From Streptomyces sp. CA-210063 (GTDB lineage: Bacteria; Actinomycetota; Actinomycetes; Streptomycetales; Streptomycetaceae), in assembly GCF_024612015.1 (NCBI RefSeq), contig NZ_CP102512.1, positions 3,906,001-3,970,000 on the forward strand: DNA of 64,000 nt. The letters are read 5' to 3'. The notes under the pieces were generated by a model. That model was not told where the DNA came from and searched no databases. It saw only the letters and a program-made list of their open reading frames with translations. Below are positions 1 to 64,000 of this stretch, in pieces. Position 1 is the stretch's first letter, and every line of letters begins with the position of its first letter. A program made the position numbers and the translations under genes.

Positions 1-1
1 G

Positions 2-49
2 TTGCGGTTGCGGGCGACGATGCAGGGGGAGCTGGCGCCGCCGCCGTGA
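2..49 (+). CDS. possible 3' end of a gene entering from the left
   Basis: Fifteen codons run from the window edge to TGA at 47-49 and read LRLRATMQGELAPPP. Every one of these codons ends in G, which fits Streptomyces coding sequence, and the intergenic repeat family starts just after the stop. The piece is too short to name a product. It could be chance, so this is a tentative call. Confidence 0.3.
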   Translation: MRLRATMQGELAPPP

Positions 50-64
50 ACTTGGCGGGTTTCC

Positions 65-120
65 TCGCCCCCGCCGCCCCTACCCGTCCCGTCCCCAGGG
101 GTGCCGCCCCTTCGACCCCG
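65..120 (+). repeat. intergenic repeat family A, copy 1
   Basis: A C-rich block that recurs at 15588-15642 and, inverted, at 43686-43740. The core TCGCCCCCGCCGCCCC followed by TACCC is exact between copies 1 and 3 and has one mismatch in copy 2. All copies lie between genes. It looks like one of the dispersed intergenic elements common in Streptomyces. Confidence 0.6.
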
Positions 121-181
121 CACGCGTCAGAGCTCGGGAGTTGGGGGTTGTCGGGCCGGGTGCAGGTGCGTTGTGGTTGAT

Positions 182-254
182 CGCGCAGTTCCCCGCGCCC
201 CTGAAAGACCCCGGGCGCGACCGAATGCTTTGAAGGGGCGCGGGGAACTGCGCG
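182..254 (-). terminator. long inverted repeat downstream of icmB
   Basis: Perfect 21-bp arms at 182-202 and 234-254 around a 31-base loop. It lies 40 bases past the icmB stop codon, so it could end the icmB transcript. There is no T-run. The arm is also a dispersed repeat: a copy with one mismatch lies at 18499-18519. Confidence 0.5.
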
Positions 255-293
255 GGAAGCCCCCATTCGCCCGGAGACGAAGAACCCAGCGGT

Positions 294-710
294 CTACGCG
301 CCGGCCGGCTGTCGTACGTTCGCCCGCACCCAGTCCACGATCGACGCCGTCGTCGCCCCTGGGGTGAAGATCTCGGCGACACCCTTCTCCTTCAGCGGGG
401 CGATGTCCGCCTCGGGGATGATGCCGCCGCCGAAGACGAGGATGTCCTCGGCGTCGCGGTCCTTGAGGAGGTCGATGACGGCGGCGAAGAGGGTGTTGTG
501 GGCGCCGGAGAGGATGGAGAGGCCGATCGCGTCGGCGTCCTCCTGGATCGCCGTGTCGACGATCTGCTCGGGCGTCTGGTGGAGGCCGGTGTAGATGACC
601 TCCATACCGGCGTCGCGCAGCGCTCGCGCGATCACCTTGGCCCCGCGATCGTGGCCGTCGAGTCCCGGCTTGGCGACGACCACGCGGATCGGACCGGCTG
701 CCACACCCAT
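294..710 (-). CDS. icmB: isobutyryl-CoA mutase small (B12-binding) subunit
   Basis: A 138-residue stand-alone cobalamin-binding domain. The N-terminus has the base-off motif '[15 protein letters not shown]', whose His is the lower axial cobalt ligand, followed by 'GLSILSGAH' and 'VFGGGIIP', the SxL and GG signatures of the methylmalonyl-CoA mutase B12 fold. The length fits IcmB, which pairs with a separate large IcmA subunit to interconvert isobutyryl-CoA and n-butyryl-CoA, a source of polyketide and fatty-acid precursors. IcmA is not in the window. The start at 710 has GGAGG five bases upstream; an upstream ATG at 722 overlaps that ribosome site and is less likely. It is divergent from the lipase gene. 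It could instead serve another mutase of the family. Confidence 0.9.
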
Positions 711-1379
711 CACTGCCTCCATGAAACGAGTACACCAATCCGTAACAGAATACGGCCACATATGGCATGCAAGCCATGCAAACCGTACATATCGCAGCCC
801 GCCGCATCGGGTGCGCCGGCACGGTGTCAGGCCCACGGAACTTCTACCCGCCCCGAGCCGCGGCGAAGTGAACGAACGTTATCTCCAGCATCCCTCAACC
901 GGCAGTTTCGCGCTGGGGGGCAAGGGGGAAATCACACGGTGGGACACGTTCGCCGCGCACTGCTCCCGGATTCCGCGGCTCACGCGTCGCGCGGGGATCA
1001 AGGTGTTCGCTGAGGCGATCGCGGCATCCGGGCTTTTCCGGGCCGATGATCCAGAGACTCCCGGCGGCGTACGCGCCACGGGGTAGCGTGCGCAAAGAGA
1101 GTCGTCAGAGCGGCGCCGCACCGAACCGCCACCTGCGGGAGGCCACAGGGATGGGGCGGATCGGCGTCGGCAGACGGCGGATGGCAGGGCAGCGGGGAGT
1201 TTCAGGAGGTAGGGCCCCCCGTCGCGTGATCGGCGCCTCATGCGCCGCACACGCAGCGCAGGTCACGCAGACGACACATGTCGCGCGACATCGCACCCGC
1301 CGTCCACCGCCCGCACGCCGCTTTGCACTAGGGCACGGGGGACAGAGGCGTCCGCCCGTCTGCCGACGGGAGGTCGGGC
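711..1379. promoter_or_regulatory. divergent intergenic region with a CATGCAA repeat
   Basis: 669 bases separate the icmB and lipase starts, with no convincing gene. A possible operator lies at 762-781: ATGGC and GCCAT arms separated by six bases, overlapped by two direct CATGCAA copies at 766-772 and 775-781. It is about 55 bases upstream of icmB. No -10/-35 pair stands out. Confidence 0.35.
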
Positions 1380-2240
1380 ATGAAGGTCACCAGGGCGATA
1401 GGGCCCTTTTTTCCGCTCTGCGAGCGGTTCCTGCCCGCCAGGCTGACGGGCCTTTCGGTGACCCTCCTCAAGGCGACCGCCCTGGAATTGGCGATCCTCG
1501 CCGGGCATCTGCTGCTCTACCCGTCCGGGATGACGCAGGAGCGCCGGGTCGCACCCAGGCTCCCCCCGCCCGACGCGCCTCGGCTCCCGACGGAGGAGAA
1601 GCCTCCGGTCGTCCTGCTGCACGGCTTCATCGACAACCGCTCGGTCTTCGTCCTGCTGCGCCGCGCCCTCGCCCAGCACGGCGGCCGGCACATCGAGTCG
1701 CTCAACTACTCGCCCCTCACCTGCGACATCCGTGCCGCCGCCGAGTTGCTCGGCCGGCACATCGAGGACATCTGCGAGCGCACGGGACAGGCACAGGTGG
1801 ACGTCGTCGGACACAGCCTCGGCGGACTGATAGCGCGGTACTACGTGCAGCGGCTCGGCGGCGACCACCGCGTCCGCACGCTCGTCACGCTCGGCACCCC
1901 GCACGGCGGCACCAGCGTCGTGCCGCTGGCGAACGCCCACCCGATCGTCCGCCAGATGCGGCCGGGTTCGGAGGTGCTGGAGGAACTGCGCGCGCCGGCA
2001 CCGGGCTGCCGTACGCACTTCGTGGCGTTCTGGAGCGACCTCGACCACCTGATGGATCCGCTGGAGACCGCCTGCGTCGACCACCCGGACCTGATGGCGC
2101 AGAACATCCGGGTCACCGGCATCGGCCATCTCGCCCTGCCCGTGCACCCGGCCGTCGCCGCCGGAATACGGCAGGCCCTCGACACCTCCCAGGCAGGGGC
2201 CCGCACGACCGCCCGGCCCGGCGGTCTGACCGTGGCGTGA
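1380..2240 (+). CDS. alpha/beta hydrolase, lipase-like
   Basis: A 286-residue alpha/beta hydrolase of the triacylglycerol lipase/PGAP1-like type. Visible are the oxyanion 'LLHGF' near residue 80, the nucleophile elbow 'GHSLGG' with Ser146, 'LGTPHGGT' at 171-178 as in lipases, a candidate acid Asp220 or Asp222, and the terminal 'GIGHLAL' with His250. Residues 25-47 are hydrophobic and may be a membrane anchor rather than a cleaved signal. The start has GGGAGG about seven bases upstream. It likely acts on an ester or acyl chain at the membrane; the natural substrate cannot be read from the sequence. No operon partner is evident. Confidence 0.85.
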   Translation: MKVTRAIGPFFPLCERFLPARLTGLSVTLLKATALELAILAGHLLLYPSGMTQERRVAPRLPPPDAPRLPTEEKPPVVLLHGFIDNRSVFVLLRRALAQHGGRHIESLNYSPLTCDIRAAAELLGRHIEDICERTGQAQVDVVGHSLGGLIARYYVQRLGGDHRVRTLVTLGTPHGGTSVVPLANAHPIVRQMRPGSEVLEELRAPAPGCRTHFVAFWSDLDHLMDPLETACVDHPDLMAQNIRVTGIGHLALPVHPAVAAGIRQALDTSQAGARTTARPGGLTVA

Positions 2241-2640
2241 GCCCGGCGGACACCGGCAAGAGCACAGTGACCCTCGCCACAGCCGGACGGAAAAGGGACG
2301 TAAGGCGCTAAACGCGGCGCACACCCACGCGCCCCCTTCACGCGCGCGACCCGCGACACCCTCCCTACGACACCAACGCGCCCCACTTCCGGCACGCCAC
2401 GACCCGGCGAAACGCGTCACCCCGGCCGGCGCGGCCGTCCCACCGCCCCCACACAGCCGCCTGCTATCGAACAACCTTCGAACGCAAAGCCAAAGTCGTA
2501 CCCACAGACCGCCGAAAGACGCTCGAATGCCCGTTTCCTGCGCGCGCGAAACCCGTTGAAGATTGTCGCGCCCGCATACCGCCGGGTACAGTCACCGCAC
2601 TGCTCTGCCAGCCCCTGTCGTCGAGGCGAAAGAGAAGTTG
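2241..2640. other. intergenic region, no gene seen
   Basis: 400 bases between the lipase stop and the M23 peptidase start. Codon-position bias is lost here, and I see no hairpin with a T-run and no clear promoter. The M23 promoter must lie in its right half. Confidence 0.4.
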
Positions 2641-4224
2641 GTGAACGATCGTCACCCGTCGGGGACCGCAACACCCCCGGCTCCGGCTTCCGAAGCCGAC
2701 CCGGCGCACTACGCGTCGTACGGCCACCAGGAAGCCACCTACGGCGACTTCACCACGTACGGCGACTACACCGCCACAGGTTTCGACGCCGGCACCGGCG
2801 CGCACGCGAACGGCACGTTCGCGGCCGACCCCCTCTTCGGCGACATGCCGGGCAATGACAACGGCACCGGCTCCTACGACGCCTCGCAGTGGTCGACGGG
2901 CAGCCACCAGACGCTGAACTACGACCCGTACGCCGCGCAGCACCAGGCCGCGTACGACACGGGCAGTTACGACACGACGTCCTGGTCGGCCGGTTACGAG
3001 CACCTCGTCCAGATCCCGGCGCAGTCGACGGGCCCCGATGCCAGCGGCCAGTGGGACGCGAGCGGCTGGCTGCAGCCCGAACAGTCCGAGGAGCCGGGCC
3101 AGTCGGGCCCGTCCGACCAGACCCAGCAGTGGGTCGGCACCCAGCACTTCGACACGGGCGCGTTCGACGCCACGCAGTGGAACACCGACGGCACGCCCGC
3201 CGGTGACGAACACGGCGGCTCCGCCCCCGAGTCGTACGACGCCCACGAGCACCCGCGGACCGAAGTGGTGGACTTCTCCGCCGAGGCCGTGGACTTCGCG
3301 CAGCAGGCGACCGCCACCTTCGAGCAGCTCGCGCCGTACGACGACCAGGACCAACCCCTCCCCCCGAACGGCGAGTTGGAGACCGACGGCGCCGACCGCG
3401 CCGCGCTCCTCGACGACCAGGAGGAGGTCACCCCGGCGGCGACCAAGAGCGCGAGCCCCGGCCGGGCGGCCACCCGCGCGGCCTCGCGGTCGCGCCGGAA
3501 GGCTCCGGCCAAACGTTCCGCCCTGCTGACCGTGGCCGTTCCGTCTGCCTGTGTCATGGGTGTCGCGGGGATCGCGGCGGCCTCGGTCGGTGTCACGTCG
3601 GACGACACGGAGACAACCGCGTCCGTCAAGTCGGACGACGCCACCGCGGTGAAGCCGTCCACCGCCAACAACCAGCTCGACACCCAGCTGGAGAGCCTCT
3701 CCGCCGAGGCGGACGACTTCGCCGACCGGGCGAGCCGGACGCAGGAGCGCATCGATCTCAAGGCCCAGCAGGAGCTGGAGCAGAAGAAGGCGGCGGCCGA
3801 GGCGGCCCGCAAGGAGCGTCTGCGCCCGAAGTTCGCGCTGCCGGTCTCCCAGCAGGGCCTCAGCGCGTACTACGGGCAGTCCGGCGTCAACTGGATGTCC
3901 CTGCACACCGGTATCGACTTCCCCGTCTCGTACGGCACGCCGGTGATGGCCGCGACCGACGGCACCGTACGCACGGAGTGGAACAGCGCCTACGGCAACA
4001 TGGTCATCGTGACCGCCAAGGACGGCACGGAGACCTGGTACTGCCACCTCTCCACGTACAAGGTCGCCTCCGGTACGACCGTCAAGGCCGGCGACACCAT
4101 CGCCTACTCCGGCAACTCGGGCAACTCGACCGGCCCGCACCTGCATTTCGAGGTCCACCCGGCGGGCGGCTCGGCCATCGACCCGCTGCCGTGGCTGCGC
4201 AGCCACGGTTTGGATCCGACGTAG
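2641..4224 (+). CDS. M23 (LytM) peptidase with long disordered N-terminus
   Basis: A 527-residue protein. Residues 1-290 are disordered and rich in Asp, Gly, Ser, Thr, Tyr, Gln and Trp, with a recurring motif like 'YDTGSYDTTSW' and 'FDTGAFDATQW'. A basic patch and one hydrophobic span follow (about 292-318), then a coiled coil (about 345-395) and a C-terminal LytM domain with all zinc ligands: 'HTGIDF' (H422, D426), 'YCHLS' (H469) and 'HLHFE' (H500, H502). LytM domains cut peptidoglycan cross-links. The long segment should be cytoplasmic and the peptidase outside. The GTG at 2641 is chosen because it follows AGAGAAG and the frame before it lacks coding bias; an ATG at 2563 is possible. Confidence 0.88.
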   Translation: MNDRHPSGTATPPAPASEADPAHYASYGHQEATYGDFTTYGDYTATGFDAGTGAHANGTFAADPLFGDMPGNDNGTGSYDASQWSTGSHQTLNYDPYAAQHQAAYDTGSYDTTSWSAGYEHLVQIPAQSTGPDASGQWDASGWLQPEQSEEPGQSGPSDQTQQWVGTQHFDTGAFDATQWNTDGTPAGDEHGGSAPESYDAHEHPRTEVVDFSAEAVDFAQQATATFEQLAPYDDQDQPLPPNGELETDGADRAALLDDQEEVTPAATKSASPGRAATRAASRSRRKAPAKRSALLTVAVPSACVMGVAGIAAASVGVTSDDTETTASVKSDDATAVKPSTANNQLDTQLESLSAEADDFADRASRTQERIDLKAQQELEQKKAAAEAARKERLRPKFALPVSQQGLSAYYGQSGVNWMSLHTGIDFPVSYGTPVMAATDGTVRTEWNSAYGNMVIVTAKDGTETWYCHLSTYKVASGTTVKAGDTIAYSGNSGNSTGPHLHFEVHPAGGSAIDPLPWLRSHGLDPT

Positions 4225-4240
4225 GCCTCAGGACCCCTGC

Positions 4241-4341
4241 CGGGGTGGGCCGCCCAGGGGCTGCGGGGTGGGCTGCCCAGGGGCTGCGCCCCCGGACCCC
4301 CATCGGCCTTCGGCCTCGTCCTCAATCGCCGGACAGGCTTT
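4241..4341. repeat. tandem 23-bp repeat and family-B element in a convergent gap
   Basis: Two adjacent 23-bp copies (4241-4263 and 4264-4286) differ at one base. They are followed by a family-B intergenic element at 4318-4335 (reverse of TGTCCGGCGATTGAGGAC) that recurs at 43646-43663 with 15 of 18 bases matching. The block lies between the converging M23 and pcrA genes and may help end transcription. Confidence 0.55.
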
Positions 4342-4345
4342 TCGA

Positions 4346-6859
4346 CTACAGCTTCTCCACCGGCGCGTAGCGCAGCAGCAACCGCTTCGGCTTGGAGTCG
4401 CCGAAGTCGATCGTCGCCTCCGCCTTCGCGCCCGTGCCCCCGACGCCGACGACCGTGCCGAGGCCGAACTGGTCGTGGGTGACGCGGTCGCCGACGGCCA
4501 GGGACACGACCGGCTTCTCAGCGGCGCCGCGACGGGTCGCGAAGCCGGACGCGCCCGAGGCGGAGGACCGGGAGCGCGAGGACGACAGCGAGGACGCGAT
4601 GCCGGCGGCCGGGCCCGAGGACACCGGCGCGGAGGCTCCCTTGCGCTTCCACTGCAGGTGGGTGGCCGGGATCTCTTCCAGGAAGCGGGACGGCGGGTTG
4701 TAGGAGGGCTGGCCCCAGGCGCTGCGCAGCGACGACCGGGTGAGGTAGAGCCGTTCGCGCGCGCGGGTGATGCCGACGTACGCGAGGCGGCGCTCCTCCT
4801 CCAGCTCCTTGGTCTGGCCGAGGGCGCGCATGTGCGGGAAGACGCCGTCCTCCATGCCGGTCAGGAAGACGACCGGGAACTCCAGGCCCTTGGCGGTGTG
4901 GAGGGTCATGAGCGTGATGACGCCCGAGCCGTCCTCCTCCTCGTCCGGGATCTGGTCGGAGTCGGCGACCAGGGCCACCCGCTCCAGGAAGGCGGGTAGC
5001 CCGACGGGCGTCGCAGCCGCCGCCTCGCCCTCGCCTTCCGCAGCCCCGGACTCCTGCTCGAACTCCAGGGCGACGGCGGCGAGTTCCTGAAGGTTCTCGA
5101 TGCGGGTCTCGTCCTGCGGATCCGTGGACGCCTGCAACTCGGCCAGATAGCCGGTGCGTTCGAGGACCGCCTCCAGGATGGTCGCCGGCCCGGCGCCGGA
5201 CTCGACGACGGTCCGCAGGTCCTCCATCAGCGTGTTGAACCGCTTGACGGCGTTCGTCGACCGGGCCGCCATGCCGTACGCCTCGTCGACGCGCTTGAGC
5301 GCCTGTGGGAAGCTGATCTTCTCGCGCTGCGAAAGGGCGTCGATCATCGCTTCGGCGCGGTCGCCGATGCCGCGCTTCGGCACGTTGAGGATGCGGCGCA
5401 GCGGGACGGAGTCCTCCGGGTTGGCCAGGACGCGCAGATACGCGAGGACGTCCCGGACCTCCTTGCGCTCGTAGAAGCGGACGCCGCCGACGACCTTGTA
5501 GGGCAGGCCGACGCGGATGAAGATCTCCTCGAAGACACGGGACTGGGCGTTCGTACGGTAGAAGACGGCGACGTCTCCGGCCTTCGCCTCGCCCGCGTCC
5601 GTCAGTCGGTCTATCTCGTCGGCGACGAACTGGGCCTCGTCGTGCTCGGTGTCGGCGACATACCCGGTGATCTGCGCGCCCGCGCCCGCGTTGGTCCACA
5701 GGTTCTTGGGGCGGCGGGACTCGTTGCGCTCGATGACGGCGTTGGCGGCGCTCAGGATGGTCTGGGTGGAGCGGTAGTTCTGCTCCAGCAGGATCGTCGT
5801 CGCGTCCGCGTAGTCCTCCTCGAACTGGAGGATGTTGCGGATGGTCGCGCCGCGGAAGGCGTAGATCGACTGGTCGGCGTCACCCACGACGCACAGCTCG
5901 GCGGGTGGTAGGTCGTACTCGCTGGGCGGTACGTCCACGGGGTGCTCGGAGCTGCCGACCAGCTCTCTGACCAGGGAATACTGCGCGTGGTTGGTGTCCT
6001 GGTACTCGTCGACGAGGACATGGCGGAAGCGGCGGCGGTAGTGCTCGGCGACATCCGGGAAGGCGCGCAGCAGATTGACCGTCGTCATGATCAGGTCGTC
6101 GAAGTCGAGCGCGTTCGCCTCGCGGAGGCGGGACTGGTAGAGCGCGTAGGCCTGGGCGAGGGTCTTCTCGAAGCCGTCGGTGGCCTGGGCGGCGAAGTCC
6201 TCCTCGTCGATCAGCTCGTTCTTCAGGTTCGAGATCTTGGCGCTGAAGGACTTGGGCGGGAAGCGCTTGGGGTCGAGGTCCAGATCCCGGCAGACAAGCG
6301 CCATCAGCCGCTTGCTGTCGGCGGCGTCGTAGATGGAAAAACTCGACGTGAAGCCGAGCTTCTTGGACTCCCGGCGCAGGATCCGTACGCAGGCGCTGTG
6401 GAAGGTCATCACCCACATCGCGTTCGCGCGCGGGCCGACGAGCTGCTCGACGCGCTCCTTCATCTCGCCTGCGGCCTTGTTGGTGAAGGTGATCGCGAGG
6501 ATCTGGCCCGGATGGACATGCCGCTCGCCCAGCAGATAGGCGATGCGGTGGGTGAGCACACGGGTCTTGCCGGAGCCGGCACCGGCCACGATGAGCAGGG
6601 GCGAGCCGGCGTGCACCACGGCCGCGCGCTGGTTCTCGTTCAGCCCGTCCAGGAGCGCCGCCGCGTCGAGGGCGGGGCGGGGGGCGCCGCCGCGGTAGTA
6701 CTCGTCCCGGTCCGGGGGCGCGTCGAACTTCCCGCCGAACAGATCGTCCGGAAGCGGCTCCGGTACGTGATCGTCCTCGGGCGGCGGCGGGGGTTCCTCC
6801 GCATGGCCGCGGGGGGCCTGGAGGTCCGCCAGGAAGCTGTCGTCAAAGAGGCTGCTCAT
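4346..6859 (-). CDS. pcrA: ATP-dependent DNA helicase PcrA/UvrD
   Basis: An 837-residue superfamily 1A helicase. After a Pro/Asp-rich tail of about 70 residues come the Q motif 'LNENQRAAV', Walker A 'GAGSGKT' at about 93, 'ITFTNKAAGEMKER', the Walker B helicase box 'LVDEYQDTN', 'VVGDADQSIYAFRGA', 'LEQNYRSTQ' and 'LMTLHTAKGLEFPVVF'. The C-terminus ('VGDRVTHDQFGLGTVV' onward) is the Tudor-like domain that binds RNA polymerase in PcrA/UvrD. It unwinds DNA in repair and transcription-coupled repair and displaces recombinases. The start at 6859 has GGAGAG just upstream. It is transcribed divergently from the NlpC/P60 gene across 421 bases. Confidence 0.97.
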   Translation of the reverse strand: MSSLFDDSFLADLQAPRGHAEEPPPPPEDDHVPEPLPDDLFGGKFDAPPDRDEYYRGGAPRPALDAAALLDGLNENQRAAVVHAGSPLLIVAGAGSGKTRVLTHRIAYLLGERHVHPGQILAITFTNKAAGEMKERVEQLVGPRANAMWVMTFHSACVRILRRESKKLGFTSSFSIYDAADSKRLMALVCRDLDLDPKRFPPKSFSAKISNLKNELIDEEDFAAQATDGFEKTLAQAYALYQSRLREANALDFDDLIMTTVNLLRAFPDVAEHYRRRFRHVLVDEYQDTNHAQYSLVRELVGSSEHPVDVPPSEYDLPPAELCVVGDADQSIYAFRGATIRNILQFEEDYADATTILLEQNYRSTQTILSAANAVIERNESRRPKNLWTNAGAGAQITGYVADTEHDEAQFVADEIDRLTDAGEAKAGDVAVFYRTNAQSRVFEEIFIRVGLPYKVVGGVRFYERKEVRDVLAYLRVLANPEDSVPLRRILNVPKRGIGDRAEAMIDALSQREKISFPQALKRVDEAYGMAARSTNAVKRFNTLMEDLRTVVESGAGPATILEAVLERTGYLAELQASTDPQDETRIENLQELAAVALEFEQESGAAEGEGEAAAATPVGLPAFLERVALVADSDQIPDEEEDGSGVITLMTLHTAKGLEFPVVFLTGMEDGVFPHMRALGQTKELEEERRLAYVGITRARERLYLTRSSLRSAWGQPSYNPPSRFLEEIPATHLQWKRKGASAPVSSGPAAGIASSLSSSRSRSSASGASGFATRRGAAEKPVVSLAVGDRVTHDQFGLGTVVGVGGTGAKAEATIDFGDSKPKRLLLRYAPVEKL

Positions 6860-7026
6860 CGCTCTCCGAGTCTAGGCGCCCCCACTGACAGCGGTGGGCC
6901 ACCCCGGAAAGTCCACATCCGCCACTCGCCGTACCCACCTCACGACGGTGAGCGATCGAACGTACCACCTATCGCGTCCGAGAGGCTAAGGTCACGAAAA
7001 CGTATCGGGCATATCGAACATCAACC

Positions 7027-7056
7027 TTCACAGGGGCCACACGAGTTGGCTAGCGT
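7027..7056 (+). promoter_or_regulatory. candidate promoter of the NlpC/P60 riboswitch leader
   Basis: TTCACA (7027-7032) and TAGCGT (7051-7056) are 18 bases apart, resembling a vegetative HrdB-type promoter. Transcription would start near 7063, just ahead of the riboswitch. Prediction only. Confidence 0.45.
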
Positions 7057-7104
7057 TTTCTCAGGCCGTACGACCCAACCGGCGAACGTCGCCGGGCCGC
7101 ACGG

Positions 7105-7260
7105 CCTCCGCCGAGTCCGGTACGCCTCCCGAGGCAGCCGGAGCCGGGGACCCACCGACCTCTGGGGTGAATCGATCCGGCCGCCGTACGCGGCGAGGGT
7201 CGTAGGGCAAACCTTCCGAAGCTTGCGCCCGAACCCGACAGCTAACTCGGTAGGCGGACA
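7105..7260 (+). promoter_or_regulatory. ydaO-type cyclic di-AMP riboswitch
   Basis: The conserved blocks of the ydaO/yuaA class appear in order: CGCCGAGTCCGG (from about 7109), GGAGCCGGGGACCCA (about 7140), GGGGTGAATC (about 7164), CCTTCCGAAGC, then CCCGAACCCGACAGCTAAC and CTCGGTAGGCG (to about 7255). GGAAGGAG follows and the NlpC/P60 ATG is at 7281. In Streptomyces, ydaO switches sit before cell-wall lytic enzymes and turn expression off when c-di-AMP is bound. I see no separate terminator between it and the gene, so how it acts here is open. The second NlpC/P60 gene lacks this element. Confidence 0.93.
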
Positions 7261-7280
7261 ACGGAAGGAGACGCCGAACC

Positions 7281-8456
7281 ATGGCGCCGCACCGCAAGCC
7301 GCGTCCGGCCGTCCGAACGCGCGCGGGCATACGCACCCCCGCACTCGCCACGGCCGCCCTCACCTCCGTGGCCCTGCTCTCCCAGACGGCCAACGCCGCC
7401 CCGTCGACCGACGACAAGCCGAGCCTGGAGGAAGTCGAGAAGAAGGTCGACGACCTCTACCGTCAGGCCGGGACGGCGACCGAGAACTACAACTCGGCCA
7501 AGGAGAAGGCGACCAAGCAGAAGAAGAGGGTCGACACCCTTCTCGACGACGTCGCCCAGCGCACGGACAAACTCAACGAGGCGCGGGAGCAACTGGGTTC
7601 GTTCGCGGCCGCCCAGTACCGCACGGGCGCGGCGGCCCCCGACGGAGCGTCACTGCTCCTGGCGGACAGCCCGCAGGACTACTTCGACCAGAACCAGCTG
7701 ATGGACCGGTTGACGGGCCGTCAGAAGGAAGCCGTCGACGGGTACATCACCCAGCAGGCCGAGGCGACGGAGCAGCGCCGGGCGGCGAGCGACAGCCTCG
7801 AACAGCTCACCGAGTCGCAGAACGCCCTCAAGACCAGCAAGGCCAAGGTCCAGGCGAAGCTGGCCGAGGCCCGCGAACTGCTCTCCACCCTCACCGCCGA
7901 GGAGCGGGTCCGGCTCGCCGCGATCGAACAGCGCGAGCAGGAGGAGGCCGAGCGCAAGGCGGAGGAGCTGGCGCGTCGGCAGGCCGCGGCGCAGGAGACC
8001 CAGGGGGCCCAGAGCACCCAGGAGGAGGCCTCCACCGGAACGGAGACGTCCACCGGTACCACCGAGACGTCCGCCCCGGCCGAGGACTCCACCTACGCCT
8101 CGAAGGCCGCCAAGGCCCTCACCTTCGCCCGCGCGCAGATCGGCAAGCCGTACGTCTGGGGCGCCACCGGCCCCGGCTCCTACGACTGCTCCGGCCTCAC
8201 CCAGGCCGCCTGGAAGGCCGCCGGCGTCGACCTCCCCCGCACCACCTACGACCAGGTCAACGCCGGCACCACCGTCCCCCTCACCAACGCCAGGCCCGGC
8301 GACCTGATCTTCTTCTACGACAACATCGGCCACGTCGGCCTCTACATCGGCAACGGCATGATGATCCACGCCCCGAAGCCGGGGGCGTACGTCCGCGAGG
8401 AGTCGGTGTTCTACGACGGCGAGTCGTCGATCCACAGCGTGGTGCGACCGGCGTAG
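7281..8456 (+). CDS. secreted NlpC/P60 peptidoglycan hydrolase (riboswitch-controlled)
   Basis: A 391-residue secreted cysteine peptidase. It has a signal peptide with a predicted cut near residue 40 (after 'TANAA'), a long coiled coil (about 45-235), a Thr/Ser/Glu-rich linker (about 236-270) and a C-terminal NlpC/P60 domain. The catalytic Cys303 is in 'YDCSGLTQAAW', His351 in 'HVGLYIGNG' and polar His363 in 'MIHAP'. Such enzymes cut the D-Glu to diamino-acid bond of the peptidoglycan stem. The start follows GGAAGGAG at good distance. A c-di-AMP riboswitch in the leader should tie expression to osmotic or wall state. The paralogue at 9348-10427 has the same layout. Confidence 0.95.
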   Translation: MAPHRKPRPAVRTRAGIRTPALATAALTSVALLSQTANAAPSTDDKPSLEEVEKKVDDLYRQAGTATENYNSAKEKATKQKKRVDTLLDDVAQRTDKLNEAREQLGSFAAAQYRTGAAAPDGASLLLADSPQDYFDQNQLMDRLTGRQKEAVDGYITQQAEATEQRRAASDSLEQLTESQNALKTSKAKVQAKLAEARELLSTLTAEERVRLAAIEQREQEEAERKAEELARRQAAAQETQGAQSTQEEASTGTETSTGTTETSAPAEDSTYASKAAKALTFARAQIGKPYVWGATGPGSYDCSGLTQAAWKAAGVDLPRTTYDQVNAGTTVPLTNARPGDLIFFYDNIGHVGLYIGNGMMIHAPKPGAYVREESVFYDGESSIHSVVRPA

Positions 8457-8494
8457 GCGACGGGTCGCCCGGGTCCTGCCAGAGCGCGGAGAAC

Positions 8495-8848
8495 TCAGGT
8501 CCAGAGCACCGCGATGAAGACGTTCGCGGTGGTCAGTGCGCCCACCAGCCCGAACAGCGGCTTCTCCACCGTCTCCTCGTCCCGCTTCACATACACCAGC
8601 CCCAGGATCACGATCAGCAGCGCCAGCTTGATGCCGATCTTGATGTTGTTGACGGGCTGGTCGTCGGCCTGGTTGAGGCCGACGAGGATCACGCCGGTGA
8701 TGAGCATGGTGAGGGCGCCGTGGAGCATGGCCGGGACGAAGCGGGCCGCGCCCTGGCCCATGGCCTTCAGCTGGGTGAGGAAGCCGCCGAGGAGGGAGGC
8801 GATGCCGATGATGTGGAGGGCGACGAAGAGGTGGATGAGTACGTCCAT
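8495..8848 (-). CDS. small four-span membrane protein
   Basis: A 117-residue integral membrane protein with four hydrophobic segments (about 4-24, 43-63, 72-90 and 98-116) and few charges. No catalytic motif is visible. It lies between the two NlpC/P60 genes on the opposite strand, its stop only 38 bases from the stop of the first. TAGGCT lies six bases before the ATG and there is no ribosome-binding site, so the mRNA may be leaderless. The short length and position are all that can be said; function is unknown. Confidence 0.85.
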   Translation of the reverse strand: MDVLIHLFVALHIIGIASLLGGFLTQLKAMGQGAARFVPAMLHGALTMLITGVILVGLNQADDQPVNNIKIGIKLALLIVILGLVYVKRDEETVEKPLFGLVGALTTANVFIAVLWT

Positions 8849-9347
8849 GCGCGGAGCCTAATGAGAGGACCGTTTTCCGTCGGGCACCGGGGCGGGCACC
8901 GGGGCGGCCACCGGGGGCGCTGAAAGTGGCCTTCGGGGCGTCCGGCGACGCCTTAACGATCTTGCATATATGCGCTCCATAGCACCGCCACACCTCCACC
9001 CGGTCCGAAATCGCCGCATCGGTCATCGCACAGCGTGAAGTCGGCGGCGCCAGGACGGGATCACGGTCACATACGGTCACCTCGCGGTCGGTGCACGCCA
9101 CTTCCGCACAACCCGGTACGGGGCCGACACGGCCAGGTTTACCGTCCTCCAGCAGGTGACCGGCTCCCCACCGCCGCCCGGGCCAGGGGCGGCAGTCGGA
9201 CACCACCGCCGAGAAAGGTCCGGCGGCGTCCCGCTCCCCCTGTGCGGGCCGCCGCCGGACGCGTAACCGCTCCCCCAGGCGGTCCTGTACGGACAGACGA
9301 TGTTCGTACTGCGGACGGCGGTCGTACGGAGAGGACGTGGAGTCCAC
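8849..9347. promoter_or_regulatory. divergent intergenic region with phased CGGTC repeats
   Basis: 499 bases with no gene and no ydaO motif. ACGGTCAC occurs at 9063-9070 and 9073-9080, and a degenerate GCGGTC at 9084-9089, about one helical turn apart, as in an operator for a tandem-binding regulator. A G/C-rich stretch at 8880-8917 repeats GGCACCGGGGC. Confidence 0.35.
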
Positions 9348-10427
9348 GTGGCAGCGCACCGCAAGCCCAGACAGCGCTCACTCGGCGGCCATACGGTCCG
9401 CACCGCCGCGACGTTCGCCCTCGCGGGCGCGGCGACCGCGACCGGTTTCGACGGCACCGGGCACGCCGATCCACAGCTCACGCCTGAACAGGTCAAGGCG
9501 AAGGTGGACAAGCTGTACCAAGAGGCCGAGGTCGCCACCGAGAAGTACAACGGCGCGAAGGAGAAGGCCGACCAGGCCCAGGAGAACCTCGAAGAGCTGC
9601 GCGACCAGGCCGCCCGCCGCACCGACCGGCTCAACTCCGCGCGGGACGAACTCGGTTCGCTGGCCGCGGCACAGTACCGCCGCGGGGGCATGGACCCCTC
9701 CTGGCAGCTCGCCCTCTCCGCCGATCCGGACGAATACCTGGACGGCGCCGCCCTCGCCGAGCGGGTCGGCAGCCGCCAGGCGGCCGACGTGTCGAGCGTA
9801 CGGAAGCAACTGCTGGACATCGAACGGCTGCGCGGAGCCGCCCGCGTCGAACTGGGCACCCTCAAGTCCCGGCAGACGGAGCTGAAGCGGCACAAGAAGA
9901 CCGTCACCTCGAAGCTGACCGGCGCGCGGCAGCTGCTCGGCCGGCTCACCGCCGAGGACCGGGCACGGTTCGACACCGCGGGCGGAGCCACGGGACACGC
10001 CTCGCGCTCCTCGGCCTCGTCCCGGCGCAACCTCACCGGCCCGGTGTCACCTGCCTCCGCCACCGCCGATGCCCCCAACTCCCGCGCCGCGGCGGCCGTC
10101 TCCTACGCCTACTCCAAGCTCGGCAGCCCCTACGTCTGGGGCGCCACCGGCCCCAACGCCTTCGACTGTTCCGGCCTCACCCAGGCCGCCTACCGCGCCG
10201 CCGGCATCTCGCTCCCCCGCACCACCTACTCCCAGATCAACTCCGGCCGCCGCGTCGCCCGCTCCGAACTCCGCCCCGGCGACCTCGTCTTCTTCTACTC
10301 CGGCATCAGCCACGTGGGCATCTATGTCGGCAACGGCCAGATGGTCCACGCCCCGAACCCGTCGGCCCCGGTCCGCGTGGCACCGCTCGACGAGATGCCG
10401 TACGCGGGGGCCACACGGGTGGCCTGA
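9348..10427 (+). CDS. secreted NlpC/P60 peptidoglycan hydrolase (paralogue)
   Basis: A 359-residue paralogue of the protein at 7281-8456, with an N-terminal basic region and signal-like segment, a coiled coil (about 45-200) and a C-terminal NlpC/P60 domain. The catalytic Cys274 is in 'FDCSGLTQAAY', with His322 and His334 matching the paralogue. The linker is shorter and Ser-rich. The GTG at 9348 is chosen because GGAG lies five bases upstream and 'VAAHRKPRQ' lines up with 'MAPHRKPRP' of the paralogue. It probably cleaves the same peptide bond in the wall. It has no c-di-AMP riboswitch, so it is likely controlled differently. Confidence 0.93.
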   Translation: MAAHRKPRQRSLGGHTVRTAATFALAGAATATGFDGTGHADPQLTPEQVKAKVDKLYQEAEVATEKYNGAKEKADQAQENLEELRDQAARRTDRLNSARDELGSLAAAQYRRGGMDPSWQLALSADPDEYLDGAALAERVGSRQAADVSSVRKQLLDIERLRGAARVELGTLKSRQTELKRHKKTVTSKLTGARQLLGRLTAEDRARFDTAGGATGHASRSSASSRRNLTGPVSPASATADAPNSRAAAAVSYAYSKLGSPYVWGATGPNAFDCSGLTQAAYRAAGISLPRTTYSQINSGRRVARSELRPGDLVFFYSGISHVGIYVGNGQMVHAPNPSAPVRVAPLDEMPYAGATRVA

Positions 10428-10572
10428 GCGGGGCTGCTTGAGCCGGTCGAGATGGGTCACCCTTGCTTCCGGGCAGGGGCGCCCGGCCCCCGGTGGTGTT
10501 TGCGTGTCTCAGTCGTTGCGTCGGCCTTTCGGGAGAACCGGCGTTCTTGTGTCGGGTGGGCAGTCGCCGCCC

Positions 10573-11496
10573 TCACACCAGGCGCCGTGCCGTCGCCCAT
10601 CTCGTCAGCTCGTGGCGGTTGGAGAGCTGCAACTTCCTCAGTACGGCGGAGACATGGGACTCCACCGTCTTCACCGAGATGTAGAGCTGTTTGGCGATCT
10701 CCTTGTACGCATAGCCGCGGGCGATGAGGCGCAGCACCTCGCGCTCGCGCTGGGTGAGCCGGTCGAGGTCCTCGTCGACGGGCGGAGCGTCGGTGGAGGC
10801 GAACGCGTCGAGGACGAAGCCGGCCAGGCGTGGGGAGAAGACCGCGTCGCCGTCCTGGACCCGGAAGATGGAGTCGACGAGGTCGGTGCCGGTGATCGTC
10901 TTGGTGACATAGCCGCGCGCACCGCCCCGGATCACACCGATCACGTCCTCCGCCGCGTCCGACACGGACAGGGCGAGGAAGCGGACGGGCTGTTCGGCGT
11001 CCGCCATCAACGCCGAACAGCGGCGAAGAACTTCGACGCCACCGCCACCGGGCAGATGGACGTCGAGGAGCACCACCTCGGGCCGTGTGCTCGTGATCAC
11101 CGAAACCGCCTGGTCGACGTCGGGCGCCTCTCCGACGACCTCCACGCCCGTACGGTCCGTCTGCCCGATCTCTGCCCTCACTCCCGTACGGAACATCCGG
11201 TGATCGTCCACCAGCACGACCCGGACATGCCGCCCGGGCCCGGAGACACCCGCCCCGGTGGCACCGGTCGCGGAGGTCCCGGTACCGGCGGGATCCCCAG
11301 TGGCAGCGGTCGCACCGGAATTCCCGGTCGCAGCGGCCTGGTTGGGCTCATGGGGGTGGTCGGACCGGTCGGACTCGTTGGGCCCGCCTTCGGCCGCCCC
11401 GGTGCCCCGCGCGACCGGGCCTCCCTGGTCCTCGCCCGGATCAGTGCCCGAACCGCCCTGTGCGGCAAGGTCGTTCGCCCCGTTCGCGTCACTCAT
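10573..11496 (-). CDS. NarL/FixJ-type response regulator
   Basis: A 307-residue regulator. Residues 1-88 are a Gly/Ala/Thr-rich disordered tail, unusual for this family, which normally begins with the receiver. The receiver (about 90-210) has acidic Asp97/Asp98, phospho-acceptor Asp145 in 'VVLLDVHLPG' and Lys199. The C-terminal LuxR helix-turn-helix (about 245-302) contains 'LTQREREVLRLIARG' and 'SVKTVESHVSAVLRKLQL'. The start overlaps the stop of the upstream kinase by four bases (ATGA), so the two are translationally coupled and form a two-component pair. An internal start near residue 89 cannot be excluded. Confidence 0.93.
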   Translation of the reverse strand: MSDANGANDLAAQGGSGTDPGEDQGGPVARGTGAAEGGPNESDRSDHPHEPNQAAATGNSGATAATGDPAGTGTSATGATGAGVSGPGRHVRVVLVDDHRMFRTGVRAEIGQTDRTGVEVVGEAPDVDQAVSVITSTRPEVVLLDVHLPGGGGVEVLRRCSALMADAEQPVRFLALSVSDAAEDVIGVIRGGARGYVTKTITGTDLVDSIFRVQDGDAVFSPRLAGFVLDAFASTDAPPVDEDLDRLTQREREVLRLIARGYAYKEIAKQLYISVKTVESHVSAVLRKLQLSNRHELTRWATARRLV

Positions 11497-12818
11497 GACG
11501 TCGTCTCCGCCCTCTCCATCTCCAGCTCGACCTCCGTGCCGCCGTCCGGTACGGCGCGAAGCCGTGCCGTACCCCCGTTGCGCTCCATGCGGCCGATGAT
11601 CGATTCTCTGACGCCCATGCGGTCGGCGGGTATCGCGTCGAGGTCGAAGCCGGGACCGCGGTCGCGGACGGACACGAAGACCGTCCTTCCCTCGACCTCG
11701 GCGAAGACCTGTACGGCGCCGCCCTCGCCACCGTACTTGGCGGCGTTCACCATCGCCTCGCGTGCGGCCTGCATCTGCGCGGTCAGTCCCTCGTCGAGGG
11801 GGCAGTCGCCGACGACGACCACCTCTAGGGGAACGCCGTGCTTGTCCTCGACCTCGGCCGCGTTGCGTCGCACGGCCTCGGCGAGCGTGTGGGGCTCGTC
11901 CTCCTCGTCCTTTCCGGTGCCCTCGGGTTTGTACAGCCAGTTACGCAGGTCTCGCTCCTGGGCGCGGGCGAGGCGGCGGACCTCGTTCGGGTTGTCCGCG
12001 TTGCGCTGTATCAGCGTCAGCGTGTGCAGCACCGAGTCGTGGACGTGGGCCGCGACCTCCGCCCGCTCCTGGGCGCGGATGCGCATCAGGCGCTCCTCGG
12101 AGAGGTCCTGGGTCATACGGACGAGATACGGGCCGGCCAGCAGCGTTATACCGACGAGGACCGCGAGCGCGGCCTGCAGCACCGAGCCGAGGTGGGCGGC
12201 GGAGCCCTGCAGGACGAATATCCCGGAGACGCCCGCGGTGACCAGCAGGACACCCGCGACGGAGCGGAGCAGTGTGATCGTGCGCCGACGGCGGCCGACC
12301 TCGGCCCAGCGGGCCCGCCGCGCGTTGTCCGCCTGGCGCCAGACCAGGGCGACGCCGGCCGCGACGAGCACGGTCGGCCAGAGATACGCCCGGGTGGCCT
12401 CTCCGAGGTCCACATTGCCGACGAAGACCATGGCCACGACGACCATGAGGAGGAGGGCGACTATCTGGCCGCGGTCGGGCTTGCGGGCCACTAGCCTGCG
12501 GCGGCCGTCGGGGGAGGTCTCGGTGGCGATGGCCGGGGGCCGCTGGTTGTCGACGCCGCCCACACCGAGCGGCACGAAGAACCAGAACGCCGCGTACACC
12601 AGCGCGCCGAGGCCGTCCGCCAGGAAGAGACCGGCGAACACGAGCCGCACCCAGGTCACGGGCAGCCCGAGATGTCCGGCGAGCCCTCGCGCCACGCCTC
12701 CGAGCCAGCGTCCGTCGCTGCTGCGGTAGAGCTTGCGCGGGGGCCGCGGAGTGTCGACTGGCAGTGCTGCGGCTTCCGGCATGCCATCGATGTTCACACG
12801 CACGGCGGAACGAGGCAT
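11493..12818 (-). CDS. PspC-domain sensor histidine kinase
   Basis: A 441-residue kinase. An N-terminal PspC domain (about 28-88, 'RSSDGRWLGGVARGLAGHLG') is fused to several membrane spans (about 118-135, 148-160, 183-204 and 215-233), then a HisKA_3 helix with phospho-His260 in 'HVHDSVLHTL' and an ATPase domain with the N-box 'NAAKYGG' and 'DRGPGFD'. This layout recalls LiaS-like kinases that sense envelope damage, with the PspC part as membrane sensor. It phosphorylates the coupled regulator downstream. The start codon lies inside an ATCAGGG repeat shared with the divergent promoter. A start at 12782 would remove only 12 residues. Confidence 0.93.
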   Translation of the reverse strand: MPRSAVRVNIDGMPEAAALPVDTPRPPRKLYRSSDGRWLGGVARGLAGHLGLPVTWVRLVFAGLFLADGLGALVYAAFWFFVPLGVGGVDNQRPPAIATETSPDGRRRLVARKPDRGQIVALLLMVVVAMVFVGNVDLGEATRAYLWPTVLVAAGVALVWRQADNARRARWAEVGRRRRTITLLRSVAGVLLVTAGVSGIFVLQGSAAHLGSVLQAALAVLVGITLLAGPYLVRMTQDLSEERLMRIRAQERAEVAAHVHDSVLHTLTLIQRNADNPNEVRRLARAQERDLRNWLYKPEGTGKDEEDEPHTLAEAVRRNAAEVEDKHGVPLEVVVVGDCPLDEGLTAQMQAAREAMVNAAKYGGEGGAVQVFAEVEGRTVFVSVRDRGPGFDLDAIPADRMGVRESIIGRMERNGGTARLRAVPDGGTEVELEMERAETTS

Positions 12819-12900
12819 CAGGGTCGACCCCCGAGACGCCCCTGATCTTCGGCCAAGCCATGATCGAACACATCCCTCGGGCGGATATCAGGGTTCGACC
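12817..12900. promoter_or_regulatory. repeated operator-like motif between the divergent stress genes
   Basis: ATCAGGGTCGACC at 12817-12829 recurs as ATCAGGGTTCGACC at 12887-12900, and an inverted ATCAGGG (CCCTGAT) lies at 12840-12846. All three are in the 131-base gap between the kinase and PspC genes, so they may be sites for the cognate NarL-type regulator. Prediction only. Confidence 0.4.
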
Positions 12901-12949
12901 AGGGTCATCCCGACTGCCATCGGACCGGCTCGGCGGTCACGATGGACGC

Positions 12950-14434
12950 ATGACGGATCACCAGCACGCGGCAGCGGAGCAGGGCCCCGGCTCGGGTCCG
13001 CACTCCCGGCGGCCCCCCGCCGAGCCGCAGGACGCCGCGCCCCCACCGGGCACGGTCAAGGAGCCGCGCGCACACGAGGACGCGGGCGCGGGAACGGATC
13101 AAGCGGCCACCGCCGACCCGGCCGGGGCTGCGGGCCCGCCCGCCCCCGGCGATCCGGCGGGCGCCCCCGCCGCTCCGCACAGGTTCCGCCGTGACCGGCG
13201 GTACAAAATGCTGGGCGGTGTCTGTGCGGGGCTCGGGCGGCAGTGCGACATGGACCCGGTGATCTTCCGGGTGGTGCTCGCGGTGCTCTCCGCGACCGGC
13301 GGCTTCGGCCTCATCTTCTACGGCTTCGCCTGGCTCTTCGTCCCGTACGACGACGAGGAGGAGAACGAGGTACGCAAGCTGCTGACCGGCCGGGTCGACG
13401 GCCATGCCCTGGCCGCCGTGCTCTTCGCGCTGGTCGGCTGCGGCGTCTTCCTCACCCTGCTGAGCAACACCACCGTGCTGACCTTCTCCGTGGTCGTCTC
13501 CCTGCTCCTGGCCGGCGCGGGGTACTGGTCGCAGCACCGTGGCGCCCCCGACCCCGATCCGCTCGCCGCGCACGCCGTGGCCGACGCCCCGCCGGAGGCC
13601 CAGGCGCCGCCCGTGGCCACCGCCTACCCCTCCTGGTGGCGCGACCCGATAGTCAAGGACGGGACGTATGTGGGCGGCACGGGCTATCTGTGGGGGCCGG
13701 GGGAGCCCCGCGACCGGGACATGGCGGCGGCCGTCAACATCGCCCGGGGGGTACCGACCTCCCGCCAGGACATACGCACCGCGCGCCCGCCGAAGCCACG
13801 TGGGCCGCGCTGGACAGGTGGCTGGGTCTTCCTGCTGGCGCTGCTCGCCGGCGCCGTCGGTACCGGCGCGACCTGGGAGGACCGCACACTCGCCGCCAGC
13901 ATGCAGACCGGTCTGGCCTGCGCGCTGACCGTGTTCGGCCTGGGCATAGCCCTGAGCGCCTTCCTCGGCCGTACGGGAGCGGGGTCGATCTTCCTGGCGG
14001 TGGTCACGGCGGGACTCCTGGCGTGCACGGCGGCGCTCCCGGCGAACATCACCACCGACTGGGTCCGTACGGAGTGGACCCCGCGGAGCACGGAGAGTGT
14101 GGCGGCCCGGTACGAGCTGGGGACCGGTGTGGGCACGCTGGACCTGTCCAAGGTGGACGTCGCGAAGGGGGAGACGCTGGCCACAAGCGTGGAGGTGGGC
14201 GCGGGCAAGGTGAAGGTGGTGGTTCCGCCGGACGTCACCGTGCGGCTCGACATCGAAGTGGGCCTGGGTGACATCCAGTTGCCGGGTGACGACAAGGAGG
14301 ACGTGGACGTGGCACCGGACAGGAGCGATCGGCTGACACTGCCCCCGGCGAAGGGCTCGGACAGCGGCGGCGCGATCACCATCGACCTCGAAGTCGGTCT
14401 CGGACAGGCGGAGGTGGCCCGTGCTGCGGCATGA
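12950..14434 (+). CDS. PspC/toastrack membrane protein
   Basis: A 494-residue membrane protein. It has a Pro/Ala-rich cytoplasmic tail (1-75), a PspC domain ('RYKMLGGVCAGLGRQC' at about 84) followed by spans near 105-125 and 150-185, a linker, a second group of spans (about 290-365), and a C-terminal domain with repeated 'ELGTGVGTLDLS', 'VEVGAGKVKVVVP' and 'IEVGLGDIQLP' strands typical of the toastrack fold of LiaF-like proteins. It is likely the inhibitory or sensing partner of the divergent PspC kinase. The ATG at 12950 is used because the frame upstream has no coding bias. Its stop overlaps the next gene by 14 bases. Confidence 0.88.
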   Translation: MTDHQHAAAEQGPGSGPHSRRPPAEPQDAAPPPGTVKEPRAHEDAGAGTDQAATADPAGAAGPPAPGDPAGAPAAPHRFRRDRRYKMLGGVCAGLGRQCDMDPVIFRVVLAVLSATGGFGLIFYGFAWLFVPYDDEEENEVRKLLTGRVDGHALAAVLFALVGCGVFLTLLSNTTVLTFSVVVSLLLAGAGYWSQHRGAPDPDPLAAHAVADAPPEAQAPPVATAYPSWWRDPIVKDGTYVGGTGYLWGPGEPRDRDMAAAVNIARGVPTSRQDIRTARPPKPRGPRWTGGWVFLLALLAGAVGTGATWEDRTLAASMQTGLACALTVFGLGIALSAFLGRTGAGSIFLAVVTAGLLACTAALPANITTDWVRTEWTPRSTESVAARYELGTGVGTLDLSKVDVAKGETLATSVEVGAGKVKVVVPPDVTVRLDIEVGLGDIQLPGDDKEDVDVAPDRSDRLTLPPAKGSDSGGAITIDLEVGLGQAEVARAAA

Positions 14435-14723
14435 GTTCCGGCCGGGGAAGCTCGTCGCCGGCCTCTTCCTCACCGCCGCCGGTGTCGTGTATCTCGGCGA
14501 CGCGGGTGATGCCTGGGAGACACCGTGGTTCGTGGTGATACCGCTCGTCGTCGGCGGGCTGGGTCTCGCGGGGGCGGTGGCGTTCCTGAACCACGCGATA
14601 CGCGGGCGCCGGGGAGCCGGACGGACCGGGTCGGCAGGGTCAACGGGGCCGACCGGGGCGGCTGGACCAGCGGGGTCGGCGGGATCGGCGGGATCGGCGG
14701 GATCGGCGGGATCGGCAGGGTGA
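14421..14723 (+). CDS. small membrane protein coupled to the PspC gene
   Basis: A 100-residue protein starting with GTG inside the end of the PspC gene (14-base overlap), so the two are co-translated. Two hydrophobic spans (about 12-28 and 36-58) are followed by a basic patch and a low-complexity tail of Gly-Ser-Ala units. The tail is encoded by a 9-bp tandem repeat and may vary in length between strains. There is no known domain; it is probably an accessory subunit of the PspC stress module. Confidence 0.8.
   Translation: MLRHEFRPGKLVAGLFLTAAGVVYLGDAGDAWETPWFVVIPLVVGGLGLAGAVAFLNHAIRGRRGAGRTGSAGSTGPTGAAGPAGSAGSAGSAGSAGSAG
14672..14716 (+). repeat. 9-bp tandem repeat in the small membrane protein tail
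   Basis: Five consecutive copies of GGGATCGGC (the first with one change), encoding repeated Gly-Ser-Ala. Slippage here would change tail length without shifting the frame. Confidence 0.8.
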
Positions 14724-14753
14724 GCTTGAGCAGCCGAACGGGCGGGGCGGGCG

Positions 14754-14780
14754 CCAGGGGCAGTCGGCTACTGCCCCTGG
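14754..14780 (+). terminator. hairpin after the PspC operon
   Basis: A perfect 11-bp stem (CCAGGGGCAGT and its complement) with a five-base loop, 30 bases past the stop. No T-run, as is usual for Streptomyces terminators. Confidence 0.6.
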
Positions 14781-14899
14781 TAAGTGGGGGCTGAGCTGCT
14801 GGAACGTCACACGAAGATCACATAACTGAACAGGGAACCGTTAAGGCGATGAAGCTCCACGCAAGTGGACTGTGCGGTGGGTGGGTCGGGACTGGACGC

Positions 14900-15442
14900 T
14901 CAGCGGTAGGCACCCGCGCGGTGTCGGCTGCCGCCGGTGCGGCGGGAGCGGATGGCCGCGTCCACTGAGAGGACCGGGGCGCCGGCGAGGATCAAGGGGA
15001 TCCAGGCCATGAAGTAGGGGAGGTCGTTGCCGTAGTAGTACGGGGACGCCGACCAGCTGACCGTCAGCCAGAGGCTGAGGGAGATCAGGGCGCCGCCGAG
15101 GGCGGCGAGGCGGGAGAAGAGGCCGAGGAGGGTGCCGATGCCGACGGCTAGTTCGCCGATGGCGATGGCGTAGCCGAAGCCGACAGGGTTCTCCAGGGCG
15201 AGGTCGATCATGGCGGGGATGGCGGAGGAGTCCCGGGAGGCGCTCATCATGTCGCCGATCGAGCCGGAACCGGAGTCGGCCATGAACGCGCTGTCGGTGA
15301 GTTTGTCCAGGCCGGCGTAGATGAAGGTGATGGCGAGGAAGACGCGTAGGGGCAGCAGGGCGTAGCGGGTGGCTGTGTCCCGCCAGTCGTGGCCGCCGTC
15401 GAGGTAGGGAGGGTGGGAGTCCGAGCGAATGTCGTGAGTCAT
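14900..15442 (-). CDS. DoxX-family membrane protein
   Basis: A 180-residue protein with four spans. The first carries 'LPLRVFLAITFIYAGLDKL', the DoxX family signature. 'GFGYAIAIGELAVGIGTLLG' follows, and an extra loop with 'SASPYYYGNDLPYF' precedes the last span. DoxX proteins are linked to membrane redox and quinone metabolism, but the exact reaction is unsettled. The ATG at 15442 is taken because the preceding residues have no family match; a weak GAGG lies upstream. It is monocistronic on the minus strand. Confidence 0.88.
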   Translation of the reverse strand: MTHDIRSDSHPPYLDGGHDWRDTATRYALLPLRVFLAITFIYAGLDKLTDSAFMADSGSGSIGDMMSASRDSSAIPAMIDLALENPVGFGYAIAIGELAVGIGTLLGLFSRLAALGGALISLSLWLTVSWSASPYYYGNDLPYFMAWIPLILAGAPVLSVDAAIRSRRTGGSRHRAGAYR

Positions 15443-16037
15443 GGTCTGCGCCGCCTCTTGTTCGCCGTGCCGTTGACCCCTCAACAGACGATACGTTCGC
15501 AGGGGTGGGGGTGCTCAATACCGCGGGTGCGTTTTTCCGGGTCGGCGGTGCCTTTCCCGGGAGGCGGGGTGCGTCCCGGACGCCATTTCGCCCCCGCCGC
15601 CCTTACCCATCCCATCCCAGGGGCTGCACCCCTTCGACCCCGCCCCCGCGCCGCGCGTCCACGCACACGCGCGTCCACGCACACGCGCCCTCACGGGGCT
15701 CCGCCCCGGACCCCGCCAGGGGCGCTGTGCCCCCTGGACCCCCGCTGAGTATCTGGACGCCGGCCAAGTACTCGAAGTCTCGCCAGCTACTCGAAGTCCC
15801 ACTGAGGATTCGGAATCCGGCCAGGTTCTCAGGCGCTATGCCCTGGCCCCACCAAGCCCCCATGCCTACGCCCCCGGCCCCGCCAGGTCCTCGGGCTCCT
15901 TACAGCTCCCGCCCCGCCAGCCCCTCAGGGCTTGCACCACAGCCCCTCCGACTTCCTGGGGGCGCCACGCCTCCTGGGCCCGGACTTTCCAGGCGTCACG
16001 CCCCTGGGCCTTCGCCGGGTTCCTCCGGTCGTGGGGG
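15443..16037. other. intergenic region with repeat A copy 2
   Basis: 595 bases without a credible gene. It carries family-A repeat copy 2 (15588-15642), then C-rich degenerate text with near-repeats such as CCGGCCAAGTACTCGAAGTCTC and CGCCAGCTACTCGAAGTCCC at about 15760-15800. It looks like decayed intergenic filler. Confidence 0.45.
15588..15642 (+). repeat. intergenic repeat family A, copy 2
   Basis: Same C-rich block as 65-120 with few changes, in the DoxX upstream region. Confidence 0.6.
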
Positions 16038-17291
16038 TCAGTCCGCCGAGACCTCGATCGTGTAGCGGTTGGTTTCGACGCCTGCTGCTGTTACTACCTG
16101 GACCTCGACCTTGCCGGGTTCGACGTCGGCGGGGACGGGGGCGGTGAGGACGGCGTCGGTGGGGTTGCTGAAGCCACCGGCTACGGGGACCAGGGGGACG
16201 TGGACGTGGACGGGGCCGATGCGGACGACCATGCGGGAGAGGCGGTCGGCGGTCTGGGCGCCGGGTGGGACGAAGCCGGCGCCGCGGATCTCGATGTCGT
16301 CGCCGTTGCGGATGGGGGCGTCGAGGTCGCCGGCCTCGCGGGCGCGGACGACGGAGAGGATGACGGGGCGACCGCCCTCGGCGTACTTGCCGGCCACGTA
16401 GGTGGCCGCGGAGACCAGGACGAGGAGGGCGAGGCCCCAGGGGAGGTCGGGGAGTTGGTCGGGGCGGCGGGCGAGGCGGACCGCCGCGAAGGCGAGGGCG
16501 ACGGTGCAGATGATCACGTACTGGAGGTCCGTGAAGCTGCCTCGGCCGGAGTCGTCGGTGAGGAGGTCGGCGGCGCGGGGGCGGTGGGCGCGGACCTTCT
16601 GGAGACGTTGGGAGAGGACGCGGAGGCCGACGACGCGGCGGACCAGGACGGCGATGCCGCAGACGACGGCGAGGACGGTCACGATGCCGGCGCCGCGGGC
16701 GAGGTCGAGGCCGGCGATGAGGGCGTCGCGTTCGCGGTGGTCGGAGGCGGCGGCCAGGCGGCCGACCAGCACGAGGACCGCGAAGACGACGAAGAGCACC
16801 CAACCGGCCGCGACCGCACGGGAGGTGGAGAGACGGTTGTCCTCGCCGATGACCGGGGCGAGGGCGCCGCCGCGCGCCCGGTGCAGATATGCGGCGCCCG
16901 TCAGCGCCGCGCCCACCAGCAGGGCGGCGAGCAGACCGGCCGTGCGGGCGACCGTCCAGCCCGCGCCGATCGCGGTGAGGGACTGGACGAGGAGGAGGGT
17001 CACGACGGCGGCCCAGACGACGATCGCCGTGCGCAGCCAGAGGCGGCCGAGCCAGGCCTCGCCCTCGACGCGGCCGCGTTCGGCGACGAGGGCCGCGGAC
17101 TGGGTGAGTTCGTCGGAGACCCACTGCCGGGAGGCGGACGCGGAGTGCGCGACGGCCGCGGGCAGACCCTGCCCGGACGCGAACTCCTCCCGCTGCAGCA
17201 GGAATGCGGCGACCGCGCGCCGGTGTCCCGCGCGCGCTCCGTGCGGGCAGTCCCCGCATGTGCATCCACCGTCATGGGAGCCCGCGCCCAT
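16038..17291 (-). CDS. multi-span membrane protein with C-terminal Ig-like domain
   Basis: A 417-residue protein. The N-terminus has 'CTCGDCPHG', a small Cys cluster that could bind metal. A cytoplasmic helix and about six hydrophobic spans follow (two near 85-125, then near 160-180, 200-220, 255-275 and 280-300), and the C-terminal 120 residues look like a beta-sandwich of IPT/Ig type ('GDDIEIRGAGFVPPGAQTADR'). The ATG at 17291 is chosen because AGGAGG precedes it; a GTG at 17318 has no ribosome site. No enzyme motif is seen. Possibly an envelope protein with an outer binding domain; function unknown. Confidence 0.82.
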   Translation of the reverse strand: MGAGSHDGGCTCGDCPHGARAGHRRAVAAFLLQREEFASGQGLPAAVAHSASASRQWVSDELTQSAALVAERGRVEGEAWLGRLWLRTAIVVWAAVVTLLLVQSLTAIGAGWTVARTAGLLAALLVGAALTGAAYLHRARGGALAPVIGEDNRLSTSRAVAAGWVLFVVFAVLVLVGRLAAASDHRERDALIAGLDLARGAGIVTVLAVVCGIAVLVRRVVGLRVLSQRLQKVRAHRPRAADLLTDDSGRGSFTDLQYVIICTVALAFAAVRLARRPDQLPDLPWGLALLVLVSAATYVAGKYAEGGRPVILSVVRAREAGDLDAPIRNGDDIEIRGAGFVPPGAQTADRLSRMVVRIGPVHVHVPLVPVAGGFSNPTDAVLTAPVPADVEPGKVEVQVVTAAGVETNRYTIEVSAD

Positions 17292-17587
17292 GCCCCCTCT
17301 GGCCTCCTGAACCGCCACGTCCGAGCCCGCCTTCCCGCGCCGCGGCCGCCTCTGCGTCCGCGTCCCTCGGCATTCGCCGTCACCGTCATCGACGCCTTCA
17401 CCGTCGTCGCCGGGCGTCGTATGTACGTCCGCTCACTACCACAGCCGTGCGGCCGTACAAATGCCCTGCGACGACAGCGAATTGTGCCGTACGGAACACG
17501 GCCCGCGTCCGGCAGGGGCGCTCCGTGCAAGAGAAGCGCGGGGTGAAGTACGAGTGCCCGTGTTGACCCGGCTGCGAGAATCTCCCT

Positions 17588-18481
17588 ATGGCCGAGATCA
17601 TCCAGCGCGACGGGACCTGGGCCTTCGACGGCAGCACGGTCCGGATCACGCCGGGCCTGCACCGTTCCGTGGCGCTGTTCCGGCAGACGTACGGGGAGGT
17701 CGCGGTGCCCCTGGAGGCGGTGGCCGGTGTCGTCTACGAGCCCGAACGCAAGCGCGGGCGGCTCCGGTTGCGGCTCCGCGAGGGCAGTGATCCGCTGCTT
17801 CAGGCCACCGGCGGGCGGCTGCCGGACGCGGCGGACCCGTACCGGCTGACGGTCGACCTGGACCGTTCGGGGGTCGCCGAGTACGTGGCCGAGGAGATAC
17901 GGCAGTCCATGCTGCTGGAACAGACGCCGAAGGAGCCCGCCAAGACCTATCTCCTGCCCGGGCCGCCCGTGCCGGTGTCCGTGCGGTCCAGCGACGGCAC
18001 GGTCTCGTTCGACGGTACGCGGGTACGGATCGACTGGAACGACACCTCCGACCGCGTCAAGCGCGCGACCGGCCCGCGGATCATCGACATCGGCGATCTG
18101 GTCCAGGTCGAATGGCTGCCCAACTCCGGTTACGAGGACGGTTTCCTGCGGTTCGTGACCCGGGAGACCGTGTTCTCCAAGCTGCCGCCGGAGCGGGACC
18201 CGTTCGCCCTCGACCTGTGGGGCAGCACGCGCCGCGACCTCCTCACGGCCCTGGTCGCCACGGCCGTCACCGCCCGACTCCCCCATCCGTCGACTCGCGC
18301 GACCGACCATGGGGAGCGACAGCGGCCGACCGAGACGGCCACCGCCGCCTCGCCGCCGGCCGCCGACCATCATGACGTCCTCCTGCGCCGCCTCCGCGAG
18401 TTGGGCGAACTGCACCGTGACGGCGTTCTCACGGACGAGGAATTCGCGGCCACGAAGGCGGCGGTGCTCCGTGACTTCTGA
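17588..18481 (+). CDS. DUF4429 and SHOCT domain protein
   Basis: A 297-residue cytoplasmic protein with two related beta-rich DUF4429 repeats (about 1-115, 'DGTWAFDGSTVRITPG', and about 128-225, 'DGTVSFDGTRVRIDW') and a C-terminal SHOCT helix pair (about 262-297, 'LRELGELHRDGVLTDEEFAATKAAVL'). The paired repeats point to internal duplication. SHOCT segments mediate oligomerisation. GAGAAT six bases before the ATG and no ribosome site suggest a leaderless mRNA. The biological role is not known. Confidence 0.88.
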   Translation: MAEIIQRDGTWAFDGSTVRITPGLHRSVALFRQTYGEVAVPLEAVAGVVYEPERKRGRLRLRLREGSDPLLQATGGRLPDAADPYRLTVDLDRSGVAEYVAEEIRQSMLLEQTPKEPAKTYLLPGPPVPVSVRSSDGTVSFDGTRVRIDWNDTSDRVKRATGPRIIDIGDLVQVEWLPNSGYEDGFLRFVTRETVFSKLPPERDPFALDLWGSTRRDLLTALVATAVTARLPHPSTRATDHGERQRPTETATAASPPAADHHDVLLRRLRELGELHRDGVLTDEEFAATKAAVLRDF

Positions 18482-18498
18482 GGGCGTCAGCGCCCCAA

Positions 18499-18519
18499 AG
18501 GGGCGCGGGGAACCGCGCG
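18499..18519 (+). repeat. dispersed 21-bp element
   Basis: It matches the arms of the 182-254 inverted repeat with one mismatch and follows the stop of the DUF4429 gene. With CGCCCC just before it (18491-18496) it can form a hairpin and may act in termination. Confidence 0.5.
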
Positions 18520-18590
18520 ACCAGCCATGACGGATTCGCAGCCGGCCAACGACAGAACGCACCCTGAGAAGGCGGCCCCAGGAAAAGCGC

Positions 18591-19385
18591 TCAGCTCAGC
18601 AGATCCGGCTCGCTTCGGCTGATGTCCTGCCACAGCGGCTGATAGTTGATCCACGCGACCAGATCGCCGCCCGCCTGCTCCCGCGTCGCCGCGGCCAGCC
18701 GGTGTTCGATGAGGAGCGGCCGCCCCGCCGCCTTCGCGGTCAGCTGCACCTGCGCCGAGCGTTCCATCGACAGGAACCACCACGCCGCCGCGTCGACCGA
18801 GTCGCCGACCGTCAGCAGACCGTGGTTGCGGAGCACCAGCGCCTTGCGGCTGCCGAGCACGGCGGCTATCCGGCGGCCCTCGTCCGCGTCCACGGCGACA
18901 CCCGTGTAGTGGTCGTAGAGCGCGTGGTCCTCGTAGAAGGCGCAGGACTCCTGGGTGATCGGGTCGAGCAGGTCGCCGAGCGCGGCCAGCGCGCGGCCGT
19001 GCACGGAGTGGCAGTGGGCGACCGCGACGACGTCGGGGCGGGCGGCATGCACCTGGGCGTGGACGGTGAAGGCCGCCTGGTTCACGTGGTAGCGGCCCTC
19101 GATCACCTGCCCGTCCTGGTTGGCGAGGACCAGGTCACTCACCGTGACGTGCTTGAACGGCATCCCGAACGGGTTGACCCAGAAACAGTCGCTGAATTCC
19201 GGGTCGCGCGCGGTGATGTGACCCGAGACCCCCTCCTCGAACCCCAGTCGCCCGAAGATCCTCAGGGCCCCGGCCAGCCGCTCCTTGCGGTGCCGCCGCT
19301 CGTCCTGCGTCGACTCGTGCATCGGCGGCATGGCGAACCGGAGCTGGTCGGTGGGTAGGGGCAGGGGCGGTGTGGGCCCGTGCAT
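18591..19385 (-). CDS. class II aldolase/adducin-family protein
   Basis: A 264-residue class II aldolase fold. Zinc ligands are visible: His124 and His126 in 'AHCHSVHG' and His188 in 'LRNHGLLTVG'. 'VSGHITARDP' at about 53-62 and 'FWVNPFGMPF' at about 68-77 are also family motifs. Members cleave or epimerise sugar phosphates, while many actinobacterial copies are uncharacterised, so the substrate is unknown. The start at 19385 has GGAGG four bases upstream. It is divergent from the PPOX gene. Confidence 0.9.
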   Translation of the reverse strand: MHGPTPPLPLPTDQLRFAMPPMHESTQDERRHRKERLAGALRIFGRLGFEEGVSGHITARDPEFSDCFWVNPFGMPFKHVTVSDLVLANQDGQVIEGRYHVNQAAFTVHAQVHAARPDVVAVAHCHSVHGRALAALGDLLDPITQESCAFYEDHALYDHYTGVAVDADEGRRIAAVLGSRKALVLRNHGLLTVGDSVDAAAWWFLSMERSAQVQLTAKAAGRPLLIEHRLAAATREQAGGDLVAWINYQPLWQDISRSEPDLLS

Positions 19386-19595
19386 GTGTCCTCCAGACTG
19401 ACTTCCTTTACGAAGCGGAAGTTACCGTCGGTTCCCTGCGCGGAACAGGGCCGTTCCGGGAAGAGAGTGCGCAACCGTTACGCAAGTCACAGAAACGCGC
19501 GAGACCACGCGAGACCTGCACCCGCTCGGATCAAGCCGTATGTCGCTCGGGGTAACCGGACAGTGGGTGTCGGGTATCCGCGCGAGACTCGACGT

Positions 19596-20078
19596 ATGCC
19601 AGAGAATTCTTCGAACTGGGCCGCTTTCGCCGCCGCCGAACCCGGGCTCGCGCAGACCGTCGAAGCGCGCTTCGGGGCCTTCACGCATCACGTTCTCGCC
19701 ACTCTCCGCAGGGACGGCTCCCCGCGGACGACCGGGTTGGAGGTCACGTTCCGCACCGGTGAGCTGTGGCTGGGGATGATGCCGGATTCGTTGAAGGCGC
19801 TCGATCTGCGCCGCGATCCCCGGTTCGCGCTGCAGGCCAACCCCGGTCCGGGTACGGAGATGGGCGGTGGTGACGTGCGGGTGAGCGGGCGGGCGGTCGA
19901 GGTCGAGGATCCCGCGGTCAAGGCGGCGTACGGCGAAGAGGTGGAACCGCCGGAGCCGTTCCACCTCTTCCGCACCGAGCTGACGGAGGTCGTACGGACC
20001 TACGTCGAGGACGACAAGTATCTGGTCGTCCAGGTCTGGAAGCCCGGAGAGCCGGTGCGCACGCTCAAACGGACCTGA
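19596..20078 (+). CDS. PPOX-fold flavin/F420-type protein
   Basis: A 160-residue split-barrel protein of the pyridoxamine 5'-phosphate oxidase family. 'FGAFTHHVLATLRRDGSPRTTGLEVTF' territory (residues 24-50), then 'GELWLGMMPDSLKALDLRRDP' and 'GGDVRVSGRAVEVEDP', are typical of this fold. Many actinobacterial members bind F420 or FMN; the cofactor cannot be fixed here. The ATG at 19596 is preceded by GAGACT at six bases and no ribosome site, so it may be leaderless. It converges on guaA with an 18-base gap. Confidence 0.85.
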   Translation: MPENSSNWAAFAAAEPGLAQTVEARFGAFTHHVLATLRRDGSPRTTGLEVTFRTGELWLGMMPDSLKALDLRRDPRFALQANPGPGTEMGGGDVRVSGRAVEVEDPAVKAAYGEEVEPPEPFHLFRTELTEVVRTYVEDDKYLVVQVWKPGEPVRTLKRT

Positions 20079-20096
20079 CCGTCCACAGCGGGAGGC

Positions 20097-21677
20097 TCAC
20101 TCCCACTCGATGGTCCCCGGGGGCTTGCTCGTCACGTCGAGGACCACGCGGTTGACGTCCGCGACCTCGTTGGTGATGCGGGTCGAGATCTTCGCGAGGA
20201 CGTCGTACGGCAGCCGCGACCAGTCGGCGGTCATGGCGTCCTCGGAGGAGACCGGGCGCAGGACGATCGGGTGGCCGTAGGTACGGCCGTCGCCCTGGAC
20301 TCCGACGCTGCGGACGTCCGCGAGGAGGACCACCGGGCACTGCCAGATGTCGCGGTCGAGGCCGGCCGCCGTCAGCTCCTCACGGGCGATGGCGTCGGCG
20401 TCGCGGAGCAGGTCGAGACGGTCCTTGGTGACCTCGCCGACGATACGGATGCCGAGGCCGGGGCCCGGGAAGGGCTGGCGCTGGACGATCTCCTCCGGGA
20501 GCCCGAGCTCCTGGCCGACCATCCGGACCTCGTCCTTGAAGAGCTTGCGGAGCGGCTCGATGAGCTTGAACTCCAGGTCCTCCGGCAGGCCGCCCACGTT
20601 GTGGTGGGACTTGATGTTGGCCGTGCCGGTGCCGCCGCCGGACTCGACGACGTCCGGGTAGAGGGTGCCCTGGACGAGGAAGGCCACCTCGGGGCCCTCG
20701 TCGGCGATGATCTCCGCCTGGGCCTGCTCGAAGACGCGGATGAACTCGCGGCCGATGATCTTCCGCTTCTGCTCGGGGTCGGAGACCCCGGCGAGCGCCT
20801 TGAGGAACCGCTCCTCCGCGTCGACGACCTTCAGCTGTACGCCGGTCGCGGCGACGAAGTCCTTCTCGACCTGCTCGGTCTCGTTCTTGCGCATCAGACC
20901 GTGGTCGACGTACACGCAGGTCAGCTGGGAGCCGATGGCCTTCTGTACGAGGGCCGCGGCGACCGCGGAGTCCACGCCGCCGGAGAGGCCGCAGATCGCG
21001 CGCTTGTCGCCGACCAGCTCGCGGATGGCCTCGACCTGCTCCTCGATGACGTTGCCGGTGGTCCAGTTCGGGGTGATGCCCGCGCCCCGGTAGAGGAAGT
21101 GCTCCAGGACCTGCTGGCCGTGCGTGGAGTGCATGACCTCCGGGTGGTACTGGACGCCGTACAGCTTCTTCTCGTCGTTCTCGAAGGCGGCGACCGGTAC
21201 GACGTCGGTGGAGGCCGTGACGGCGAAGCCCTCGGGGGCGGCGGAGCAGGCGTCGCCGTGGGACATCCACACGGACTGCTCGTCCGGGGTGCCCTCGAAG
21301 AGGGTCGAGCCGGCCTTGGAGACATGGAGGGGCGTACGGCCGTACTCGCGCGCTCCCGTGTTGTCGACCGTTCCGCCGAGGGTGGTGGCCATCAGCTGGA
21401 AGCCGTAGCACATGCCGAAGACGGGGACGCCGGCCTCGAAGAGCTCGCGGTCGAGGCGGGGGGCGCCCTCGGCGTAGACCGAGGAGGGGCCGCCGGAGAG
21501 GATGATCGCCGCCGGGTTCTTGGCGAGCATCTCGGCGACCGGCATGGTGCTCGGCACGATCTCGCTGTAGACCCGGGCCTCGCGGACCCGTCGGGCGATG
21601 AGCTGGGCGTACTGGGCGCCGAAGTCGACGACCAGGACGGTGTCGGGGGCGGCGGCAGCGGGGTTCGCTGATGACAC
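20097..21677 (-). CDS. guaA: GMP synthase (glutamine-hydrolysing)
   Basis: A 526-residue enzyme that aminates XMP to GMP using glutamine and ATP, the last step of guanine nucleotide synthesis. The N-terminal class I glutaminase has Cys90 in 'FGMCYGFQ' and 'YGVQYHPEV'. The ATP-PPase domain has the P-loop '[15 protein letters not shown]', and the C-terminal dimerisation domain ends '[10 protein letters not shown]'. The GTG start has GGAAGG about seven bases upstream. IMP dehydrogenases (guaB, guaB3) lie about 26 kb away in this window. Confidence 0.98.
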
Positions 21678-21851
21678 GGGGTGCCTTCCGGCGGTTGGGC
21701 GGGGGTCTGTATGACCGAGTCTACCGGGGGTGCGCTCTCGTGGGGCCGATCACTGGGGGCTCCGCCCCAGACCCCCGAGAACCTTCGCCCACCCACCGAC
21801 CGGGTTGGCTGGAGGAGCAGGCGGTCGAAAGGTGTCGTCGTGTGGTCGTGG

Positions 21852-21857
21852 CATACT
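21852..21857 (+). promoter_or_regulatory. -10 element of the aroQ leader
   Basis: CATACT ends seven bases before the leader-peptide ATG, so transcription may start at or next to that ATG and give a leaderless leader peptide. No strong -35 is visible. Confidence 0.5.
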
Positions 21858-21864
21858 GGCCCCC

Positions 21865-21936
21865 ATGCTCACGCACCCGACCTTCCTCTTTACCTATGGC
21901 AACCGGCCCGCCGGCTGCCATGGTCGTGCTGCTTGA
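21865..21936 (+). CDS. Phe/Tyr-type leader peptide before chorismate mutase
   Basis: A 23-codon open frame with two Phe codons and one Tyr codon within five positions ('TFLFTY', codons 6-11) and a stop 20 bases before a strong terminator hairpin. Two of the three aromatic codons are TTT and TAT, which are rare in this genome. A hairpin at 21896-21921 starts at the Tyr codon. This is the layout of a ribosome-mediated attenuator. The peptide itself is unlikely to have another function. Confidence 0.75.
   Translation: MLTHPTFLFTYGNRPAGCHGRAA
21896..21921 (+). promoter_or_regulatory. pause-type hairpin of the aroQ attenuator
   Basis: ATGGCA (21896-21901) pairs with TGCCAT (21916-21921), with an inner CCGG/CCGG stem. 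It overlaps the Tyr codon, so a stalled ribosome would break it. GGCCCG inside it (21905-21910) can instead pair with CGGGCC at 21966-21971 in the terminator, a candidate antiterminator. Confidence 0.55.
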
Positions 21937-21955
21937 GCTACTGACAAGCGACTTC

Positions 21956-21998
21956 CCAGGCGCCCCGGGCCGACAAGGTCCGGGGCGCCTGGCGTTTT
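21956..21998 (+). terminator. intrinsic terminator in the aroQ leader
   Basis: A perfect 13-bp GC-rich stem (21956-21968 with 21980-21992), 11-base loop, then CGTTTT. It lies between the leader-peptide stop and the aroQ ATG, as expected for an attenuator. Confidence 0.85.
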
Positions 21999-22076
21999 CC
22001 GGATCTTGTCGCTCCGGGAGCCCCTTCCGACGTACGACGTACGACACGACGTACGACTTCCGACGAGGAGCCCCCT

Positions 22077-22358
22077 ATGACCGCCATCGACGTGACCGGC
22101 GCCCGTACCTCCGAGGCCGCCGATGTGATCACCGGTGCCCGTGACCGGATCGACGCGCTGGACGACCGGATCATCGGCCTGATCCAGGAACGGGTGGCGG
22201 TCTCCGCCGTGATCCAGGAGGCGCGGATCGAGTCCGGCGGGCGCCGGGTGAACCTCTCTCGCGAGATGGAGATCCTGGCCCACTACAGGGACGCCCTCGG
22301 CAAGCCCGGTACCGCGCTCGCCATGACCCTGCTGGAGCTGTGCCGGGGGCGCATCTGA
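22077..22358 (+). CDS. aroQ: chorismate mutase, AroQ type
   Basis: A 93-residue all-helical AroQ-class chorismate mutase. 'RDRIDALDDRIIGLIQERVAVSAVIQEARI' territory (residues 22-51) is the long first helix with the catalytic Arg and Lys-like positions, and 'REMEILAHYRDAL' follows. It converts chorismate to prephenate, committing it to Phe and Tyr. The ATG at 22077 has GAGGAG upstream. An attenuator with Phe and Tyr codons lies upstream, which fits end-product control. No other aromatic gene is adjacent. Confidence 0.95.
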   Translation: MTAIDVTGARTSEAADVITGARDRIDALDDRIIGLIQERVAVSAVIQEARIESGGRRVNLSREMEILAHYRDALGKPGTALAMTLLELCRGRI

Positions 22359-22783
22359 CCGGCGCACGCACGTACGCCTGCCCTCTCACCCGTCCGGCGC
22401 GTGACCGTCGTACGACACGCTTCGTTGGTGTGGATGTCCGTGCCAGCCAGGCCCGGGCCCGAAAGAACCACGCGTGGCTCCGTATGGAGCGATGAGGCGT
22501 ACGGATCGTGTCGTGCGCCGTGGGACCTCGCTCCAGGGTGGTGACCGGACGGCAGGGGACAGCAGCCCGGTCACTCAAGAGAACGGCCGGCTCCGGGGAC
22601 GCCCGGGGCCGACCGCGGAATCTGTTCAAGGGTGGCCGGAGCGGTTGCGGAGGCCGTTGCCCATCCCTCACGATGCAGGAACAGACCGCGACCAAAGGTC
22701 CACATCCGATCAAAGGTTCCGCGGCGCACTCCCCCGGCGCCGCTTCGAGGCACCGGCGCTGCCCTGACGTCGGTGCTGACGCA
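22359..22783. other. intergenic region, no gene seen
   Basis: About 425 bases after aroQ with no coding bias in any frame and no recognisable RNA. It separates aroQ from the converging lipoprotein gene. Confidence 0.4.
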
Positions 22784-22819
22784 GAAGGGCCCCGCGACTT
22801 CCGTCCCGCGGGGCCCTTC
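22784..22819. terminator. hairpin terminator downstream of the lipoprotein gene
   Basis: Perfect 13-bp arms GAAGGGCCCCGCG and complement around a 10-base loop. It lies 43 bases past the lipoprotein stop and could also stop aroQ read-through. Confidence 0.75.
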
Positions 22820-22861
22820 GTCACGCCGGGTGGCTCAGCCGGCGACCTTCCGTCGGGTCGC

Positions 22862-23590
22862 TCAGCCGGCGGCCTTCTCCAGCTTCGCGACCTGTGCCTC
22901 CAGCAGCTCGGTCGGCACCTGTGCCTTGTCCGCGTCGAGCATGTTCATCGAGTAGAACCCGATGAGCGTCGAACCGCTGCGCACCACCGTGAAGGACATC
23001 GGTATCTCGGCCCCCTCGATGTCGCCCTTCATCTTGTACGAGACGGCCTCGTCGCCCTGTTCGGGGGCGGGGAGGGCCTCGACGCCGGAGTACTTGTTGC
23101 CGACGTCCTCGTACTTGGTGCACTTCTCCGTCGCCTCGCGCAGGTCGGCGATCACCTTCTCGGCGTCGCTCTGCTCGTGTGCGGCGAGGGCGAGGGAGGT
23201 GACGCTGGCGGAGAGCGCGTCCTCCGGGGTGGCGGTGCGTCCGACGCGGGCCTTCGCCTTCGGGTCCGAGGTGAAGTAGAACATGTTCGCGATGGGCTGG
23301 CAGGCGGCCGGCTCCGCCGGAACGGTCTCGGCGGGCATCTCGTCCGCGGGCATGTCGGCGATCTTGTAGCCCTTGACGTCCCCCTTCGCGAGGGCGGCCT
23401 CCTTCAGCTGGGCCTCGGTCAGCGCCGCCTGCCCCGCCGAGTCCTTCTCGTCCCCGGCGGCCGTGGCGCCGGCCGACGGCTTCGTCTCCGCGCCCTTGTC
23501 CTCGTCGCCGCCCCCACCGCACGCCGCGGTGAACCCCAGCGTGGCCACCACCGAGACGGCCACCGCCGCCCGCGACATCTTCGAGTTCAT
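22862..23590 (-). CDS. secreted lipoprotein of unknown function
   Basis: A 242-residue lipoprotein. The signal peptide ends in a lipobox 'FTAAC' (Cys about 24), followed by a Gly/Asp/Glu-rich tether of about 35 residues and then an alpha/beta domain with two further Cys ('AACQPIANMF', 'ATEKCTKYED') that may form a disulphide. 'IPMSFTVVRSGSTLIGFYSMNM' near the C-terminus resembles the outer domains of the kinases in this window, a weak impression only. The ATG at 23590 follows a GGTGGGGG stretch. A Crp-like palindrome lies about 100 bases upstream. Confidence 0.88.
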   Translation of the reverse strand: MNSKMSRAAVAVSVVATLGFTAACGGGGDEDKGAETKPSAGATAAGDEKDSAGQAALTEAQLKEAALAKGDVKGYKIADMPADEMPAETVPAEPAACQPIANMFYFTSDPKAKARVGRTATPEDALSASVTSLALAAHEQSDAEKVIADLREATEKCTKYEDVGNKYSGVEALPAPEQGDEAVSYKMKGDIEGAEIPMSFTVVRSGSTLIGFYSMNMLDADKAQVPTELLEAQVAKLEKAAG

Positions 23591-23686
23591 GTCCCCCACC
23601 TTCGCCACTTTCGTCACATGCCTCACAGAGGCCTCACCGGCCCCATCAGATCATGTACGTGACATCGAGCAGCAACCGCATTCATC

Positions 23687-23702
23687 TGTGACTCAGGTCA
23701 CA
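23687..23702. promoter_or_regulatory. Crp-like operator
   Basis: TGTGA-N6-TCACA, an exact match to the cyclic-AMP receptor protein consensus, about 100 bases upstream of the lipoprotein start. Streptomyces Crp binds similar GTG-N6-GNCAC sites. Distance suggests control of the lipoprotein gene. Confidence 0.6.
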
Positions 23703-23766
23703 TGAAAAAAGTGTGATTGCAGGGGCAACCCTTCACACCACTCGCCGGTCACACCTGGCACACGAG

Positions 23767-23804
23767 AGAAGGACCCGCGCTCGGAGGGGGGTGCGGGTCC
23801 TTCT
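23767..23804 (-). terminator. hairpin terminator after the GMC oxidoreductase gene
   Basis: 12-bp arms AGAAGGACCCGC and complement around a 14-base loop, 56 bases past the stop codon of the GMC gene. Confidence 0.7.
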
Positions 23805-23860
23805 CCGCTGCTTCCGTTCCGCTACTTCCGTCCGCACATTCCGTCCGCTGCTTCCGCCGC

Positions 23861-25642
23861 TTACTTCTTTGGCGGCACCGTCGGCACCGGTACCAGCGGC
23901 AGCCGCAGCGCGCCGAAGGCGTCCGCCGGGACCGCCGGGTGCAGGGGCTCCACCGGACGGAGGCGTTCGTAGGTCGCGCCGGGGGCCGGGCGGTGGTCGG
24001 GCTCGCCGTTGTTGGGCCAGTACGACATCGCGCGCTCGGCCTGGGCGGTGATCGTGAGGGACGGGTTCACGCCCAGGTTCGCGGAGACGGCGGCGCCGTC
24101 GACGACCGAGATCCCGGGGTGGCCGTAGAGGCGGTGGTACGGGTCGATGACGCCGTCGTCCGCGGTGGCGCCGATGGGGCAGCCGCCGAGGAAGTGCGCG
24201 GTGAGCGGGGTGCCCATCAGTTCGCCCACATTGCTGCCGGCGAAGCCGTTGATCTCGGCGGCGATCGTGGTGGCGGCCGTCGAAGCGGCCTCGATCTGCT
24301 TGGGGTTGGGGGCGCCGTGGCCCTGCCGCGCCGTCAACAGGCCCTTGCCCAGGCCCTTGGGCTTCAGATGGGTGCTGAGGGAGTTGTCCAGCGACTGCAT
24401 CACCAGGCCGATGATGGTCCGCTCCGACCAGCGGCGGTTGGAGAGGGAACGGGCCACCAGCAGCGGGTGCTTGGCCGCGTACGCCAGCCATCCGAGGACG
24501 CGGGAGGCGCCCGACGCGGTGCCGCCCGCGTACGGGACCTGGAGGATCGACAGGCCGCCCATCGCGTTGGAGCCCTTGCCGTAGCGGACCGGCTCGATAT
24601 GGGTGTTCTCGTCGGGGTGGATGGAGGAGGTGATCGCCACGCCCCGGGTGAAGTCGACCTCGGGGACGCCGTGGGCCTTGCGGTAGCGGCGGTTGTCCGT
24701 CTGGGCGCCGACCAGGGCCTCGGAGTTGGTGCGGGTCAGCATGCCCAACCGGTCCGAGATGTGCGGGAGTTGGCCGCCCGCCTTCATCCGGTGCAGCAGG
24801 GTCTGGGTGCCGTAGGTGCCGGCCGCGAGAACGACCCGGCGGGCCTTCAGCACACGGGACGCACCCTTGCGGCGCTCGTCCGTCGGGAGGGTCGTGACGG
24901 CGTAGCCGCCCTGCGAGTCCTCGGTGACGGCGACGACCGTGGTCATCGGGTGGACGACCGCGCCCGCCTTCTCGGCGAGGTGGAGGTAGTTCTCGTTGAG
25001 GGTGTTCTTCGCGCCGTGGCGGCAGCCGGTCATGCACTCGCCGCACTCGGTGCAGGCGTTGCGGGCCGGGCCCGCGCCGCCGAAGTAGGGGTCCGCCACC
25101 TGGTCGCCGGGGGCGGCCTTCGCCTTGCCGTCGGCGTCCTCGCCGTCGCCGAAGAAGACGCCGACCGGGGCGAGGTGGAAGCTGTCGCCGACGCCCATCC
25201 GCTCCGCGGCGGCCTTCAGATGGATGTCCGACGGGGTCATCGTCGGGTTGAGCCGTACGCCGAGCATGCGGCGGGCCTGGTCGTAGTACGGCTTCAACTC
25301 CTCCTGCCAGTCGGTGATGTCCTTCCACTGCGGGTCTTCGAAGAACGGTTTCGGCGGTACGTAGAGGGTGTTGGCGTAGTTGAGGGAGCCGCCGCCCACT
25401 CCGGCGCCCGCCAGCACCATGACGTTGCCCAGCAGGTGGATGCGCTGGATGCCGTACATGCCGAGGGCGGGGGCCCAGAGGTAGTTCTTGAGGTCCCAGG
25501 AGTTCTTGGGGAGGGATTCCCGGGTGAAGCGACGGCCCGCCTCCAGGACGCCTACCGTGTAACCCTTCTCGGTCAGGCGCAGGGCGGTCACGCTGCCGCC
25601 GAAGCCGGAACCTACGACGATCACGTCATAGTCGTACGACAC
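23861..25642 (-). CDS. GMC oxidoreductase, cholesterol-oxidase-like
   Basis: A 593-residue FAD enzyme. The dinucleotide motif 'VIVVGSGFGGSVTALRL' is at residues 7-23 and 'GAGVGGGSLNYAN' near 80. The C-terminal GMC signature includes 'HFLGGCPIGATADDGVIDP', 'VVDGAAVSANLGVNPSLTI' and a final active-site His region. It resembles the ChoD-type sterol oxidases of actinomycetes; substrate unproven. An internal cluster C197-x2-C200-x2-C203-x3-C207 looks like an Fe-S motif. The GTG at 25642 has GAGGAG upstream; a start at 25741 would add a non-family tail. The aldehyde dehydrogenase gene ends 106 bases upstream in the same direction, so they may be co-transcribed. Confidence 0.92.
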   Translation of the reverse strand: MSYDYDVIVVGSGFGGSVTALRLTEKGYTVGVLEAGRRFTRESLPKNSWDLKNYLWAPALGMYGIQRIHLLGNVMVLAGAGVGGGSLNYANTLYVPPKPFFEDPQWKDITDWQEELKPYYDQARRMLGVRLNPTMTPSDIHLKAAAERMGVGDSFHLAPVGVFFGDGEDADGKAKAAPGDQVADPYFGGAGPARNACTECGECMTGCRHGAKNTLNENYLHLAEKAGAVVHPMTTVVAVTEDSQGGYAVTTLPTDERRKGASRVLKARRVVLAAGTYGTQTLLHRMKAGGQLPHISDRLGMLTRTNSEALVGAQTDNRRYRKAHGVPEVDFTRGVAITSSIHPDENTHIEPVRYGKGSNAMGGLSILQVPYAGGTASGASRVLGWLAYAAKHPLLVARSLSNRRWSERTIIGLVMQSLDNSLSTHLKPKGLGKGLLTARQGHGAPNPKQIEAASTAATTIAAEINGFAGSNVGELMGTPLTAHFLGGCPIGATADDGVIDPYHRLYGHPGISVVDGAAVSANLGVNPSLTITAQAERAMSYWPNNGEPDHRPAPGATYERLRPVEPLHPAVPADAFGALRLPLVPVPTVPPKK

Positions 25643-25748
25643 GTTTCTCCTCGTTGAGAACGGTCCTCGTCTGCGGGCCGTATGTGGTTGCTCGCGCTCA
25701 CGCGGCGGAGCCGCATATCGATACGGCCCCGCGCCCCTCACGGGGCGC

Positions 25749-27380
25749 CTACCTGAGCCGGAGTGCCTTCATCACCCTCAGGCTGCGGCTCATGAACTGC
25801 GCGTACTTCTCGTCGTCCATGCCGAGGGACGGGGCCATCGGCAGCAGGCGCTGGTGGGCGACCGTCTGGGCCTCCGTGTACTTGAGGATGCCCTCGGAGC
25901 CGTGGCGGCGGCCGAGGCCGGAGTCCTTCATGCCGCCCATGGGGGACTGGACGCTGCCGTAGGCGGAGGCGTAGCCCTCGTTGACGTTGACGGTGCCGGC
26001 GCGCACGCGGGAGGCGACCTCGCGGCCGCGGCGGCCGTCCTTGGTCCAGACGGAGGCGTTGAGGCCGTACGCGGTGGAGTTGGCCTCCGCGACGGCGGCG
26101 TCCTCGTCCTTGAAGCGGTAGATGGAGACGACGGGGCCGAAGGTCTCCTCCGTGCACACGGACATGGGTTCCGTGACGCCGTCGAGGATCGTGGGCTCGT
26201 AGAAGTAGGGGCCGATGTCGGGGCGGGCCACGCCGCCCGCGACGACCTTCGCGCCCTTCTCCACGGCCTCGTCGACGTGGCGGGTGACGGTCTCCAGTTG
26301 GCGGTCGCCCACGAGGGAGCCCATCTCGGCGCCGTACGCGAGGGACTTGCCGAGGCGCATGGCCTTGGTGCGGGCGGCGAAGCGCTCCAGGAAGGCGTCG
26401 GCGATGGACTCGTGGACGTACAGCCGCTCGATGGAGATGCAGAGTTGGCCGGCGGAGGAGAAACAGGCACGGACGGCGCCCGCCGCCGCCTTCTCTATGT
26501 CGGCGTCCTCCAGGACCAGCATCGCGTTCTTGCCGCCGAGTTCGAGGGAGACGCCGACCAGGCGGGCGGCGGCGCCCTGGGCGACCTCGCGGCCGGTACG
26601 GGTGGAGCCGGTGAAGGAGACGTAGTCGGCGCGCTTGACGACCTCGGGGCCGATGACCGGGCCCTCGCCGAGGACGACCTGGAAGACCTCGGCGGGCAGC
26701 CCGGCCTCGATGAGCAGGTCGCGGGCCCAGAGCGCGGTCAGGCAGGTCTCCGTGTCCGGCTTCATCACGACCGCGTTGCCCGCGACGAAGGCGGGGATGG
26801 CGTCGCCGACGGAGAGCTCGAGCGGGTAGTTCCAGGGGGCGATCTGGCCGATCACACCGCGCGGGTGGCGGAGTTCGGTGACCTTCGTGAGGGTCGGTAC
26901 GGCGCCTGCGTGCCGCTTCGGCTTCAGATAGAAGGGGGCCTTGCGGCCGTAGTGACGGGCGGCGACCGCGACGGCCTGGACCTCCTCGTGGGCGTGCAGA
27001 CGGGCCTTGCCGGTCTCCAGCTGGATGAGGTCGAGCACCTCGGCCTGACGTTCGAGGATCAGGTCGTGGAAGCGGAGGAGTACGGCGGCGCGCCGGCGCA
27101 CGGGCACCTGGGCCCAGACGGCCTGGGCGGCGCGGGCCAGCTCGTAGGCCTTCTCCACATCCTCGGGGGTGGACTCCGGCAGGTCGGCCAGCTTCTCGCC
27201 GGTGAACGGCGTGTGGTTGGCGGTCCGGCCGGAGCCGACCACGCCCTTGGTGAGCTGGGCGACCAGTTCGGGGGTGACCACATCGGCGGCGGTACGGGCG
27301 CCCTGCGGGGCTGCCGCGAGGGGGTTGGTGCCGGTCGTCCGTGCCGTGCCGGTCTTTTCGGGGGCCTGCGAGTCCGTCAT
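25749..27380 (-). CDS. NAD(P)-dependent aldehyde dehydrogenase, succinate-semialdehyde type
   Basis: A 543-residue aldehyde dehydrogenase. Visible are 'IAPWNYPLELSVGDAIPAF', 'FTGSTRTGREVAQ' for the cofactor, general base Glu280 in 'LELGGKNAM', catalytic Cys314 in 'SAGQLCISIERLYV' and 'EETFGPVVSIYRF'. The sequence is closest in my recall to GabD2-like succinate-semialdehyde dehydrogenases of actinobacteria. The ATG at 27380 has no ribosome site but TACCCT lies seven bases upstream, so it may be leaderless. It precedes the GMC oxidase gene by 106 bases. Confidence 0.9.
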   Translation of the reverse strand: MTDSQAPEKTGTARTTGTNPLAAAPQGARTAADVVTPELVAQLTKGVVGSGRTANHTPFTGEKLADLPESTPEDVEKAYELARAAQAVWAQVPVRRRAAVLLRFHDLILERQAEVLDLIQLETGKARLHAHEEVQAVAVAARHYGRKAPFYLKPKRHAGAVPTLTKVTELRHPRGVIGQIAPWNYPLELSVGDAIPAFVAGNAVVMKPDTETCLTALWARDLLIEAGLPAEVFQVVLGEGPVIGPEVVKRADYVSFTGSTRTGREVAQGAAARLVGVSLELGGKNAMLVLEDADIEKAAAGAVRACFSSAGQLCISIERLYVHESIADAFLERFAARTKAMRLGKSLAYGAEMGSLVGDRQLETVTRHVDEAVEKGAKVVAGGVARPDIGPYFYEPTILDGVTEPMSVCTEETFGPVVSIYRFKDEDAAVAEANSTAYGLNASVWTKDGRRGREVASRVRAGTVNVNEGYASAYGSVQSPMGGMKDSGLGRRHGSEGILKYTEAQTVAHQRLLPMAPSLGMDDEKYAQFMSRSLRVMKALRLR

Positions 27381-27609
27381 GACGCGCAGGGTATTCCGGA
27401 CCGGACGACTTTGGGTACCCGTCGGTAACAGGGTTTCACCTGGCGCACACACCATGCCAGTGATCGCTGGCAACGAAGTGGCTGATCAGCGCGTCGGGGG
27501 AAACCGTGCGTCCGCGAATGCGGCGTCGATCACTGCGCTCCGACCCTGCGTTCGGGCCCTTGCGTTCGGACCCTTGCGTTCCGATCCGTCGACCACGGCT
27601 GTCCGGCTT

Positions 27610-29391
27610 TCAGCCGCTTCCGTACCCGCCGATCCTCAGCCGGTCCCGCGCTCCCTTGAACACCGCCGTGCCCTTCTTCTCGTCCGCCGTTCCCTTCGGC
27701 ATGTCCACGCGCAGTTCGTACATCCGGCGGTCGTCGGTGCGGACGATCAGCTCCATGACGCGGGTGGGCGTGCCGTCCTGGTAGTGGGTGGTGTCGGCGA
27801 GGACGGCCTCCTGGTCGTGGAAGCTCGTGGTGGTGTAGTTCGCCGTCGCCTTCACGTCGCGCGCCACGATGTCCGTGGCGTTCTTGGCCTGTTCCATGGG
27901 CGAGGCGGGCGCCTCGTCCCACTGCGTCAGCCGTACCCGGATGACCTCCTCGCCCTCGTAGGCGACCGTGCGCGGCCGGTCGTCCTCGCCGTCCTGGGCG
28001 CGGAGCCGTTCGTACACGGCGGGGAGGGAGAGGACGGCGTCCATGGCCTTCTCCTCATGGGGGATCCAGCGGACGCTCGCCGTGGGGCCGGGGCCGGAGC
28101 CGGTGGCGACGGGGTCGGAGACCGGCTCGGTGTCCTCGCGGGCGAGCGAGGTGCCGAGCCAGACTCCGCCGCCGGCGAGCAGGGCGCCGGTGAGGGCGGC
28201 GGTCAGGATGAGCCGGCCGGTACGGCGGCCTGGGCTGGGGCGGCCTGTACTGGGGTGGCCTGGGCTGGGGCGGCCTGTACTGGGGTGGCCTGGGCTGGGG
28301 CGGCCTGCGCTGGGCTGGCCTGGGCTGGGGTGGCCTGCGCTGGGCTGGCCTTTGGCGTGGGCCGTGCCATGAGCTGTGCCGAGCCGTACCGTCCGGGAGT
28401 CGTCGCGCGGCTGCGGTAATTCGGCGGGTGCCGGGTCCTCCGCGACCCGCACCTCCACCGCTTGGTCCTCTGTCACCTGGGCCGGCGCGCCCGGTGGGGG
28501 CGCGGGCCGACCCGCCACCGCCTCCAGCACCGCCCTCACCTCGTCGGCCTCGGGGCGGGCCGCCGGGTCCTTGGCGAGGAGGCGGAGGATCAGGGGCCCG
28601 AGTGGGCCCGCCCGTTCGGGTTGCGGGGGCTCGGTGGAGAGGATCGCGGCGAGGGTGGACTCCAGGGTCGTACGGCGGAAGGGGGACCAGCCCTCGACGG
28701 CGGCGTAGAGGAGGACGCCGAGGGACCACAGGTCGGAGGGCGGGCCCGCCGTGCGGTCCGACATGCGCTCGGGGGCGACGAACTCGATCGAGCCGACGAA
28801 CTCACCGCTCACGGTGAGGGATTCCTCGCCCTGGACGTGGGCGATACCGAAGTCGGTGAGGACGACGCGGCCGTGCGGGCCGAGGAGGACGTTGGCCGGT
28901 TTGACGTCGCGGTGGACGATCCCGACGCCGTGCGCGGCGTGCAGCGCGCCGACGACGGCGAGGCCGATCCGGGCGGACTCGGCGGGGGTGAGGGCGCCGC
29001 GTCGGAGCAGTTCGTGGAGGGACTCGCCGCGGACCCACTCCATGACGATCCAGGGGTGGCCGTCCTCGATGACGACGTCGTGGATGGTGACGGCGGACGG
29101 GTGGTCGACGCGGGCGGCGGCGCGCGCCTCGCGGTAGAGGCGGTTGGCGGCGCGTTGCCGGTGCTCGTTCTCCGGGCCGCCGTCCGGGTGCGCCGGGTCC
29201 ACGGGGTCGCCCGGGTCGCCCGGCAACCTGGGCTGTTTGACGGCGACTTCGCGCTCCACGAGTTCGTCGACGGCCTTCCATACAGTGCCCATGCCGCCGG
29301 AGCCGATGCGCTCGGTGAGGCGGTAGCGGCCGCCGACCAAGCGACTGCCGTACGGGGGTGCGTCGTGCGGATGTTCGCCGTCGTCGCTCAT
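27610..29391 (-). CDS. Ser/Thr protein kinase A (transmembrane)
   Basis: A 593-residue Hanks-type kinase. It has the glycine loop 'IGSGGMGTVWKA', Lys52, the catalytic loop 'HRDVKPANVLL' (Asp162, Asn167), Asp180 in 'TDFGIAH' and 'APERM'. After the kinase (to about 295) come a Pro-rich linker with eight five-residue repeats (about 348-387), one membrane span (393-416) and an outer domain of about 175 residues. It has no PASTA repeats. All catalytic residues are intact. TAGTGA just upstream and no ribosome site suggest a leaderless mRNA. First of the same-strand kinase group; targets unknown. Confidence 0.95.
   Translation of the reverse strand: MSDDGEHPHDAPPYGSRLVGGRYRLTERIGSGGMGTVWKAVDELVEREVAVKQPRLPGDPGDPVDPAHPDGGPENEHRQRAANRLYREARAAARVDHPSAVTIHDVVIEDGHPWIVMEWVRGESLHELLRRGALTPAESARIGLAVVGALHAAHGVGIVHRDVKPANVLLGPHGRVVLTDFGIAHVQGEESLTVSGEFVGSIEFVAPERMSDRTAGPPSDLWSLGVLLYAAVEGWSPFRRTTLESTLAAILSTEPPQPERAGPLGPLILRLLAKDPAARPEADEVRAVLEAVAGRPAPPPGAPAQVTEDQAVEVRVAEDPAPAELPQPRDDSRTVRLGTAHGTAHAKGQPSAGHPSPGQPSAGRPSPGHPSTGRPSPGHPSTGRPSPGRRTGRLILTAALTGALLAGGGVWLGTSLAREDTEPVSDPVATGSGPGPTASVRWIPHEEKAMDAVLSLPAVYERLRAQDGEDDRPRTVAYEGEEVIRVRLTQWDEAPASPMEQAKNATDIVARDVKATANYTTTSFHDQEAVLADTTHYQDGTPTRVMELIVRTDDRRMYELRVDMPKGTADEKKGTAVFKGARDRLRIGGYGSG
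28227..28346 (-). repeat. 15-bp tandem repeat encoding the kinase A linker
   Basis: Eight copies of a 15-bp unit (GGCCTGGGCTGGGGC and variants) in an alternating 30-bp pattern, encoding Gly-X-Pro-Ser-X pentapeptides just inside the membrane span. Confidence 0.85.
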
Positions 29392-29459
29392 GCCACATCA
29401 CTACCGTGCGGGAGCGGAGCTTGTCGATGTACCGCCCAGTAGGCCGAACGGCCGTCGTC

Positions 29460-29709
29460 AGCGGCCGGGCCGGGCCGGACTGAGATCGGGCCGGACCTGG
29501 ATCGGATCGGGGTCGGGGTCGGGGTCGGGCCAGGCCGGGCCGATCGGGGCCGGATCTGGGCCAGACCAGGCCGGACCCGGATCGGGTCGGGCCGATCCGG
29601 GCCAGACGGGACCGGACCAGGCCAGACCGGGCCGGGCCGAGCGGGGTGCCGGGCCAGACCAGACCGGGCCAGCCCGGGCGGGGTGCCGGGCCAGGCCAGA
29701 CCAGACCGG
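29460..29709. repeat. degenerate GGGCC-AGACC minisatellite
   Basis: The gap between kinase A and the DAG-kinase gene is almost wholly made of short imperfect repeats (GGCCGGGCC, CCAGACCAG, GGTCGG), with a longer direct repeat of CGGGGTGCCGGGCCAG near 29640 and 29680. No gene is present. Confidence 0.7.
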
Positions 29710-31101
29710 CTAACGCCTCCGGCTCCACCACTCCTGTACCCACCCGTACCGTTCGCGGTGCTTGGGCAGGGCCGTGCGGCCGACGGCGGCGGCGAGTTTG
29801 CGCAACCGGCGCCAGTCCAGGGGCGGTTTGGGCTCGGGGACGCCGGGGCGGTCGCGGGGGACGCGGACGCGCAGGGCCTTCCGCGAGAGCCGGCAGTGGA
29901 CGGGGGTGGGCAGGACGAGGGCCTCGCCGTCGACGCCGACCTCGATCTCCGGCCGGTCGGCCTCGACGACGATCTCGTCGGCGATGAGCAGGCTGAGCCC
30001 GGGGGCGTTCGGGCCGAGGACCAGTCCGGCGGCCTCGGCGGCGCTGTCGACGCGGATGCCGACGACGCCCAGCACCCCGGCGTCGAGCCGCTCGCGGCGG
30101 CCGAGGCCGACGAGGTCGTCGCTGCGGTAGACGTTGTTGCTGACGAGGACGGCCTGGGGCGCGTCGATGACGGCGTCCCCGATGCGGGCGGTGAGGCGCG
30201 GGCCCCGCTGGTGCGTGAGCAGTTCGGGCAGCAGTTCCAGGGTGGTGCGGACCTTGTCCCCGCGGTACGCGGGGCTCTGCACGACGGCGGCGTACGCGCC
30301 GAAGCTGGCGTTGTTGACGAAGGGGTGGCCGCTCGCGTAGCCGAGGTCGACATGGAGTTCGACGCCCTTGTCGGTGAGGGCGTCGAGGCAGGCGGCGGGG
30401 TTGTCACGGTCGAGCCCGAGGTCCATGGCGAAGTGGTTGCGGGTGCCGGCGGAGATGACGAGGAGGGGCACGTCGTACGCCGCCGCGATGGCGGCGACCT
30501 GGGCCTGGGTGCCGTCGCCGCCGGCGACGCCGAGCAGGTCGGCGCCGCTGCGGACGGCGTCCCGGGCCAGTACGGCGACGTCCTCGTGGTGCGCGGGGTC
30601 GAGCAGATGGACCGTGGCGCCGAGGCGTTCGGCCTTCTCCTTCAGCCGGAAACGCTCGACCTTTCCGCCCCCGGACCTGGGGTTCATGATGAGGAAGGGG
30701 CGCGTGGGGGCGGGGGCGCGGTGTTCCGGGACATGCACCTGGTGGGACTTGGTGCTGCTGAGGGCGAACTTCCCGGACCAGACGGCGGTGCCCCACAGGG
30801 CGGCGGACACGACCACCACCCAGAGCAGGTTGACGGCGGCGAACCACCAGATGACGCCGACCGGCGCCGCCACGGCCAGCGCGCCCGCCGCGATCCGGGC
30901 GGCGCCCCGGCGGGTCAGCACCCACCACAGCGAGGCGACGGTGAGGCCGACGCCCAGGACGACCCCGGCGACGAGCAGGAGGCTCGCCTCGCGTGCGAAG
31001 CCGAGCGGCAGCAGTATGGCGAGTGCCGCACAGCCGAGTGCGGCCCTGGCCGCCCAGCGCTGTCTGGCGTGAGCCCGCACGTCCAGGTGTTCGATGCCCA
31101 C
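29710..31101 (-). CDS. diacylglycerol-kinase-family lipid kinase
   Basis: A 463-residue protein with three or four N-terminal membrane spans (about 22-115) and a DAGK catalytic domain: 'FLIMNPRSGGGK' for nucleotide binding, 'GVAGGDGTQAQVA' (GGDGT loop) and 'VISAGTRNHFAMDLGL'. The family phosphorylates diacylglycerol or related lipids at the membrane; membrane spans fused before the kinase are a common Streptomyces arrangement. The GTG at 31101 is preceded by GAAGGG nine bases away; an ATG at 31143 lacks a ribosome site. It sits inside the Ser/Thr kinase cluster; whether the lipid feeds the kinases is a guess. Confidence 0.9.
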   Translation of the reverse strand: MGIEHLDVRAHARQRWAARAALGCAALAILLPLGFAREASLLLVAGVVLGVGLTVASLWWVLTRRGAARIAAGALAVAAPVGVIWWFAAVNLLWVVVVSAALWGTAVWSGKFALSSTKSHQVHVPEHRAPAPTRPFLIMNPRSGGGKVERFRLKEKAERLGATVHLLDPAHHEDVAVLARDAVRSGADLLGVAGGDGTQAQVAAIAAAYDVPLLVISAGTRNHFAMDLGLDRDNPAACLDALTDKGVELHVDLGYASGHPFVNNASFGAYAAVVQSPAYRGDKVRTTLELLPELLTHQRGPRLTARIGDAVIDAPQAVLVSNNVYRSDDLVGLGRRERLDAGVLGVVGIRVDSAAEAAGLVLGPNAPGLSLLIADEIVVEADRPEIEVGVDGEALVLPTPVHCRLSRKALRVRVPRDRPGVPEPKPPLDWRRLRKLAAAVGRTALPKHRERYGWVQEWWSRRR

Positions 31102-31295
31102 GCTCGCTCGCCCTTCGCGCCGATCATGCACTTGACACGGCATGTTAGGTCCAGGGGGCCGGACAAAGCGATGGTCATCGGGGAGCCGGACTCCCGGGGG
31201 GCGTCGCCCGGCTGATGGCGACGTTCGCACAAGTCATCCACGACCCCACCAAGGTGTCCGAGCCGGAAATTGCAGACCAACTCCGGGGACCCGGT

Positions 31296-31325
31296 TTACG
31301 GTCGTTCGAGCGGGCCGCCTATAGT
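31296..31325 (+). promoter_or_regulatory. promoter of the secreted hydrolase gene
   Basis: TTACGG (31296-31301) and TATAGT (31320-31325), 18 bases apart, about 118 bases before the GTG start. TATAGT is one base from the consensus -10 sequence. Confidence 0.5.
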
Positions 31326-31442
31326 CCGGTTGCTCACGCAAGCAGGCCTTGTGAGCGCTCCCCACGCTGTGGACGTCTCGGTCGGATCCCGTGCCCGGGG
31401 ACGACGTCGCCTGCCGTCACGTCACTCGAAGGGCAGGTAGCC

Positions 31443-32348
31443 GTGCGTCGGCTCTGGGGTTGTCTCATTCTCTGCGCCGCGATCGTCGCGGCCCTCCTCG
31501 TCACCGACTCGCGCGACAGCGAGGCGGCCGACCGTCACGAGACCACGTACTCCTACGGCTCCCACACCCGGCAGACCCTCGACGCCTACTGGAACGCCGC
31601 AGGTGAGGAGCGGGACAGGGGACAGCCGGGGATCGTCATCCTGCACGGCGGCCACTGGCACGAGGACACCGGCTGGGCCACCTGGTCGCGCACCTTCGCG
31701 GACGCCGGGTACGCCGTCTTCGACGTCGACTACCGGCTGAATGTCGACGCTCCCTGGCCGGCCCAGCGAACCGACGCGCTGTCCGCGCTGGACTGGATAC
31801 GCGACCACGCCGCCGACTTCGACCTCGACACCAACCGGCTGGTGCTCCTGGGCTCCTCCTCCGGCGGCCAGATAGCCACCACCGTCGCGACCTACCGCTC
31901 CGGCGCCTACCGCGTCGACGGCGTGGTGGCGCTGTCGCCCGTGAACTCCCCCTACCGCGCCTGGCAGGACGGCAACGCCGCCACCGCGACCGACAGGCAG
32001 CGCAAACTCCGCGACAACGCCGTCATCCTGGCGCGCTGTTCCCCGGACGCGGCGGACACCGACACCTCCGCGCACCCGGGCTGCCGGGACACCTGGAACG
32101 ACATGTCCGCCAAGAGCCGTGCCTCCGGCGGCGACGACGCCCCCATGTATCTGCTCCACTCCGCGGGCGACCTCGTGCCCGTCCAGCACTCGCTCGACCT
32201 CGAAGCGGCCGAGGAGACCGACCACAACATGCCCGCCAATGGGATAACGGTGGAGACGGTGCCCGGTTCCTCGCACGGCGGAGCACTGTTGGACGAGCCG
32301 GAGGTGGCCGATCGGGTCATGGCCTGGATCGCCGAGAGGACGTACTGA
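31443..32348 (+). CDS. secreted alpha/beta hydrolase
   Basis: A 301-residue alpha/beta hydrolase with an N-terminal signal peptide or anchor (about 5-22). The oxyanion motif is 'ILHGGHWH', the nucleophile elbow 'GSSSGGQIA', and a terminal 'SSHGGALLDEPEV' supplies the His. The HGG form is typical of carboxylesterase and acetylesterase-like enzymes of the BD-FAE type. Two extra Cys ('ILARCSPDA', 'HPGCRDTW') may form a disulphide outside the cell. GTG at 31443 follows GGCAGG. It runs opposite to the flanking kinase genes, so it may be an insertion in the cluster or a partner of it. Confidence 0.88.
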   Translation: MRRLWGCLILCAAIVAALLVTDSRDSEAADRHETTYSYGSHTRQTLDAYWNAAGEERDRGQPGIVILHGGHWHEDTGWATWSRTFADAGYAVFDVDYRLNVDAPWPAQRTDALSALDWIRDHAADFDLDTNRLVLLGSSSGGQIATTVATYRSGAYRVDGVVALSPVNSPYRAWQDGNAATATDRQRKLRDNAVILARCSPDAADTDTSAHPGCRDTWNDMSAKSRASGGDDAPMYLLHSAGDLVPVQHSLDLEAAEETDHNMPANGITVETVPGSSHGGALLDEPEVADRVMAWIAERTY

Positions 32349-32358
32349 CACCACTGAG

Positions 32359-32508
32359 ACCGATGGACTGGTCTGGGTCCTCTTCCCGCACCCCTCCCCC
32401 GACGCCGAACCCCTCCGCCTCGGACGGCTCTTCGACGACGTCGTGGACGGCAAGGACACCGCCAAGTACCCGGCGATCACCATGACTGCTCCTGAGACGC
32501 GCCCCTGA
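32359..32508 (+). pseudogene. short orphan coding remnant
   Basis: About 50 codons with strong third-position G/C read TDGLVWVLFPHPSPD and onwards to 'KDTAKYPAITMTAPETRP' and TGA at 32506-32508, but have no start codon and begin just after the hydrolase stop in another frame. It looks like the tail of a lost gene. A 13-bp direct repeat (TGAGACGCGCCCC) spans its end. The origin is unrecognised. Confidence 0.4.
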
Positions 32509-32530
32509 GACGCGCCCCTCTGAGACCGGC

Positions 32531-34204
32531 CTACATCACGTCGATCTTCAGGTTCGCGATGGCCGTACGCGCGATCTCGCGCCCCTGCTCGGTGAAGTGC
32601 CCCTTGCCCGGATAGTCGATCCAGACCCGGTACATGTCGCCGTTGCTCGCCCGGTAGTACAGCAGCCGTGCCTCACGCAGACGCGGGGCCTGGGTGTCCG
32701 TGGTCGTGTAGACGATGGTGTTCTCGGCGGCCTCGCGGTCCTGGAACTTCGCCTCCTGCGGCCGCCCCTCGGGCCCGGGGTCGTCGGCGATGTCCAGGGT
32801 GTACTCGCCGTCCTTGACCAGTTCCCAGTCGGCGTACGCCTTGTCCAGCGCGACGCCCGGTATCTCGTTCTCCTTGTCGTCCTTCTTGATGTCCCGGTCG
32901 ACGTTGATCCGGACCAGCCCGCTCGGGTCGCTGTACTGCGCGAACGTCCCGTCGGTGTCGTCCGGCTCGAACTCGTCCTTGACGAAGTCCCGGGGCACGC
33001 CGATGCTCGCGGCGACCTTCGTGCCGAGGTCCCGTTCCTTCCAGCCCTCCGGCAGGGGCCCCGCGAAGGGGTCGGCGATCACCAGGTACGCCGTCACGGC
33101 CGCCGCGACGACCACCGCGCCGAGCCCGGCGAACGTCTTGGCACCGACACGGATGCCCTTGCCGGTCTCGGCCGGGGGCCCGGCGACCTGGTGGACGACC
33201 TGGGTGGGGACGGGGGCCGGCGGGTTCGCGGCCGTCTCCAGCAGTTCGCGGACGCGGGCGGCGGTCGGGCGGCGCGCGGGGTCCTTCTGCAACAGGCCGT
33301 TGATGGCCTCGGCCAGCGGGCCCGTGGCGGAGGCGGGCGCCGCGGGCGTGGCGTTGAGCACGGACTGCAGGGTCGCGGGCGTGTTGCTGCGGCGGAAGGG
33401 CGACACGCCCTCCGTGGCGGCATAGAGGACGACGCCGAGGGACCAGAGGTCCGAGGCGGGGCCGGGCCGCTGGCCCAGCACGCGCTCGGGGGCGATGTAC
33501 TCGGGCGAGCCGACGAAACCGCCGGTGTCCGTCAGATTGGTCTCGCCCTCGATCTGGGCGATGCCGAAGTCGGTGAGGACGACCCTGTCGTGGCTGCCGA
33601 GGAGGACGTTGTCCGGCTTGACGTCACGGTGCAGGATGCCGGCGGCGTGCGCGGCCTCCAGCGCGCCGAGCACATCGAGTCCGATTCTCGCCGCGTCACG
33701 CACCCCGAGGGTGCCCTCCTGGAGCGCGTCGCCCAGCGAACGCCCCCGTACCAGCTCCATCACGATCCACGGCTGGCCGTCCACGACCGCCACATCGTGC
33801 ACGTTCACGACCGACGGATGATCGAGTCTGGCTGCCGCACGGGCCTCACGGCGCATCCGCTCGAAGGCGTTGGCCCGTTCACGTTCGGGAAGATGGTCCG
33901 GTATGCGGGGCTCCTTGACGGCGACCTCACGATCCACCGTCTCGTCCTTGGCCCGCCATACCGTGCCCATACCGCCATGCCCGAGCTTGGCCAGCAGCCG
34001 GTAACGGCCCGCGATGAGCCGCCCGGCACCGGGATCCTGCGGGGGCTGCGGCGACGGCGCCGCCGGTTGCGCGACCACTTGCGTCGGCTGCGCGTACGGA
34101 TTCCCCGGGTACGGCCCACCCGGCTGCGGAGGTTGCAGTCCGAAACTCGTCGGCTCATCCGGTCCGTAGCCGGATCCGTAAGGGGCGCCCCCGTTGCTGC
34201 TCAT
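32531..34204 (-). CDS. Ser/Thr protein kinase B (transmembrane)
   Basis: A 557-residue kinase with an unusual 60-residue N-terminal Gly/Pro/Tyr/Gln tail before the kinase domain (about 67-330). The glycine loop is 'LGHGGMGTVWRA', with Lys97, Asp194 in 'HRDVKPDNVLL' and Asp212 in 'TDFGIAQ'. One span (about 375-395) leads to an outer domain of about 160 residues beginning 'LPEGWKERDLG'. It is active by motif. The gene is 92 bases downstream of kinase C on the same strand, so an operon is likely. No ribosome site is obvious. Confidence 0.95.
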   Translation of the reverse strand: MSSNGGAPYGSGYGPDEPTSFGLQPPQPGGPYPGNPYAQPTQVVAQPAAPSPQPPQDPGAGRLIAGRYRLLAKLGHGGMGTVWRAKDETVDREVAVKEPRIPDHLPERERANAFERMRREARAAARLDHPSVVNVHDVAVVDGQPWIVMELVRGRSLGDALQEGTLGVRDAARIGLDVLGALEAAHAAGILHRDVKPDNVLLGSHDRVVLTDFGIAQIEGETNLTDTGGFVGSPEYIAPERVLGQRPGPASDLWSLGVVLYAATEGVSPFRRSNTPATLQSVLNATPAAPASATGPLAEAINGLLQKDPARRPTAARVRELLETAANPPAPVPTQVVHQVAGPPAETGKGIRVGAKTFAGLGAVVVAAAVTAYLVIADPFAGPLPEGWKERDLGTKVAASIGVPRDFVKDEFEPDDTDGTFAQYSDPSGLVRINVDRDIKKDDKENEIPGVALDKAYADWELVKDGEYTLDIADDPGPEGRPQEAKFQDREAAENTIVYTTTDTQAPRLREARLLYYRASNGDMYRVWIDYPGKGHFTEQGREIARTAIANLKIDVM

Positions 34205-34296
34205 GCGTTCATCTGTATCGCGACAAGCGCTCGGACATCCACCCCCGTCGCTTTCCGGTCACAGACCCGTGACGCGGAACGCCACTTATCTCCGCT

Positions 34297-36078
34297 TTAG
34301 TTACGTACGAAGGTGTCCACTGCCACGTCGAAGTACTCCTTCGCCTCGCTCACCTTCCCGACCGGCGCCGACACCCACACGTCGTACAGCCGCCCGTCCT
34401 GCTCCCAGCACAGGTCGTACGTGTGCCGGGGCCCCTCCGCCGCGCTGAAGCCGTCCCAGGTGAACTCCCAGAACGCGGCGGGCCGCCCGTCGTGCGTGAT
34501 CTCGGAGACCCGGCCGTCGCGGTAACCCGGGTTCGTGGAGGGCCCCTTCTCGTGGGCGCGCCGCATCACCCCGGCCGGCCCGCCCTCCGCCGGGTCGTCG
34601 AACTTGATGCCGATCCGGATCTCCTGCCCCGGTGACATGTAGAAGACCCGCTCCCCCTGCGGCTCCCGTGTGAAGTCCTCCGGCACGGCGAGGCTGAAGC
34701 CGCGCTCGTCCGAGGCGAGCCGGTACCCCGAGGGCACGGTCGGCGCGGTGGCCGCCCGCGAACGCGTGACGGTGGGCGTGGCGTTCGCCGACGTACCGGA
34801 CGTGGTCCCGGAGGAGCCGGAGTCGTCCGGGGCGCTGGGTGTGCCCGGGTCGCCCGAGTCCCCGGTCGTGCTTGCCGTGCCCGGCGTATGCGGTGCCGAA
34901 CTGCTCGGCGTGCCGCCCCCGTCGGCGCCGTCCCGCATCAGCAGTGCCGCCGCCGAGACGCCCGCCCCGGCCATCGCCGCCACCAGCGCGGCCGCGACCA
35001 GCACGCTCCGCGTGGACTGCGGCTGCCGTTGCCGCGCGGGCTGCTCCCGCAGGGCGGCCGCCGGGCCGGGTGCGGGCTGCTGCCCCTCCTGCCCGGCCTC
35101 CGGTCCGTCGTGGTCGGCGCGGGGTGCGGCCGGGTACGGCACCTCCCGGTGCGAGCGCGGCGCGGCGCGGTGCAGATGCGGCAGGTCCCGCCGGGTCGGT
35201 GTGTAACCGGTCGACGTCCTCGGGGGCTTCGTCGCCCTCGGCGTACGCCCCGTCTCCCGGAAGGCCCGCAGCAGCCGCTCCGCCTCCGCCGCGTCGAGCC
35301 GTCGGTCCGGGTCGCGCTCGAGGAGCCCGCGTACGACGGGGAGCAGCGGCTCGGCCTGCGCGGGCGGCCGGATCTCGTCGAAGACGACCGCGTGCAGGAT
35401 CCCACCCAACGAGTCCCGCCGGAACGGCGATTCCCCGCTCAGCACGGCGCACAGCAGCGCGCCCAGCGACCACAGGTCGGACTCCGGCCCGGTGCGGACC
35501 CCGGACATCCGTTCGGGCGCGGTGTACTCGGGCGAGCCGACGAAGGACCCGCTCTCGGTGAGCGTGGTCGCGCCGGCGACCTGGGCGATGCCGAAGTCGG
35601 TGAGGACGATCCGGTCGGTGCCGGCCTCCATCAGGACGTTCGCGGGCTTGAGATCGCGGTGCAGCACCCCGGCGTCGTGCGCCCGCCGCAGCGCGCCCAG
35701 CAGAGCGATCCCGATCCGCGCGGCCTCCCGCGCATCGACCGGCCCCTCGGCCGCGATCCGCTCCGCGAGCGAGCCGCCGTCGATCAACTCCATGACGATG
35801 TACGGACGTTCGTCCTGCTCGACGACGTCGTGCACGACGATGATGTGCGGATGACCGAGCCGGGCGACCGCCCGCGCCTCCCGCAGGGTGCGCTCACGCC
35901 GCTGCCGGGACCGCTCCTCCGGGAGCGATTCGTCGAGGGCCAGCTCCTTGACCGCCACCCGCCGACCGAGGAGTTCATCGGTGGCGCGCCACACGATCCC
36001 CATACCGCCGCGGCCGATCCTGGCCTCCAGCCGGTAACGACCCGCTATGACACGGACGTTCTCCCCCTCGGTCCCCAT
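34297..36078 (-). CDS. Ser/Thr protein kinase C (transmembrane)
   Basis: A 593-residue kinase with its domain at the N-terminus: glycine loop 'IGRGGMGIVWRA', Lys44, Asp142 in 'HRDLKPANVLM', Asp161 in 'TDFGIAQ' and 'APERM'. A basic/Pro linker, one span ('VAAALVAAMAGAGVSAAALL'), a Thr/Ser/Gly linker and an outer domain follow. The outer domain contains 'GFSLAVPEDF' and 'AAFWEFTWDGF', a pattern shared with kinases D, E and F. The ATG at 36078 is chosen over 36090, 36087 and 36141 because ATGGGGC precedes it; the choice is uncertain by a few residues. Confidence 0.93.
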   Translation of the reverse strand: MGTEGENVRVIAGRYRLEARIGRGGMGIVWRATDELLGRRVAVKELALDESLPEERSRQRRERTLREARAVARLGHPHIIVVHDVVEQDERPYIVMELIDGGSLAERIAAEGPVDAREAARIGIALLGALRRAHDAGVLHRDLKPANVLMEAGTDRIVLTDFGIAQVAGATTLTESGSFVGSPEYTAPERMSGVRTGPESDLWSLGALLCAVLSGESPFRRDSLGGILHAVVFDEIRPPAQAEPLLPVVRGLLERDPDRRLDAAEAERLLRAFRETGRTPRATKPPRTSTGYTPTRRDLPHLHRAAPRSHREVPYPAAPRADHDGPEAGQEGQQPAPGPAAALREQPARQRQPQSTRSVLVAAALVAAMAGAGVSAAALLMRDGADGGGTPSSSAPHTPGTASTTGDSGDPGTPSAPDDSGSSGTTSGTSANATPTVTRSRAATAPTVPSGYRLASDERGFSLAVPEDFTREPQGERVFYMSPGQEIRIGIKFDDPAEGGPAGVMRRAHEKGPSTNPGYRDGRVSEITHDGRPAAFWEFTWDGFSAAEGPRHTYDLCWEQDGRLYDVWVSAPVGKVSEAKEYFDVAVDTFVRN

Positions 36079-36219
36079 ACGCCCCATCATGCCGCACCGG
36101 ATCGGAACCCTCCGGTGCCGTGTGACAGGCCTGGCCGACAAGCGACGTACGCGCGTCCCGTGAGCGCTGCGCGAGCGCCGCGCGGGCGCTCGGCGTTCAC
36201 ACTTCGGGCGCTCCCACTT

Positions 36220-37941
36220 TCACTGCGTCGGCGGCCGCCAGCTGCGCAGCACCGCGTAGAACTGTTCCTTCGCCGTGTCCCAGTCCGCCGCCGGCGCGGA
36301 CATGTAGATCGTGTACTCGACGCCGTCCCGGGAGAGATACATCTGCTCGATCGCCCGGCGCGGCCCGGGGAACTTGTCCTTCTCCACCGCGGTCCAGGTG
36401 AAGTCCCACAGCGCGCCCGGCCGGTCGCGGTAGATGTTCTCCTCCAGGGTCACCCGCTGGTAGTCGGCCCGCGTCCTCACCTGCTCCTCCAGATCGAGCT
36501 GGTGGTGGTACGCGCTGTCGAAGTCCGGCGAGTCGTCCACGGCGATCCGCAGGAAGTGGTCACCGCCGTCGGGCGTGTAGTCGATCTGCACCCCGTCCAG
36601 CTGCCGCTTCCACCCCTTGGGCAGAGCAAGGCTGAAACCCTCCGGGTCCTCGACCCGCTCCCACCCCTCGGGCACACCGCCGCCCGCCGACTCGGCCCCC
36701 TGGTCCCCGCCGTCGGTGCCGTCCGTCCCGGCCGTGGCGGAGCTGTTCCCCGTACGCCACTCGTCCGCATAGTGCATCGCGACGGCACCCCCGCCGCCGA
36801 CGAGCGCGGCCAGCAGGACGACGAGCGCGACCGTACGACCCCGGCCGCGCCGCTTGGCGGTGGCTGCGGGGACGGGTGCGGCCTGATGAGCGGTGGCCCT
36901 CGGAGTGACGGGTGTGCCGGAGGCGGCGGTGGCCGCGGACATGGTGGGGTTGCCCGACGCATGCGTGCCGCCGCCATGCGTACCGTGTGCGCCCTCCGCG
37001 CCGTGCGCATCAGGCCCGTCGTGCGCACCCGGCGCCCCCTGGCCGCCCTGCGCGCCCCCACCGGGCCCCGCACCCCCCGGCTGCTGGGCAGGCACCTGCG
37101 CCTGCGCCGGCCGTGGCCGTCGCCCCTCCGCCGCCTCGGCGAGCATCCGCTCGGCCTCGTCCGCGCCGGGCCGTACGGCGGGGTCCTTGCACAGCAGCGC
37201 GGTGATGACGGGTCCCAGCGCCCCCGCGTCCGCGGGTTCGGCGGCCTCCTCGCTGACCACGGCCTGCATGGTGGTGAGCGGTGTGGTGCGCCGGAACGGC
37301 GACTTGCCCTGCACCGCCGTGTACAGCGTCGCGCCCAGCGACCACAGGTCGGAGGCGGGCCCGGGCTCGTGCCCGCGCACCCGCTCGGGGGCTATGTAGT
37401 CGACCGAGCCGACTATCTCCCCGGTCCGGGTGATGGTCGTGTCGCCCTCGACCTGCGCGATGCCGAAGTCGGTGAGCATGACCCGGCCGTCCTCGGCGAG
37501 CAGCACGTTCCCCGGCTTCACATCGCGGTGCAGTACGCCCGCCCGGTGGGCGGCCCGCAGCGCGCGCAGCACCCACATCCCGATCCGCGCCGCCTCACGC
37601 GCCTCGACGCGCCCCCGCTCCTTGACGGCGTCGGCCAGCGAGACGCCCTCGACCAACTCCATGACGATCCACGGCCGGTTGTCGTGCTCCAGCACGTCGT
37701 GCACGGTGACGACGGCCGAGTGGTTGATCCGCGCCGCCGCACGCGCCTCCGCCCGGGTCCGCGCCAGCAGTATCGTCTGCTCGTTCTCCGAGACGTAGAG
37801 CGCGGCCGTCAACTCCTTGACCGCGACGGCCCGGTGCAGCACCTCGTCGTGCGCACGCCAGACCCGGCCCATGCCGCCGCTGCCGATCGTGTCGACAAGC
37901 CGGTAGCGCTCCGCCAGGAGCAGACCCTGCATCTGATTCAC
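36220..37941 (-). CDS. Ser/Thr protein kinase D (transmembrane)
   Basis: A 573-residue kinase: glycine loop 'IGSGGMGRVWRA', Lys42, Asp140 in 'HRDVKPGNVLL', Asp158 in 'TDFGIAQ' and 'APERV'. A long Gly/Ala/His-rich linker, one membrane span and an outer domain with 'GFSLALPKGWK' and 'GALWDFTWTAVE' complete it. The GTG at 37941 is preceded by GCGGGGC; upstream residues lack coding bias. The gene is 141 bases before kinase C in the same direction. Catalytic residues are complete. Confidence 0.94.
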   Translation of the reverse strand: MNQMQGLLLAERYRLVDTIGSGGMGRVWRAHDEVLHRAVAVKELTAALYVSENEQTILLARTRAEARAAARINHSAVVTVHDVLEHDNRPWIVMELVEGVSLADAVKERGRVEAREAARIGMWVLRALRAAHRAGVLHRDVKPGNVLLAEDGRVMLTDFGIAQVEGDTTITRTGEIVGSVDYIAPERVRGHEPGPASDLWSLGATLYTAVQGKSPFRRTTPLTTMQAVVSEEAAEPADAGALGPVITALLCKDPAVRPGADEAERMLAEAAEGRRPRPAQAQVPAQQPGGAGPGGGAQGGQGAPGAHDGPDAHGAEGAHGTHGGGTHASGNPTMSAATAASGTPVTPRATAHQAAPVPAATAKRRGRGRTVALVVLLAALVGGGGAVAMHYADEWRTGNSSATAGTDGTDGGDQGAESAGGGVPEGWERVEDPEGFSLALPKGWKRQLDGVQIDYTPDGGDHFLRIAVDDSPDFDSAYHHQLDLEEQVRTRADYQRVTLEENIYRDRPGALWDFTWTAVEKDKFPGPRRAIEQMYLSRDGVEYTIYMSAPAADWDTAKEQFYAVLRSWRPPTQ

Positions 37942-38107
37942 GTTGCCCCGCAATGTTCTTGACAGGGTCACATTAAGGAGCGGCCCGCGGCACGGGGAAC
38001 CGGCTCGGCCGCACAGAGACCGCACTGTGACGGTTCTCGCTTCCGCGAACGGAGCGCAACCTTCCGCCGCCGGACCGACAACGCGCCCCTCCCGCCCTCC
38101 GCCCCAC

Positions 38108-40906
38108 TCAGCCGGTCACCCGATACGTGTCCGCCGCCTGCTCGTACAGCCGTGTGACCTCGTCCCGCTCCGCCTCCGGCCCGCGCAACTGCACCACGTG
38201 GTAACGCCCGTCGAGAAGGATCGCGAGATTCCGTACGAAGACGCCGCGCCCGTCGGAGTCCTGCCAGGTGAACTGCCCCTCGGCCGAGGTCACCCCACCC
38301 ACCTCGATCAACCGCATCCCGGTGGACGTCGCCCAGGACGAGTCGCGGAACGGCTGCAGCTCGCGCTCGTCCTCCCGCTGGTACTTCAGCGGATCACTGC
38401 CGTACGTGTCCGCGCCGTCCCGCCCGGGGACGAGGATCAGCTCGAAGTCGCCCTGGGAGTACACGATCTGACCGCGCCCGTTCTTGGCGCTGCGGTCCCA
38501 TCCACGGGCGACGGCGACCTGGAACCCCTCGGGGTCCTTCCGCAGGGTGAATCCCTGAGCGACATCGGGGTCGCCGGTCTGCGTCTGCGTCGAACCGGAC
38601 GACTCCGACGGGCTCGCCCCGCTCTGGCCCTCCTCGCCGCCGTCGGGCGAGTTCGAGTTCTGGTCGGGCCGGGGCTCACTGCTCGCCTCCGGCTCCGGAC
38701 TCGGCTGCCCGACACTGTCCGTACGGCTGCCCGTGTCGCTTCCCTCGCTGCTCGGCGTGGTCTTCGGCATGAACACCATGGCGTACGTGACGGCCGCGAC
38801 CAGCGCGAGCAGGATCAGCAGGAGCAGGTTCCGGCCCAGCTTACGGGGTTGCGGGGGCTTCTGCCGGGCGCGCTTGTGGCGGGCGTGCGCGCTGGTCGCG
38901 GGCAGCCCGGCCCGGCGCCTGCGGACGAGTTCGCCGCGCCGCCGTACGATCGGCAGCCGGCTCGCGTCCACGGGCGGTGCCGGGACGACGTGCGTACCGG
39001 CCTCGGGCTCGGGCGCCGACCGCACCAGCGAACGCAGCCAGCCGCGCAGCTCCTCGAAGTCCAGCCGCTCGGTGGGGTCCTGACGCAGCAGCGACTCCAC
39101 GACCGGCCGCAGCGGCCCGCACTCCTCGGCGAACGCGGGCGGCTCCGCGCACACCATCTGCACCAGCTCGGCGGTGTTCTCCTCCGGGTACGGCGCATGC
39201 CCCTGCACGGCCCGGAACAGCAACGCGCCCAGTGCCCACAGATCCGTGGCCGGCCCGATCGGCGCCGCCAACTGCCAGTTCTCGTGCACCGGCCCGGCCT
39301 GCTCCGGCGCCCACCGCTCGGTGACCGGCCCGACCACGGCCATCCGCGCCTGCCGCGCCCGCTCGGCCGCGAGCGCGGTGGCGGGCCCCCGGCGAGGAGC
39401 GGCGGCCGCACCGCGGTCCCAGGGGGGCGCGTCCGCGACCGGGGCGCCGGCATCCCGCACGGGATCGGCGTGCGCGCCGACGCCGTACGCGGGGTCGTCC
39501 TGGCCCCTGTTGCCGTACGCGGAGTCGCCGTACCCGGGGTCGAGACGCGCACCATGCCCCGGTGCCGGGTGCGTGCCGGTGTCATCGCCGTCGAAGGTGA
39601 AGGTGCCGTCGCCCCGGCCGCCGGTCCCGGACGGGCCGCCGTACGGTGAGGAGTTGCCGGATACCGGGGTCCCCCGGCCGTTGCCGCCCGGCGCGGGCGC
39701 CCCGCTGCGCGGCTGGGCGCCGTGCCAGGCGCTCGTGGGGCCGCCGTTCGCGAGGACGCCGTAAGGGTCGGCTATCTGGCCGAGAGGCACCGGGCGCGTC
39801 CCCGTACCGGGTGTCCAGTCGCCGTCCCGCCCGGACCCCGGCGCCGCCGTGCCGTCCTGCGGTGCCGGTCGCTGCGCGGGCAATTCCGTGCCCGGGCCGC
39901 CCCGTTGGTCGTCCTGCACCCGGGCCGCGGCCCGCGCCCCCGCCCGATACGCCGCGATCGCGCCCGCCCGCGCCGCCCGGGCGTCCCCGCCGGCCTCCAG
40001 CGCGCGCTGTCCTCCGGAGGGGTCCGTGACCGGCGCCGCCGCACTGCCCGCCCGCGCCTCTATCGCGGCCCGCCGAGCGGCTTCGGGATCCTCGACCCCG
40101 CCACCGGGCCCACCACCACGGGAGCCGCCGAACGTGCCGCCGCCCGCGCCACTGGGCAGAGCCCCGCGCGCCCCGGGAACACCACCGACGGGCGCCACCG
40201 GGCCACGCCCCGAACCCTCACGCCCGCCAGGCCCTGCGGCGGGAACTCCGGCCCCGCCCCCAGGCGCCCCCGGGCGGCCGTCCTCGAAGTCCCGCGCCGG
40301 CACCGGGTCGTACCCGCACAACGCCTCTTCCGCCGCCCCGGCCGCCAGCCCCGTGAGCATGACCCGGCCGTCGTCACAGACCAGCACCGTACGGGCGGTG
40401 ATGTTCCGGTGCACCCAGCCATGGGCGTGCAACGCCCGCAGCGCGGTGAGCACGTCGGAGGCGACCTCGGCCGCCCGGTACGGGGTCAGAGGCTGCTCCG
40501 CGAGCAGGGCGGCGAGGGGCCGGGCGGACACCAGTTCGCTCACTATCCACAACGAGCCGCCCTCGGCGAACACGTCGAAGACCTGGTCGAGCCGGGGATG
40601 GTCGGGGACCTGCGCGGCGGCCTGCGCGGCCTCGATGGCCCGCCGTACGGCCGGTTCCGCGGGCCGGCGCGTGGGCCGCGCCGCACCCCGGCGCGGTCCG
40701 CCGTCCCGCGCGACATATCCCTCGGGCAACCCGTCCGCGTCGAGTACCTCCGCCTCGACGACCTCGGGCAACGGCACCTGCCGTACCAGGACTTCCTGCC
40801 CGCTGTAGGTGTCGAAGGCCCGGGTCTCGGCGAGTTCGTACTCGTCGGAGGGCGGCAGCGGCAGGCGATAGCGGTCGGCGAGCACTCGCCCCGCGTATTC
40901 GTCCAC
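38108..40906 (-). CDS. transmembrane pseudokinase E with a disordered insert
   Basis: A 932-residue protein with a degenerate kinase fold. There is no glycine loop; the VAIK Lys is Arg42 in 'EVLVRQV'; HRD-x-K is 'HRNIT' (Asp to Asn168, Lys to Thr170); DFG is 'TGLAA'. The C-lobe is recognisable after residue 528 ('RWAPEQ', 'ATDLWALGALLFRAV', 'DPTERLDFEELR'). Between them, about residues 195-528 are Gly/Pro/Ala-rich and disordered. One span (692-713) and an outer domain (785-932) like those of kinases C, D and F follow. GTG at 40906 has GGGGGAGGG upstream. It probably scaffolds or regulates the neighbouring kinases; that is inference. Confidence 0.9.
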   Translation of the reverse strand: MDEYAGRVLADRYRLPLPPSDEYELAETRAFDTYSGQEVLVRQVPLPEVVEAEVLDADGLPEGYVARDGGPRRGAARPTRRPAEPAVRRAIEAAQAAAQVPDHPRLDQVFDVFAEGGSLWIVSELVSARPLAALLAEQPLTPYRAAEVASDVLTALRALHAHGWVHRNITARTVLVCDDGRVMLTGLAAGAAEEALCGYDPVPARDFEDGRPGAPGGGAGVPAAGPGGREGSGRGPVAPVGGVPGARGALPSGAGGGTFGGSRGGGPGGGVEDPEAARRAAIEARAGSAAAPVTDPSGGQRALEAGGDARAARAGAIAAYRAGARAAARVQDDQRGGPGTELPAQRPAPQDGTAAPGSGRDGDWTPGTGTRPVPLGQIADPYGVLANGGPTSAWHGAQPRSGAPAPGGNGRGTPVSGNSSPYGGPSGTGGRGDGTFTFDGDDTGTHPAPGHGARLDPGYGDSAYGNRGQDDPAYGVGAHADPVRDAGAPVADAPPWDRGAAAAPRRGPATALAAERARQARMAVVGPVTERWAPEQAGPVHENWQLAAPIGPATDLWALGALLFRAVQGHAPYPEENTAELVQMVCAEPPAFAEECGPLRPVVESLLRQDPTERLDFEELRGWLRSLVRSAPEPEAGTHVVPAPPVDASRLPIVRRRGELVRRRRAGLPATSAHARHKRARQKPPQPRKLGRNLLLLILLALVAAVTYAMVFMPKTTPSSEGSDTGSRTDSVGQPSPEPEASSEPRPDQNSNSPDGGEEGQSGASPSESSGSTQTQTGDPDVAQGFTLRKDPEGFQVAVARGWDRSAKNGRGQIVYSQGDFELILVPGRDGADTYGSDPLKYQREDERELQPFRDSSWATSTGMRLIEVGGVTSAEGQFTWQDSDGRGVFVRNLAILLDGRYHVVQLRGPEAERDEVTRLYEQAADTYRVTG

Positions 40907-41286
40907 GATGCCCTCCCCCGACCGCCCGGTTGGTCAATTCCGCTCGCCCTGCGTCGCGTTCCGTTCTGGATGCGTAAGGTCCGCAGCCCTTCACGATACG
41001 TGCCGGAGGCAACTCACATTGAGTCGATGCGATATCTCGTTCGTCTCGAATGCGCTCGAACGCCCTCGATCTTCCCCGGAACAGCCGTCCCCGAACTCAC
41101 CCGGCGGGCAGAACTCCCGAAGCCGAACTCACATCACCGGAGCTCACCCCGCCCCACACCCCCGCACGCCCCCGGACGGCACCCCGAACCGAGGCACGGA
41201 GCCGCACGTCGCCCCCGCCTTCAACGCACCGGCGCACAACAGCCGCACCGCGCGCGCTCCCCCGCGCAGGGGCGCGGCCCGTCAGC
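40907..41286. other. intergenic region between kinases E and F
   Basis: 380 bases with no coding bias. It must hold the promoter of the pseudokinase. No clear -10/-35 pair or hairpin with a T-run is visible. Confidence 0.4.
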
Positions 41287-43494
41287 TCACGACTTGGGCT
41301 CGAAGGTCTTCGTGAACGTCCGCCAGGTGTCCTTGCGCAGCTCACCGCTCCACTCCGACGCCTTCGCGGTGTACATCAACGCGTAACCCTGCTGGGAGTC
41401 GACGACGAATCCGCGGTCGATCGACCGGTACTTCGTTCCGCTCTCCACATAGGTGAACTCCCAGTCGGCCGTGTTCCAGCCCCGGTAGTCCACCCCCTCT
41501 ATTCGGATCCGCTTGTACTGGGAGCGCGTCATGTACCGCTCCTGGTTCTTCCAGTCCGCGACCGGGTCGTTCTTCGGGGTGGTCGTCCACCCGACGAGCA
41601 GCCGCTGCCCGGCGGGACCGGAGAACCGGGCCCCCGCGTCGTCCGTGGACTGGTACTTCCACCCGTCGGGCAGTCCGATCGAGAACCCCTGACCGCTCTT
41701 GTACGTCTCGGTCGCGATGTCTCCCGCGTCCCCGGAGCCGTCACCGTTCACCGACCCGTTCGACCCGCCCGAAGGACTCGGCGAGCTGCTGCCCGCCGAC
41801 CCGGTCGCCCCGTCGGCCTCGTCCGTCGTGTCACCGTCCGGACTGGCGTCGGACGCCTTGCCCTTGTCGGTGTCCTCGTCCTTGTCCGCGGCGTCGCTCC
41901 CCGACGCCGCCCCGCTGGACGCGGCCGCCTTGGTGTCGGCGCCCTTGCTGTTGTTCGACGTGTCGCCGTCGTCGCCGAGGGTGAACGCCAGGACGGTCCC
42001 GAGAACGGCCAGCACCACGGCCACCGCGATGACCGCCAGCGTCCGCCGCGACACCACATCCGTGATCGGTGCCCTGGGCACCGGCCGCGGCGGCAGATCC
42101 GGCGGCGGCATCTCGGGCCACCCGGAAGTCCGCCCCGGCGAAACGGAGTGGCCCACTCCCGCGCCCGTCCCTGCGGCGTCGGCGCCACGAGCCCCGGCCG
42201 CCCCGGCCACGGGCTTGCCCGCGGCCGCGCCCGAGCCGCCACTGGCCCGGCCGGCCTTCTCGGCAGCCGCCCCCGACGAGACCCCGACGGACGCGGACCG
42301 CGCCGTGACAGCCGCCGAAGCCGCAGCCGCGGCCGGAGTGGCCTTCGAGGCCCTCGTCCCGCCACCGGCCCCACCGGAACTGCCGGAGGAGCCACCGGAA
42401 CCGCCGCCGGCCGTACCGCTCGTGGCCCCGCCGACAGCTCCCGCCGCGCCACCGGCAGCCGCAGCCGCGGCCCCTCCCCCGGACGGGCCCTTCCGCATGG
42501 ACCACCGAGGCGCACGCGCCCGCTCGCCGGCCGCCTTGGCCCCGGCCCCGCCGGAACCACCCTTCTTGGGACGCTCCTCCGGCACCGGCGGCAGCGGCAC
42601 GACCCGCGTCGCGTCCACCGGCTCGACGTCCTTCGGGTCGGGCGCGTGGATCACGGTGTTGAGCATCGCCCGCGCACCGGCGTCGTCGAGCCGCCGCTCG
42701 GGGTCCTTGGTGAGCAGCCCGAAGATGACGTCCTTCAGCGCCCCGGCGCGCTTCGGCTCCGGCACCGGCTCGGTCATCACCGCGGTCAGCGTCGCTATGG
42801 CCGACCCCTTGTCGTAGGGCGGCACCCCCTCGACCGCCGCGTAGAGCAGACCGCCGAGCGACCAGAGGTCGGCCGCGGGGCCCGGCTTGTGCCCGCGCGC
42901 CCGCTCCGGCGAGATGTACGAGGGCGCGCCCACGAGCATGCCGGTCGAGGTGATGGAGGGGTCGCCCTCGACCTGCGCGATACCGAAGTCGGTGAGGACG
43001 ACCCGCCCGTCGTGCTTGTCGATGAGCACGTTCGACGGCTTCACGTCCCGGTGCAGGATGCCCTGACGGTGCGCGGCCCGCAGCACGTCGAGGATCGCGA
43101 GCCCCACCTCGGCGGCCCGCCTCGGTTCGAGCACCCCGTCCTCACGGATGACCTCGGCGAGCGACTTGCCCTCGACGAGCTCCATCACGATCCACGGCCG
43201 GTCGTCCTCGTGGACGACGTCGAAGACCGTCACCGCGGCGTTGTTACGGATCCGCGCGATCGCCTTGGCCTCGCGCAACGTGCGCGTGATCAGCCGCCGC
43301 TTCTCGTCCTCGTCGATGCTCGACGGGAACCTCAGCTCCTTGACGGCGACCGTACGGCCGAGCGTCTCGTCCTTCGCACGCCACACCGTGCCCATGCCGC
43401 CCCGACCGAGCACCCCTCCCAGCCGGTACCGCCCGGCGAGGAGACGTGCGTCCTTGTCCTGACGGGATTCCCCAGCCCGCTCCGCCTCCGACAT
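41287..43494 (-). CDS. Ser/Thr protein kinase F (transmembrane)
   Basis: A 735-residue kinase: glycine loop 'LGRGGMGTVWRA', Lys52, Asp150 in 'HRDVKPSNVLI', Asp169 in 'TDFGIAQ' and 'SPERA'. A very long Gly/Ala/Ser linker follows, then one span ('LAVIAVAVVLAVLGTVLAF'), a Ser/Asp linker and an outer domain with 'GFSIGLPDGWK' and 'TADWEFTYVESG'. The ATG at 43494 has GAGGGG upstream. First gene of the same-strand kinase group; 380 bases separate it from the pseudokinase. Confidence 0.94.
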   Translation of the reverse strand: MSEAERAGESRQDKDARLLAGRYRLGGVLGRGGMGTVWRAKDETLGRTVAVKELRFPSSIDEDEKRRLITRTLREAKAIARIRNNAAVTVFDVVHEDDRPWIVMELVEGKSLAEVIREDGVLEPRRAAEVGLAILDVLRAAHRQGILHRDVKPSNVLIDKHDGRVVLTDFGIAQVEGDPSITSTGMLVGAPSYISPERARGHKPGPAADLWSLGGLLYAAVEGVPPYDKGSAIATLTAVMTEPVPEPKRAGALKDVIFGLLTKDPERRLDDAGARAMLNTVIHAPDPKDVEPVDATRVVPLPPVPEERPKKGGSGGAGAKAAGERARAPRWSMRKGPSGGGAAAAAAGGAAGAVGGATSGTAGGGSGGSSGSSGGAGGGTRASKATPAAAAASAAVTARSASVGVSSGAAAEKAGRASGGSGAAAGKPVAGAAGARGADAAGTGAGVGHSVSPGRTSGWPEMPPPDLPPRPVPRAPITDVVSRRTLAVIAVAVVLAVLGTVLAFTLGDDGDTSNNSKGADTKAAASSGAASGSDAADKDEDTDKGKASDASPDGDTTDEADGATGSAGSSSPSPSGGSNGSVNGDGSGDAGDIATETYKSGQGFSIGLPDGWKYQSTDDAGARFSGPAGQRLLVGWTTTPKNDPVADWKNQERYMTRSQYKRIRIEGVDYRGWNTADWEFTYVESGTKYRSIDRGFVVDSQQGYALMYTAKASEWSGELRKDTWRTFTKTFEPKS

Positions 43495-43645
43495 GCGTCC
43501 CCTCATACAACCCGCCCTGACAGAGCCTCCATTGTCACCCACCCGCCAACCGCCCCACGCCCAGGGCCCCCCTCAACCAGCCACCCCGCCTCCAGGCCCC
43601 TCACGACACCCACCCACACTTCACAACCGGCGCCCGGCTTCAGCC

Positions 43646-43740
43646 CGTCCGGCGTTCGAGGACAAGCCCGTTCAGGGCGACAGCGGGGGTCTGGGGACGC
43701 AGCCCCAGGGGACAGGAATGGGTAGGGGCGGCGGGGGCGA
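43646..43740. repeat. intergenic repeats: family B and inverted family A copy
   Basis: Family-B element at 43646-43663 and family-A copy 3 (inverted) at 43686-43740, both in the gap between glpD and kinase F. The same families occur at 4318-4335 and at 65-120 and 15588-15642. Confidence 0.6.
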
Positions 43741-43782
43741 GAACAACACCCGCCGCACCCGGCGCCTACGCACGCACCCCGA

Positions 43783-45489
43783 CTACAACGGCACGATGTC
43801 CGGCGCCCCCAACCGAGCCGCATCCGCCGTCAGGTCGTCCGGCTGCCGCTGCGACTCCCGCTCCGCCTCCACCCTCTTCCGATAATGCTCGACCTCCCGC
43901 TCGATCTGCCCCTCGTCCCACCCGAGCACAGGCGCCATCAACTCCGCCGCCTCCCGCGCACTTCGCGTCCCCCGGTCGAACGTCTCGATCGAGATCCGCG
44001 TCCGCCGAGTCAGCACATCGTCGAGATGCCGCGCCCCCTCGTGCGAGGCCGCATACACCACCTCGGCCCGCAGATAGTCGTCGGCGGCCTGCAACGGCTC
44101 CCCCATCGACGAATCCGCGGCGATCAGATCGAGCACCTCCTCGGCCGCGGACCCGTACCGGTTCAACAGATGCTCCACCCGCACCACATGAAGCCCCGTA
44201 CTCGCCGCGATCCGCGCCCGCGCGTTCCACAGCGCCCGATACCCCTCGGCCCCCAGCAACGGCACATCCTCGGTGACACACTCGGCGACCCGCTGGTCAA
44301 GCCCGTGCACAGCGGCATCGACCGCGTCCTTGGCCATCACCCGATAGGTCGTGTACTTCCCGCCGGCCACCACCACCAGCCCCGGCACCGGATGCGCCAC
44401 GATGTGCTCGCGCGAGAGCTTGCTGGTGGCATCCGACTCCCCGGCGAGCAACGGCCGCAGCCCCGCGTACACACCCTGTACGTCGTCCCTGGTCAGCGGC
44501 ACGGCCAGCACCGAGTTCACATGCTCCAGCAGATAGTCGATGTCCGCGCTGGACGCCGCCGGATGCGCCTTGTCGAGGTCCCAGTCGGTGTCCGTCGTGC
44601 CCACGATCCAGTGCCGCCCCCAGGGGATCACGAACAGCACGGACTTCTCGGTCCGCAGGATCAGCCCGGTCGTGGAGTGGATCCGGTCCTTGGGTACGAC
44701 CAGATGGATGCCCTTGGAGGCCCGCACGTGGAACTGCCCACGCTCCCCCACCATCGCCTGGGTGTCGTCGGTCCACACCCCGGTGGCGTTCACGACCTGC
44801 CGGGCGCGGATCTCGTACTCCCCACCGCCCTCGACGTCCTGCACCTTGGCCCCGACCACACGCTCGCCCTCGCGCAGGAACCCGGTCACCCGCGCCCGGT
44901 TGGCGACCTTCGCCCCGTACGACGCGGCCGTGCGCACCAGCGTCGCCACATAGCGGGCGTCGTCCATCTGGGCGTCGTAGTACTGCAACGCCCCGACCAG
45001 CGCGTCCTTCTTCAGACAGGGCGCGATACGCAGGGCGTGGTGGCGCGTCAGATGACGATGCAGCGGCAGCCCGCGCCCATGCCCGCGCGCCATCGACATC
45101 CCGTCGTACAACGCGACGCCCGAGCCCGCGTACCACCGCTCCCAGCCCTTGTGCTGCAAGGGGTAGAGGAACGGCACGGGCTTCACCAGATGGGGGGCCA
45201 GGCGCTCCAGCAGCAGTCCGCGCTCCTTCAACGCCTCCCGCACGAGGGCGAAGTCGAGCATCTCCAGATAGCGCAGACCGCCGTGGATCAGTTTGCTGGA
45301 CCGGCTGGAGGTGCCGGACGCCCAGTCACGTGCCTCGACCAGGCCCGTGGACAGACCGCGTGTCACGGCGTCCAGGGCTGTGCCCGCGCCGACCACGCCG
45401 GCACCCACGACCAGCACATCCAGCTCGCGCTCGGCCATACCCGCCAGTGACTCGGCTCGCTGCGCCGGTCCCAGTGCCGCTGTCCTCAC
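43783..45489 (-). CDS. glpD: aerobic glycerol-3-phosphate dehydrogenase
   Basis: A 568-residue FAD enzyme that oxidises sn-glycerol 3-phosphate to dihydroxyacetone phosphate and passes electrons to quinone at the membrane. The N-terminal 'VLVVGAGVVGAGTALDAV' binds FAD; 'SSRSSKLIHGGLRYLEML', 'NATGVWTD' and 'GGKYTTYRVMAKDAVD' are GlpD signatures, and a C-terminal helical domain is present. GTG at 45489 has GGGAGG six bases upstream. It is divergent from the sugar-nucleotide dehydrogenase gene. No glpK or glpF is in the window. Confidence 0.97.
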   Translation of the reverse strand: MRTAALGPAQRAESLAGMAERELDVLVVGAGVVGAGTALDAVTRGLSTGLVEARDWASGTSSRSSKLIHGGLRYLEMLDFALVREALKERGLLLERLAPHLVKPVPFLYPLQHKGWERWYAGSGVALYDGMSMARGHGRGLPLHRHLTRHHALRIAPCLKKDALVGALQYYDAQMDDARYVATLVRTAASYGAKVANRARVTGFLREGERVVGAKVQDVEGGGEYEIRARQVVNATGVWTDDTQAMVGERGQFHVRASKGIHLVVPKDRIHSTTGLILRTEKSVLFVIPWGRHWIVGTTDTDWDLDKAHPAASSADIDYLLEHVNSVLAVPLTRDDVQGVYAGLRPLLAGESDATSKLSREHIVAHPVPGLVVVAGGKYTTYRVMAKDAVDAAVHGLDQRVAECVTEDVPLLGAEGYRALWNARARIAASTGLHVVRVEHLLNRYGSAAEEVLDLIAADSSMGEPLQAADDYLRAEVVYAASHEGARHLDDVLTRRTRISIETFDRGTRSAREAAELMAPVLGWDEGQIEREVEHYRKRVEAERESQRQPDDLTADAARLGAPDIVPL

Positions 45490-45771
45490 CGCTGCCTCCC
45501 GCTGGTTGTCGCGCTGGCCTCACCTGTCCCTGCCTGTCAGGCAAGACCCGGCTCACATCCCCCTGCCCAGAATTCTGACCGTGCTGCCCGAGTTCGGCCA
45601 CCACCCGCCGTCAGCCTGTGGATAACTCCACGTGACGCGCGCACAAAAACAACTTCCCCAATCCCGCATATCGGTCATATTTACGCCTAGTGTGACATTG
45701 CGCTCGCTCATCCAGTCCACAGGGCTTGCGCGCCTGTCCCGCTTCGGTTACTGGGAAGGACGGCCCACGCC

Positions 45772-46980
45772 ATGCCCGCAGATCTCGCCGTCATCGGACT
45801 CGGCCAGTTGGGCCTGCCGCTGGCCCAGGCCGCCGTCGCCGCCGGCATCCCCACGCTCGGTTACCGCACCGGCCACGAGTCCGGCTCCCTCACCCCCGGC
45901 GAACTGCGCCGCATGCTCGCCCGCGGCTTCAAGCCCACCACCAGCCCCGCCGAACTCGGCCGCGTCCGTACGGCCGTCATCTGCGCCCCGGCCTCACTGG
46001 GCGCCGACGGCTCGCTCGACCTCACCCAGGTCGAGGAGGCCGCCCGCACCCTGGCCGCCCGACTGCGCCCGCACACCACGGTCATCCTGGAGTCCCCGGT
46101 CCACCCGGGCACGACCGGGGAATTCCTCCGCCCGCTCCTCGAAGAGGGCTCCGGACTGCGCGCGGGCCGCGACTTCCACCTCGCCTACTCCCCCGCCCGC
46201 GTCGACCCGGGCAACCGCGACTTCGGCCCCGCCAACACCCCCAAGGTGATCGGCGGCCTCACCTCCGCCTGCACCGAGTCGGCCGCCGCCTTCTACGGCC
46301 GCCTCACCGACAAGGTGGTACGCGCGCGTGGACTGCGCGAGGCGGAGACGGTCCACCTCCTGGAGACCAACTATCGCCACGTCAACATCGCCCTGGTCAA
46401 CGAGATGGCCGTCCTCTGCAACGACCTGGGCGTGGACCTGTGGGACGTCATCCGCTGCGCCGAGACGAAACCCTTCGGCTTCCAGGCCTTCCGCCCCGGC
46501 CCCGGCGTGGGCGGCCACGCCCTCCCCCAGGACCTGTCGGGCCACGCTCCCCACTCTCTCCGCATGGTCGAACTGGCCCAGCGCGTCAACAACCGCATGC
46601 CCCAGTACGTCATCCAGCGCGCCGCCACTCTCCTCAACGAGCACGGCAAGTCGGCCCGAGGCGCCCGCGTCCTCCTCCTCGGCATCACCTACAAGCCCGA
46701 CATCCCCGACCAACAGGGCACCCCCGCCGACGAGATCGCCCGCCGCCTCATCCAACTCGGCGCCCACGTCAGCTACCACGACCCCCACATCCCCACCTGG
46801 AGCGTCCTCGACCGCCCCATCCCACGAGCCGACTCCCTCTACGAGGCCACCGCCGACGCCGACCTGACGATCCTCCTCCAGCACCACCGCACGTACGACC
46901 TCCAGGGCCTGTCGGTGAAGGCCCAGCTCCTGCTGGACACGCGGGGGGCTACGCCCACTGGGGCGGCGCACAGGTTGTGA
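45772..46980 (+). CDS. UDP-glucose/GDP-mannose dehydrogenase-family protein lacking the catalytic Cys
   Basis: A 402-residue protein with an N-terminal NAD fold ('LAVIGLGQLGLPLAQAA'), central 'ETNYRHVNIALVNEMAVLC' and a C-terminal UDP-binding domain with 'LLLGITYKPDIPDQQGTPADEI'. These enzymes oxidise a sugar nucleotide to the uronate using an active-site Cys in 'GGHCxPxDP'. Here the motif is 'GPGVGGHALPQDLSGH', Ala250 in place of Cys. It may do only the first oxidation, act as an epimerase-like enzyme or be non-catalytic. GGAAGG lies 12 bases before the ATG. It is divergent from glpD. Confidence 0.9.
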   Translation: MPADLAVIGLGQLGLPLAQAAVAAGIPTLGYRTGHESGSLTPGELRRMLARGFKPTTSPAELGRVRTAVICAPASLGADGSLDLTQVEEAARTLAARLRPHTTVILESPVHPGTTGEFLRPLLEEGSGLRAGRDFHLAYSPARVDPGNRDFGPANTPKVIGGLTSACTESAAAFYGRLTDKVVRARGLREAETVHLLETNYRHVNIALVNEMAVLCNDLGVDLWDVIRCAETKPFGFQAFRPGPGVGGHALPQDLSGHAPHSLRMVELAQRVNNRMPQYVIQRAATLLNEHGKSARGARVLLLGITYKPDIPDQQGTPADEIARRLIQLGAHVSYHDPHIPTWSVLDRPIPRADSLYEATADADLTILLQHHRTYDLQGLSVKAQLLLDTRGATPTGAAHRL

Positions 46981-47470
46981 AAGGGGCGCACGAGACAACC
47001 CTGGCCTCCGGGGCTGGTGGCAGAGGACGCCCCACGCCGGTACCGTACGGAAACAGGTGGAGCCCGCCGCAGCAGGCACTGCGACGAGCTCCAGGATGGT
47101 TCACGGAGTGTCCGCCCCTAGTCCTTATGGGGGCGGCCGCTCACCATCCGAAAAGCCGCAAGATCCACCTCCTCCGGCACTGCACCATCCGAAGACGGAG
47201 TCGGTCCCAGCGGGTGGGCTTGCGGTGACGTCCCATGGGCGCCCCCTTCCACGACGCCGCCGATAGCCCGGTAGGCGGTCCGTTGGAATTCGGGCCGGGC
47301 CCCGAGGGCGGGGTCCGGACCGTGTCCTTGGAAGGGGGCTCCCAGAAGAACCTGGGGCGCCGGACACGAACGCTATCGCCCAGCTACGCCCATTCGGCCC
47401 ACATTCGTCCCAAACGCAACCACGCGCCCCCACCCACAACGCACGCCCCCACCAGCCCAGCTGGGCACAC
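46981..47470. other. intergenic region, no gene recognised
   Basis: 490 bases with weak codon bias and no recognisable product on either strand. It contains a small hairpin (47112-47136) and otherwise C-rich filler. Confidence 0.4.
47112..47136 (+). terminator. hairpin downstream of the dehydrogenase gene
   Basis: CCGCCCC and its complement, 7 bp, around an 11-base loop, about 130 bases after the stop. Weak terminator candidate. Confidence 0.35.
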
Positions 47471-47504
47471 AAAAGGGCCCGGTCACCCTCAGGCAACCGA
47501 GCCC
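47471..47504 (-). terminator. intrinsic terminator of guaB3
   Basis: On the minus strand GGGCTCGGT and ACCGGGCCC form a 9-bp stem with one G-T pair, followed by TTTTG. It lies about 33 bases past the guaB3 stop. Confidence 0.7.
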
Positions 47505-47536
47505 CAACCCACGCTCAAGCCGAGCGCGGCGTCACC

Positions 47537-48661
47537 TCACCGCTTGTGCTGCGAGTCCGCCACCGTCACCTCGACGCGCTGGAACTCCTTCAGCTCGCTG
47601 TACCCGGTCGTGGCCATCGCCCGCCGCAGCGCACCGAACAGATTCATGGAGCCGTCGGGCGTGTGCGAGGGCCCGGTGAGGACCTCCTCGATCGTGCCCA
47701 CGGTGCCGAGGTCGACCTTCTTGCCGCGCGGCAGCTCCTCGTTCACCGCCTCCATGCCCCAGTGGTTGCCCTTGCCGGGCGCGTCCGTGGCGCGGGCCAG
47801 CGGGGAGCCCATCATGACCGCGTCCGCACCACAGGCGATCGCCTTGGGGATGTCGCCGGACCAGCCGACACCGCCGTCGGCGATGACATGCACATACCGG
47901 CCGCCGGACTCGTCCATGTAGTCGCGGCGGGCCGCGGCCACGTCGGCCACCGCCGTCGCCATCGGGACCTGGATGCCGAGCACGTTGCGCGTGGTGTGGG
48001 CCGCGCCGCCGCCGAAGCCGACGAGGACGCCGGCCGCGCCGGTGCGCATCAGGTGCAGGGCGGCCGTGTACGTGGCGCAGCCGCCCACGATCACCGGGAC
48101 GTCCAGCTCGTAGATGAACTGCTTCAGGTTCAGCGGCTCGTGGGCCCCGGAGACGTGCTCCGCCGACACGGTCGTACCGCGGATGACGAAGATGTCGACG
48201 CCCGCGTCCACGACGACCTTGGAGAACTGGGCGGTGCGCTGCGGGGAGAGCGCGGCGGCGGTGACCACACCGGAGTCGCGCACCTCCTTGAGGCGCTGCC
48301 CGATCAGCTCCTCCTTGATGGGAGCCGCGTAGATCTCCTGGAGCCGGCGGGTCGCGGCCTCGTCGGGCATCCCGGTGATCTCGTCGAGCAGCGGCTGCGG
48401 GTCCTCGTACCGCGTCCACAGGCCCTCGAGGTTCAGTACGCCGAGGCCGCCCAGCTCCCCGATACGGATCGCGGTGGCCGGGGAGACGACCGAGTCCATG
48501 GGGGCGGCCAGGAAGGGCAGCTCGAAGCGGTAGGCGTCGATCTGCCAGGTGATCGAGACCTCCTTCGGGTCCCGCGTACGGCGGCTGGGGACGACGGCGA
48601 TGTCGTCGAAGGCGTACGCCCGGCGGCCGCGCTTGCCGCGCCCGATCTCGATCTCAGTCAC
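47537..48661 (-). CDS. guaB3: IMP dehydrogenase-related protein GuaB3
   Basis: A 374-residue TIM-barrel protein of the IMP dehydrogenase/GMP reductase family without CBS domains. 'DDIAVVPSRRTRDPKEV', 'PFLAAPMDSVVSPATA', 'VIADGGVGWSGDIPKAIACGADAVMMGSPLA' territory (residues 261-292) and 'GTVGTIEEVLTGPSHT' mark it. The catalytic loop reads 'GFGGGAAHTTR' with His222 where IMPDH has Cys, so thioimidate chemistry as in GuaB is unlikely. It lies 104 bases downstream of guaB in the same direction, with a terminator between. GTG start has GGAAAGG upstream. Confidence 0.93.
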   Translation of the reverse strand: MTEIEIGRGKRGRRAYAFDDIAVVPSRRTRDPKEVSITWQIDAYRFELPFLAAPMDSVVSPATAIRIGELGGLGVLNLEGLWTRYEDPQPLLDEITGMPDEAATRRLQEIYAAPIKEELIGQRLKEVRDSGVVTAAALSPQRTAQFSKVVVDAGVDIFVIRGTTVSAEHVSGAHEPLNLKQFIYELDVPVIVGGCATYTAALHLMRTGAAGVLVGFGGGAAHTTRNVLGIQVPMATAVADVAAARRDYMDESGGRYVHVIADGGVGWSGDIPKAIACGADAVMMGSPLARATDAPGKGNHWGMEAVNEELPRGKKVDLGTVGTIEEVLTGPSHTPDGSMNLFGALRRAMATTGYSELKEFQRVEVTVADSQHKR

Positions 48662-48720
48662 GTCTGTGGCCTTTCCCTGATGCGTTCAGCGTCTTCCAGT
48701 ATCGCCGACGGGCACGACAA

Positions 48721-48749
48721 GGGCGGCCCCGGTTGCTCCGGGGCCGCCC
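48721..48749 (-). terminator. intrinsic terminator of guaB
   Basis: A perfect 12-bp stem (GGGCGGCCCCGG and complement) with a five-base loop and a short T-rich tail on the minus strand, 16 bases past the guaB stop. Confidence 0.8.
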
Positions 48750-48765
48750 TCGACAGGCCTGCTGC

Positions 48766-50313
<1,548 letters not shown>

Positions 50314-50380
50314 CTAACGGGAAGCGTGGGTCACACATTCCACGGTACGAAGTGATGCCGGGCTTCGTATGTTCGTACGG

Positions 50381-50412
50381 AAAAGGCACCCCGCCTGTTC
50401 ATCCGGGGCGCC
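50381..50412 (-). terminator. intrinsic terminator of the sigma factor gene
   Basis: GGCGCCCCG and CGGGGTGCC (one G-T pair) followed by TTTTCC on the minus strand, about 27 bases past the stop. Confidence 0.75.
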
Positions 50413-50438
50413 CTCCGAACCGTCACCGAACGCCGGTA

Positions 50439-51014
50439 CTACTGCTCCGCCAGCGCCCGGAGCCTGCTCAGCGCCCGGTGCTGCGCCACTCGGACCGCGC
50501 CCGGCGACATCCCGAGCATCTGTCCCGTCTCCTCGGCCGTGAGCCCCACCGCGATCCTCAGGAGCAGCAGCTCCCGCTGGTTCTCGGGGAGGTTGGCCAG
50601 GAGCTTCTTGGCCCACTCGGCGTCGCTGCTGAGCAGCGCGCGCTCCTCGGGGCCCAGCGAGTCGTCGGGGCGCTCCGGCATCTCGTCCGAGGGGACGGCC
50701 GTCGAGCCGGGGTGACGCATGGCGGCGCGCTGGAGGTCGGCGACCTTGTGGCCGGCGATGGCGAAGACAAACGCCTCGAACGGCCGTCCGGTGTCCTTGT
50801 AGCGCGGCAGCGCGAGGAGGACGGCGACGCAGACCTCCTGCGCCAGGTCCTCCACGAAGTGCCGCGCGTCACCCGGCAGCCGGGACAGACGGGTGCGGCA
50901 ATAGCGCAGCGCCAAGGGGTGGACATGGGCGAGCAGATCGTGTGTGGCCTGCTCGTCCCCGTCGACCGCGCGATGCACGAGCGCACCGATCACTGTCGTC
51001 TCGTCGTCGCGCAT
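50439..51014 (-). CDS. shbA: sigma-70 family factor, ShbA/SigD type
   Basis: A 191-residue ECF-size sigma factor. Region 2 runs '[24 protein letters not shown]' territory (21-44) and '[23 protein letters not shown]' (56 onwards); region 4 is '[48 protein letters not shown]' (about 140-188). Its place between bldM and guaB matches ShbA of S. griseus, known to drive hrdB, and sigD of S. coelicolor. The ATG at 51014 is chosen because the 30 codons above it lack third-position G/C bias; a start at 51104 with AGGAG is the alternative. Confidence 0.9.
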
Positions 51015-51218
51015 CGGTCCATGGTGCCTTGCGGCCGTCCGGTCCGTGGCGCCACGTCCATGGTTGTGCACCGAAGCGTTATGAGCAGGTGCGCCGGAAC
51101 TCATCTCCTGCGCCCTCCCCTCCCGCTCGTTCGACTGCTCCCCGAGGAACTCCACACCTCAAGGATGCGGCATCCGCGGCGAAACGAGCAGCGGGCACCC
51201 GGCGGGCCGTCTCACCAC

Positions 51219-51244
51219 CCCCGCCCGCCCTGCGGCAGGCGGGG
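51219..51244 (-). terminator. candidate terminator of bldM
   Basis: CCCCGCC and GGCGGGG, 7 bp, around a 12-base loop, 27 bases past the bldM stop; no T-run. Confidence 0.4.
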
Positions 51245-51270
51245 ATTCTCGTACCCCCGTTACGGCCCAC

Positions 51271-51882
51271 TCAACGAACCAGACCCCAGCGGAAGCCGAG
51301 CGCCACCGCGTGCGCGCGGTCCGAGGCGCCGAGCTTCTTGAAGAGCCGCCGGGCGTGGGTCTTGACGGTGTCCTCGGAGAGGAACAGCTCGCGACCGATC
51401 TCGGCGTTCGAGCGACCGTGGCTCATGCCCTCAAGGACCTGGATCTCCCGGGCGGTGAGCGTCGGCGCGGCGCCCATCTCGGCGGAACGCAGCCGGCGCG
51501 GGGCGAGCCGCCAGGTCGGGTCGGCGAGGGCCTGCGTGACCGTGGCACGCAGCTCCGCGCGGGAGGCGTCCTTGTGCAGATAGCCCCGCGCGCCGGCGGC
51601 GACCGCGAGGGCCACGCCGTCCAGGTCCTCGGCGACGGTGAGCATGATGATGCGCGCCCCGGGGTCGGCGGACAGCAGCCGCCGTACGGTCTCGACGCCG
51701 CCCAGGCCGGGCATGCGTACGTCCATCAGAATCAGGTCCGAGCGGTCGGCCCCCCAGCGGCGGAGGACTTCCTCGCCGTTGGCCGCCGTGGTCACGCGCT
51801 CGACGCCGGGCACGGTCGCCACCGCGCGGCGCAGCGCCTCTCGGGCAAGCGGGGAGTCGTCGCAGACGAGGACGGATGTCAT
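51271..51882 (-). CDS. bldM: developmental response regulator BldM
   Basis: A 203-residue regulator needed for aerial growth and spore formation. The receiver has 'LVCDDSPLAREAL', Asp54-type 'DLILMDVRMPGLGG' and Lys in 'GYLHKDAS'; the LuxR helix-turn-helix has 'LTAREIQVLEGMSHGRSNAEIGREL' and 'SEDTVKTHARRLFKKLG'. In Streptomyces BldM works as a homodimer and, with WhiI, as a heterodimer, and phosphorylation of the Asp is not required. GGAGGG is six bases before the ATG. A sigma-BldN-type promoter lies at 52019-52045. It is divergent from whiD. Confidence 0.97.
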   Translation of the reverse strand: MTSVLVCDDSPLAREALRRAVATVPGVERVTTAANGEEVLRRWGADRSDLILMDVRMPGLGGVETVRRLLSADPGARIIMLTVAEDLDGVALAVAAGARGYLHKDASRAELRATVTQALADPTWRLAPRRLRSAEMGAAPTLTAREIQVLEGMSHGRSNAEIGRELFLSEDTVKTHARRLFKKLGASDRAHAVALGFRWGLVR

Positions 51883-52018
51883 GGCCGCCCTCCGCAGCTG
51901 ATGCGCGTCACCTTGAGCCTCCAGGCTGGTACGAAATCGTCACCTGTGCGGTCGACACTCACGAGCTGACACGAACGCCTGCCCGAGCGCTTGTTCTCTC
52001 AACCGCCTCCGCCCGTCT

Positions 52019-52045
52019 CAACGACGGTCACTCGAAAGAGTTACG
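52019..52045 (-). promoter_or_regulatory. sigma-BldN-type promoter of bldM
   Basis: On the minus strand CGTAAC (-35, 52040-52045) and CGTTG (-10, 52019-52023) are separated by exactly 16 bases, matching the known BldN consensus. The start would be near 52010, about 130 bases before the bldM ATG. Confidence 0.8.
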
Positions 52046-52274
52046 GGATGGCTGGCCACCTTCGGCACTCTACGTGAGGGCGCGGACACGGGGCAGAGAT
52101 GCGCAACGGACCCTCAACGTTTCCCCACAACCTATGCCCCATTCAGCCGTTTTTCTTCCCATTTATTGGCGTCTGAGGCTAGATTCGCAATGAGTCATAT
52201 TTTCATCTCCTTTGATGGTCGATGTACGGTCATGGGCAACATCTCCTACAAGAACGGCAACAAGGGGACACGCA

Positions 52275-52604
52275 ATGGCAGATTTCTCCCGCCTTCCCGG
52301 ACCGAACGCTGATCTGTGGGACTGGCAGCTCCTCGCGGCCTGCCGTGGGGTCGACAGTTCACTCTTCTTCCACCCCGAAGGAGAACGCGGTGCGGCACGG
52401 AGCGCTCGTGAGAACTCGGCCAAAGAGGTCTGCATGAGATGCCCGGTACGCGCGCAGTGCGCGGCCCACGCCCTCGCGGTGCGCGAGCCGTACGGCGTGT
52501 GGGGCGGGCTGACCGAGGACGAGCGCGAGGAGCTCATGGGCAGGGCGCGCCATCGCCTGGTGTCGGCGTCCACTTCCGGGGGCGACACAGGTTCGAACAC
52601 CTGA
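52275..52604 (+). CDS. whiD: WhiB-family iron-sulphur regulator WhiD
   Basis: A 109-residue WhiB-like protein required for late spore maturation. The four cluster ligands are Cys23, Cys53, Cys56 and Cys62 (C-x2-C within 'EVCMRCPVRAQC'), followed by the 'YGVWGGLT' turn (73-80) and a basic C-terminal tail. Wbl proteins bind the principal sigma factor. Near-identity to WhiD in my memory, together with its position beside bldM, supports the name. AAGGGGA precedes the ATG by about seven bases. It is divergent from bldM across 392 bases. Confidence 0.97.
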   Translation: MADFSRLPGPNADLWDWQLLAACRGVDSSLFFHPEGERGAARSARENSAKEVCMRCPVRAQCAAHALAVREPYGVWGGLTEDEREELMGRARHRLVSASTSGGDTGSNT

Positions 52605-52645
52605 AGGAACGTTTCTTCAAGGGCCCTTGCCCGGCCCGTTCGGCG

Positions 52646-53548
52646 CTAGCGCGCGGCCGCTCCGGCCAGCCGGTCCAGCGTCGCCGCGACCGTGGACACC
52701 TGAGCCAGGTCCGGCAGAGTGAGCGCCACGATCTCCCGGCGCACCACCGGCTCGACGGTGACCATCCGCACTCCCTTGGCGCGTACGGACTCGATGGCCA
52801 GCTCCGGCAGGACGGCGACCCCGAGGCCCGCGCCCACCAGGCCGACCACCGCCGGATAGTCGTCGGTCGCGAAGTCGATGCGCGGCGTGAAGCCCGCGCT
52901 CTCACAGACCCGCACCAGTTGCCCCCGGCAGCGCGGGCAGCCGGCGATCCAGGGTTCCCCGGCGAGTTCTCCGATACCGATGGACCGCGTACGGGCCAGT
53001 CGGTGCCCCTGAGGGACGAGCCCGACGAGCCGGTCGGTGAGCAGGGGCCGTACGACCAGGTCGTCCCACTCCCCCTCCTCCGCGCCCGCCGCACCCTCGT
53101 AGCGGAAGGCGAGCGCGATGTCGCAGTCGCCCTCGCGGAGCATCTCGACCGAGCGCGGCGGTTCGGCCTCCTCCAGCGAGACCCGGGTGCCGGGGTGCGC
53201 GGCGCGCAGGGCGGCCAGGGCGGTGGGGACCAGCGTGGAACTGCCGCTGGGGAACGAGACCAGACGGACCCGGCCGGCGCGCAGACCGGCGATGGCGGCG
53301 ACCTCCTCCTCGGCCGCGGTGAGCCCGGCGAGGATCCCGGCCGCGTGCCGCACCAGCGCCTCACCCGCCTGCGTCAGCCGCATCTCGCGGCCGCTGCGGA
53401 CCAGCAGCGGGGTGCCGACGGAGGATTCGAGCGCCTTCATCTGCTGGCTGACGGCGGGCTGGGTGCAGCCGAGTTCGCGCCCCGCCGCCGAGAAGGAGCC
53501 GGTGGCGGCGACGGCGCGCAGAACGCGGAGATGGCGGGCCTCGATCAC
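52646..53548 (-). CDS. LysR-family transcriptional regulator
   Basis: A 300-residue LysR-type regulator. The N-terminal winged helix (about 1-60) has 'LRVLRAVAATGSFSAAGRELGCTQPAVSQQMKAL' (about 6-39), followed by a substrate-binding domain of two lobes. The GTG at 53548 is chosen because TATGCT lies seven bases upstream, giving a leaderless start; an ATG at 53560 would add four residues. It is divergent from the MOSC gene over 81 bases, so the MOSC gene is a plausible target. Effector unknown. Confidence 0.93.
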   Translation of the reverse strand: MIEARHLRVLRAVAATGSFSAAGRELGCTQPAVSQQMKALESSVGTPLLVRSGREMRLTQAGEALVRHAAGILAGLTAAEEEVAAIAGLRAGRVRLVSFPSGSSTLVPTALAALRAAHPGTRVSLEEAEPPRSVEMLREGDCDIALAFRYEGAAGAEEGEWDDLVVRPLLTDRLVGLVPQGHRLARTRSIGIGELAGEPWIAGCPRCRGQLVRVCESAGFTPRIDFATDDYPAVVGLVGAGLGVAVLPELAIESVRAKGVRMVTVEPVVRREIVALTLPDLAQVSTVAATLDRLAGAAAR

Positions 53549-53629
53549 GCATCTGAGCATAAGCGTGGCTTGGGTGGGGTGCCGAATATCGCGTCGACGC
53601 TTTGCCCCTCACCGGCCTAGCGTGGCGCT

Positions 53630-54301
53630 ATGAAGCTTCTGTCACTGAATCTGGGACGCCCCGAGGCCGTCGACGTCGCGGAGGAGTCGAAGAGCGTCAC
53701 GGGCATCGACAAGCGGCCGGTGGACGGACCCGTGCGGGTGTTCGCGCCGGGACCCAAGGGCGTCGGCGCAAGCGGGGTGGCCGGGGACGCGGTGTGCAAC
53801 ACGGCGCACCACGGCGGCGACGACCAGGCGGTCTACGCGTTCGCCCGCGAGGACCTGGACGGCTGGGAGCGCGAACTGGGCCGCACCCTGCCCAGCGGGT
53901 CCTTCGGCGAGAACCTCACCACCGAGGGCCTCGACGTCTCCGGTGCCCTCATCGGCGAACGCTGGCGGATCGGCTCCGAGGTGGTCCTGGAGGTCACCTC
54001 AGGCCGTGTCCCCTGTCTGAACTTCCAGCGCCACATGGGTGAGCGCGGCTGGGTCAAGCGCTTCACACGCCAGGGCGAGCCGGGTGCGTATCTGCGGGTG
54101 ATCCAGCCGGGCGAGATCCGCGCGGGCGACCCCATCGAGATCGTCCACCGCCCCGCCCACGACATCACCGTCGCCCTCACCTTCCGCGCCACGATGACCG
54201 AACACGAGCTGCTGCCACGTCTGCTGGCCGCGGGCGAGGCGCTGCATTCGGAGCTGTTGGAGACGGCGCGGAAGTATGTGGAGAAGAGCGGAAGTATGTA
54301 G
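53630..54301 (+). CDS. MOSC-domain protein (YiiM-like)
   Basis: A 223-residue MOSC protein. 'VCNTAHHGGDDQAVYAFAREDL' territory (residues 56-77), 'SFGENLTTEGLDV' and the Cys in 'GRVPCLNFQRHMG' are the family's core. MOSC domains move sulphur or handle molybdenum-cofactor-type substrates; YiiM-like members reduce N-hydroxylated compounds. The substrate here is unknown. TAGCGT six bases before the ATG and no ribosome site imply a leaderless mRNA. Divergent from a LysR gene that may control it. Confidence 0.9.
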   Translation: MKLLSLNLGRPEAVDVAEESKSVTGIDKRPVDGPVRVFAPGPKGVGASGVAGDAVCNTAHHGGDDQAVYAFAREDLDGWERELGRTLPSGSFGENLTTEGLDVSGALIGERWRIGSEVVLEVTSGRVPCLNFQRHMGERGWVKRFTRQGEPGAYLRVIQPGEIRAGDPIEIVHRPAHDITVALTFRATMTEHELLPRLLAAGEALHSELLETARKYVEKSGSM

Positions 54302-54448
54302 AGAGGAAGGAGAACGCGGAGAAGACGCGGCGGGCTGGGGAGAACGAAGCCGCAGCCGGCGGTTCGCCGGATGCGCCGGGTTCCTGACAGGGCGTTACGG
54401 CCGGTACAGCAGGCGGATCCGCACAGTCCAGGCGCCTAGTCTTACGCC

Positions 54449-55222
54449 ATGACTACCGCTCTGATTACGGGATCGACCGCGGGTATCGGTGCCGCCTTCG
54501 CACGGCGGCTGGCGGCGGACGGGCACAACCTGGTCCTGGTGGCGCGTGACACCAAGCGGCTGCGGGAGCAGGCCACGGAGTTGCACGACCGGCACGGCAT
54601 CGAAGCGGAGGTGCTGTCGGCCGACCTGGCGACGGACGACGGCATCGAGTCGGTGGCGAGGCGGCTGGCCGACCGCAAGAGCCCGGTCGACCTGCTGATC
54701 AACAACGCCGGTTTCGGCAACAAGGGCCGCTACCTCGACGTCTCCATGGCCGACGAGCTGAAGATGCTCAAGGTGCACTGCGAGGCGGTCCTGCGGCTGA
54801 CCTCGGCGGCCACCGAGGCCATGCGTGAGCGCGGCCGGGGCGGCGTCGTCAACGTCGCGTCGGTCGCCGCTTTCGTCCCGCGGGGCACGTACGGGGCGTC
54901 CAAGGCCTGGGTCGTGCAGTTCACCCAGGGTGCCGCCCGCGACCTGGCCGGCAGCGGCGTACGGCTCATGGCGTTGTGCCCCGGCTTCGTCCGCACCGAG
55001 TTCCACGACCGGGCCGGCATGGGCACGGACAACATCCCGTCCTGGATGTGGCTCGACGCCGACAAGCTCGTCACCGCGGCCCTCGCCGACCTCTCCCGCG
55101 GCAAGACCGTCTCCATCCCCGACCCGCGCTACAAGACCCTGATGGGCGTGGTGAAGGTGGTGCCGCGGGGGCTGCTGGGCGGGATCAGCTCGAAGACGGG
55201 GCGGAAGTACGGGCCGCGGTAG
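54449..55222 (+). CDS. short-chain dehydrogenase/reductase
   Basis: A 257-residue classical SDR. The cofactor loop is 'TGSTAGIG' (7-14), 'NNAG' at 85-88, and the triad Ser138, Tyr148 and Lys152 in 'YGASKAW'. 'CPGFVRTEF' follows. The Arg at the end of the second strand ('VARDTKRL') suggests NADP(H) use. Substrate unknown. TAGTCT six bases before the ATG and no ribosome site imply a leaderless mRNA. Confidence 0.93.
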   Translation: MTTALITGSTAGIGAAFARRLAADGHNLVLVARDTKRLREQATELHDRHGIEAEVLSADLATDDGIESVARRLADRKSPVDLLINNAGFGNKGRYLDVSMADELKMLKVHCEAVLRLTSAATEAMRERGRGGVVNVASVAAFVPRGTYGASKAWVVQFTQGAARDLAGSGVRLMALCPGFVRTEFHDRAGMGTDNIPSWMWLDADKLVTAALADLSRGKTVSIPDPRYKTLMGVVKVVPRGLLGGISSKTGRKYGPR

Positions 55223-55375
55223 GGGGTTGCCACGGAGTGAAGCGCACGCGCGTATTCCGTTTCCGTCGGCCCGCCAGGGCATGGGGTCGTGATGCCAAAG
55301 GGTGAGAGGGCGGCGCCGCCGGGAGACAATGGAGGTGTTCAACCGGGACCCAGGGGGGCCGGGAGGCGACGCATC

Positions 55376-56083
55376 ATGACATTCGTGCAGCTCATCGACT
55401 GTAAGACCAGCCGGCTCGACGAGATGAACCGGCTGATGGACAGGTGGGTCGAGCAGACCAAGGGGAAGCGGACGGCGACGCACAGTGTGGTCGGCAAGGA
55501 CCGGTCCGACTCGTCGCACATCATCGAGATCGTGGAGTTCCCGTCGTACGAGGAGGCGATGCGGAATTCCGGGCTGCCGGAGACCGATCGGATCTTCCAG
55601 GAGATGGTGGCGCTGTGCGACGAGACGCCCACGTTCACGGATCTGGACGTGGTGCGGGACGAGCAGCTGTACGCGGACACGGCGCGGAGGTTCTTCGAGG
55701 CGCTGGCCACCGAGGGGGAGCTGCCGCCGCTCAACGATCTGCTGGTGGAGGACTTCCACGACCACGATCCCTCCAACCCGCAGGACGTCATCGGCATGGA
55801 CGCGGTCAGGCGCGAGGTCGGGATGTGGCGGACGGGGTTCGACTTCTCGTTCACGGTCGAGGACCAGATCGCGCAGGGTGACCGGGTGTGCACCCGGTGG
55901 ACCTGGAACGGCACGCACAAGGGCGACTTCCTCGGCGTCGCGGCCACCGGGAGGAAGGTCTCCATGGCCGGGACGACCATCCATCGGTGCACGTCCGACG
56001 GGAAGCTCGCCGAGGGCTGGTGGCAGTACGACCGGCTGGGGCTGATGGGACAGCTGGGCGCGCTCGAAGGCCTGGAGCAGTAG
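55376..56083 (+). CDS. SnoaL-like protein with N-terminal dimeric ferredoxin-like domain
   Basis: A 235-residue two-part protein. Residues 1-95 ('MTFVQLIDCKTSRLDEMNRL', then 'HIIEIVEFPSYEEAMRNSGLPE') look like the dimeric alpha/beta barrel of antibiotic-monooxygenase-like proteins. Residues about 105-230 ('DLLVEDFHDHDP', 'FTVEDQIAQGDRVCTRWTWNGTHKGDF') are a SnoaL/ester-cyclase-like fold. The fusion suggests a small-molecule role, but no catalytic set is certain. GGGAGG lies about nine bases before the ATG at 55376. It converges on groEL with a terminator between. Confidence 0.85.
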   Translation: MTFVQLIDCKTSRLDEMNRLMDRWVEQTKGKRTATHSVVGKDRSDSSHIIEIVEFPSYEEAMRNSGLPETDRIFQEMVALCDETPTFTDLDVVRDEQLYADTARRFFEALATEGELPPLNDLLVEDFHDHDPSNPQDVIGMDAVRREVGMWRTGFDFSFTVEDQIAQGDRVCTRWTWNGTHKGDFLGVAATGRKVSMAGTTIHRCTSDGKLAEGWWQYDRLGLMGQLGALEGLEQ

Positions 56084-56090
56084 GACGACG

Positions 56091-56125
56091 CGAAGGCCCG
56101 GCACCCCAGGGGTGCCGGGCCTTCG
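56091..56125. terminator. bidirectional hairpin terminator
   Basis: A perfect 17-bp inverted repeat with a one-base centre, between the converging SnoaL and groEL genes. Confidence 0.85.
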
Positions 56126-56154
56126 TACTGAGTGGCCTTCGTGCTGACTGAAGG

Positions 56155-57792
<1,638 letters not shown>

Positions 57793-57826
57793 TCAGCCCT
57801 CTCGGAAATTTTGGGAGAACGAACTA

Positions 57827-57871
57827 CGCCCCCGGCGCCCGGCTTCCTGACGGTCGCGGGGGCCGGGGGCG
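57827..57871 (-). terminator. hairpin between groES and groEL1
   Basis: 10-bp arms CGCCCCCGGC and complement around a 25-base loop, in the intercistronic gap. It could reduce read-through or stabilise the groES mRNA. Confidence 0.5.
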
Positions 57872-57895
57872 CAGCTCACTGCAAAACTGGGTGAA

Positions 57896-58204
57896 TTACT
57901 TCTCGATGATCGCGAGCACGTCGCGAGCCGAGAGGACGAGGTACTCCTCGCCGTTGTACTTCACCTCGGTGCCGCCGTACTTGCTGTACAGCACGATGTC
58001 GCCGGTCTTCACGTCGAGCGGAAGACGCTCGCCGTTCTCGAAGCGGCCCGGGCCCACGGCCAGGACGACGCCCTCCTGGGGCTTCTCCTTGGCCGTGTCC
58101 GGGATGACCAGGCCAGAGGCCGTGGTCTGCTCGGCGTCGAGCGGCTGGACCACAATGCGGTCCTCAAGCGGCTTGATGGCAACCTTGGAGCTGGTGGTCG
58201 TCAC
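57896..58204 (-). CDS. groES: co-chaperonin GroES
   Basis: A 102-residue GroES lid. '[35 protein letters not shown]' territory covers the N-terminal strand and mobile loop, and '[30 protein letters not shown]' the C-terminal half. It caps the GroEL ring. GTG start with GGGGGAGG seven bases upstream. Two CIRCE operators lie upstream; first gene of the groES-groEL1 operon. Confidence 0.98.
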
Positions 58205-58303
58205 GATCCGACCTCCCCCTTCGGAGATCTCACGGGGTTAACTGTCTGAGGTGGCGACCAGGTGGATCCGTCGTCGCGGGTGCCGGACCTGCCCGTCGCG
58301 TAG

Positions 58304-58330
58304 TTGGCACTCTCCAGGGGGGAGTGCCAG
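58304..58330 (-). promoter_or_regulatory. CIRCE operator 1 (HrcA)
   Basis: TTGGCACTC-N9-GAGTGCCAG, with imperfect arms that match the CIRCE consensus TTAGCACTC-N9-GAGTGCTAA. About 100 bases upstream of groES. Confidence 0.85.
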
Positions 58331-58335
58331 ACCTG

Positions 58336-58365
58336 AGACTATGACCGCGATTAGCACTCGGTCAA
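58336..58365 (-). promoter_or_regulatory. groES promoter
   Basis: TTGACC (-35, complement of 58360-58365) and TAGTCT (-10, complement of 58336-58341), 18 bases apart. The -35 lies inside CIRCE 2. Confidence 0.75.
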
Positions 58366-58377
58366 GCGGACTGCTAA
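58351..58377 (-). promoter_or_regulatory. CIRCE operator 2 (HrcA)
   Basis: TTAGCACTC-N9-GACTGCTAA, one base from the consensus and overlapping the -35 box, so HrcA binding would block the polymerase. Confidence 0.9.
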
Positions 58378-58431
58378 TCGCGTCCGCCGGAGGCAGCCCC
58401 CTGGTGAGCGTCAGAGGTGGTCCTTCGAGCG

Positions 58432-59712
58432 TCAGAGGTAGTCCTCCAGGCGGCCCACCGTCAGGCCCTGCTCCTGGATCCGGCGCAGCAGTCTCGTCGT
58501 CATCCGGGTGAGTGTCGCGCCGTTCAGCTGAGCCGGGCCCCGGAATTGGGCCAGGACGATGTCGCCGGGGCGGAGGTGGTCGCCGACGGCGTAGCGGAGG
58601 TCGGTGATCTGCATGGACGCGCGCCACAGGACGACCGCCCAGATGCCGCAGTCAGCGGCGGCGCGGAGCGTGGTGGTGTCGTAGACGCCGTAGGGCGGGC
58701 GGAAGAGGGTCGGCCGGATGCCGAAGCGCTGCTTGAGCTTGTTCTGCTGGCCGCAGATCTCGGCGCGCTGTCCGGCGTACGGCAGGCCGCGCAGGGCGGT
58801 GTGGTCGAGGGTGTGGTTCTGCACGGTCGCGCCGACCGCGCGCAGCCGGGCGAAGTGGCCGTAGCCCGGCCCGACGACGCTGTCCGTCAGGAACATGCTC
58901 ACCGGGAGCCGTAGTTCACGGACCATCTCGACGAACCGCGGGTCCCTCTCGGCCCCGTCGTCGTACGTCAGGAAGACGACCTTGTCGCGGGTCGCAACCC
59001 GATCGACGACCGGAGCCAGCCCGGGGTCGGCCGCGCGGGGCGCGGGCGGCCGGTCGGGGGGCTGGGGTGCGGGGGCGAGCGGCTCGGAGAGGCCCCAGCG
59101 GCGGTAGGGGGGTGAGTGGGGGTGGGGGGAGGCGCCTGCGCCGGGGGCGCGGGCGCCTGCGCCGGAGTTGGGGGCGGGGGCGGGGCTGGGGGCTCCCGCG
59201 CCCGGGTTGGGGGCGGGGGCGTCCGCGCCGGGAGTGGGGGCGGGAGCGCCTGTGCCGTGGCCTGGGGCGGGGGCGGGGGCATCTGCGCCGGGAGTGAGGA
59301 CGGGGGCGCCCACGCCGAGGCTGGGGGCGGGGGCGCCCGCGCCTGGGCGGGTGGCGCTCGTGCCGGGCCTGGCGCCGGGGGCGCCTACGCCGGGCCCAGG
59401 GACGGGAGCGCCCGCGCGGGGGCCAGAGGCGCCCGCGCGGGGGCCAGGGCCGGCCACCCCCGTCCCGCTCGGCTGCGAGCCCGGCGGCGCCGATGTCGCT
59501 GTCGGCCGTGTCGCCGGCGACGACGTCGATGACGGCGACGGCGACGGCGACGGTCCGTGTGTCGGCAGCCGTCCCTCCGCCGCCACCTCGCTTCCCGGCC
59601 CCTCGGCGGGGTCGGCGTGATCGGTGGCGCACCCGGCGAGGAGCAGGGCGGCGAGGGCCGTGAGGGCGGGCCCACGTCCTCCGCGCACCCCATAACCGCC
59701 GGGCCCCCTCAC
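58432..59712 (-). CDS. NodB-type polysaccharide deacetylase lipoprotein, motif 5 changed
   Basis: A 426-residue lipoprotein with lipobox 'LLLAGC', a very long Pro/Ala/Gly-rich linker (about 35-215) and a C-terminal NodB domain. Motif 1 'FLTYDDGAE', motif 2 'QNHTLDHT' and motif 3 'FRPPYGVYD' are present, but the motif-5 'LxH' is 'VLAQF' (Gln for His), unlike its neighbour ('VLSHF'). Removal of acetyl from wall or other glycans is possible but questionable. GTG at 59712 overlaps the upstream gene's stop by four bases, with GGAGG before it, so they are coupled. Confidence 0.9.
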   Translation of the reverse strand: MRGPGGYGVRGGRGPALTALAALLLAGCATDHADPAEGPGSEVAAEGRLPTHGPSPSPSPSSTSSPATRPTATSAPPGSQPSGTGVAGPGPRAGASGPRAGAPVPGPGVGAPGARPGTSATRPGAGAPAPSLGVGAPVLTPGADAPAPAPGHGTGAPAPTPGADAPAPNPGAGAPSPAPAPNSGAGARAPGAGASPHPHSPPYRRWGLSEPLAPAPQPPDRPPAPRAADPGLAPVVDRVATRDKVVFLTYDDGAERDPRFVEMVRELRLPVSMFLTDSVVGPGYGHFARLRAVGATVQNHTLDHTALRGLPYAGQRAEICGQQNKLKQRFGIRPTLFRPPYGVYDTTTLRAAADCGIWAVVLWRASMQITDLRYAVGDHLRPGDIVLAQFRGPAQLNGATLTRMTTRLLRRIQEQGLTVGRLEDYL

Positions 59713-60698
59713 AGGTAGTCCTCCAGCCGCGCCACCGCGTACCCCTCGGCGGTCACCCGGTTCAGGAAGCGGCGGATCATGTCGGGCATGGTGCCCTTCC
59801 ACTCGCCCCGGCCCCGGAAGTGGCTGAGGACGATGTCGCCGTGGCGGAGCTCGCCGTCCGACTCGCGGTGCTCCCAGCGGTCGACGAAGACCTCCTCGTT
59901 CCAGAGCGGAACGGCCTTGACGCCGCAGACCTTGGCGGCGCGGAGGGTGTCCTGGTCGTAGCTGCCGTACGGCGGCCGGAAGAGCGTGGGCCGTTTGCCG
60001 TACCGCTTCTCGATCACGTCCTGCATGCCGCAGATCTCGCGCTTCTGGTCGGCGTACGAGAGGGCGGGCAGGTAGCGGTGGTTGAGGGTGTGGTTGTCGA
60101 GTACGACGCCACGGTCGCGCATCCGCTCGAAGTAGCCGTAGTCCTCCTTGACCAGGTAGTCGCTGAGGAAGGCGGTGTACGGGACCTTCAGCTCGCTCAT
60201 CATGCGCAGGAACGCGGGGTCCTTCTCGGCGCCGTCGTCGATGGTGAGGAAGACGACCTTGTGGCGGGTGGGGACGGTGGTGAAGACCGGCGGCAGGCCG
60301 TCCTCCACCTGCCCGTCGACCTCGAATCCCTTACGGGTCCTGAGCTCCGGCTTCTTCGCCGGGGGCGGGGGCGGGATCAGCGGCACCCCGGCCAGCCCCC
60401 AGCGCTTCGCGGCGGCGGCCCGCGCGGCGTGCGCCCGGCGCAACTGCGTGGCGTACGCGTCCAGGGCACGGGCGGCGGGTGCGTCGAGCGGCCGCCGCGG
60501 CTGGCCGTGCACGGGTCGCCCGGTCCCCCGCTGTTCGGCGGTGCCCGTCTCCGCAGCCTCCTCGGTACCGCCGCCGGCGCACCCGGACGCGATGACCGCT
60601 GCGGCGAGCACGGCGACACCACCCCGGGCACCGCCGCTCCCCCTCCAGAGACGCGCCCACTTCGCACCCTTTAGATCATTTTGTCGTACGAATCGCAT
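59709..60698 (-). CDS. NodB-type polysaccharide deacetylase lipoprotein
   Basis: A 329-residue lipoprotein (lipobox 'VIASGC') with a short basic N-terminus, a helix-rich linker and a NodB domain: 'FLTIDDGAE', 'DNHTLNHR', 'FRPPYGSYD' and 'IVLSHFRG'. All motifs are intact, so it probably deacetylates a cell-wall or secreted glycan outside the membrane. The ATG at 60698 is chosen over 60779 because the residues before it have no lipoprotein features; GAGG is about ten bases upstream. It is the first gene of the pair, overlapping the next by four bases. Confidence 0.9.
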   Translation of the reverse strand: MRFVRQNDLKGAKWARLWRGSGGARGGVAVLAAAVIASGCAGGGTEEAAETGTAEQRGTGRPVHGQPRRPLDAPAARALDAYATQLRRAHAARAAAAKRWGLAGVPLIPPPPPAKKPELRTRKGFEVDGQVEDGLPPVFTTVPTRHKVVFLTIDDGAEKDPAFLRMMSELKVPYTAFLSDYLVKEDYGYFERMRDRGVVLDNHTLNHRYLPALSYADQKREICGMQDVIEKRYGKRPTLFRPPYGSYDQDTLRAAKVCGVKAVPLWNEEVFVDRWEHRESDGELRHGDIVLSHFRGRGEWKGTMPDMIRRFLNRVTAEGYAVARLEDYL

Positions 60699-60808
60699 GG
60701 CGCCGCATCCTCGCAGGACAGCCCGTCCCCACCGCCCCGACACCGCCACCGGACCGCGACCATCCACCGAGTGGCCCACACCTCCTCCGCCTGACCGACA
60801 ATGGCCCG

Positions 60809-61990
60809 GTGAACGACCTCGACCCCGCCGTCTTCCTCGCCCCCCTCCTCACCCCCGAGGGCCGCGCCCTCCTCGACGAGGTGCGCGGCACCGAACCGGC
60901 GCGGGAGCTGGCCGTGGCGACCCGGCTGCGCCGCGACCACCCGGCGGCACTCGTGTCGGCGGCGATGGCGCAGGCGCTGCTGCGGCAGCGGGCTGCGGTG
61001 AAGTTCGGGGCGGCGGACGCGGAGCGGATGTTCTTCACGCCGAACGGGGTCGAACAGTCGACGCGGGCGAGCGTGGCGACGTACCGGGCGGAGCGGATGC
61101 GCGCGCTGGGCGTGACCTCGGTCGCCGACCTGTGCTGCGGTATCGGCGGCGACGCGCTCGCGCTCGCCCGGGCCGGCATCCGGGTCCTGGCCGTCGACCA
61201 CGACCCCCTGACGGTGGCGGTGGCCCGCGCGAACGCCGACGCGCTCGGCCTCGCCGACCTGATCGAGGTGCGGGAGGCGGACGTCACGGAGGTGGACGTC
61301 TCCCCGTACGACGCGGTCTTCGTGGACCCGGCGAGGCGCGGCGGCCGCGGCCGGATCTTCGACCCGGAGGCCTACTCGCCCCCGCTCTCCTGGGCCGTCG
61401 CCACCGCCCTCAAGTCCCCGCGCGCAGCTCTGAAGATCGCCCCGGGCATCCCCCACGAGGCGATCCCCGGCGAGGCCGAGGCTGAGTGGATCTCTGACGC
61501 GGGGGACGTGAAGGAGGCGGTGCTCTGGTTCGGCACGGGGACGGCGGGCGCCGTGCGGGCGACCCTGCTGCCCGGGCCCCGGGCCCTGCTCGGCCGCGGC
61601 CTGCCCGATCCCCAAGTCCGGTCCGTGGGGCGGTACTTGTACGAGCCCGACGGCGCCGTCATCCGGGCCCACCTCGTCGCCGAGGTCGCCGAGGACCTGG
61701 GAGGCGGGCTGATCGACCCCACGATCGCCTACATCACCGCCGACGAACACCACGTCACCCCGTACGCCACGGCCTACGAGATCACCGACCAACTGCCCTT
61801 CAACGTCAAGAAGTTGAAGGCCCTGCTGCGGGAGCGCGAGGTCGGCATCCTGACCGTGAAGAAGCGGGGGTCGGCCGTCGAGCCGGAGGAACTACGGAAG
61901 AAGGTCAAGCCGCAGGGACGCAACTCGGCGACGGTCTTCCTGACCCGGGTGGCGGGAGCGCCGACGATGCTGATCGGACGCCCGGCCTAG
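60809..61990 (+). CDS. class I SAM methyltransferase, THUMP-like
   Basis: A 393-residue protein. 'VADLCCGIGGDALALARAG' is the SAM motif I; 'VDHDPLTVAVARANADALG' motif II and 'VFVDPARRGGRGRIFDPE' motif IV. The C-terminal THUMP-associated region ('QLPFNVKKLKALLREREVGIL') suggests an RNA or related nucleic-acid substrate, but this is inference. GTG at 60809 has GACAAT six bases upstream, so it may be leaderless. A tandem repeat begins at its stop codon. Divergent from the NodB genes. Confidence 0.9.
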   Translation: MNDLDPAVFLAPLLTPEGRALLDEVRGTEPARELAVATRLRRDHPAALVSAAMAQALLRQRAAVKFGAADAERMFFTPNGVEQSTRASVATYRAERMRALGVTSVADLCCGIGGDALALARAGIRVLAVDHDPLTVAVARANADALGLADLIEVREADVTEVDVSPYDAVFVDPARRGGRGRIFDPEAYSPPLSWAVATALKSPRAALKIAPGIPHEAIPGEAEAEWISDAGDVKEAVLWFGTGTAGAVRATLLPGPRALLGRGLPDPQVRSVGRYLYEPDGAVIRAHLVAEVAEDLGGGLIDPTIAYITADEHHVTPYATAYEITDQLPFNVKKLKALLREREVGILTVKKRGSAVEPEELRKKVKPQGRNSATVFLTRVAGAPTMLIGRPA

Positions 61991-62028
61991 GGCGGACGCC
62001 CGGCCTAGGGCGGACGCCCGGCCTAGGG
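61975..62028 (+). repeat. 18-bp tandem repeat over the methyltransferase stop codon
   Basis: Three copies of CGGACGCCCGGCCTAGGG. The first contains the TAG stop at 61988-61990, so each extra copy carries another potential stop. Confidence 0.85.
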
Positions 62029-62049
62029 CGGACATCCGCCTCCAGCCGG

Positions 62050-62320
62050 TCCCGGTGCTGGTCCCGGTCCCGGTGCTGGTCCCGGTCCCGGTGCTGGTCC
62101 CAGCCCCGAACCCGGCCTGGGCCCCGGTATCGGACCGGACCCTGCCCCGGACCTGGTCGGGGCCCCGGACCGGACCCTGCCCCTGGCCCCAGGCCCAGGG
62201 CCTGGGGCCAGGGGCCTGGGGCAGGGGCCTGGGGCCTGGGGCAGGGGCCTGGGGCCTGGGGCAGGGGCCTGGGGCAGGGCCTGGGGCAGGGCCTGGGGCA
62301 GGGCCTGGGCCCAGGGCCCC
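62050..62320. repeat. compound minisatellite (GGTCCCGGTGCTGG and CCTGGGGCAGGG types)
   Basis: Three 18-bp units CCGGTGCTGGTCCCGGTC run from about 62050 to 62103, followed by C-rich filler and then many short units of GGGGCCTGGGGCAG type (about 62190-62310). No gene is present. Confidence 0.75.
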
Positions 62321-62683
62321 CGCCACAGTCTCGGCCCCGGTCTCAGCCCGGACCTTGGCCCGGTCTCGGCCCCTGGACCCGGTCCAGGCCGGTGCCGGCC
62401 ACCTCAGCCGACTCCCCCGTCACCCGCCTTCAGCCGGTCCCGCTCTGGGCCTTGGTCTCGGCCCCGGCCGGTGACCGGTGACCGGTGACGGCGGTCACCT
62501 CAGCCGAGTCCCCCCGTCACCGACCCCCGCCGGTCCGGTCTCGCCCCGGCCGACGGCCACCTGAGCCGACTCCCCCGTCGCCCACCCCAACCGGTCCCAC
62601 TCCCTCCCCCGGCCGACGGCCACCTCAGCCGACTCCCCCGTCGCCCACCCCCCGTCCTCCCTCAGCCGCCCTCGCCGGCCCCC
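62321..62683. repeat. degenerate 63-bp tandem repeat
   Basis: A block with core CACCTCAGCCGACTCCCCCG recurs near 62400, 62496, 62559 and 62622, the last three at 63-bp spacing and the last two nearly identical over 45 bases. No gene is present before the sigma factor stop. Confidence 0.7.
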
Positions 62684-64000
62684 TCAGTCCCCCTCCTCCG
62701 CCCGCGCCAGCAGCAGGGCCCGCTCCCGCTCGTTCCGCGCCAGGTCGGCCGCCCGTAGGAACTCGGCGCGGGCCTCGGCCCTGCGCCCGAGCCGCCGTAG
62801 CAGGTCCCCGCGCACACTCGGCAGCAAGTGGTAGTCGCGGAGGGCGGGTTCGGCGGCCAGGTGGTCCACGATCTCCAGGGCGGGGCCCGGGCCGTCCGCC
62901 ATCGAGACGGCGACCGCACGGTTCAGCTCCACCACGGGGGACGGGGAGCGGGCGACGAGCAGGGCGTACAGGGTGGCGATCCGGCTCCAGTCCGTCTCCT
63001 CGTACGTGTGGGCTTGGGCGTGGCACGCTGCGATCGCGGCCTGGAGGGCGTACGGGCCCGGCGCGCCCGTGGCGGTGGCGGTGGCGCGGCCGAGGGCGGT
63101 GAAGCCGCGGGCGATGAGGAGGCGGTTCCAGCGGCGGCGGTCCTGGTCCTTCAACAGGACCGGCTCCCCGGAGGGTCCCGTGCGGGTGGCGGCCCGCGAC
63201 TCCTGGAGCTCCAAGAGGGCCACCAAGCCGTGTACTTCGGGTTCCTTGGGCATCAACTGGGCGAGGACACGGGCGAGTCGGAGGGCGTCCTCGCAGAGGG
63301 CGGGGCGCAGCAGGTCGTCGCCGGCGGTGGCCGCGTACCCCTCGTTGAAGATCAGGTAGATGACCTCCAGCACGGAGGCGAGGCGGGCATCGCGGTCGGG
63401 GCCGTAGGGGACCTCGAAGGCGACGGCCTTGGCGGCGAGGGTGCGTTTGGCGCGCACGATGCGCTGGGCGATCGTCGCCTCGGGGGCCAGGAAGGCGCGG
63501 GCGATCTCGGTGGTGGTCAGGCCGCCGAGGAGGCGGAGGGTGAGCGCGATGCGGGCCTCGGCGGAGAGCACCGGGTGGCAGGCCGTGAAGACGAGGCGGA
63601 GCAGGTCGTCGTCGATGTCGTCCGGGTCGGACGGCTGATCGAGATACGGCCCCGCCGCCTCCAGGTCCCGGCCCACCTCCGCCAGCTTCCGCGCATACCG
63701 CTCCCGGCGGCGCACGAGGTCGATCGCCCGGTGCTTGGCCGTGGTCATCAGCCAGGCGCCCGGGTTGTCCGGCACCCCGTCCCGAGGCCACTGCTCCAGC
63801 GCCACGACCAGCGCGTCCTGCGCCAGCTCCTCCGCGATACCGACGTCCCGCACGATCCGCGCGACCCCGGCGATGAGCCGGGGCGACTCCATCCGGAAGA
63901 CGGTTTCGATGGCCGTGCCGGGTTCCGAATCCGAGGTGAGGGTGGGGGTGGAGTCGGAATCCGGGGTGGGGGCGGGATCGGAATCCGGGGTGGGGCCGGT
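62684..64000 (-). CDS. ECF sigma factor (ECF42-like), 5' end outside the window
   Basis: At least 438 residues of an ECF42-type factor: sigma region 2 ('ARIVRDVGIAEELAQDALVVALEQWP', 'NPGAWLMTTAKHRAIDLVRR'), sigma region 4 ('LLRLVFTACHPVLSAEARIALTLRLLGGLTTTEIARAFL') and a long C-terminal helical TPR-like domain ('PSPVVELNRAVAVSMADGPGPALEIVDHL'). The family is normally paired with a DGPF/YCII gene, which could lie beyond the edge. The frame has no start codon in the window upstream of 63892, and before 'AIETVFRMESPRLIAG' it reads Asp/Ser/Pro/Thr-rich text. The true start lies past position 64000. Confidence 0.88.
   Translation of the reverse strand, partial: TGPTPDSDPAPTPDSDSTPTLTSDSEPGTAIETVFRMESPRLIAGVARIVRDVGIAEELAQDALVVALEQWPRDGVPDNPGAWLMTTAKHRAIDLVRRRERYARKLAEVGRDLEAAGPYLDQPSDPDDIDDDLLRLVFTACHPVLSAEARIALTLRLLGGLTTTEIARAFLAPEATIAQRIVRAKRTLAAKAVAFEVPYGPDRDARLASVLEVIYLIFNEGYAATAGDDLLRPALCEDALRLARVLAQLMPKEPEVHGLVALLELQESRAATRTGPSGEPVLLKDQDRRRWNRLLIARGFTALGRATATATGAPGPYALQAAIAACHAQAHTYEETDWSRIATLYALLVARSPSPVVELNRAVAVSMADGPGPALEIVDHLAAEPALRDYHLLPSVRGDLLRRLGRRAEARAEFLRAADLARNERERALLLARAEEGD

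Follow-up and report, generated by a model that had tools for sequence, protein, structure and literature searches.

A predicted phenylalanine/tyrosine attenuator before the chorismate mutase gene aroQ in Streptomyces and related leaders before DAHP synthase

Locus and sequence features

The window is a 64 000 nt stretch of Streptomyces sp. CA-210063 (contig NZ_CP102512.1, positions 3 906 001–3 970 000; host genome 10.86 Mb), and all positions below are those of the window unless stated otherwise. The parts of a putative attenuator sit between guaA and aroQ (Table 1). The start of aroQ assigned in the original prediction was borne out by reading the sequence, and Pfam CM_2 matches the product at 32.4 bits (cut-off 27). 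The closest named orthologue in the protein search is from Streptomyces adelaidensis (96%). The product is homologous to the intracellular chorismate mutase Rv0948c (2qbv, E = 4e-12, residues 16–93) and to a second structure (5hub, E = 6e-10); judged by this homology over the catalytic domain, it is an Rv0948c-type intracellular chorismate mutase, the class label of which we take to be AroQ-delta. Short direct repeats of CGTACGAC occupy 22030–22062, downstream of the terminator and ahead of the ribosome-binding site of aroQ.

Table 1
Features of the guaA–aroQ region (window positions)
Feature	Position	Strand	Remarks
guaA	20097–21677	leftward	
-10 box CATACT	21852–21857	+	predicted leaderless promoter, 7 nt before the ATG at 21865
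Leader peptide ORF	21865–21936	+	23 codons, MLTHPTFLFTYGNRPAGCHGRAA and stop codon
Phe7 codon TTC	21883–21885	+	leader ORF
Phe9 codon TTT	21889–21891	+	leader ORF
Tyr11 codon TAT	21895–21897	+	leader ORF
Hairpin H1	21896–21921	+	rival of the antiterminator, begins within the Tyr11 codon
Antiterminator 5' half	21904–21923	+	CGGCCCG, GGC, GCC, TGG
Hairpin H2 GCTTG/CAAGC	21931–21949	+	holds the leader stop codon, caps the antiterminator
Antiterminator 3' half	21956–21972	+	also the terminator 5' arm
Intrinsic terminator	21957–21998	+	stem 21957–21971/21977–21991, 15 bp, loop GACAA, then GCGTTTT
aroQ, chorismate mutase	22077–22358	+	93 aa; Pfam CM_2; own Shine–Dalgarno-like GAGGAG upstream
Next likely gene	22862–23626	opposite to aroQ	

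Two further CM_2 genes are present in the same genome (G000:C1:8000034–8000270 and 6990150–6990356). A strict scan for an aromatic leader found none at the first of these and none at the genome's own class II DAHP synthase; around the locus centre of the second (L250), whose gene frame was not located, no leader was seen on either strand. Searching the genome with model R1 (Streptomyces) at E values up to 10 returned 18 matches, two of them full-length besides the query site. One (L086, E = 0.17), considered as a second copy, was by eye merely a terminator behind a protease-like gene; the other lies at 5394035–5394141 (E = 2.6), and the remaining matches were part-length or antisense.

Three other elements were noted in the window. 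Downstream of aroQ, before the convergent gene, 22380–22620 (+) is a second strongly conserved, structured non-coding element: it was matched in 117 of 118 Streptomyces-genus loci (some partially), showed compensatory changes at 14 of 46 predicted pairs (24 sequences) and gave no Rfam match up to E = 1. The stretch 22740–22830, conserved in 65–77 of 80 loci, contains an inverted repeat and two sub-gathering Rfam matches and may serve both convergent genes as a terminator. A c-di-AMP riboswitch (RF00379, 65.3 bits) at 7099–7271 (+) is the sole Rfam match at gathering level in the window.

Leader reading frame and promoter

A 23-codon frame with Phe, Phe and Tyr at codons 7, 9 and 11 had been described, and direct reading of the sequence confirmed it. 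For comparison, the best 80 of 408 relatives from the protein search were used (79 labelled Streptomyces, one 'Actinobacteria bacterium'). L074, the upstream DNA of which is cut off by the end of its contig, was dropped, and the leader was present at 79 of 79 readable loci. It was located via a pattern requiring Phe9 and Tyr11, which no readable locus failed. Within the 394 genomes of the class sample, 40 belong to the genus (the present one included), and 39 of these carry the leader element together with aroQ, 41–172 nt apart on the same strand; the exception (G285) has neither the element nor this chorismate mutase but has another CM_2 gene.

Across 80 leaders the ATG, Phe9 (TTT in 79), Thr10 (ACC in all), Tyr11 (TAT in all) and Gly12 are each found in 80 of 80. 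Codon 7 is Phe in 77, Tyr in two and Ser in one, and codons 2–5 and 8 are variable. Both fixed aromatic codons are uncommon in the genes of the window: TTT accounts for six of 364 Phe codons (1.6%) and TAT for 47 of 369 Tyr codons (12.7%), the reference being 38 window ORFs taken as genes by their G+C frame pattern. Two relatives, L065 and L069, read the end of the peptide in a different frame but preserve the RNA. The heptamer TTTACCT at 21889–21895 (nt 25–31 from the ATG) is nearly fixed, although it is unpaired in the predicted folds.

The fixed core Phe9-Thr10-Tyr11-Gly12, two residues of which are not aromatic, is what would be expected of an arrest peptide, i.e. a nascent F-x-F-T-Y-G chain that stalls the ribosome on free Phe or Tyr instead of on a shortage of tRNA; TnaC is an example of an arrest peptide. 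We consider this improbable. The nucleotides of the core are conserved as well as its residues, which a peptide would not need; Thr10 is replaced by Ser in L121 and L124, and other families lack an equivalent of this residue (FFYG, RFYGY). Codon 7 is variable, the reading frame of the tail shifts, and induction by a surplus would raise a biosynthetic enzyme while its product was abundant.

The suggestion that the peptide is leaderless is supported. Scoring the best match to TATACT 3–10 nt upstream of the ATG in the 80 sequences placed a -10 box 6 nt (56 sequences) or 7 nt (24 sequences) before the ATG in every case, with CATACT itself in 76, and a Shine–Dalgarno-like word before the leader ATG in none. 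No good -35 element for this promoter was seen in the window; a TTGNNC/TTGGA word is present at -45 to -25 in 54 of the 80. The number of loci that align rises from one of 80 at 21840 to 78 of 80 at 21860, and the mean majority identity (80 sequences) is 0.53 at -60 to -16 and 0.94 at +19 to +60 from the ATG. The DNA is thus conserved from the ATG on and not upstream of it, as expected if the message starts at the ATG, and this conservation rules out a chance origin of the element.

RNA secondary structure

The region 21860–22005 folds at -78.4 kcal/mol, compared with -51.1 ± 3.6 kcal/mol for shuffled sequences (z = -7.7; 0 of 200). The parts, their conservation, their co-variation and the mutually exclusive folds can all be read from the sequence. 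The hairpin described as overlapping the Tyr codon is present. So is the intrinsic terminator, ending at 21998 as given before, with a stem of 15 bp instead of the 13 bp assigned to it. The proposed antiterminator GGCCCG (21905–21910)/CGGGCC (21966–21971) is complementary and co-varies, but the pairing is longer than these 6 bp. Pairing of the first codons with 21922–21938, seen in the minimum free-energy fold, was rejected: GACC at codons 5–6 is not fixed.

Alignment A1 comprised 77 distinct leaders, three duplicates having been taken out of the 80. In it the terminator had 99.7% of cells paired (compensatory changes at two pairs), H2 99.2% (compensatory change at one pair) and H1 97.3% (no compensatory pairs). 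By eye, H2 is replaced in L043 and L077 by another short hairpin, GCTGC/GCAGC. The U-tract of the terminator is weak in part of the relatives, e.g. L005. The structure as a whole does modestly better than shuffles (three pairs with two-sided changes, a value reached by 30 of 500 shuffles, versus 1.1); the excess is only modest because most alignment columns do not vary.

Numbered from the ATG, the antiterminator consists of the pairs 40–46/102–108, 49–51/98–100 and 53–55/95–97. In A1 it is 93.9% paired, against 27–46% when slid, with unpaired cells at six of its 13 pairs (in 9, 6, 6, 32, 7 and 1 sequences). A compensatory change is seen at one pair, a result equalled by 6 of 500 shuffles: C43 to U together with G105 to A in L032, which preserves the antiterminator and the terminator together.

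Related leaders before DAHP synthase

Family f17 of the class contains relatives that model R1 matches over its full length, and all 17 of the f17 leaders so found precede a type I DAHP synthase. Matches of R1 without a leader ORF (L129, L132, L134, L137, L144, L145, L148, L152–L155 and L158) were set aside as terminator matches, antisense or chance, and L141 and L143 were left out as near-identical to L140 and L142. A second model, R2, was built from 16 of the 17. At E ≤ 0.001 it matches 194 of 200 f17 genomes, some of which may be matched through the terminator alone, and it recovers the window's own element (E = 7e-15, 58.7 bits, where terminator-only matches score up to 41). Of the R2 matches listed, 60 were fetched, for the most part a single one for each genus. 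DAHP synthase follows all 58 matches from f17 and one match from f8 (L247); it does not follow the match in family f2 (L248), which has no leader.

Typical leaders of this group read FWRFYGYRP or FWFWYGDGP. As aligned, 56 of 59 start with ATG or GTG and none of the 59 is preceded by a Shine–Dalgarno-like word. The sequence that best resembles TATAGT is 7 nt upstream in 30 of the 59 (range 6–14 nt), and the resemblance is often weak; L248 was left out of this count.

The first 74 of 105 rows of alignment A4 were used, the others being terminator pieces or reverse strand, and 72 were scored for pairing (all except L241 and L246). The pair of columns 42/146 is G-C in 43, A-U in 21, G.U in five and A.C in three, and the next antiterminator pair is C-G in 67, U.G in four and U-A in one. 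The P values for these counts are descriptive and take no account of relatedness; the DAHP synthase leaders give stronger co-variation evidence for the antiterminator than the Streptomyces set. Leaders paired worse with terminators of the other clade, the clades being defined partly from the paired bases themselves (about -15.6 versus -19.5 kcal/mol, with -14.0 kcal/mol for shuffled sequences). A leader paired no better with its own terminator than with same-clade terminators (-19.7 and -19.4 versus -20.0 and -19.3 kcal/mol), so that the co-variation is visible between clades only.

Leaders before chorismate mutase in other families

Of a further 40 chorismate mutase loci, two were second Streptomyces copies, and 38 belonged to other families and came from 37 of the 83 matching genomes. 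A short ORF containing an in-frame Phe-Tyr pair was found at 26 of the 38, in ten families, and at neither of the two second Streptomyces copies. The six-base Phe-Tyr motif alone occurs at 30 of 40 loci on the forward strand versus three of 40 on the reverse. The mean folding energy of the 34 nt that follow the motif is -16.2 kcal/mol, compared with -12.5 (s.d. 3.3) kcal/mol when shuffled, a modest excess. A stricter scan, requiring three aromatic residues in seven codons, gave 17 versus two, with two of the 17 looking unrelated. At several f18 and f4 chorismate mutase loci no intrinsic terminator was obvious by eye, so the output step may differ there. From these comparisons, the element is confined neither to Streptomyces nor to chorismate mutase.

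The unusually high sequence conservation in Streptomyces, which includes unpaired positions, might point to direct sensing of Phe, Tyr or their tRNA by a riboswitch or T-box, the ORF being a by-product. This is extremely unlikely: outside Streptomyces little is shared beyond the aromatic codons and a hairpin, and no Rfam family reaches its gathering score at the element. Four matches obtained in 21700–22120 with a relaxed threshold (E = 0.02–0.13) were discarded, being far below gathering and from unrelated families, none of them a T-box.

Sensor codons and end products

Trp occurs within the first 13 codons in 68 of 74 DAHP synthase leaders versus four of 64 chorismate mutase leaders, a contrast the P value of which is likewise descriptive and takes no account of relatedness. 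The four comprise three of 38 from Streptomyces and one of 26 from elsewhere, the latter with an uncertain start. The 64 lie outside the named set of 77 distinct Streptomyces leaders, none of which contains Trp. Some of the six DAHP synthase leaders that lack Trp (L227, L243 and L246) look mis-framed. DAHP synthase serves Phe, Tyr and Trp and chorismate mutase serves only Phe and Tyr, so that this contrast is the one predicted for end-product sensing; the sensor codons track the end products of the target enzyme.

Another 40 loci were scanned for aromatic ORFs. Outside f17, they were found at three of six loci of type I DAHP synthase (L301, L302 and L303, from three families, with the Trp-containing YWRF in G188, YYWFTW in G368 and YRWF in G095, the last two adjoining a -10-like word), at the f8 DAHP synthase locus and at one of eight f17 chorismate mutase loci (YFVF, G099); ORFs without a -10 were found at one of five second type I f17 copies and one of 20 class II loci. 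The plain scan did not exceed its control (7 of 40 loci forward versus 9 of 40 reverse), whereas requiring a -10 on both strands gave four versus one. That one is L326, on the reverse strand by a class II DAHP synthase of a Streptomyces-genus genome; it reads MFALSIQNWWWTAHPAAH and is close to S. lividans TrpL1. In the five Streptomyces genomes tested the DAHP synthase is of class II, and none of them has a type I enzyme.

The chorismate mutase leaders of the three genomes G188, G368 and G095 read FFYG or FYYG. These genomes point to a Trp contrast within one genome as well, although the scan does not amount to proof of it. Whether one ancestral aromatic attenuator sits class-wide on both gate enzymes, its codons rewritten for each target and sometimes present at both in one genome, is in our estimate an even question. 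Such an element, with Phe and Tyr codons at chorismate mutase and Phe, Tyr and Trp codons at type I DAHP synthase, may be the principal way in which aromatic amino acids feed back on transcription in this group of bacteria. Since the codon content of related leaders changes with the end products of the enzymes behind them, these leaders offer a natural test of attenuator retargeting.

Predicted switching

The transcription start, translation, stalling, termination and physiological signal of the following scheme are deduced from anatomy and evolution. On this basis it is very probable that aroQ is under the control of a ribosome-mediated transcription attenuator. RNA polymerase would start at, or right beside, the first base of the leader ATG, giving a leaderless message on which a ribosome would load. 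With charged tRNA-Phe and tRNA-Tyr plentiful, the ribosome would get to the stop codon within H2 and there mask the 5' half of the antiterminator, so that the 15 bp terminator could form before aroQ. If Phe (mainly through codon 9) or Tyr were short, the ribosome would wait at codons 7–11 and H1 would be blocked; 21904–21923 could then pair with the terminator's 5' arm as it emerged, the polymerase would read through, and more chorismate mutase would be made, feeding Phe and Tyr synthesis.

The alternative folds were modelled with only the ribosome-free RNA allowed to fold, the ribosome edge being assumed at the first base of the A site + 13 and the RNA being out to nt 110 or 118. With no ribosome, H1 formed with probabilities of 0.97 and 1.00 at nt 110 and 118, respectively, and the terminator with 0.96 at nt 118. 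With Phe9 in the A site the antiterminator formed with 1.00 at both lengths and the H2 cap with 0.93; with Phe7 in the A site the antiterminator values were 1.00 and 0.88. A stall at Tyr11 left only the inner antiterminator, and the upper part of the terminator reached 0.97 at nt 118. With the ribosome at the stop codon only the terminator formed (0.96 at nt 118). The folding model favours Phe9, and not Tyr11, as the best-placed sensor codon.

Among the 77 leaders, the terminator arm was captured (at least 0.5) in 77 with a stall at Phe9, in 19 with no ribosome and in 94 of 385 cases with shuffled spacers. For the DAHP synthase leaders, leaving out L212 and L246, which had no terminator according to the finder, the antiterminator reached at least 0.5 in 68 of 72 when the ribosome stalled at codon 6 and in 62 of 72 when it stalled at codon 8, in 45 of 72 without a ribosome (41 in the codon-8 test) and in 72 of 360 shuffled controls (70 in the codon-8 test). 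In these leaders the fold model separates the states poorly, and the contrast is weaker than in Streptomyces.

Once the whole transcript is out, the terminator wins in every case, and the decision must therefore be kinetic. A very strong terminator that forms in every complete fold of the model could also be a constitutive terminator or RNA-stability element, setting a fixed low level of aroQ or protecting the message, with the leader incidental. We judge this very unlikely: it leaves unexplained the fixed aromatic codons, the promoter fixed beside the ATG, the co-varying antiterminator and the Trp codons of the DAHP synthase leaders. Attenuation by a stalled ribosome remains the preferred reading. 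The alignment across relatives, which could have refuted the original prediction, found the Phe/Tyr codons and the stems both conserved, and a Phe/Tyr attenuator before aroQ is supported by the fixed codons, the stems that hold, some compensatory changes and the conserved leaderless promoter. The compensatory changes observed suggest ready-made mutants for a test of the mechanism.

Comparison with known systems

The accessible part of PMC1262725 reports finding no conserved RNA structures ahead of the phenylalanine or tyrosine operons of Actinobacteria. Eight leaders are given for S. lividans (Table 4 of PMC8079986: two for leucine, two for tryptophan and one each for alanine, isoleucine, methionine and threonine); none is a Phe or Tyr leader, and the accessible text of that source does not mention chorismate. 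Chorismate and Rv0948c are likewise absent from the available portion of an article on attenuation in M. tuberculosis (PMC13236596), and chorismate from the main text, as far as available, of PMC8914203, PMC4681348, PMC3765725 and PMC2422843. Among the matches listed in a search of open-access titles and abstract openings, none dealt with a leader peptide preceding chorismate mutase in an actinobacterium. The element would thus be a Phe/Tyr attenuator of the classical kind, new for its chorismate mutase target as far as the searches go.

The Streptomyces trp, ilvB, leuS, trpS and other leaders resemble the present one in being short peptides with regulatory codons and hairpins, and several are described as leaderless, according to the sections available of PMC1262725 and PMC8079986. 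In the S. coelicolor ilvB leader, substitution of the candidate codons was without effect (PMC1262725, in the part available), so a leader of such a kind has failed a codon test before.

A close parallel is aroR-aroF of Corynebacterium glutamicum (Neshat et al., 2014), the leader of which contains Phe-Tyr-Phe and responds to Phe and not to Tyr, as described in the available parts of PMC11802643 and PMC4046766. It is also an actinobacterial Phe/Tyr leader at a shikimate-pathway gene and acts by stalled-ribosome attenuation. Its target, however, is DAHP synthase and not chorismate mutase, and, going by the description of aroR, its codons are Phe-Tyr-Phe, while most of the DAHP synthase leaders found here add Trp. 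E. coli pheL-pheA resembles the present element in having a leader that reads charged tRNA-Phe and chorismate mutase activity downstream (PMC11802643, accessible part). Its target is the bifunctional chorismate mutase-prephenate dehydratase, whereas aroQ encodes a stand-alone mutase, and, unlike pheL, the leader described here would be leaderless and mixes Phe and Tyr codons.

The analysis gives Streptomyces, and probably much of the class, a predicted Phe/Tyr-responsive switch that is not reported in the accessible part of PMC1262725 and is missing from the RNA-seq-based leader table for S. lividans in PMC8079986. The enzyme that it would control feeds Phe and Tyr, the precursors of many natural products.
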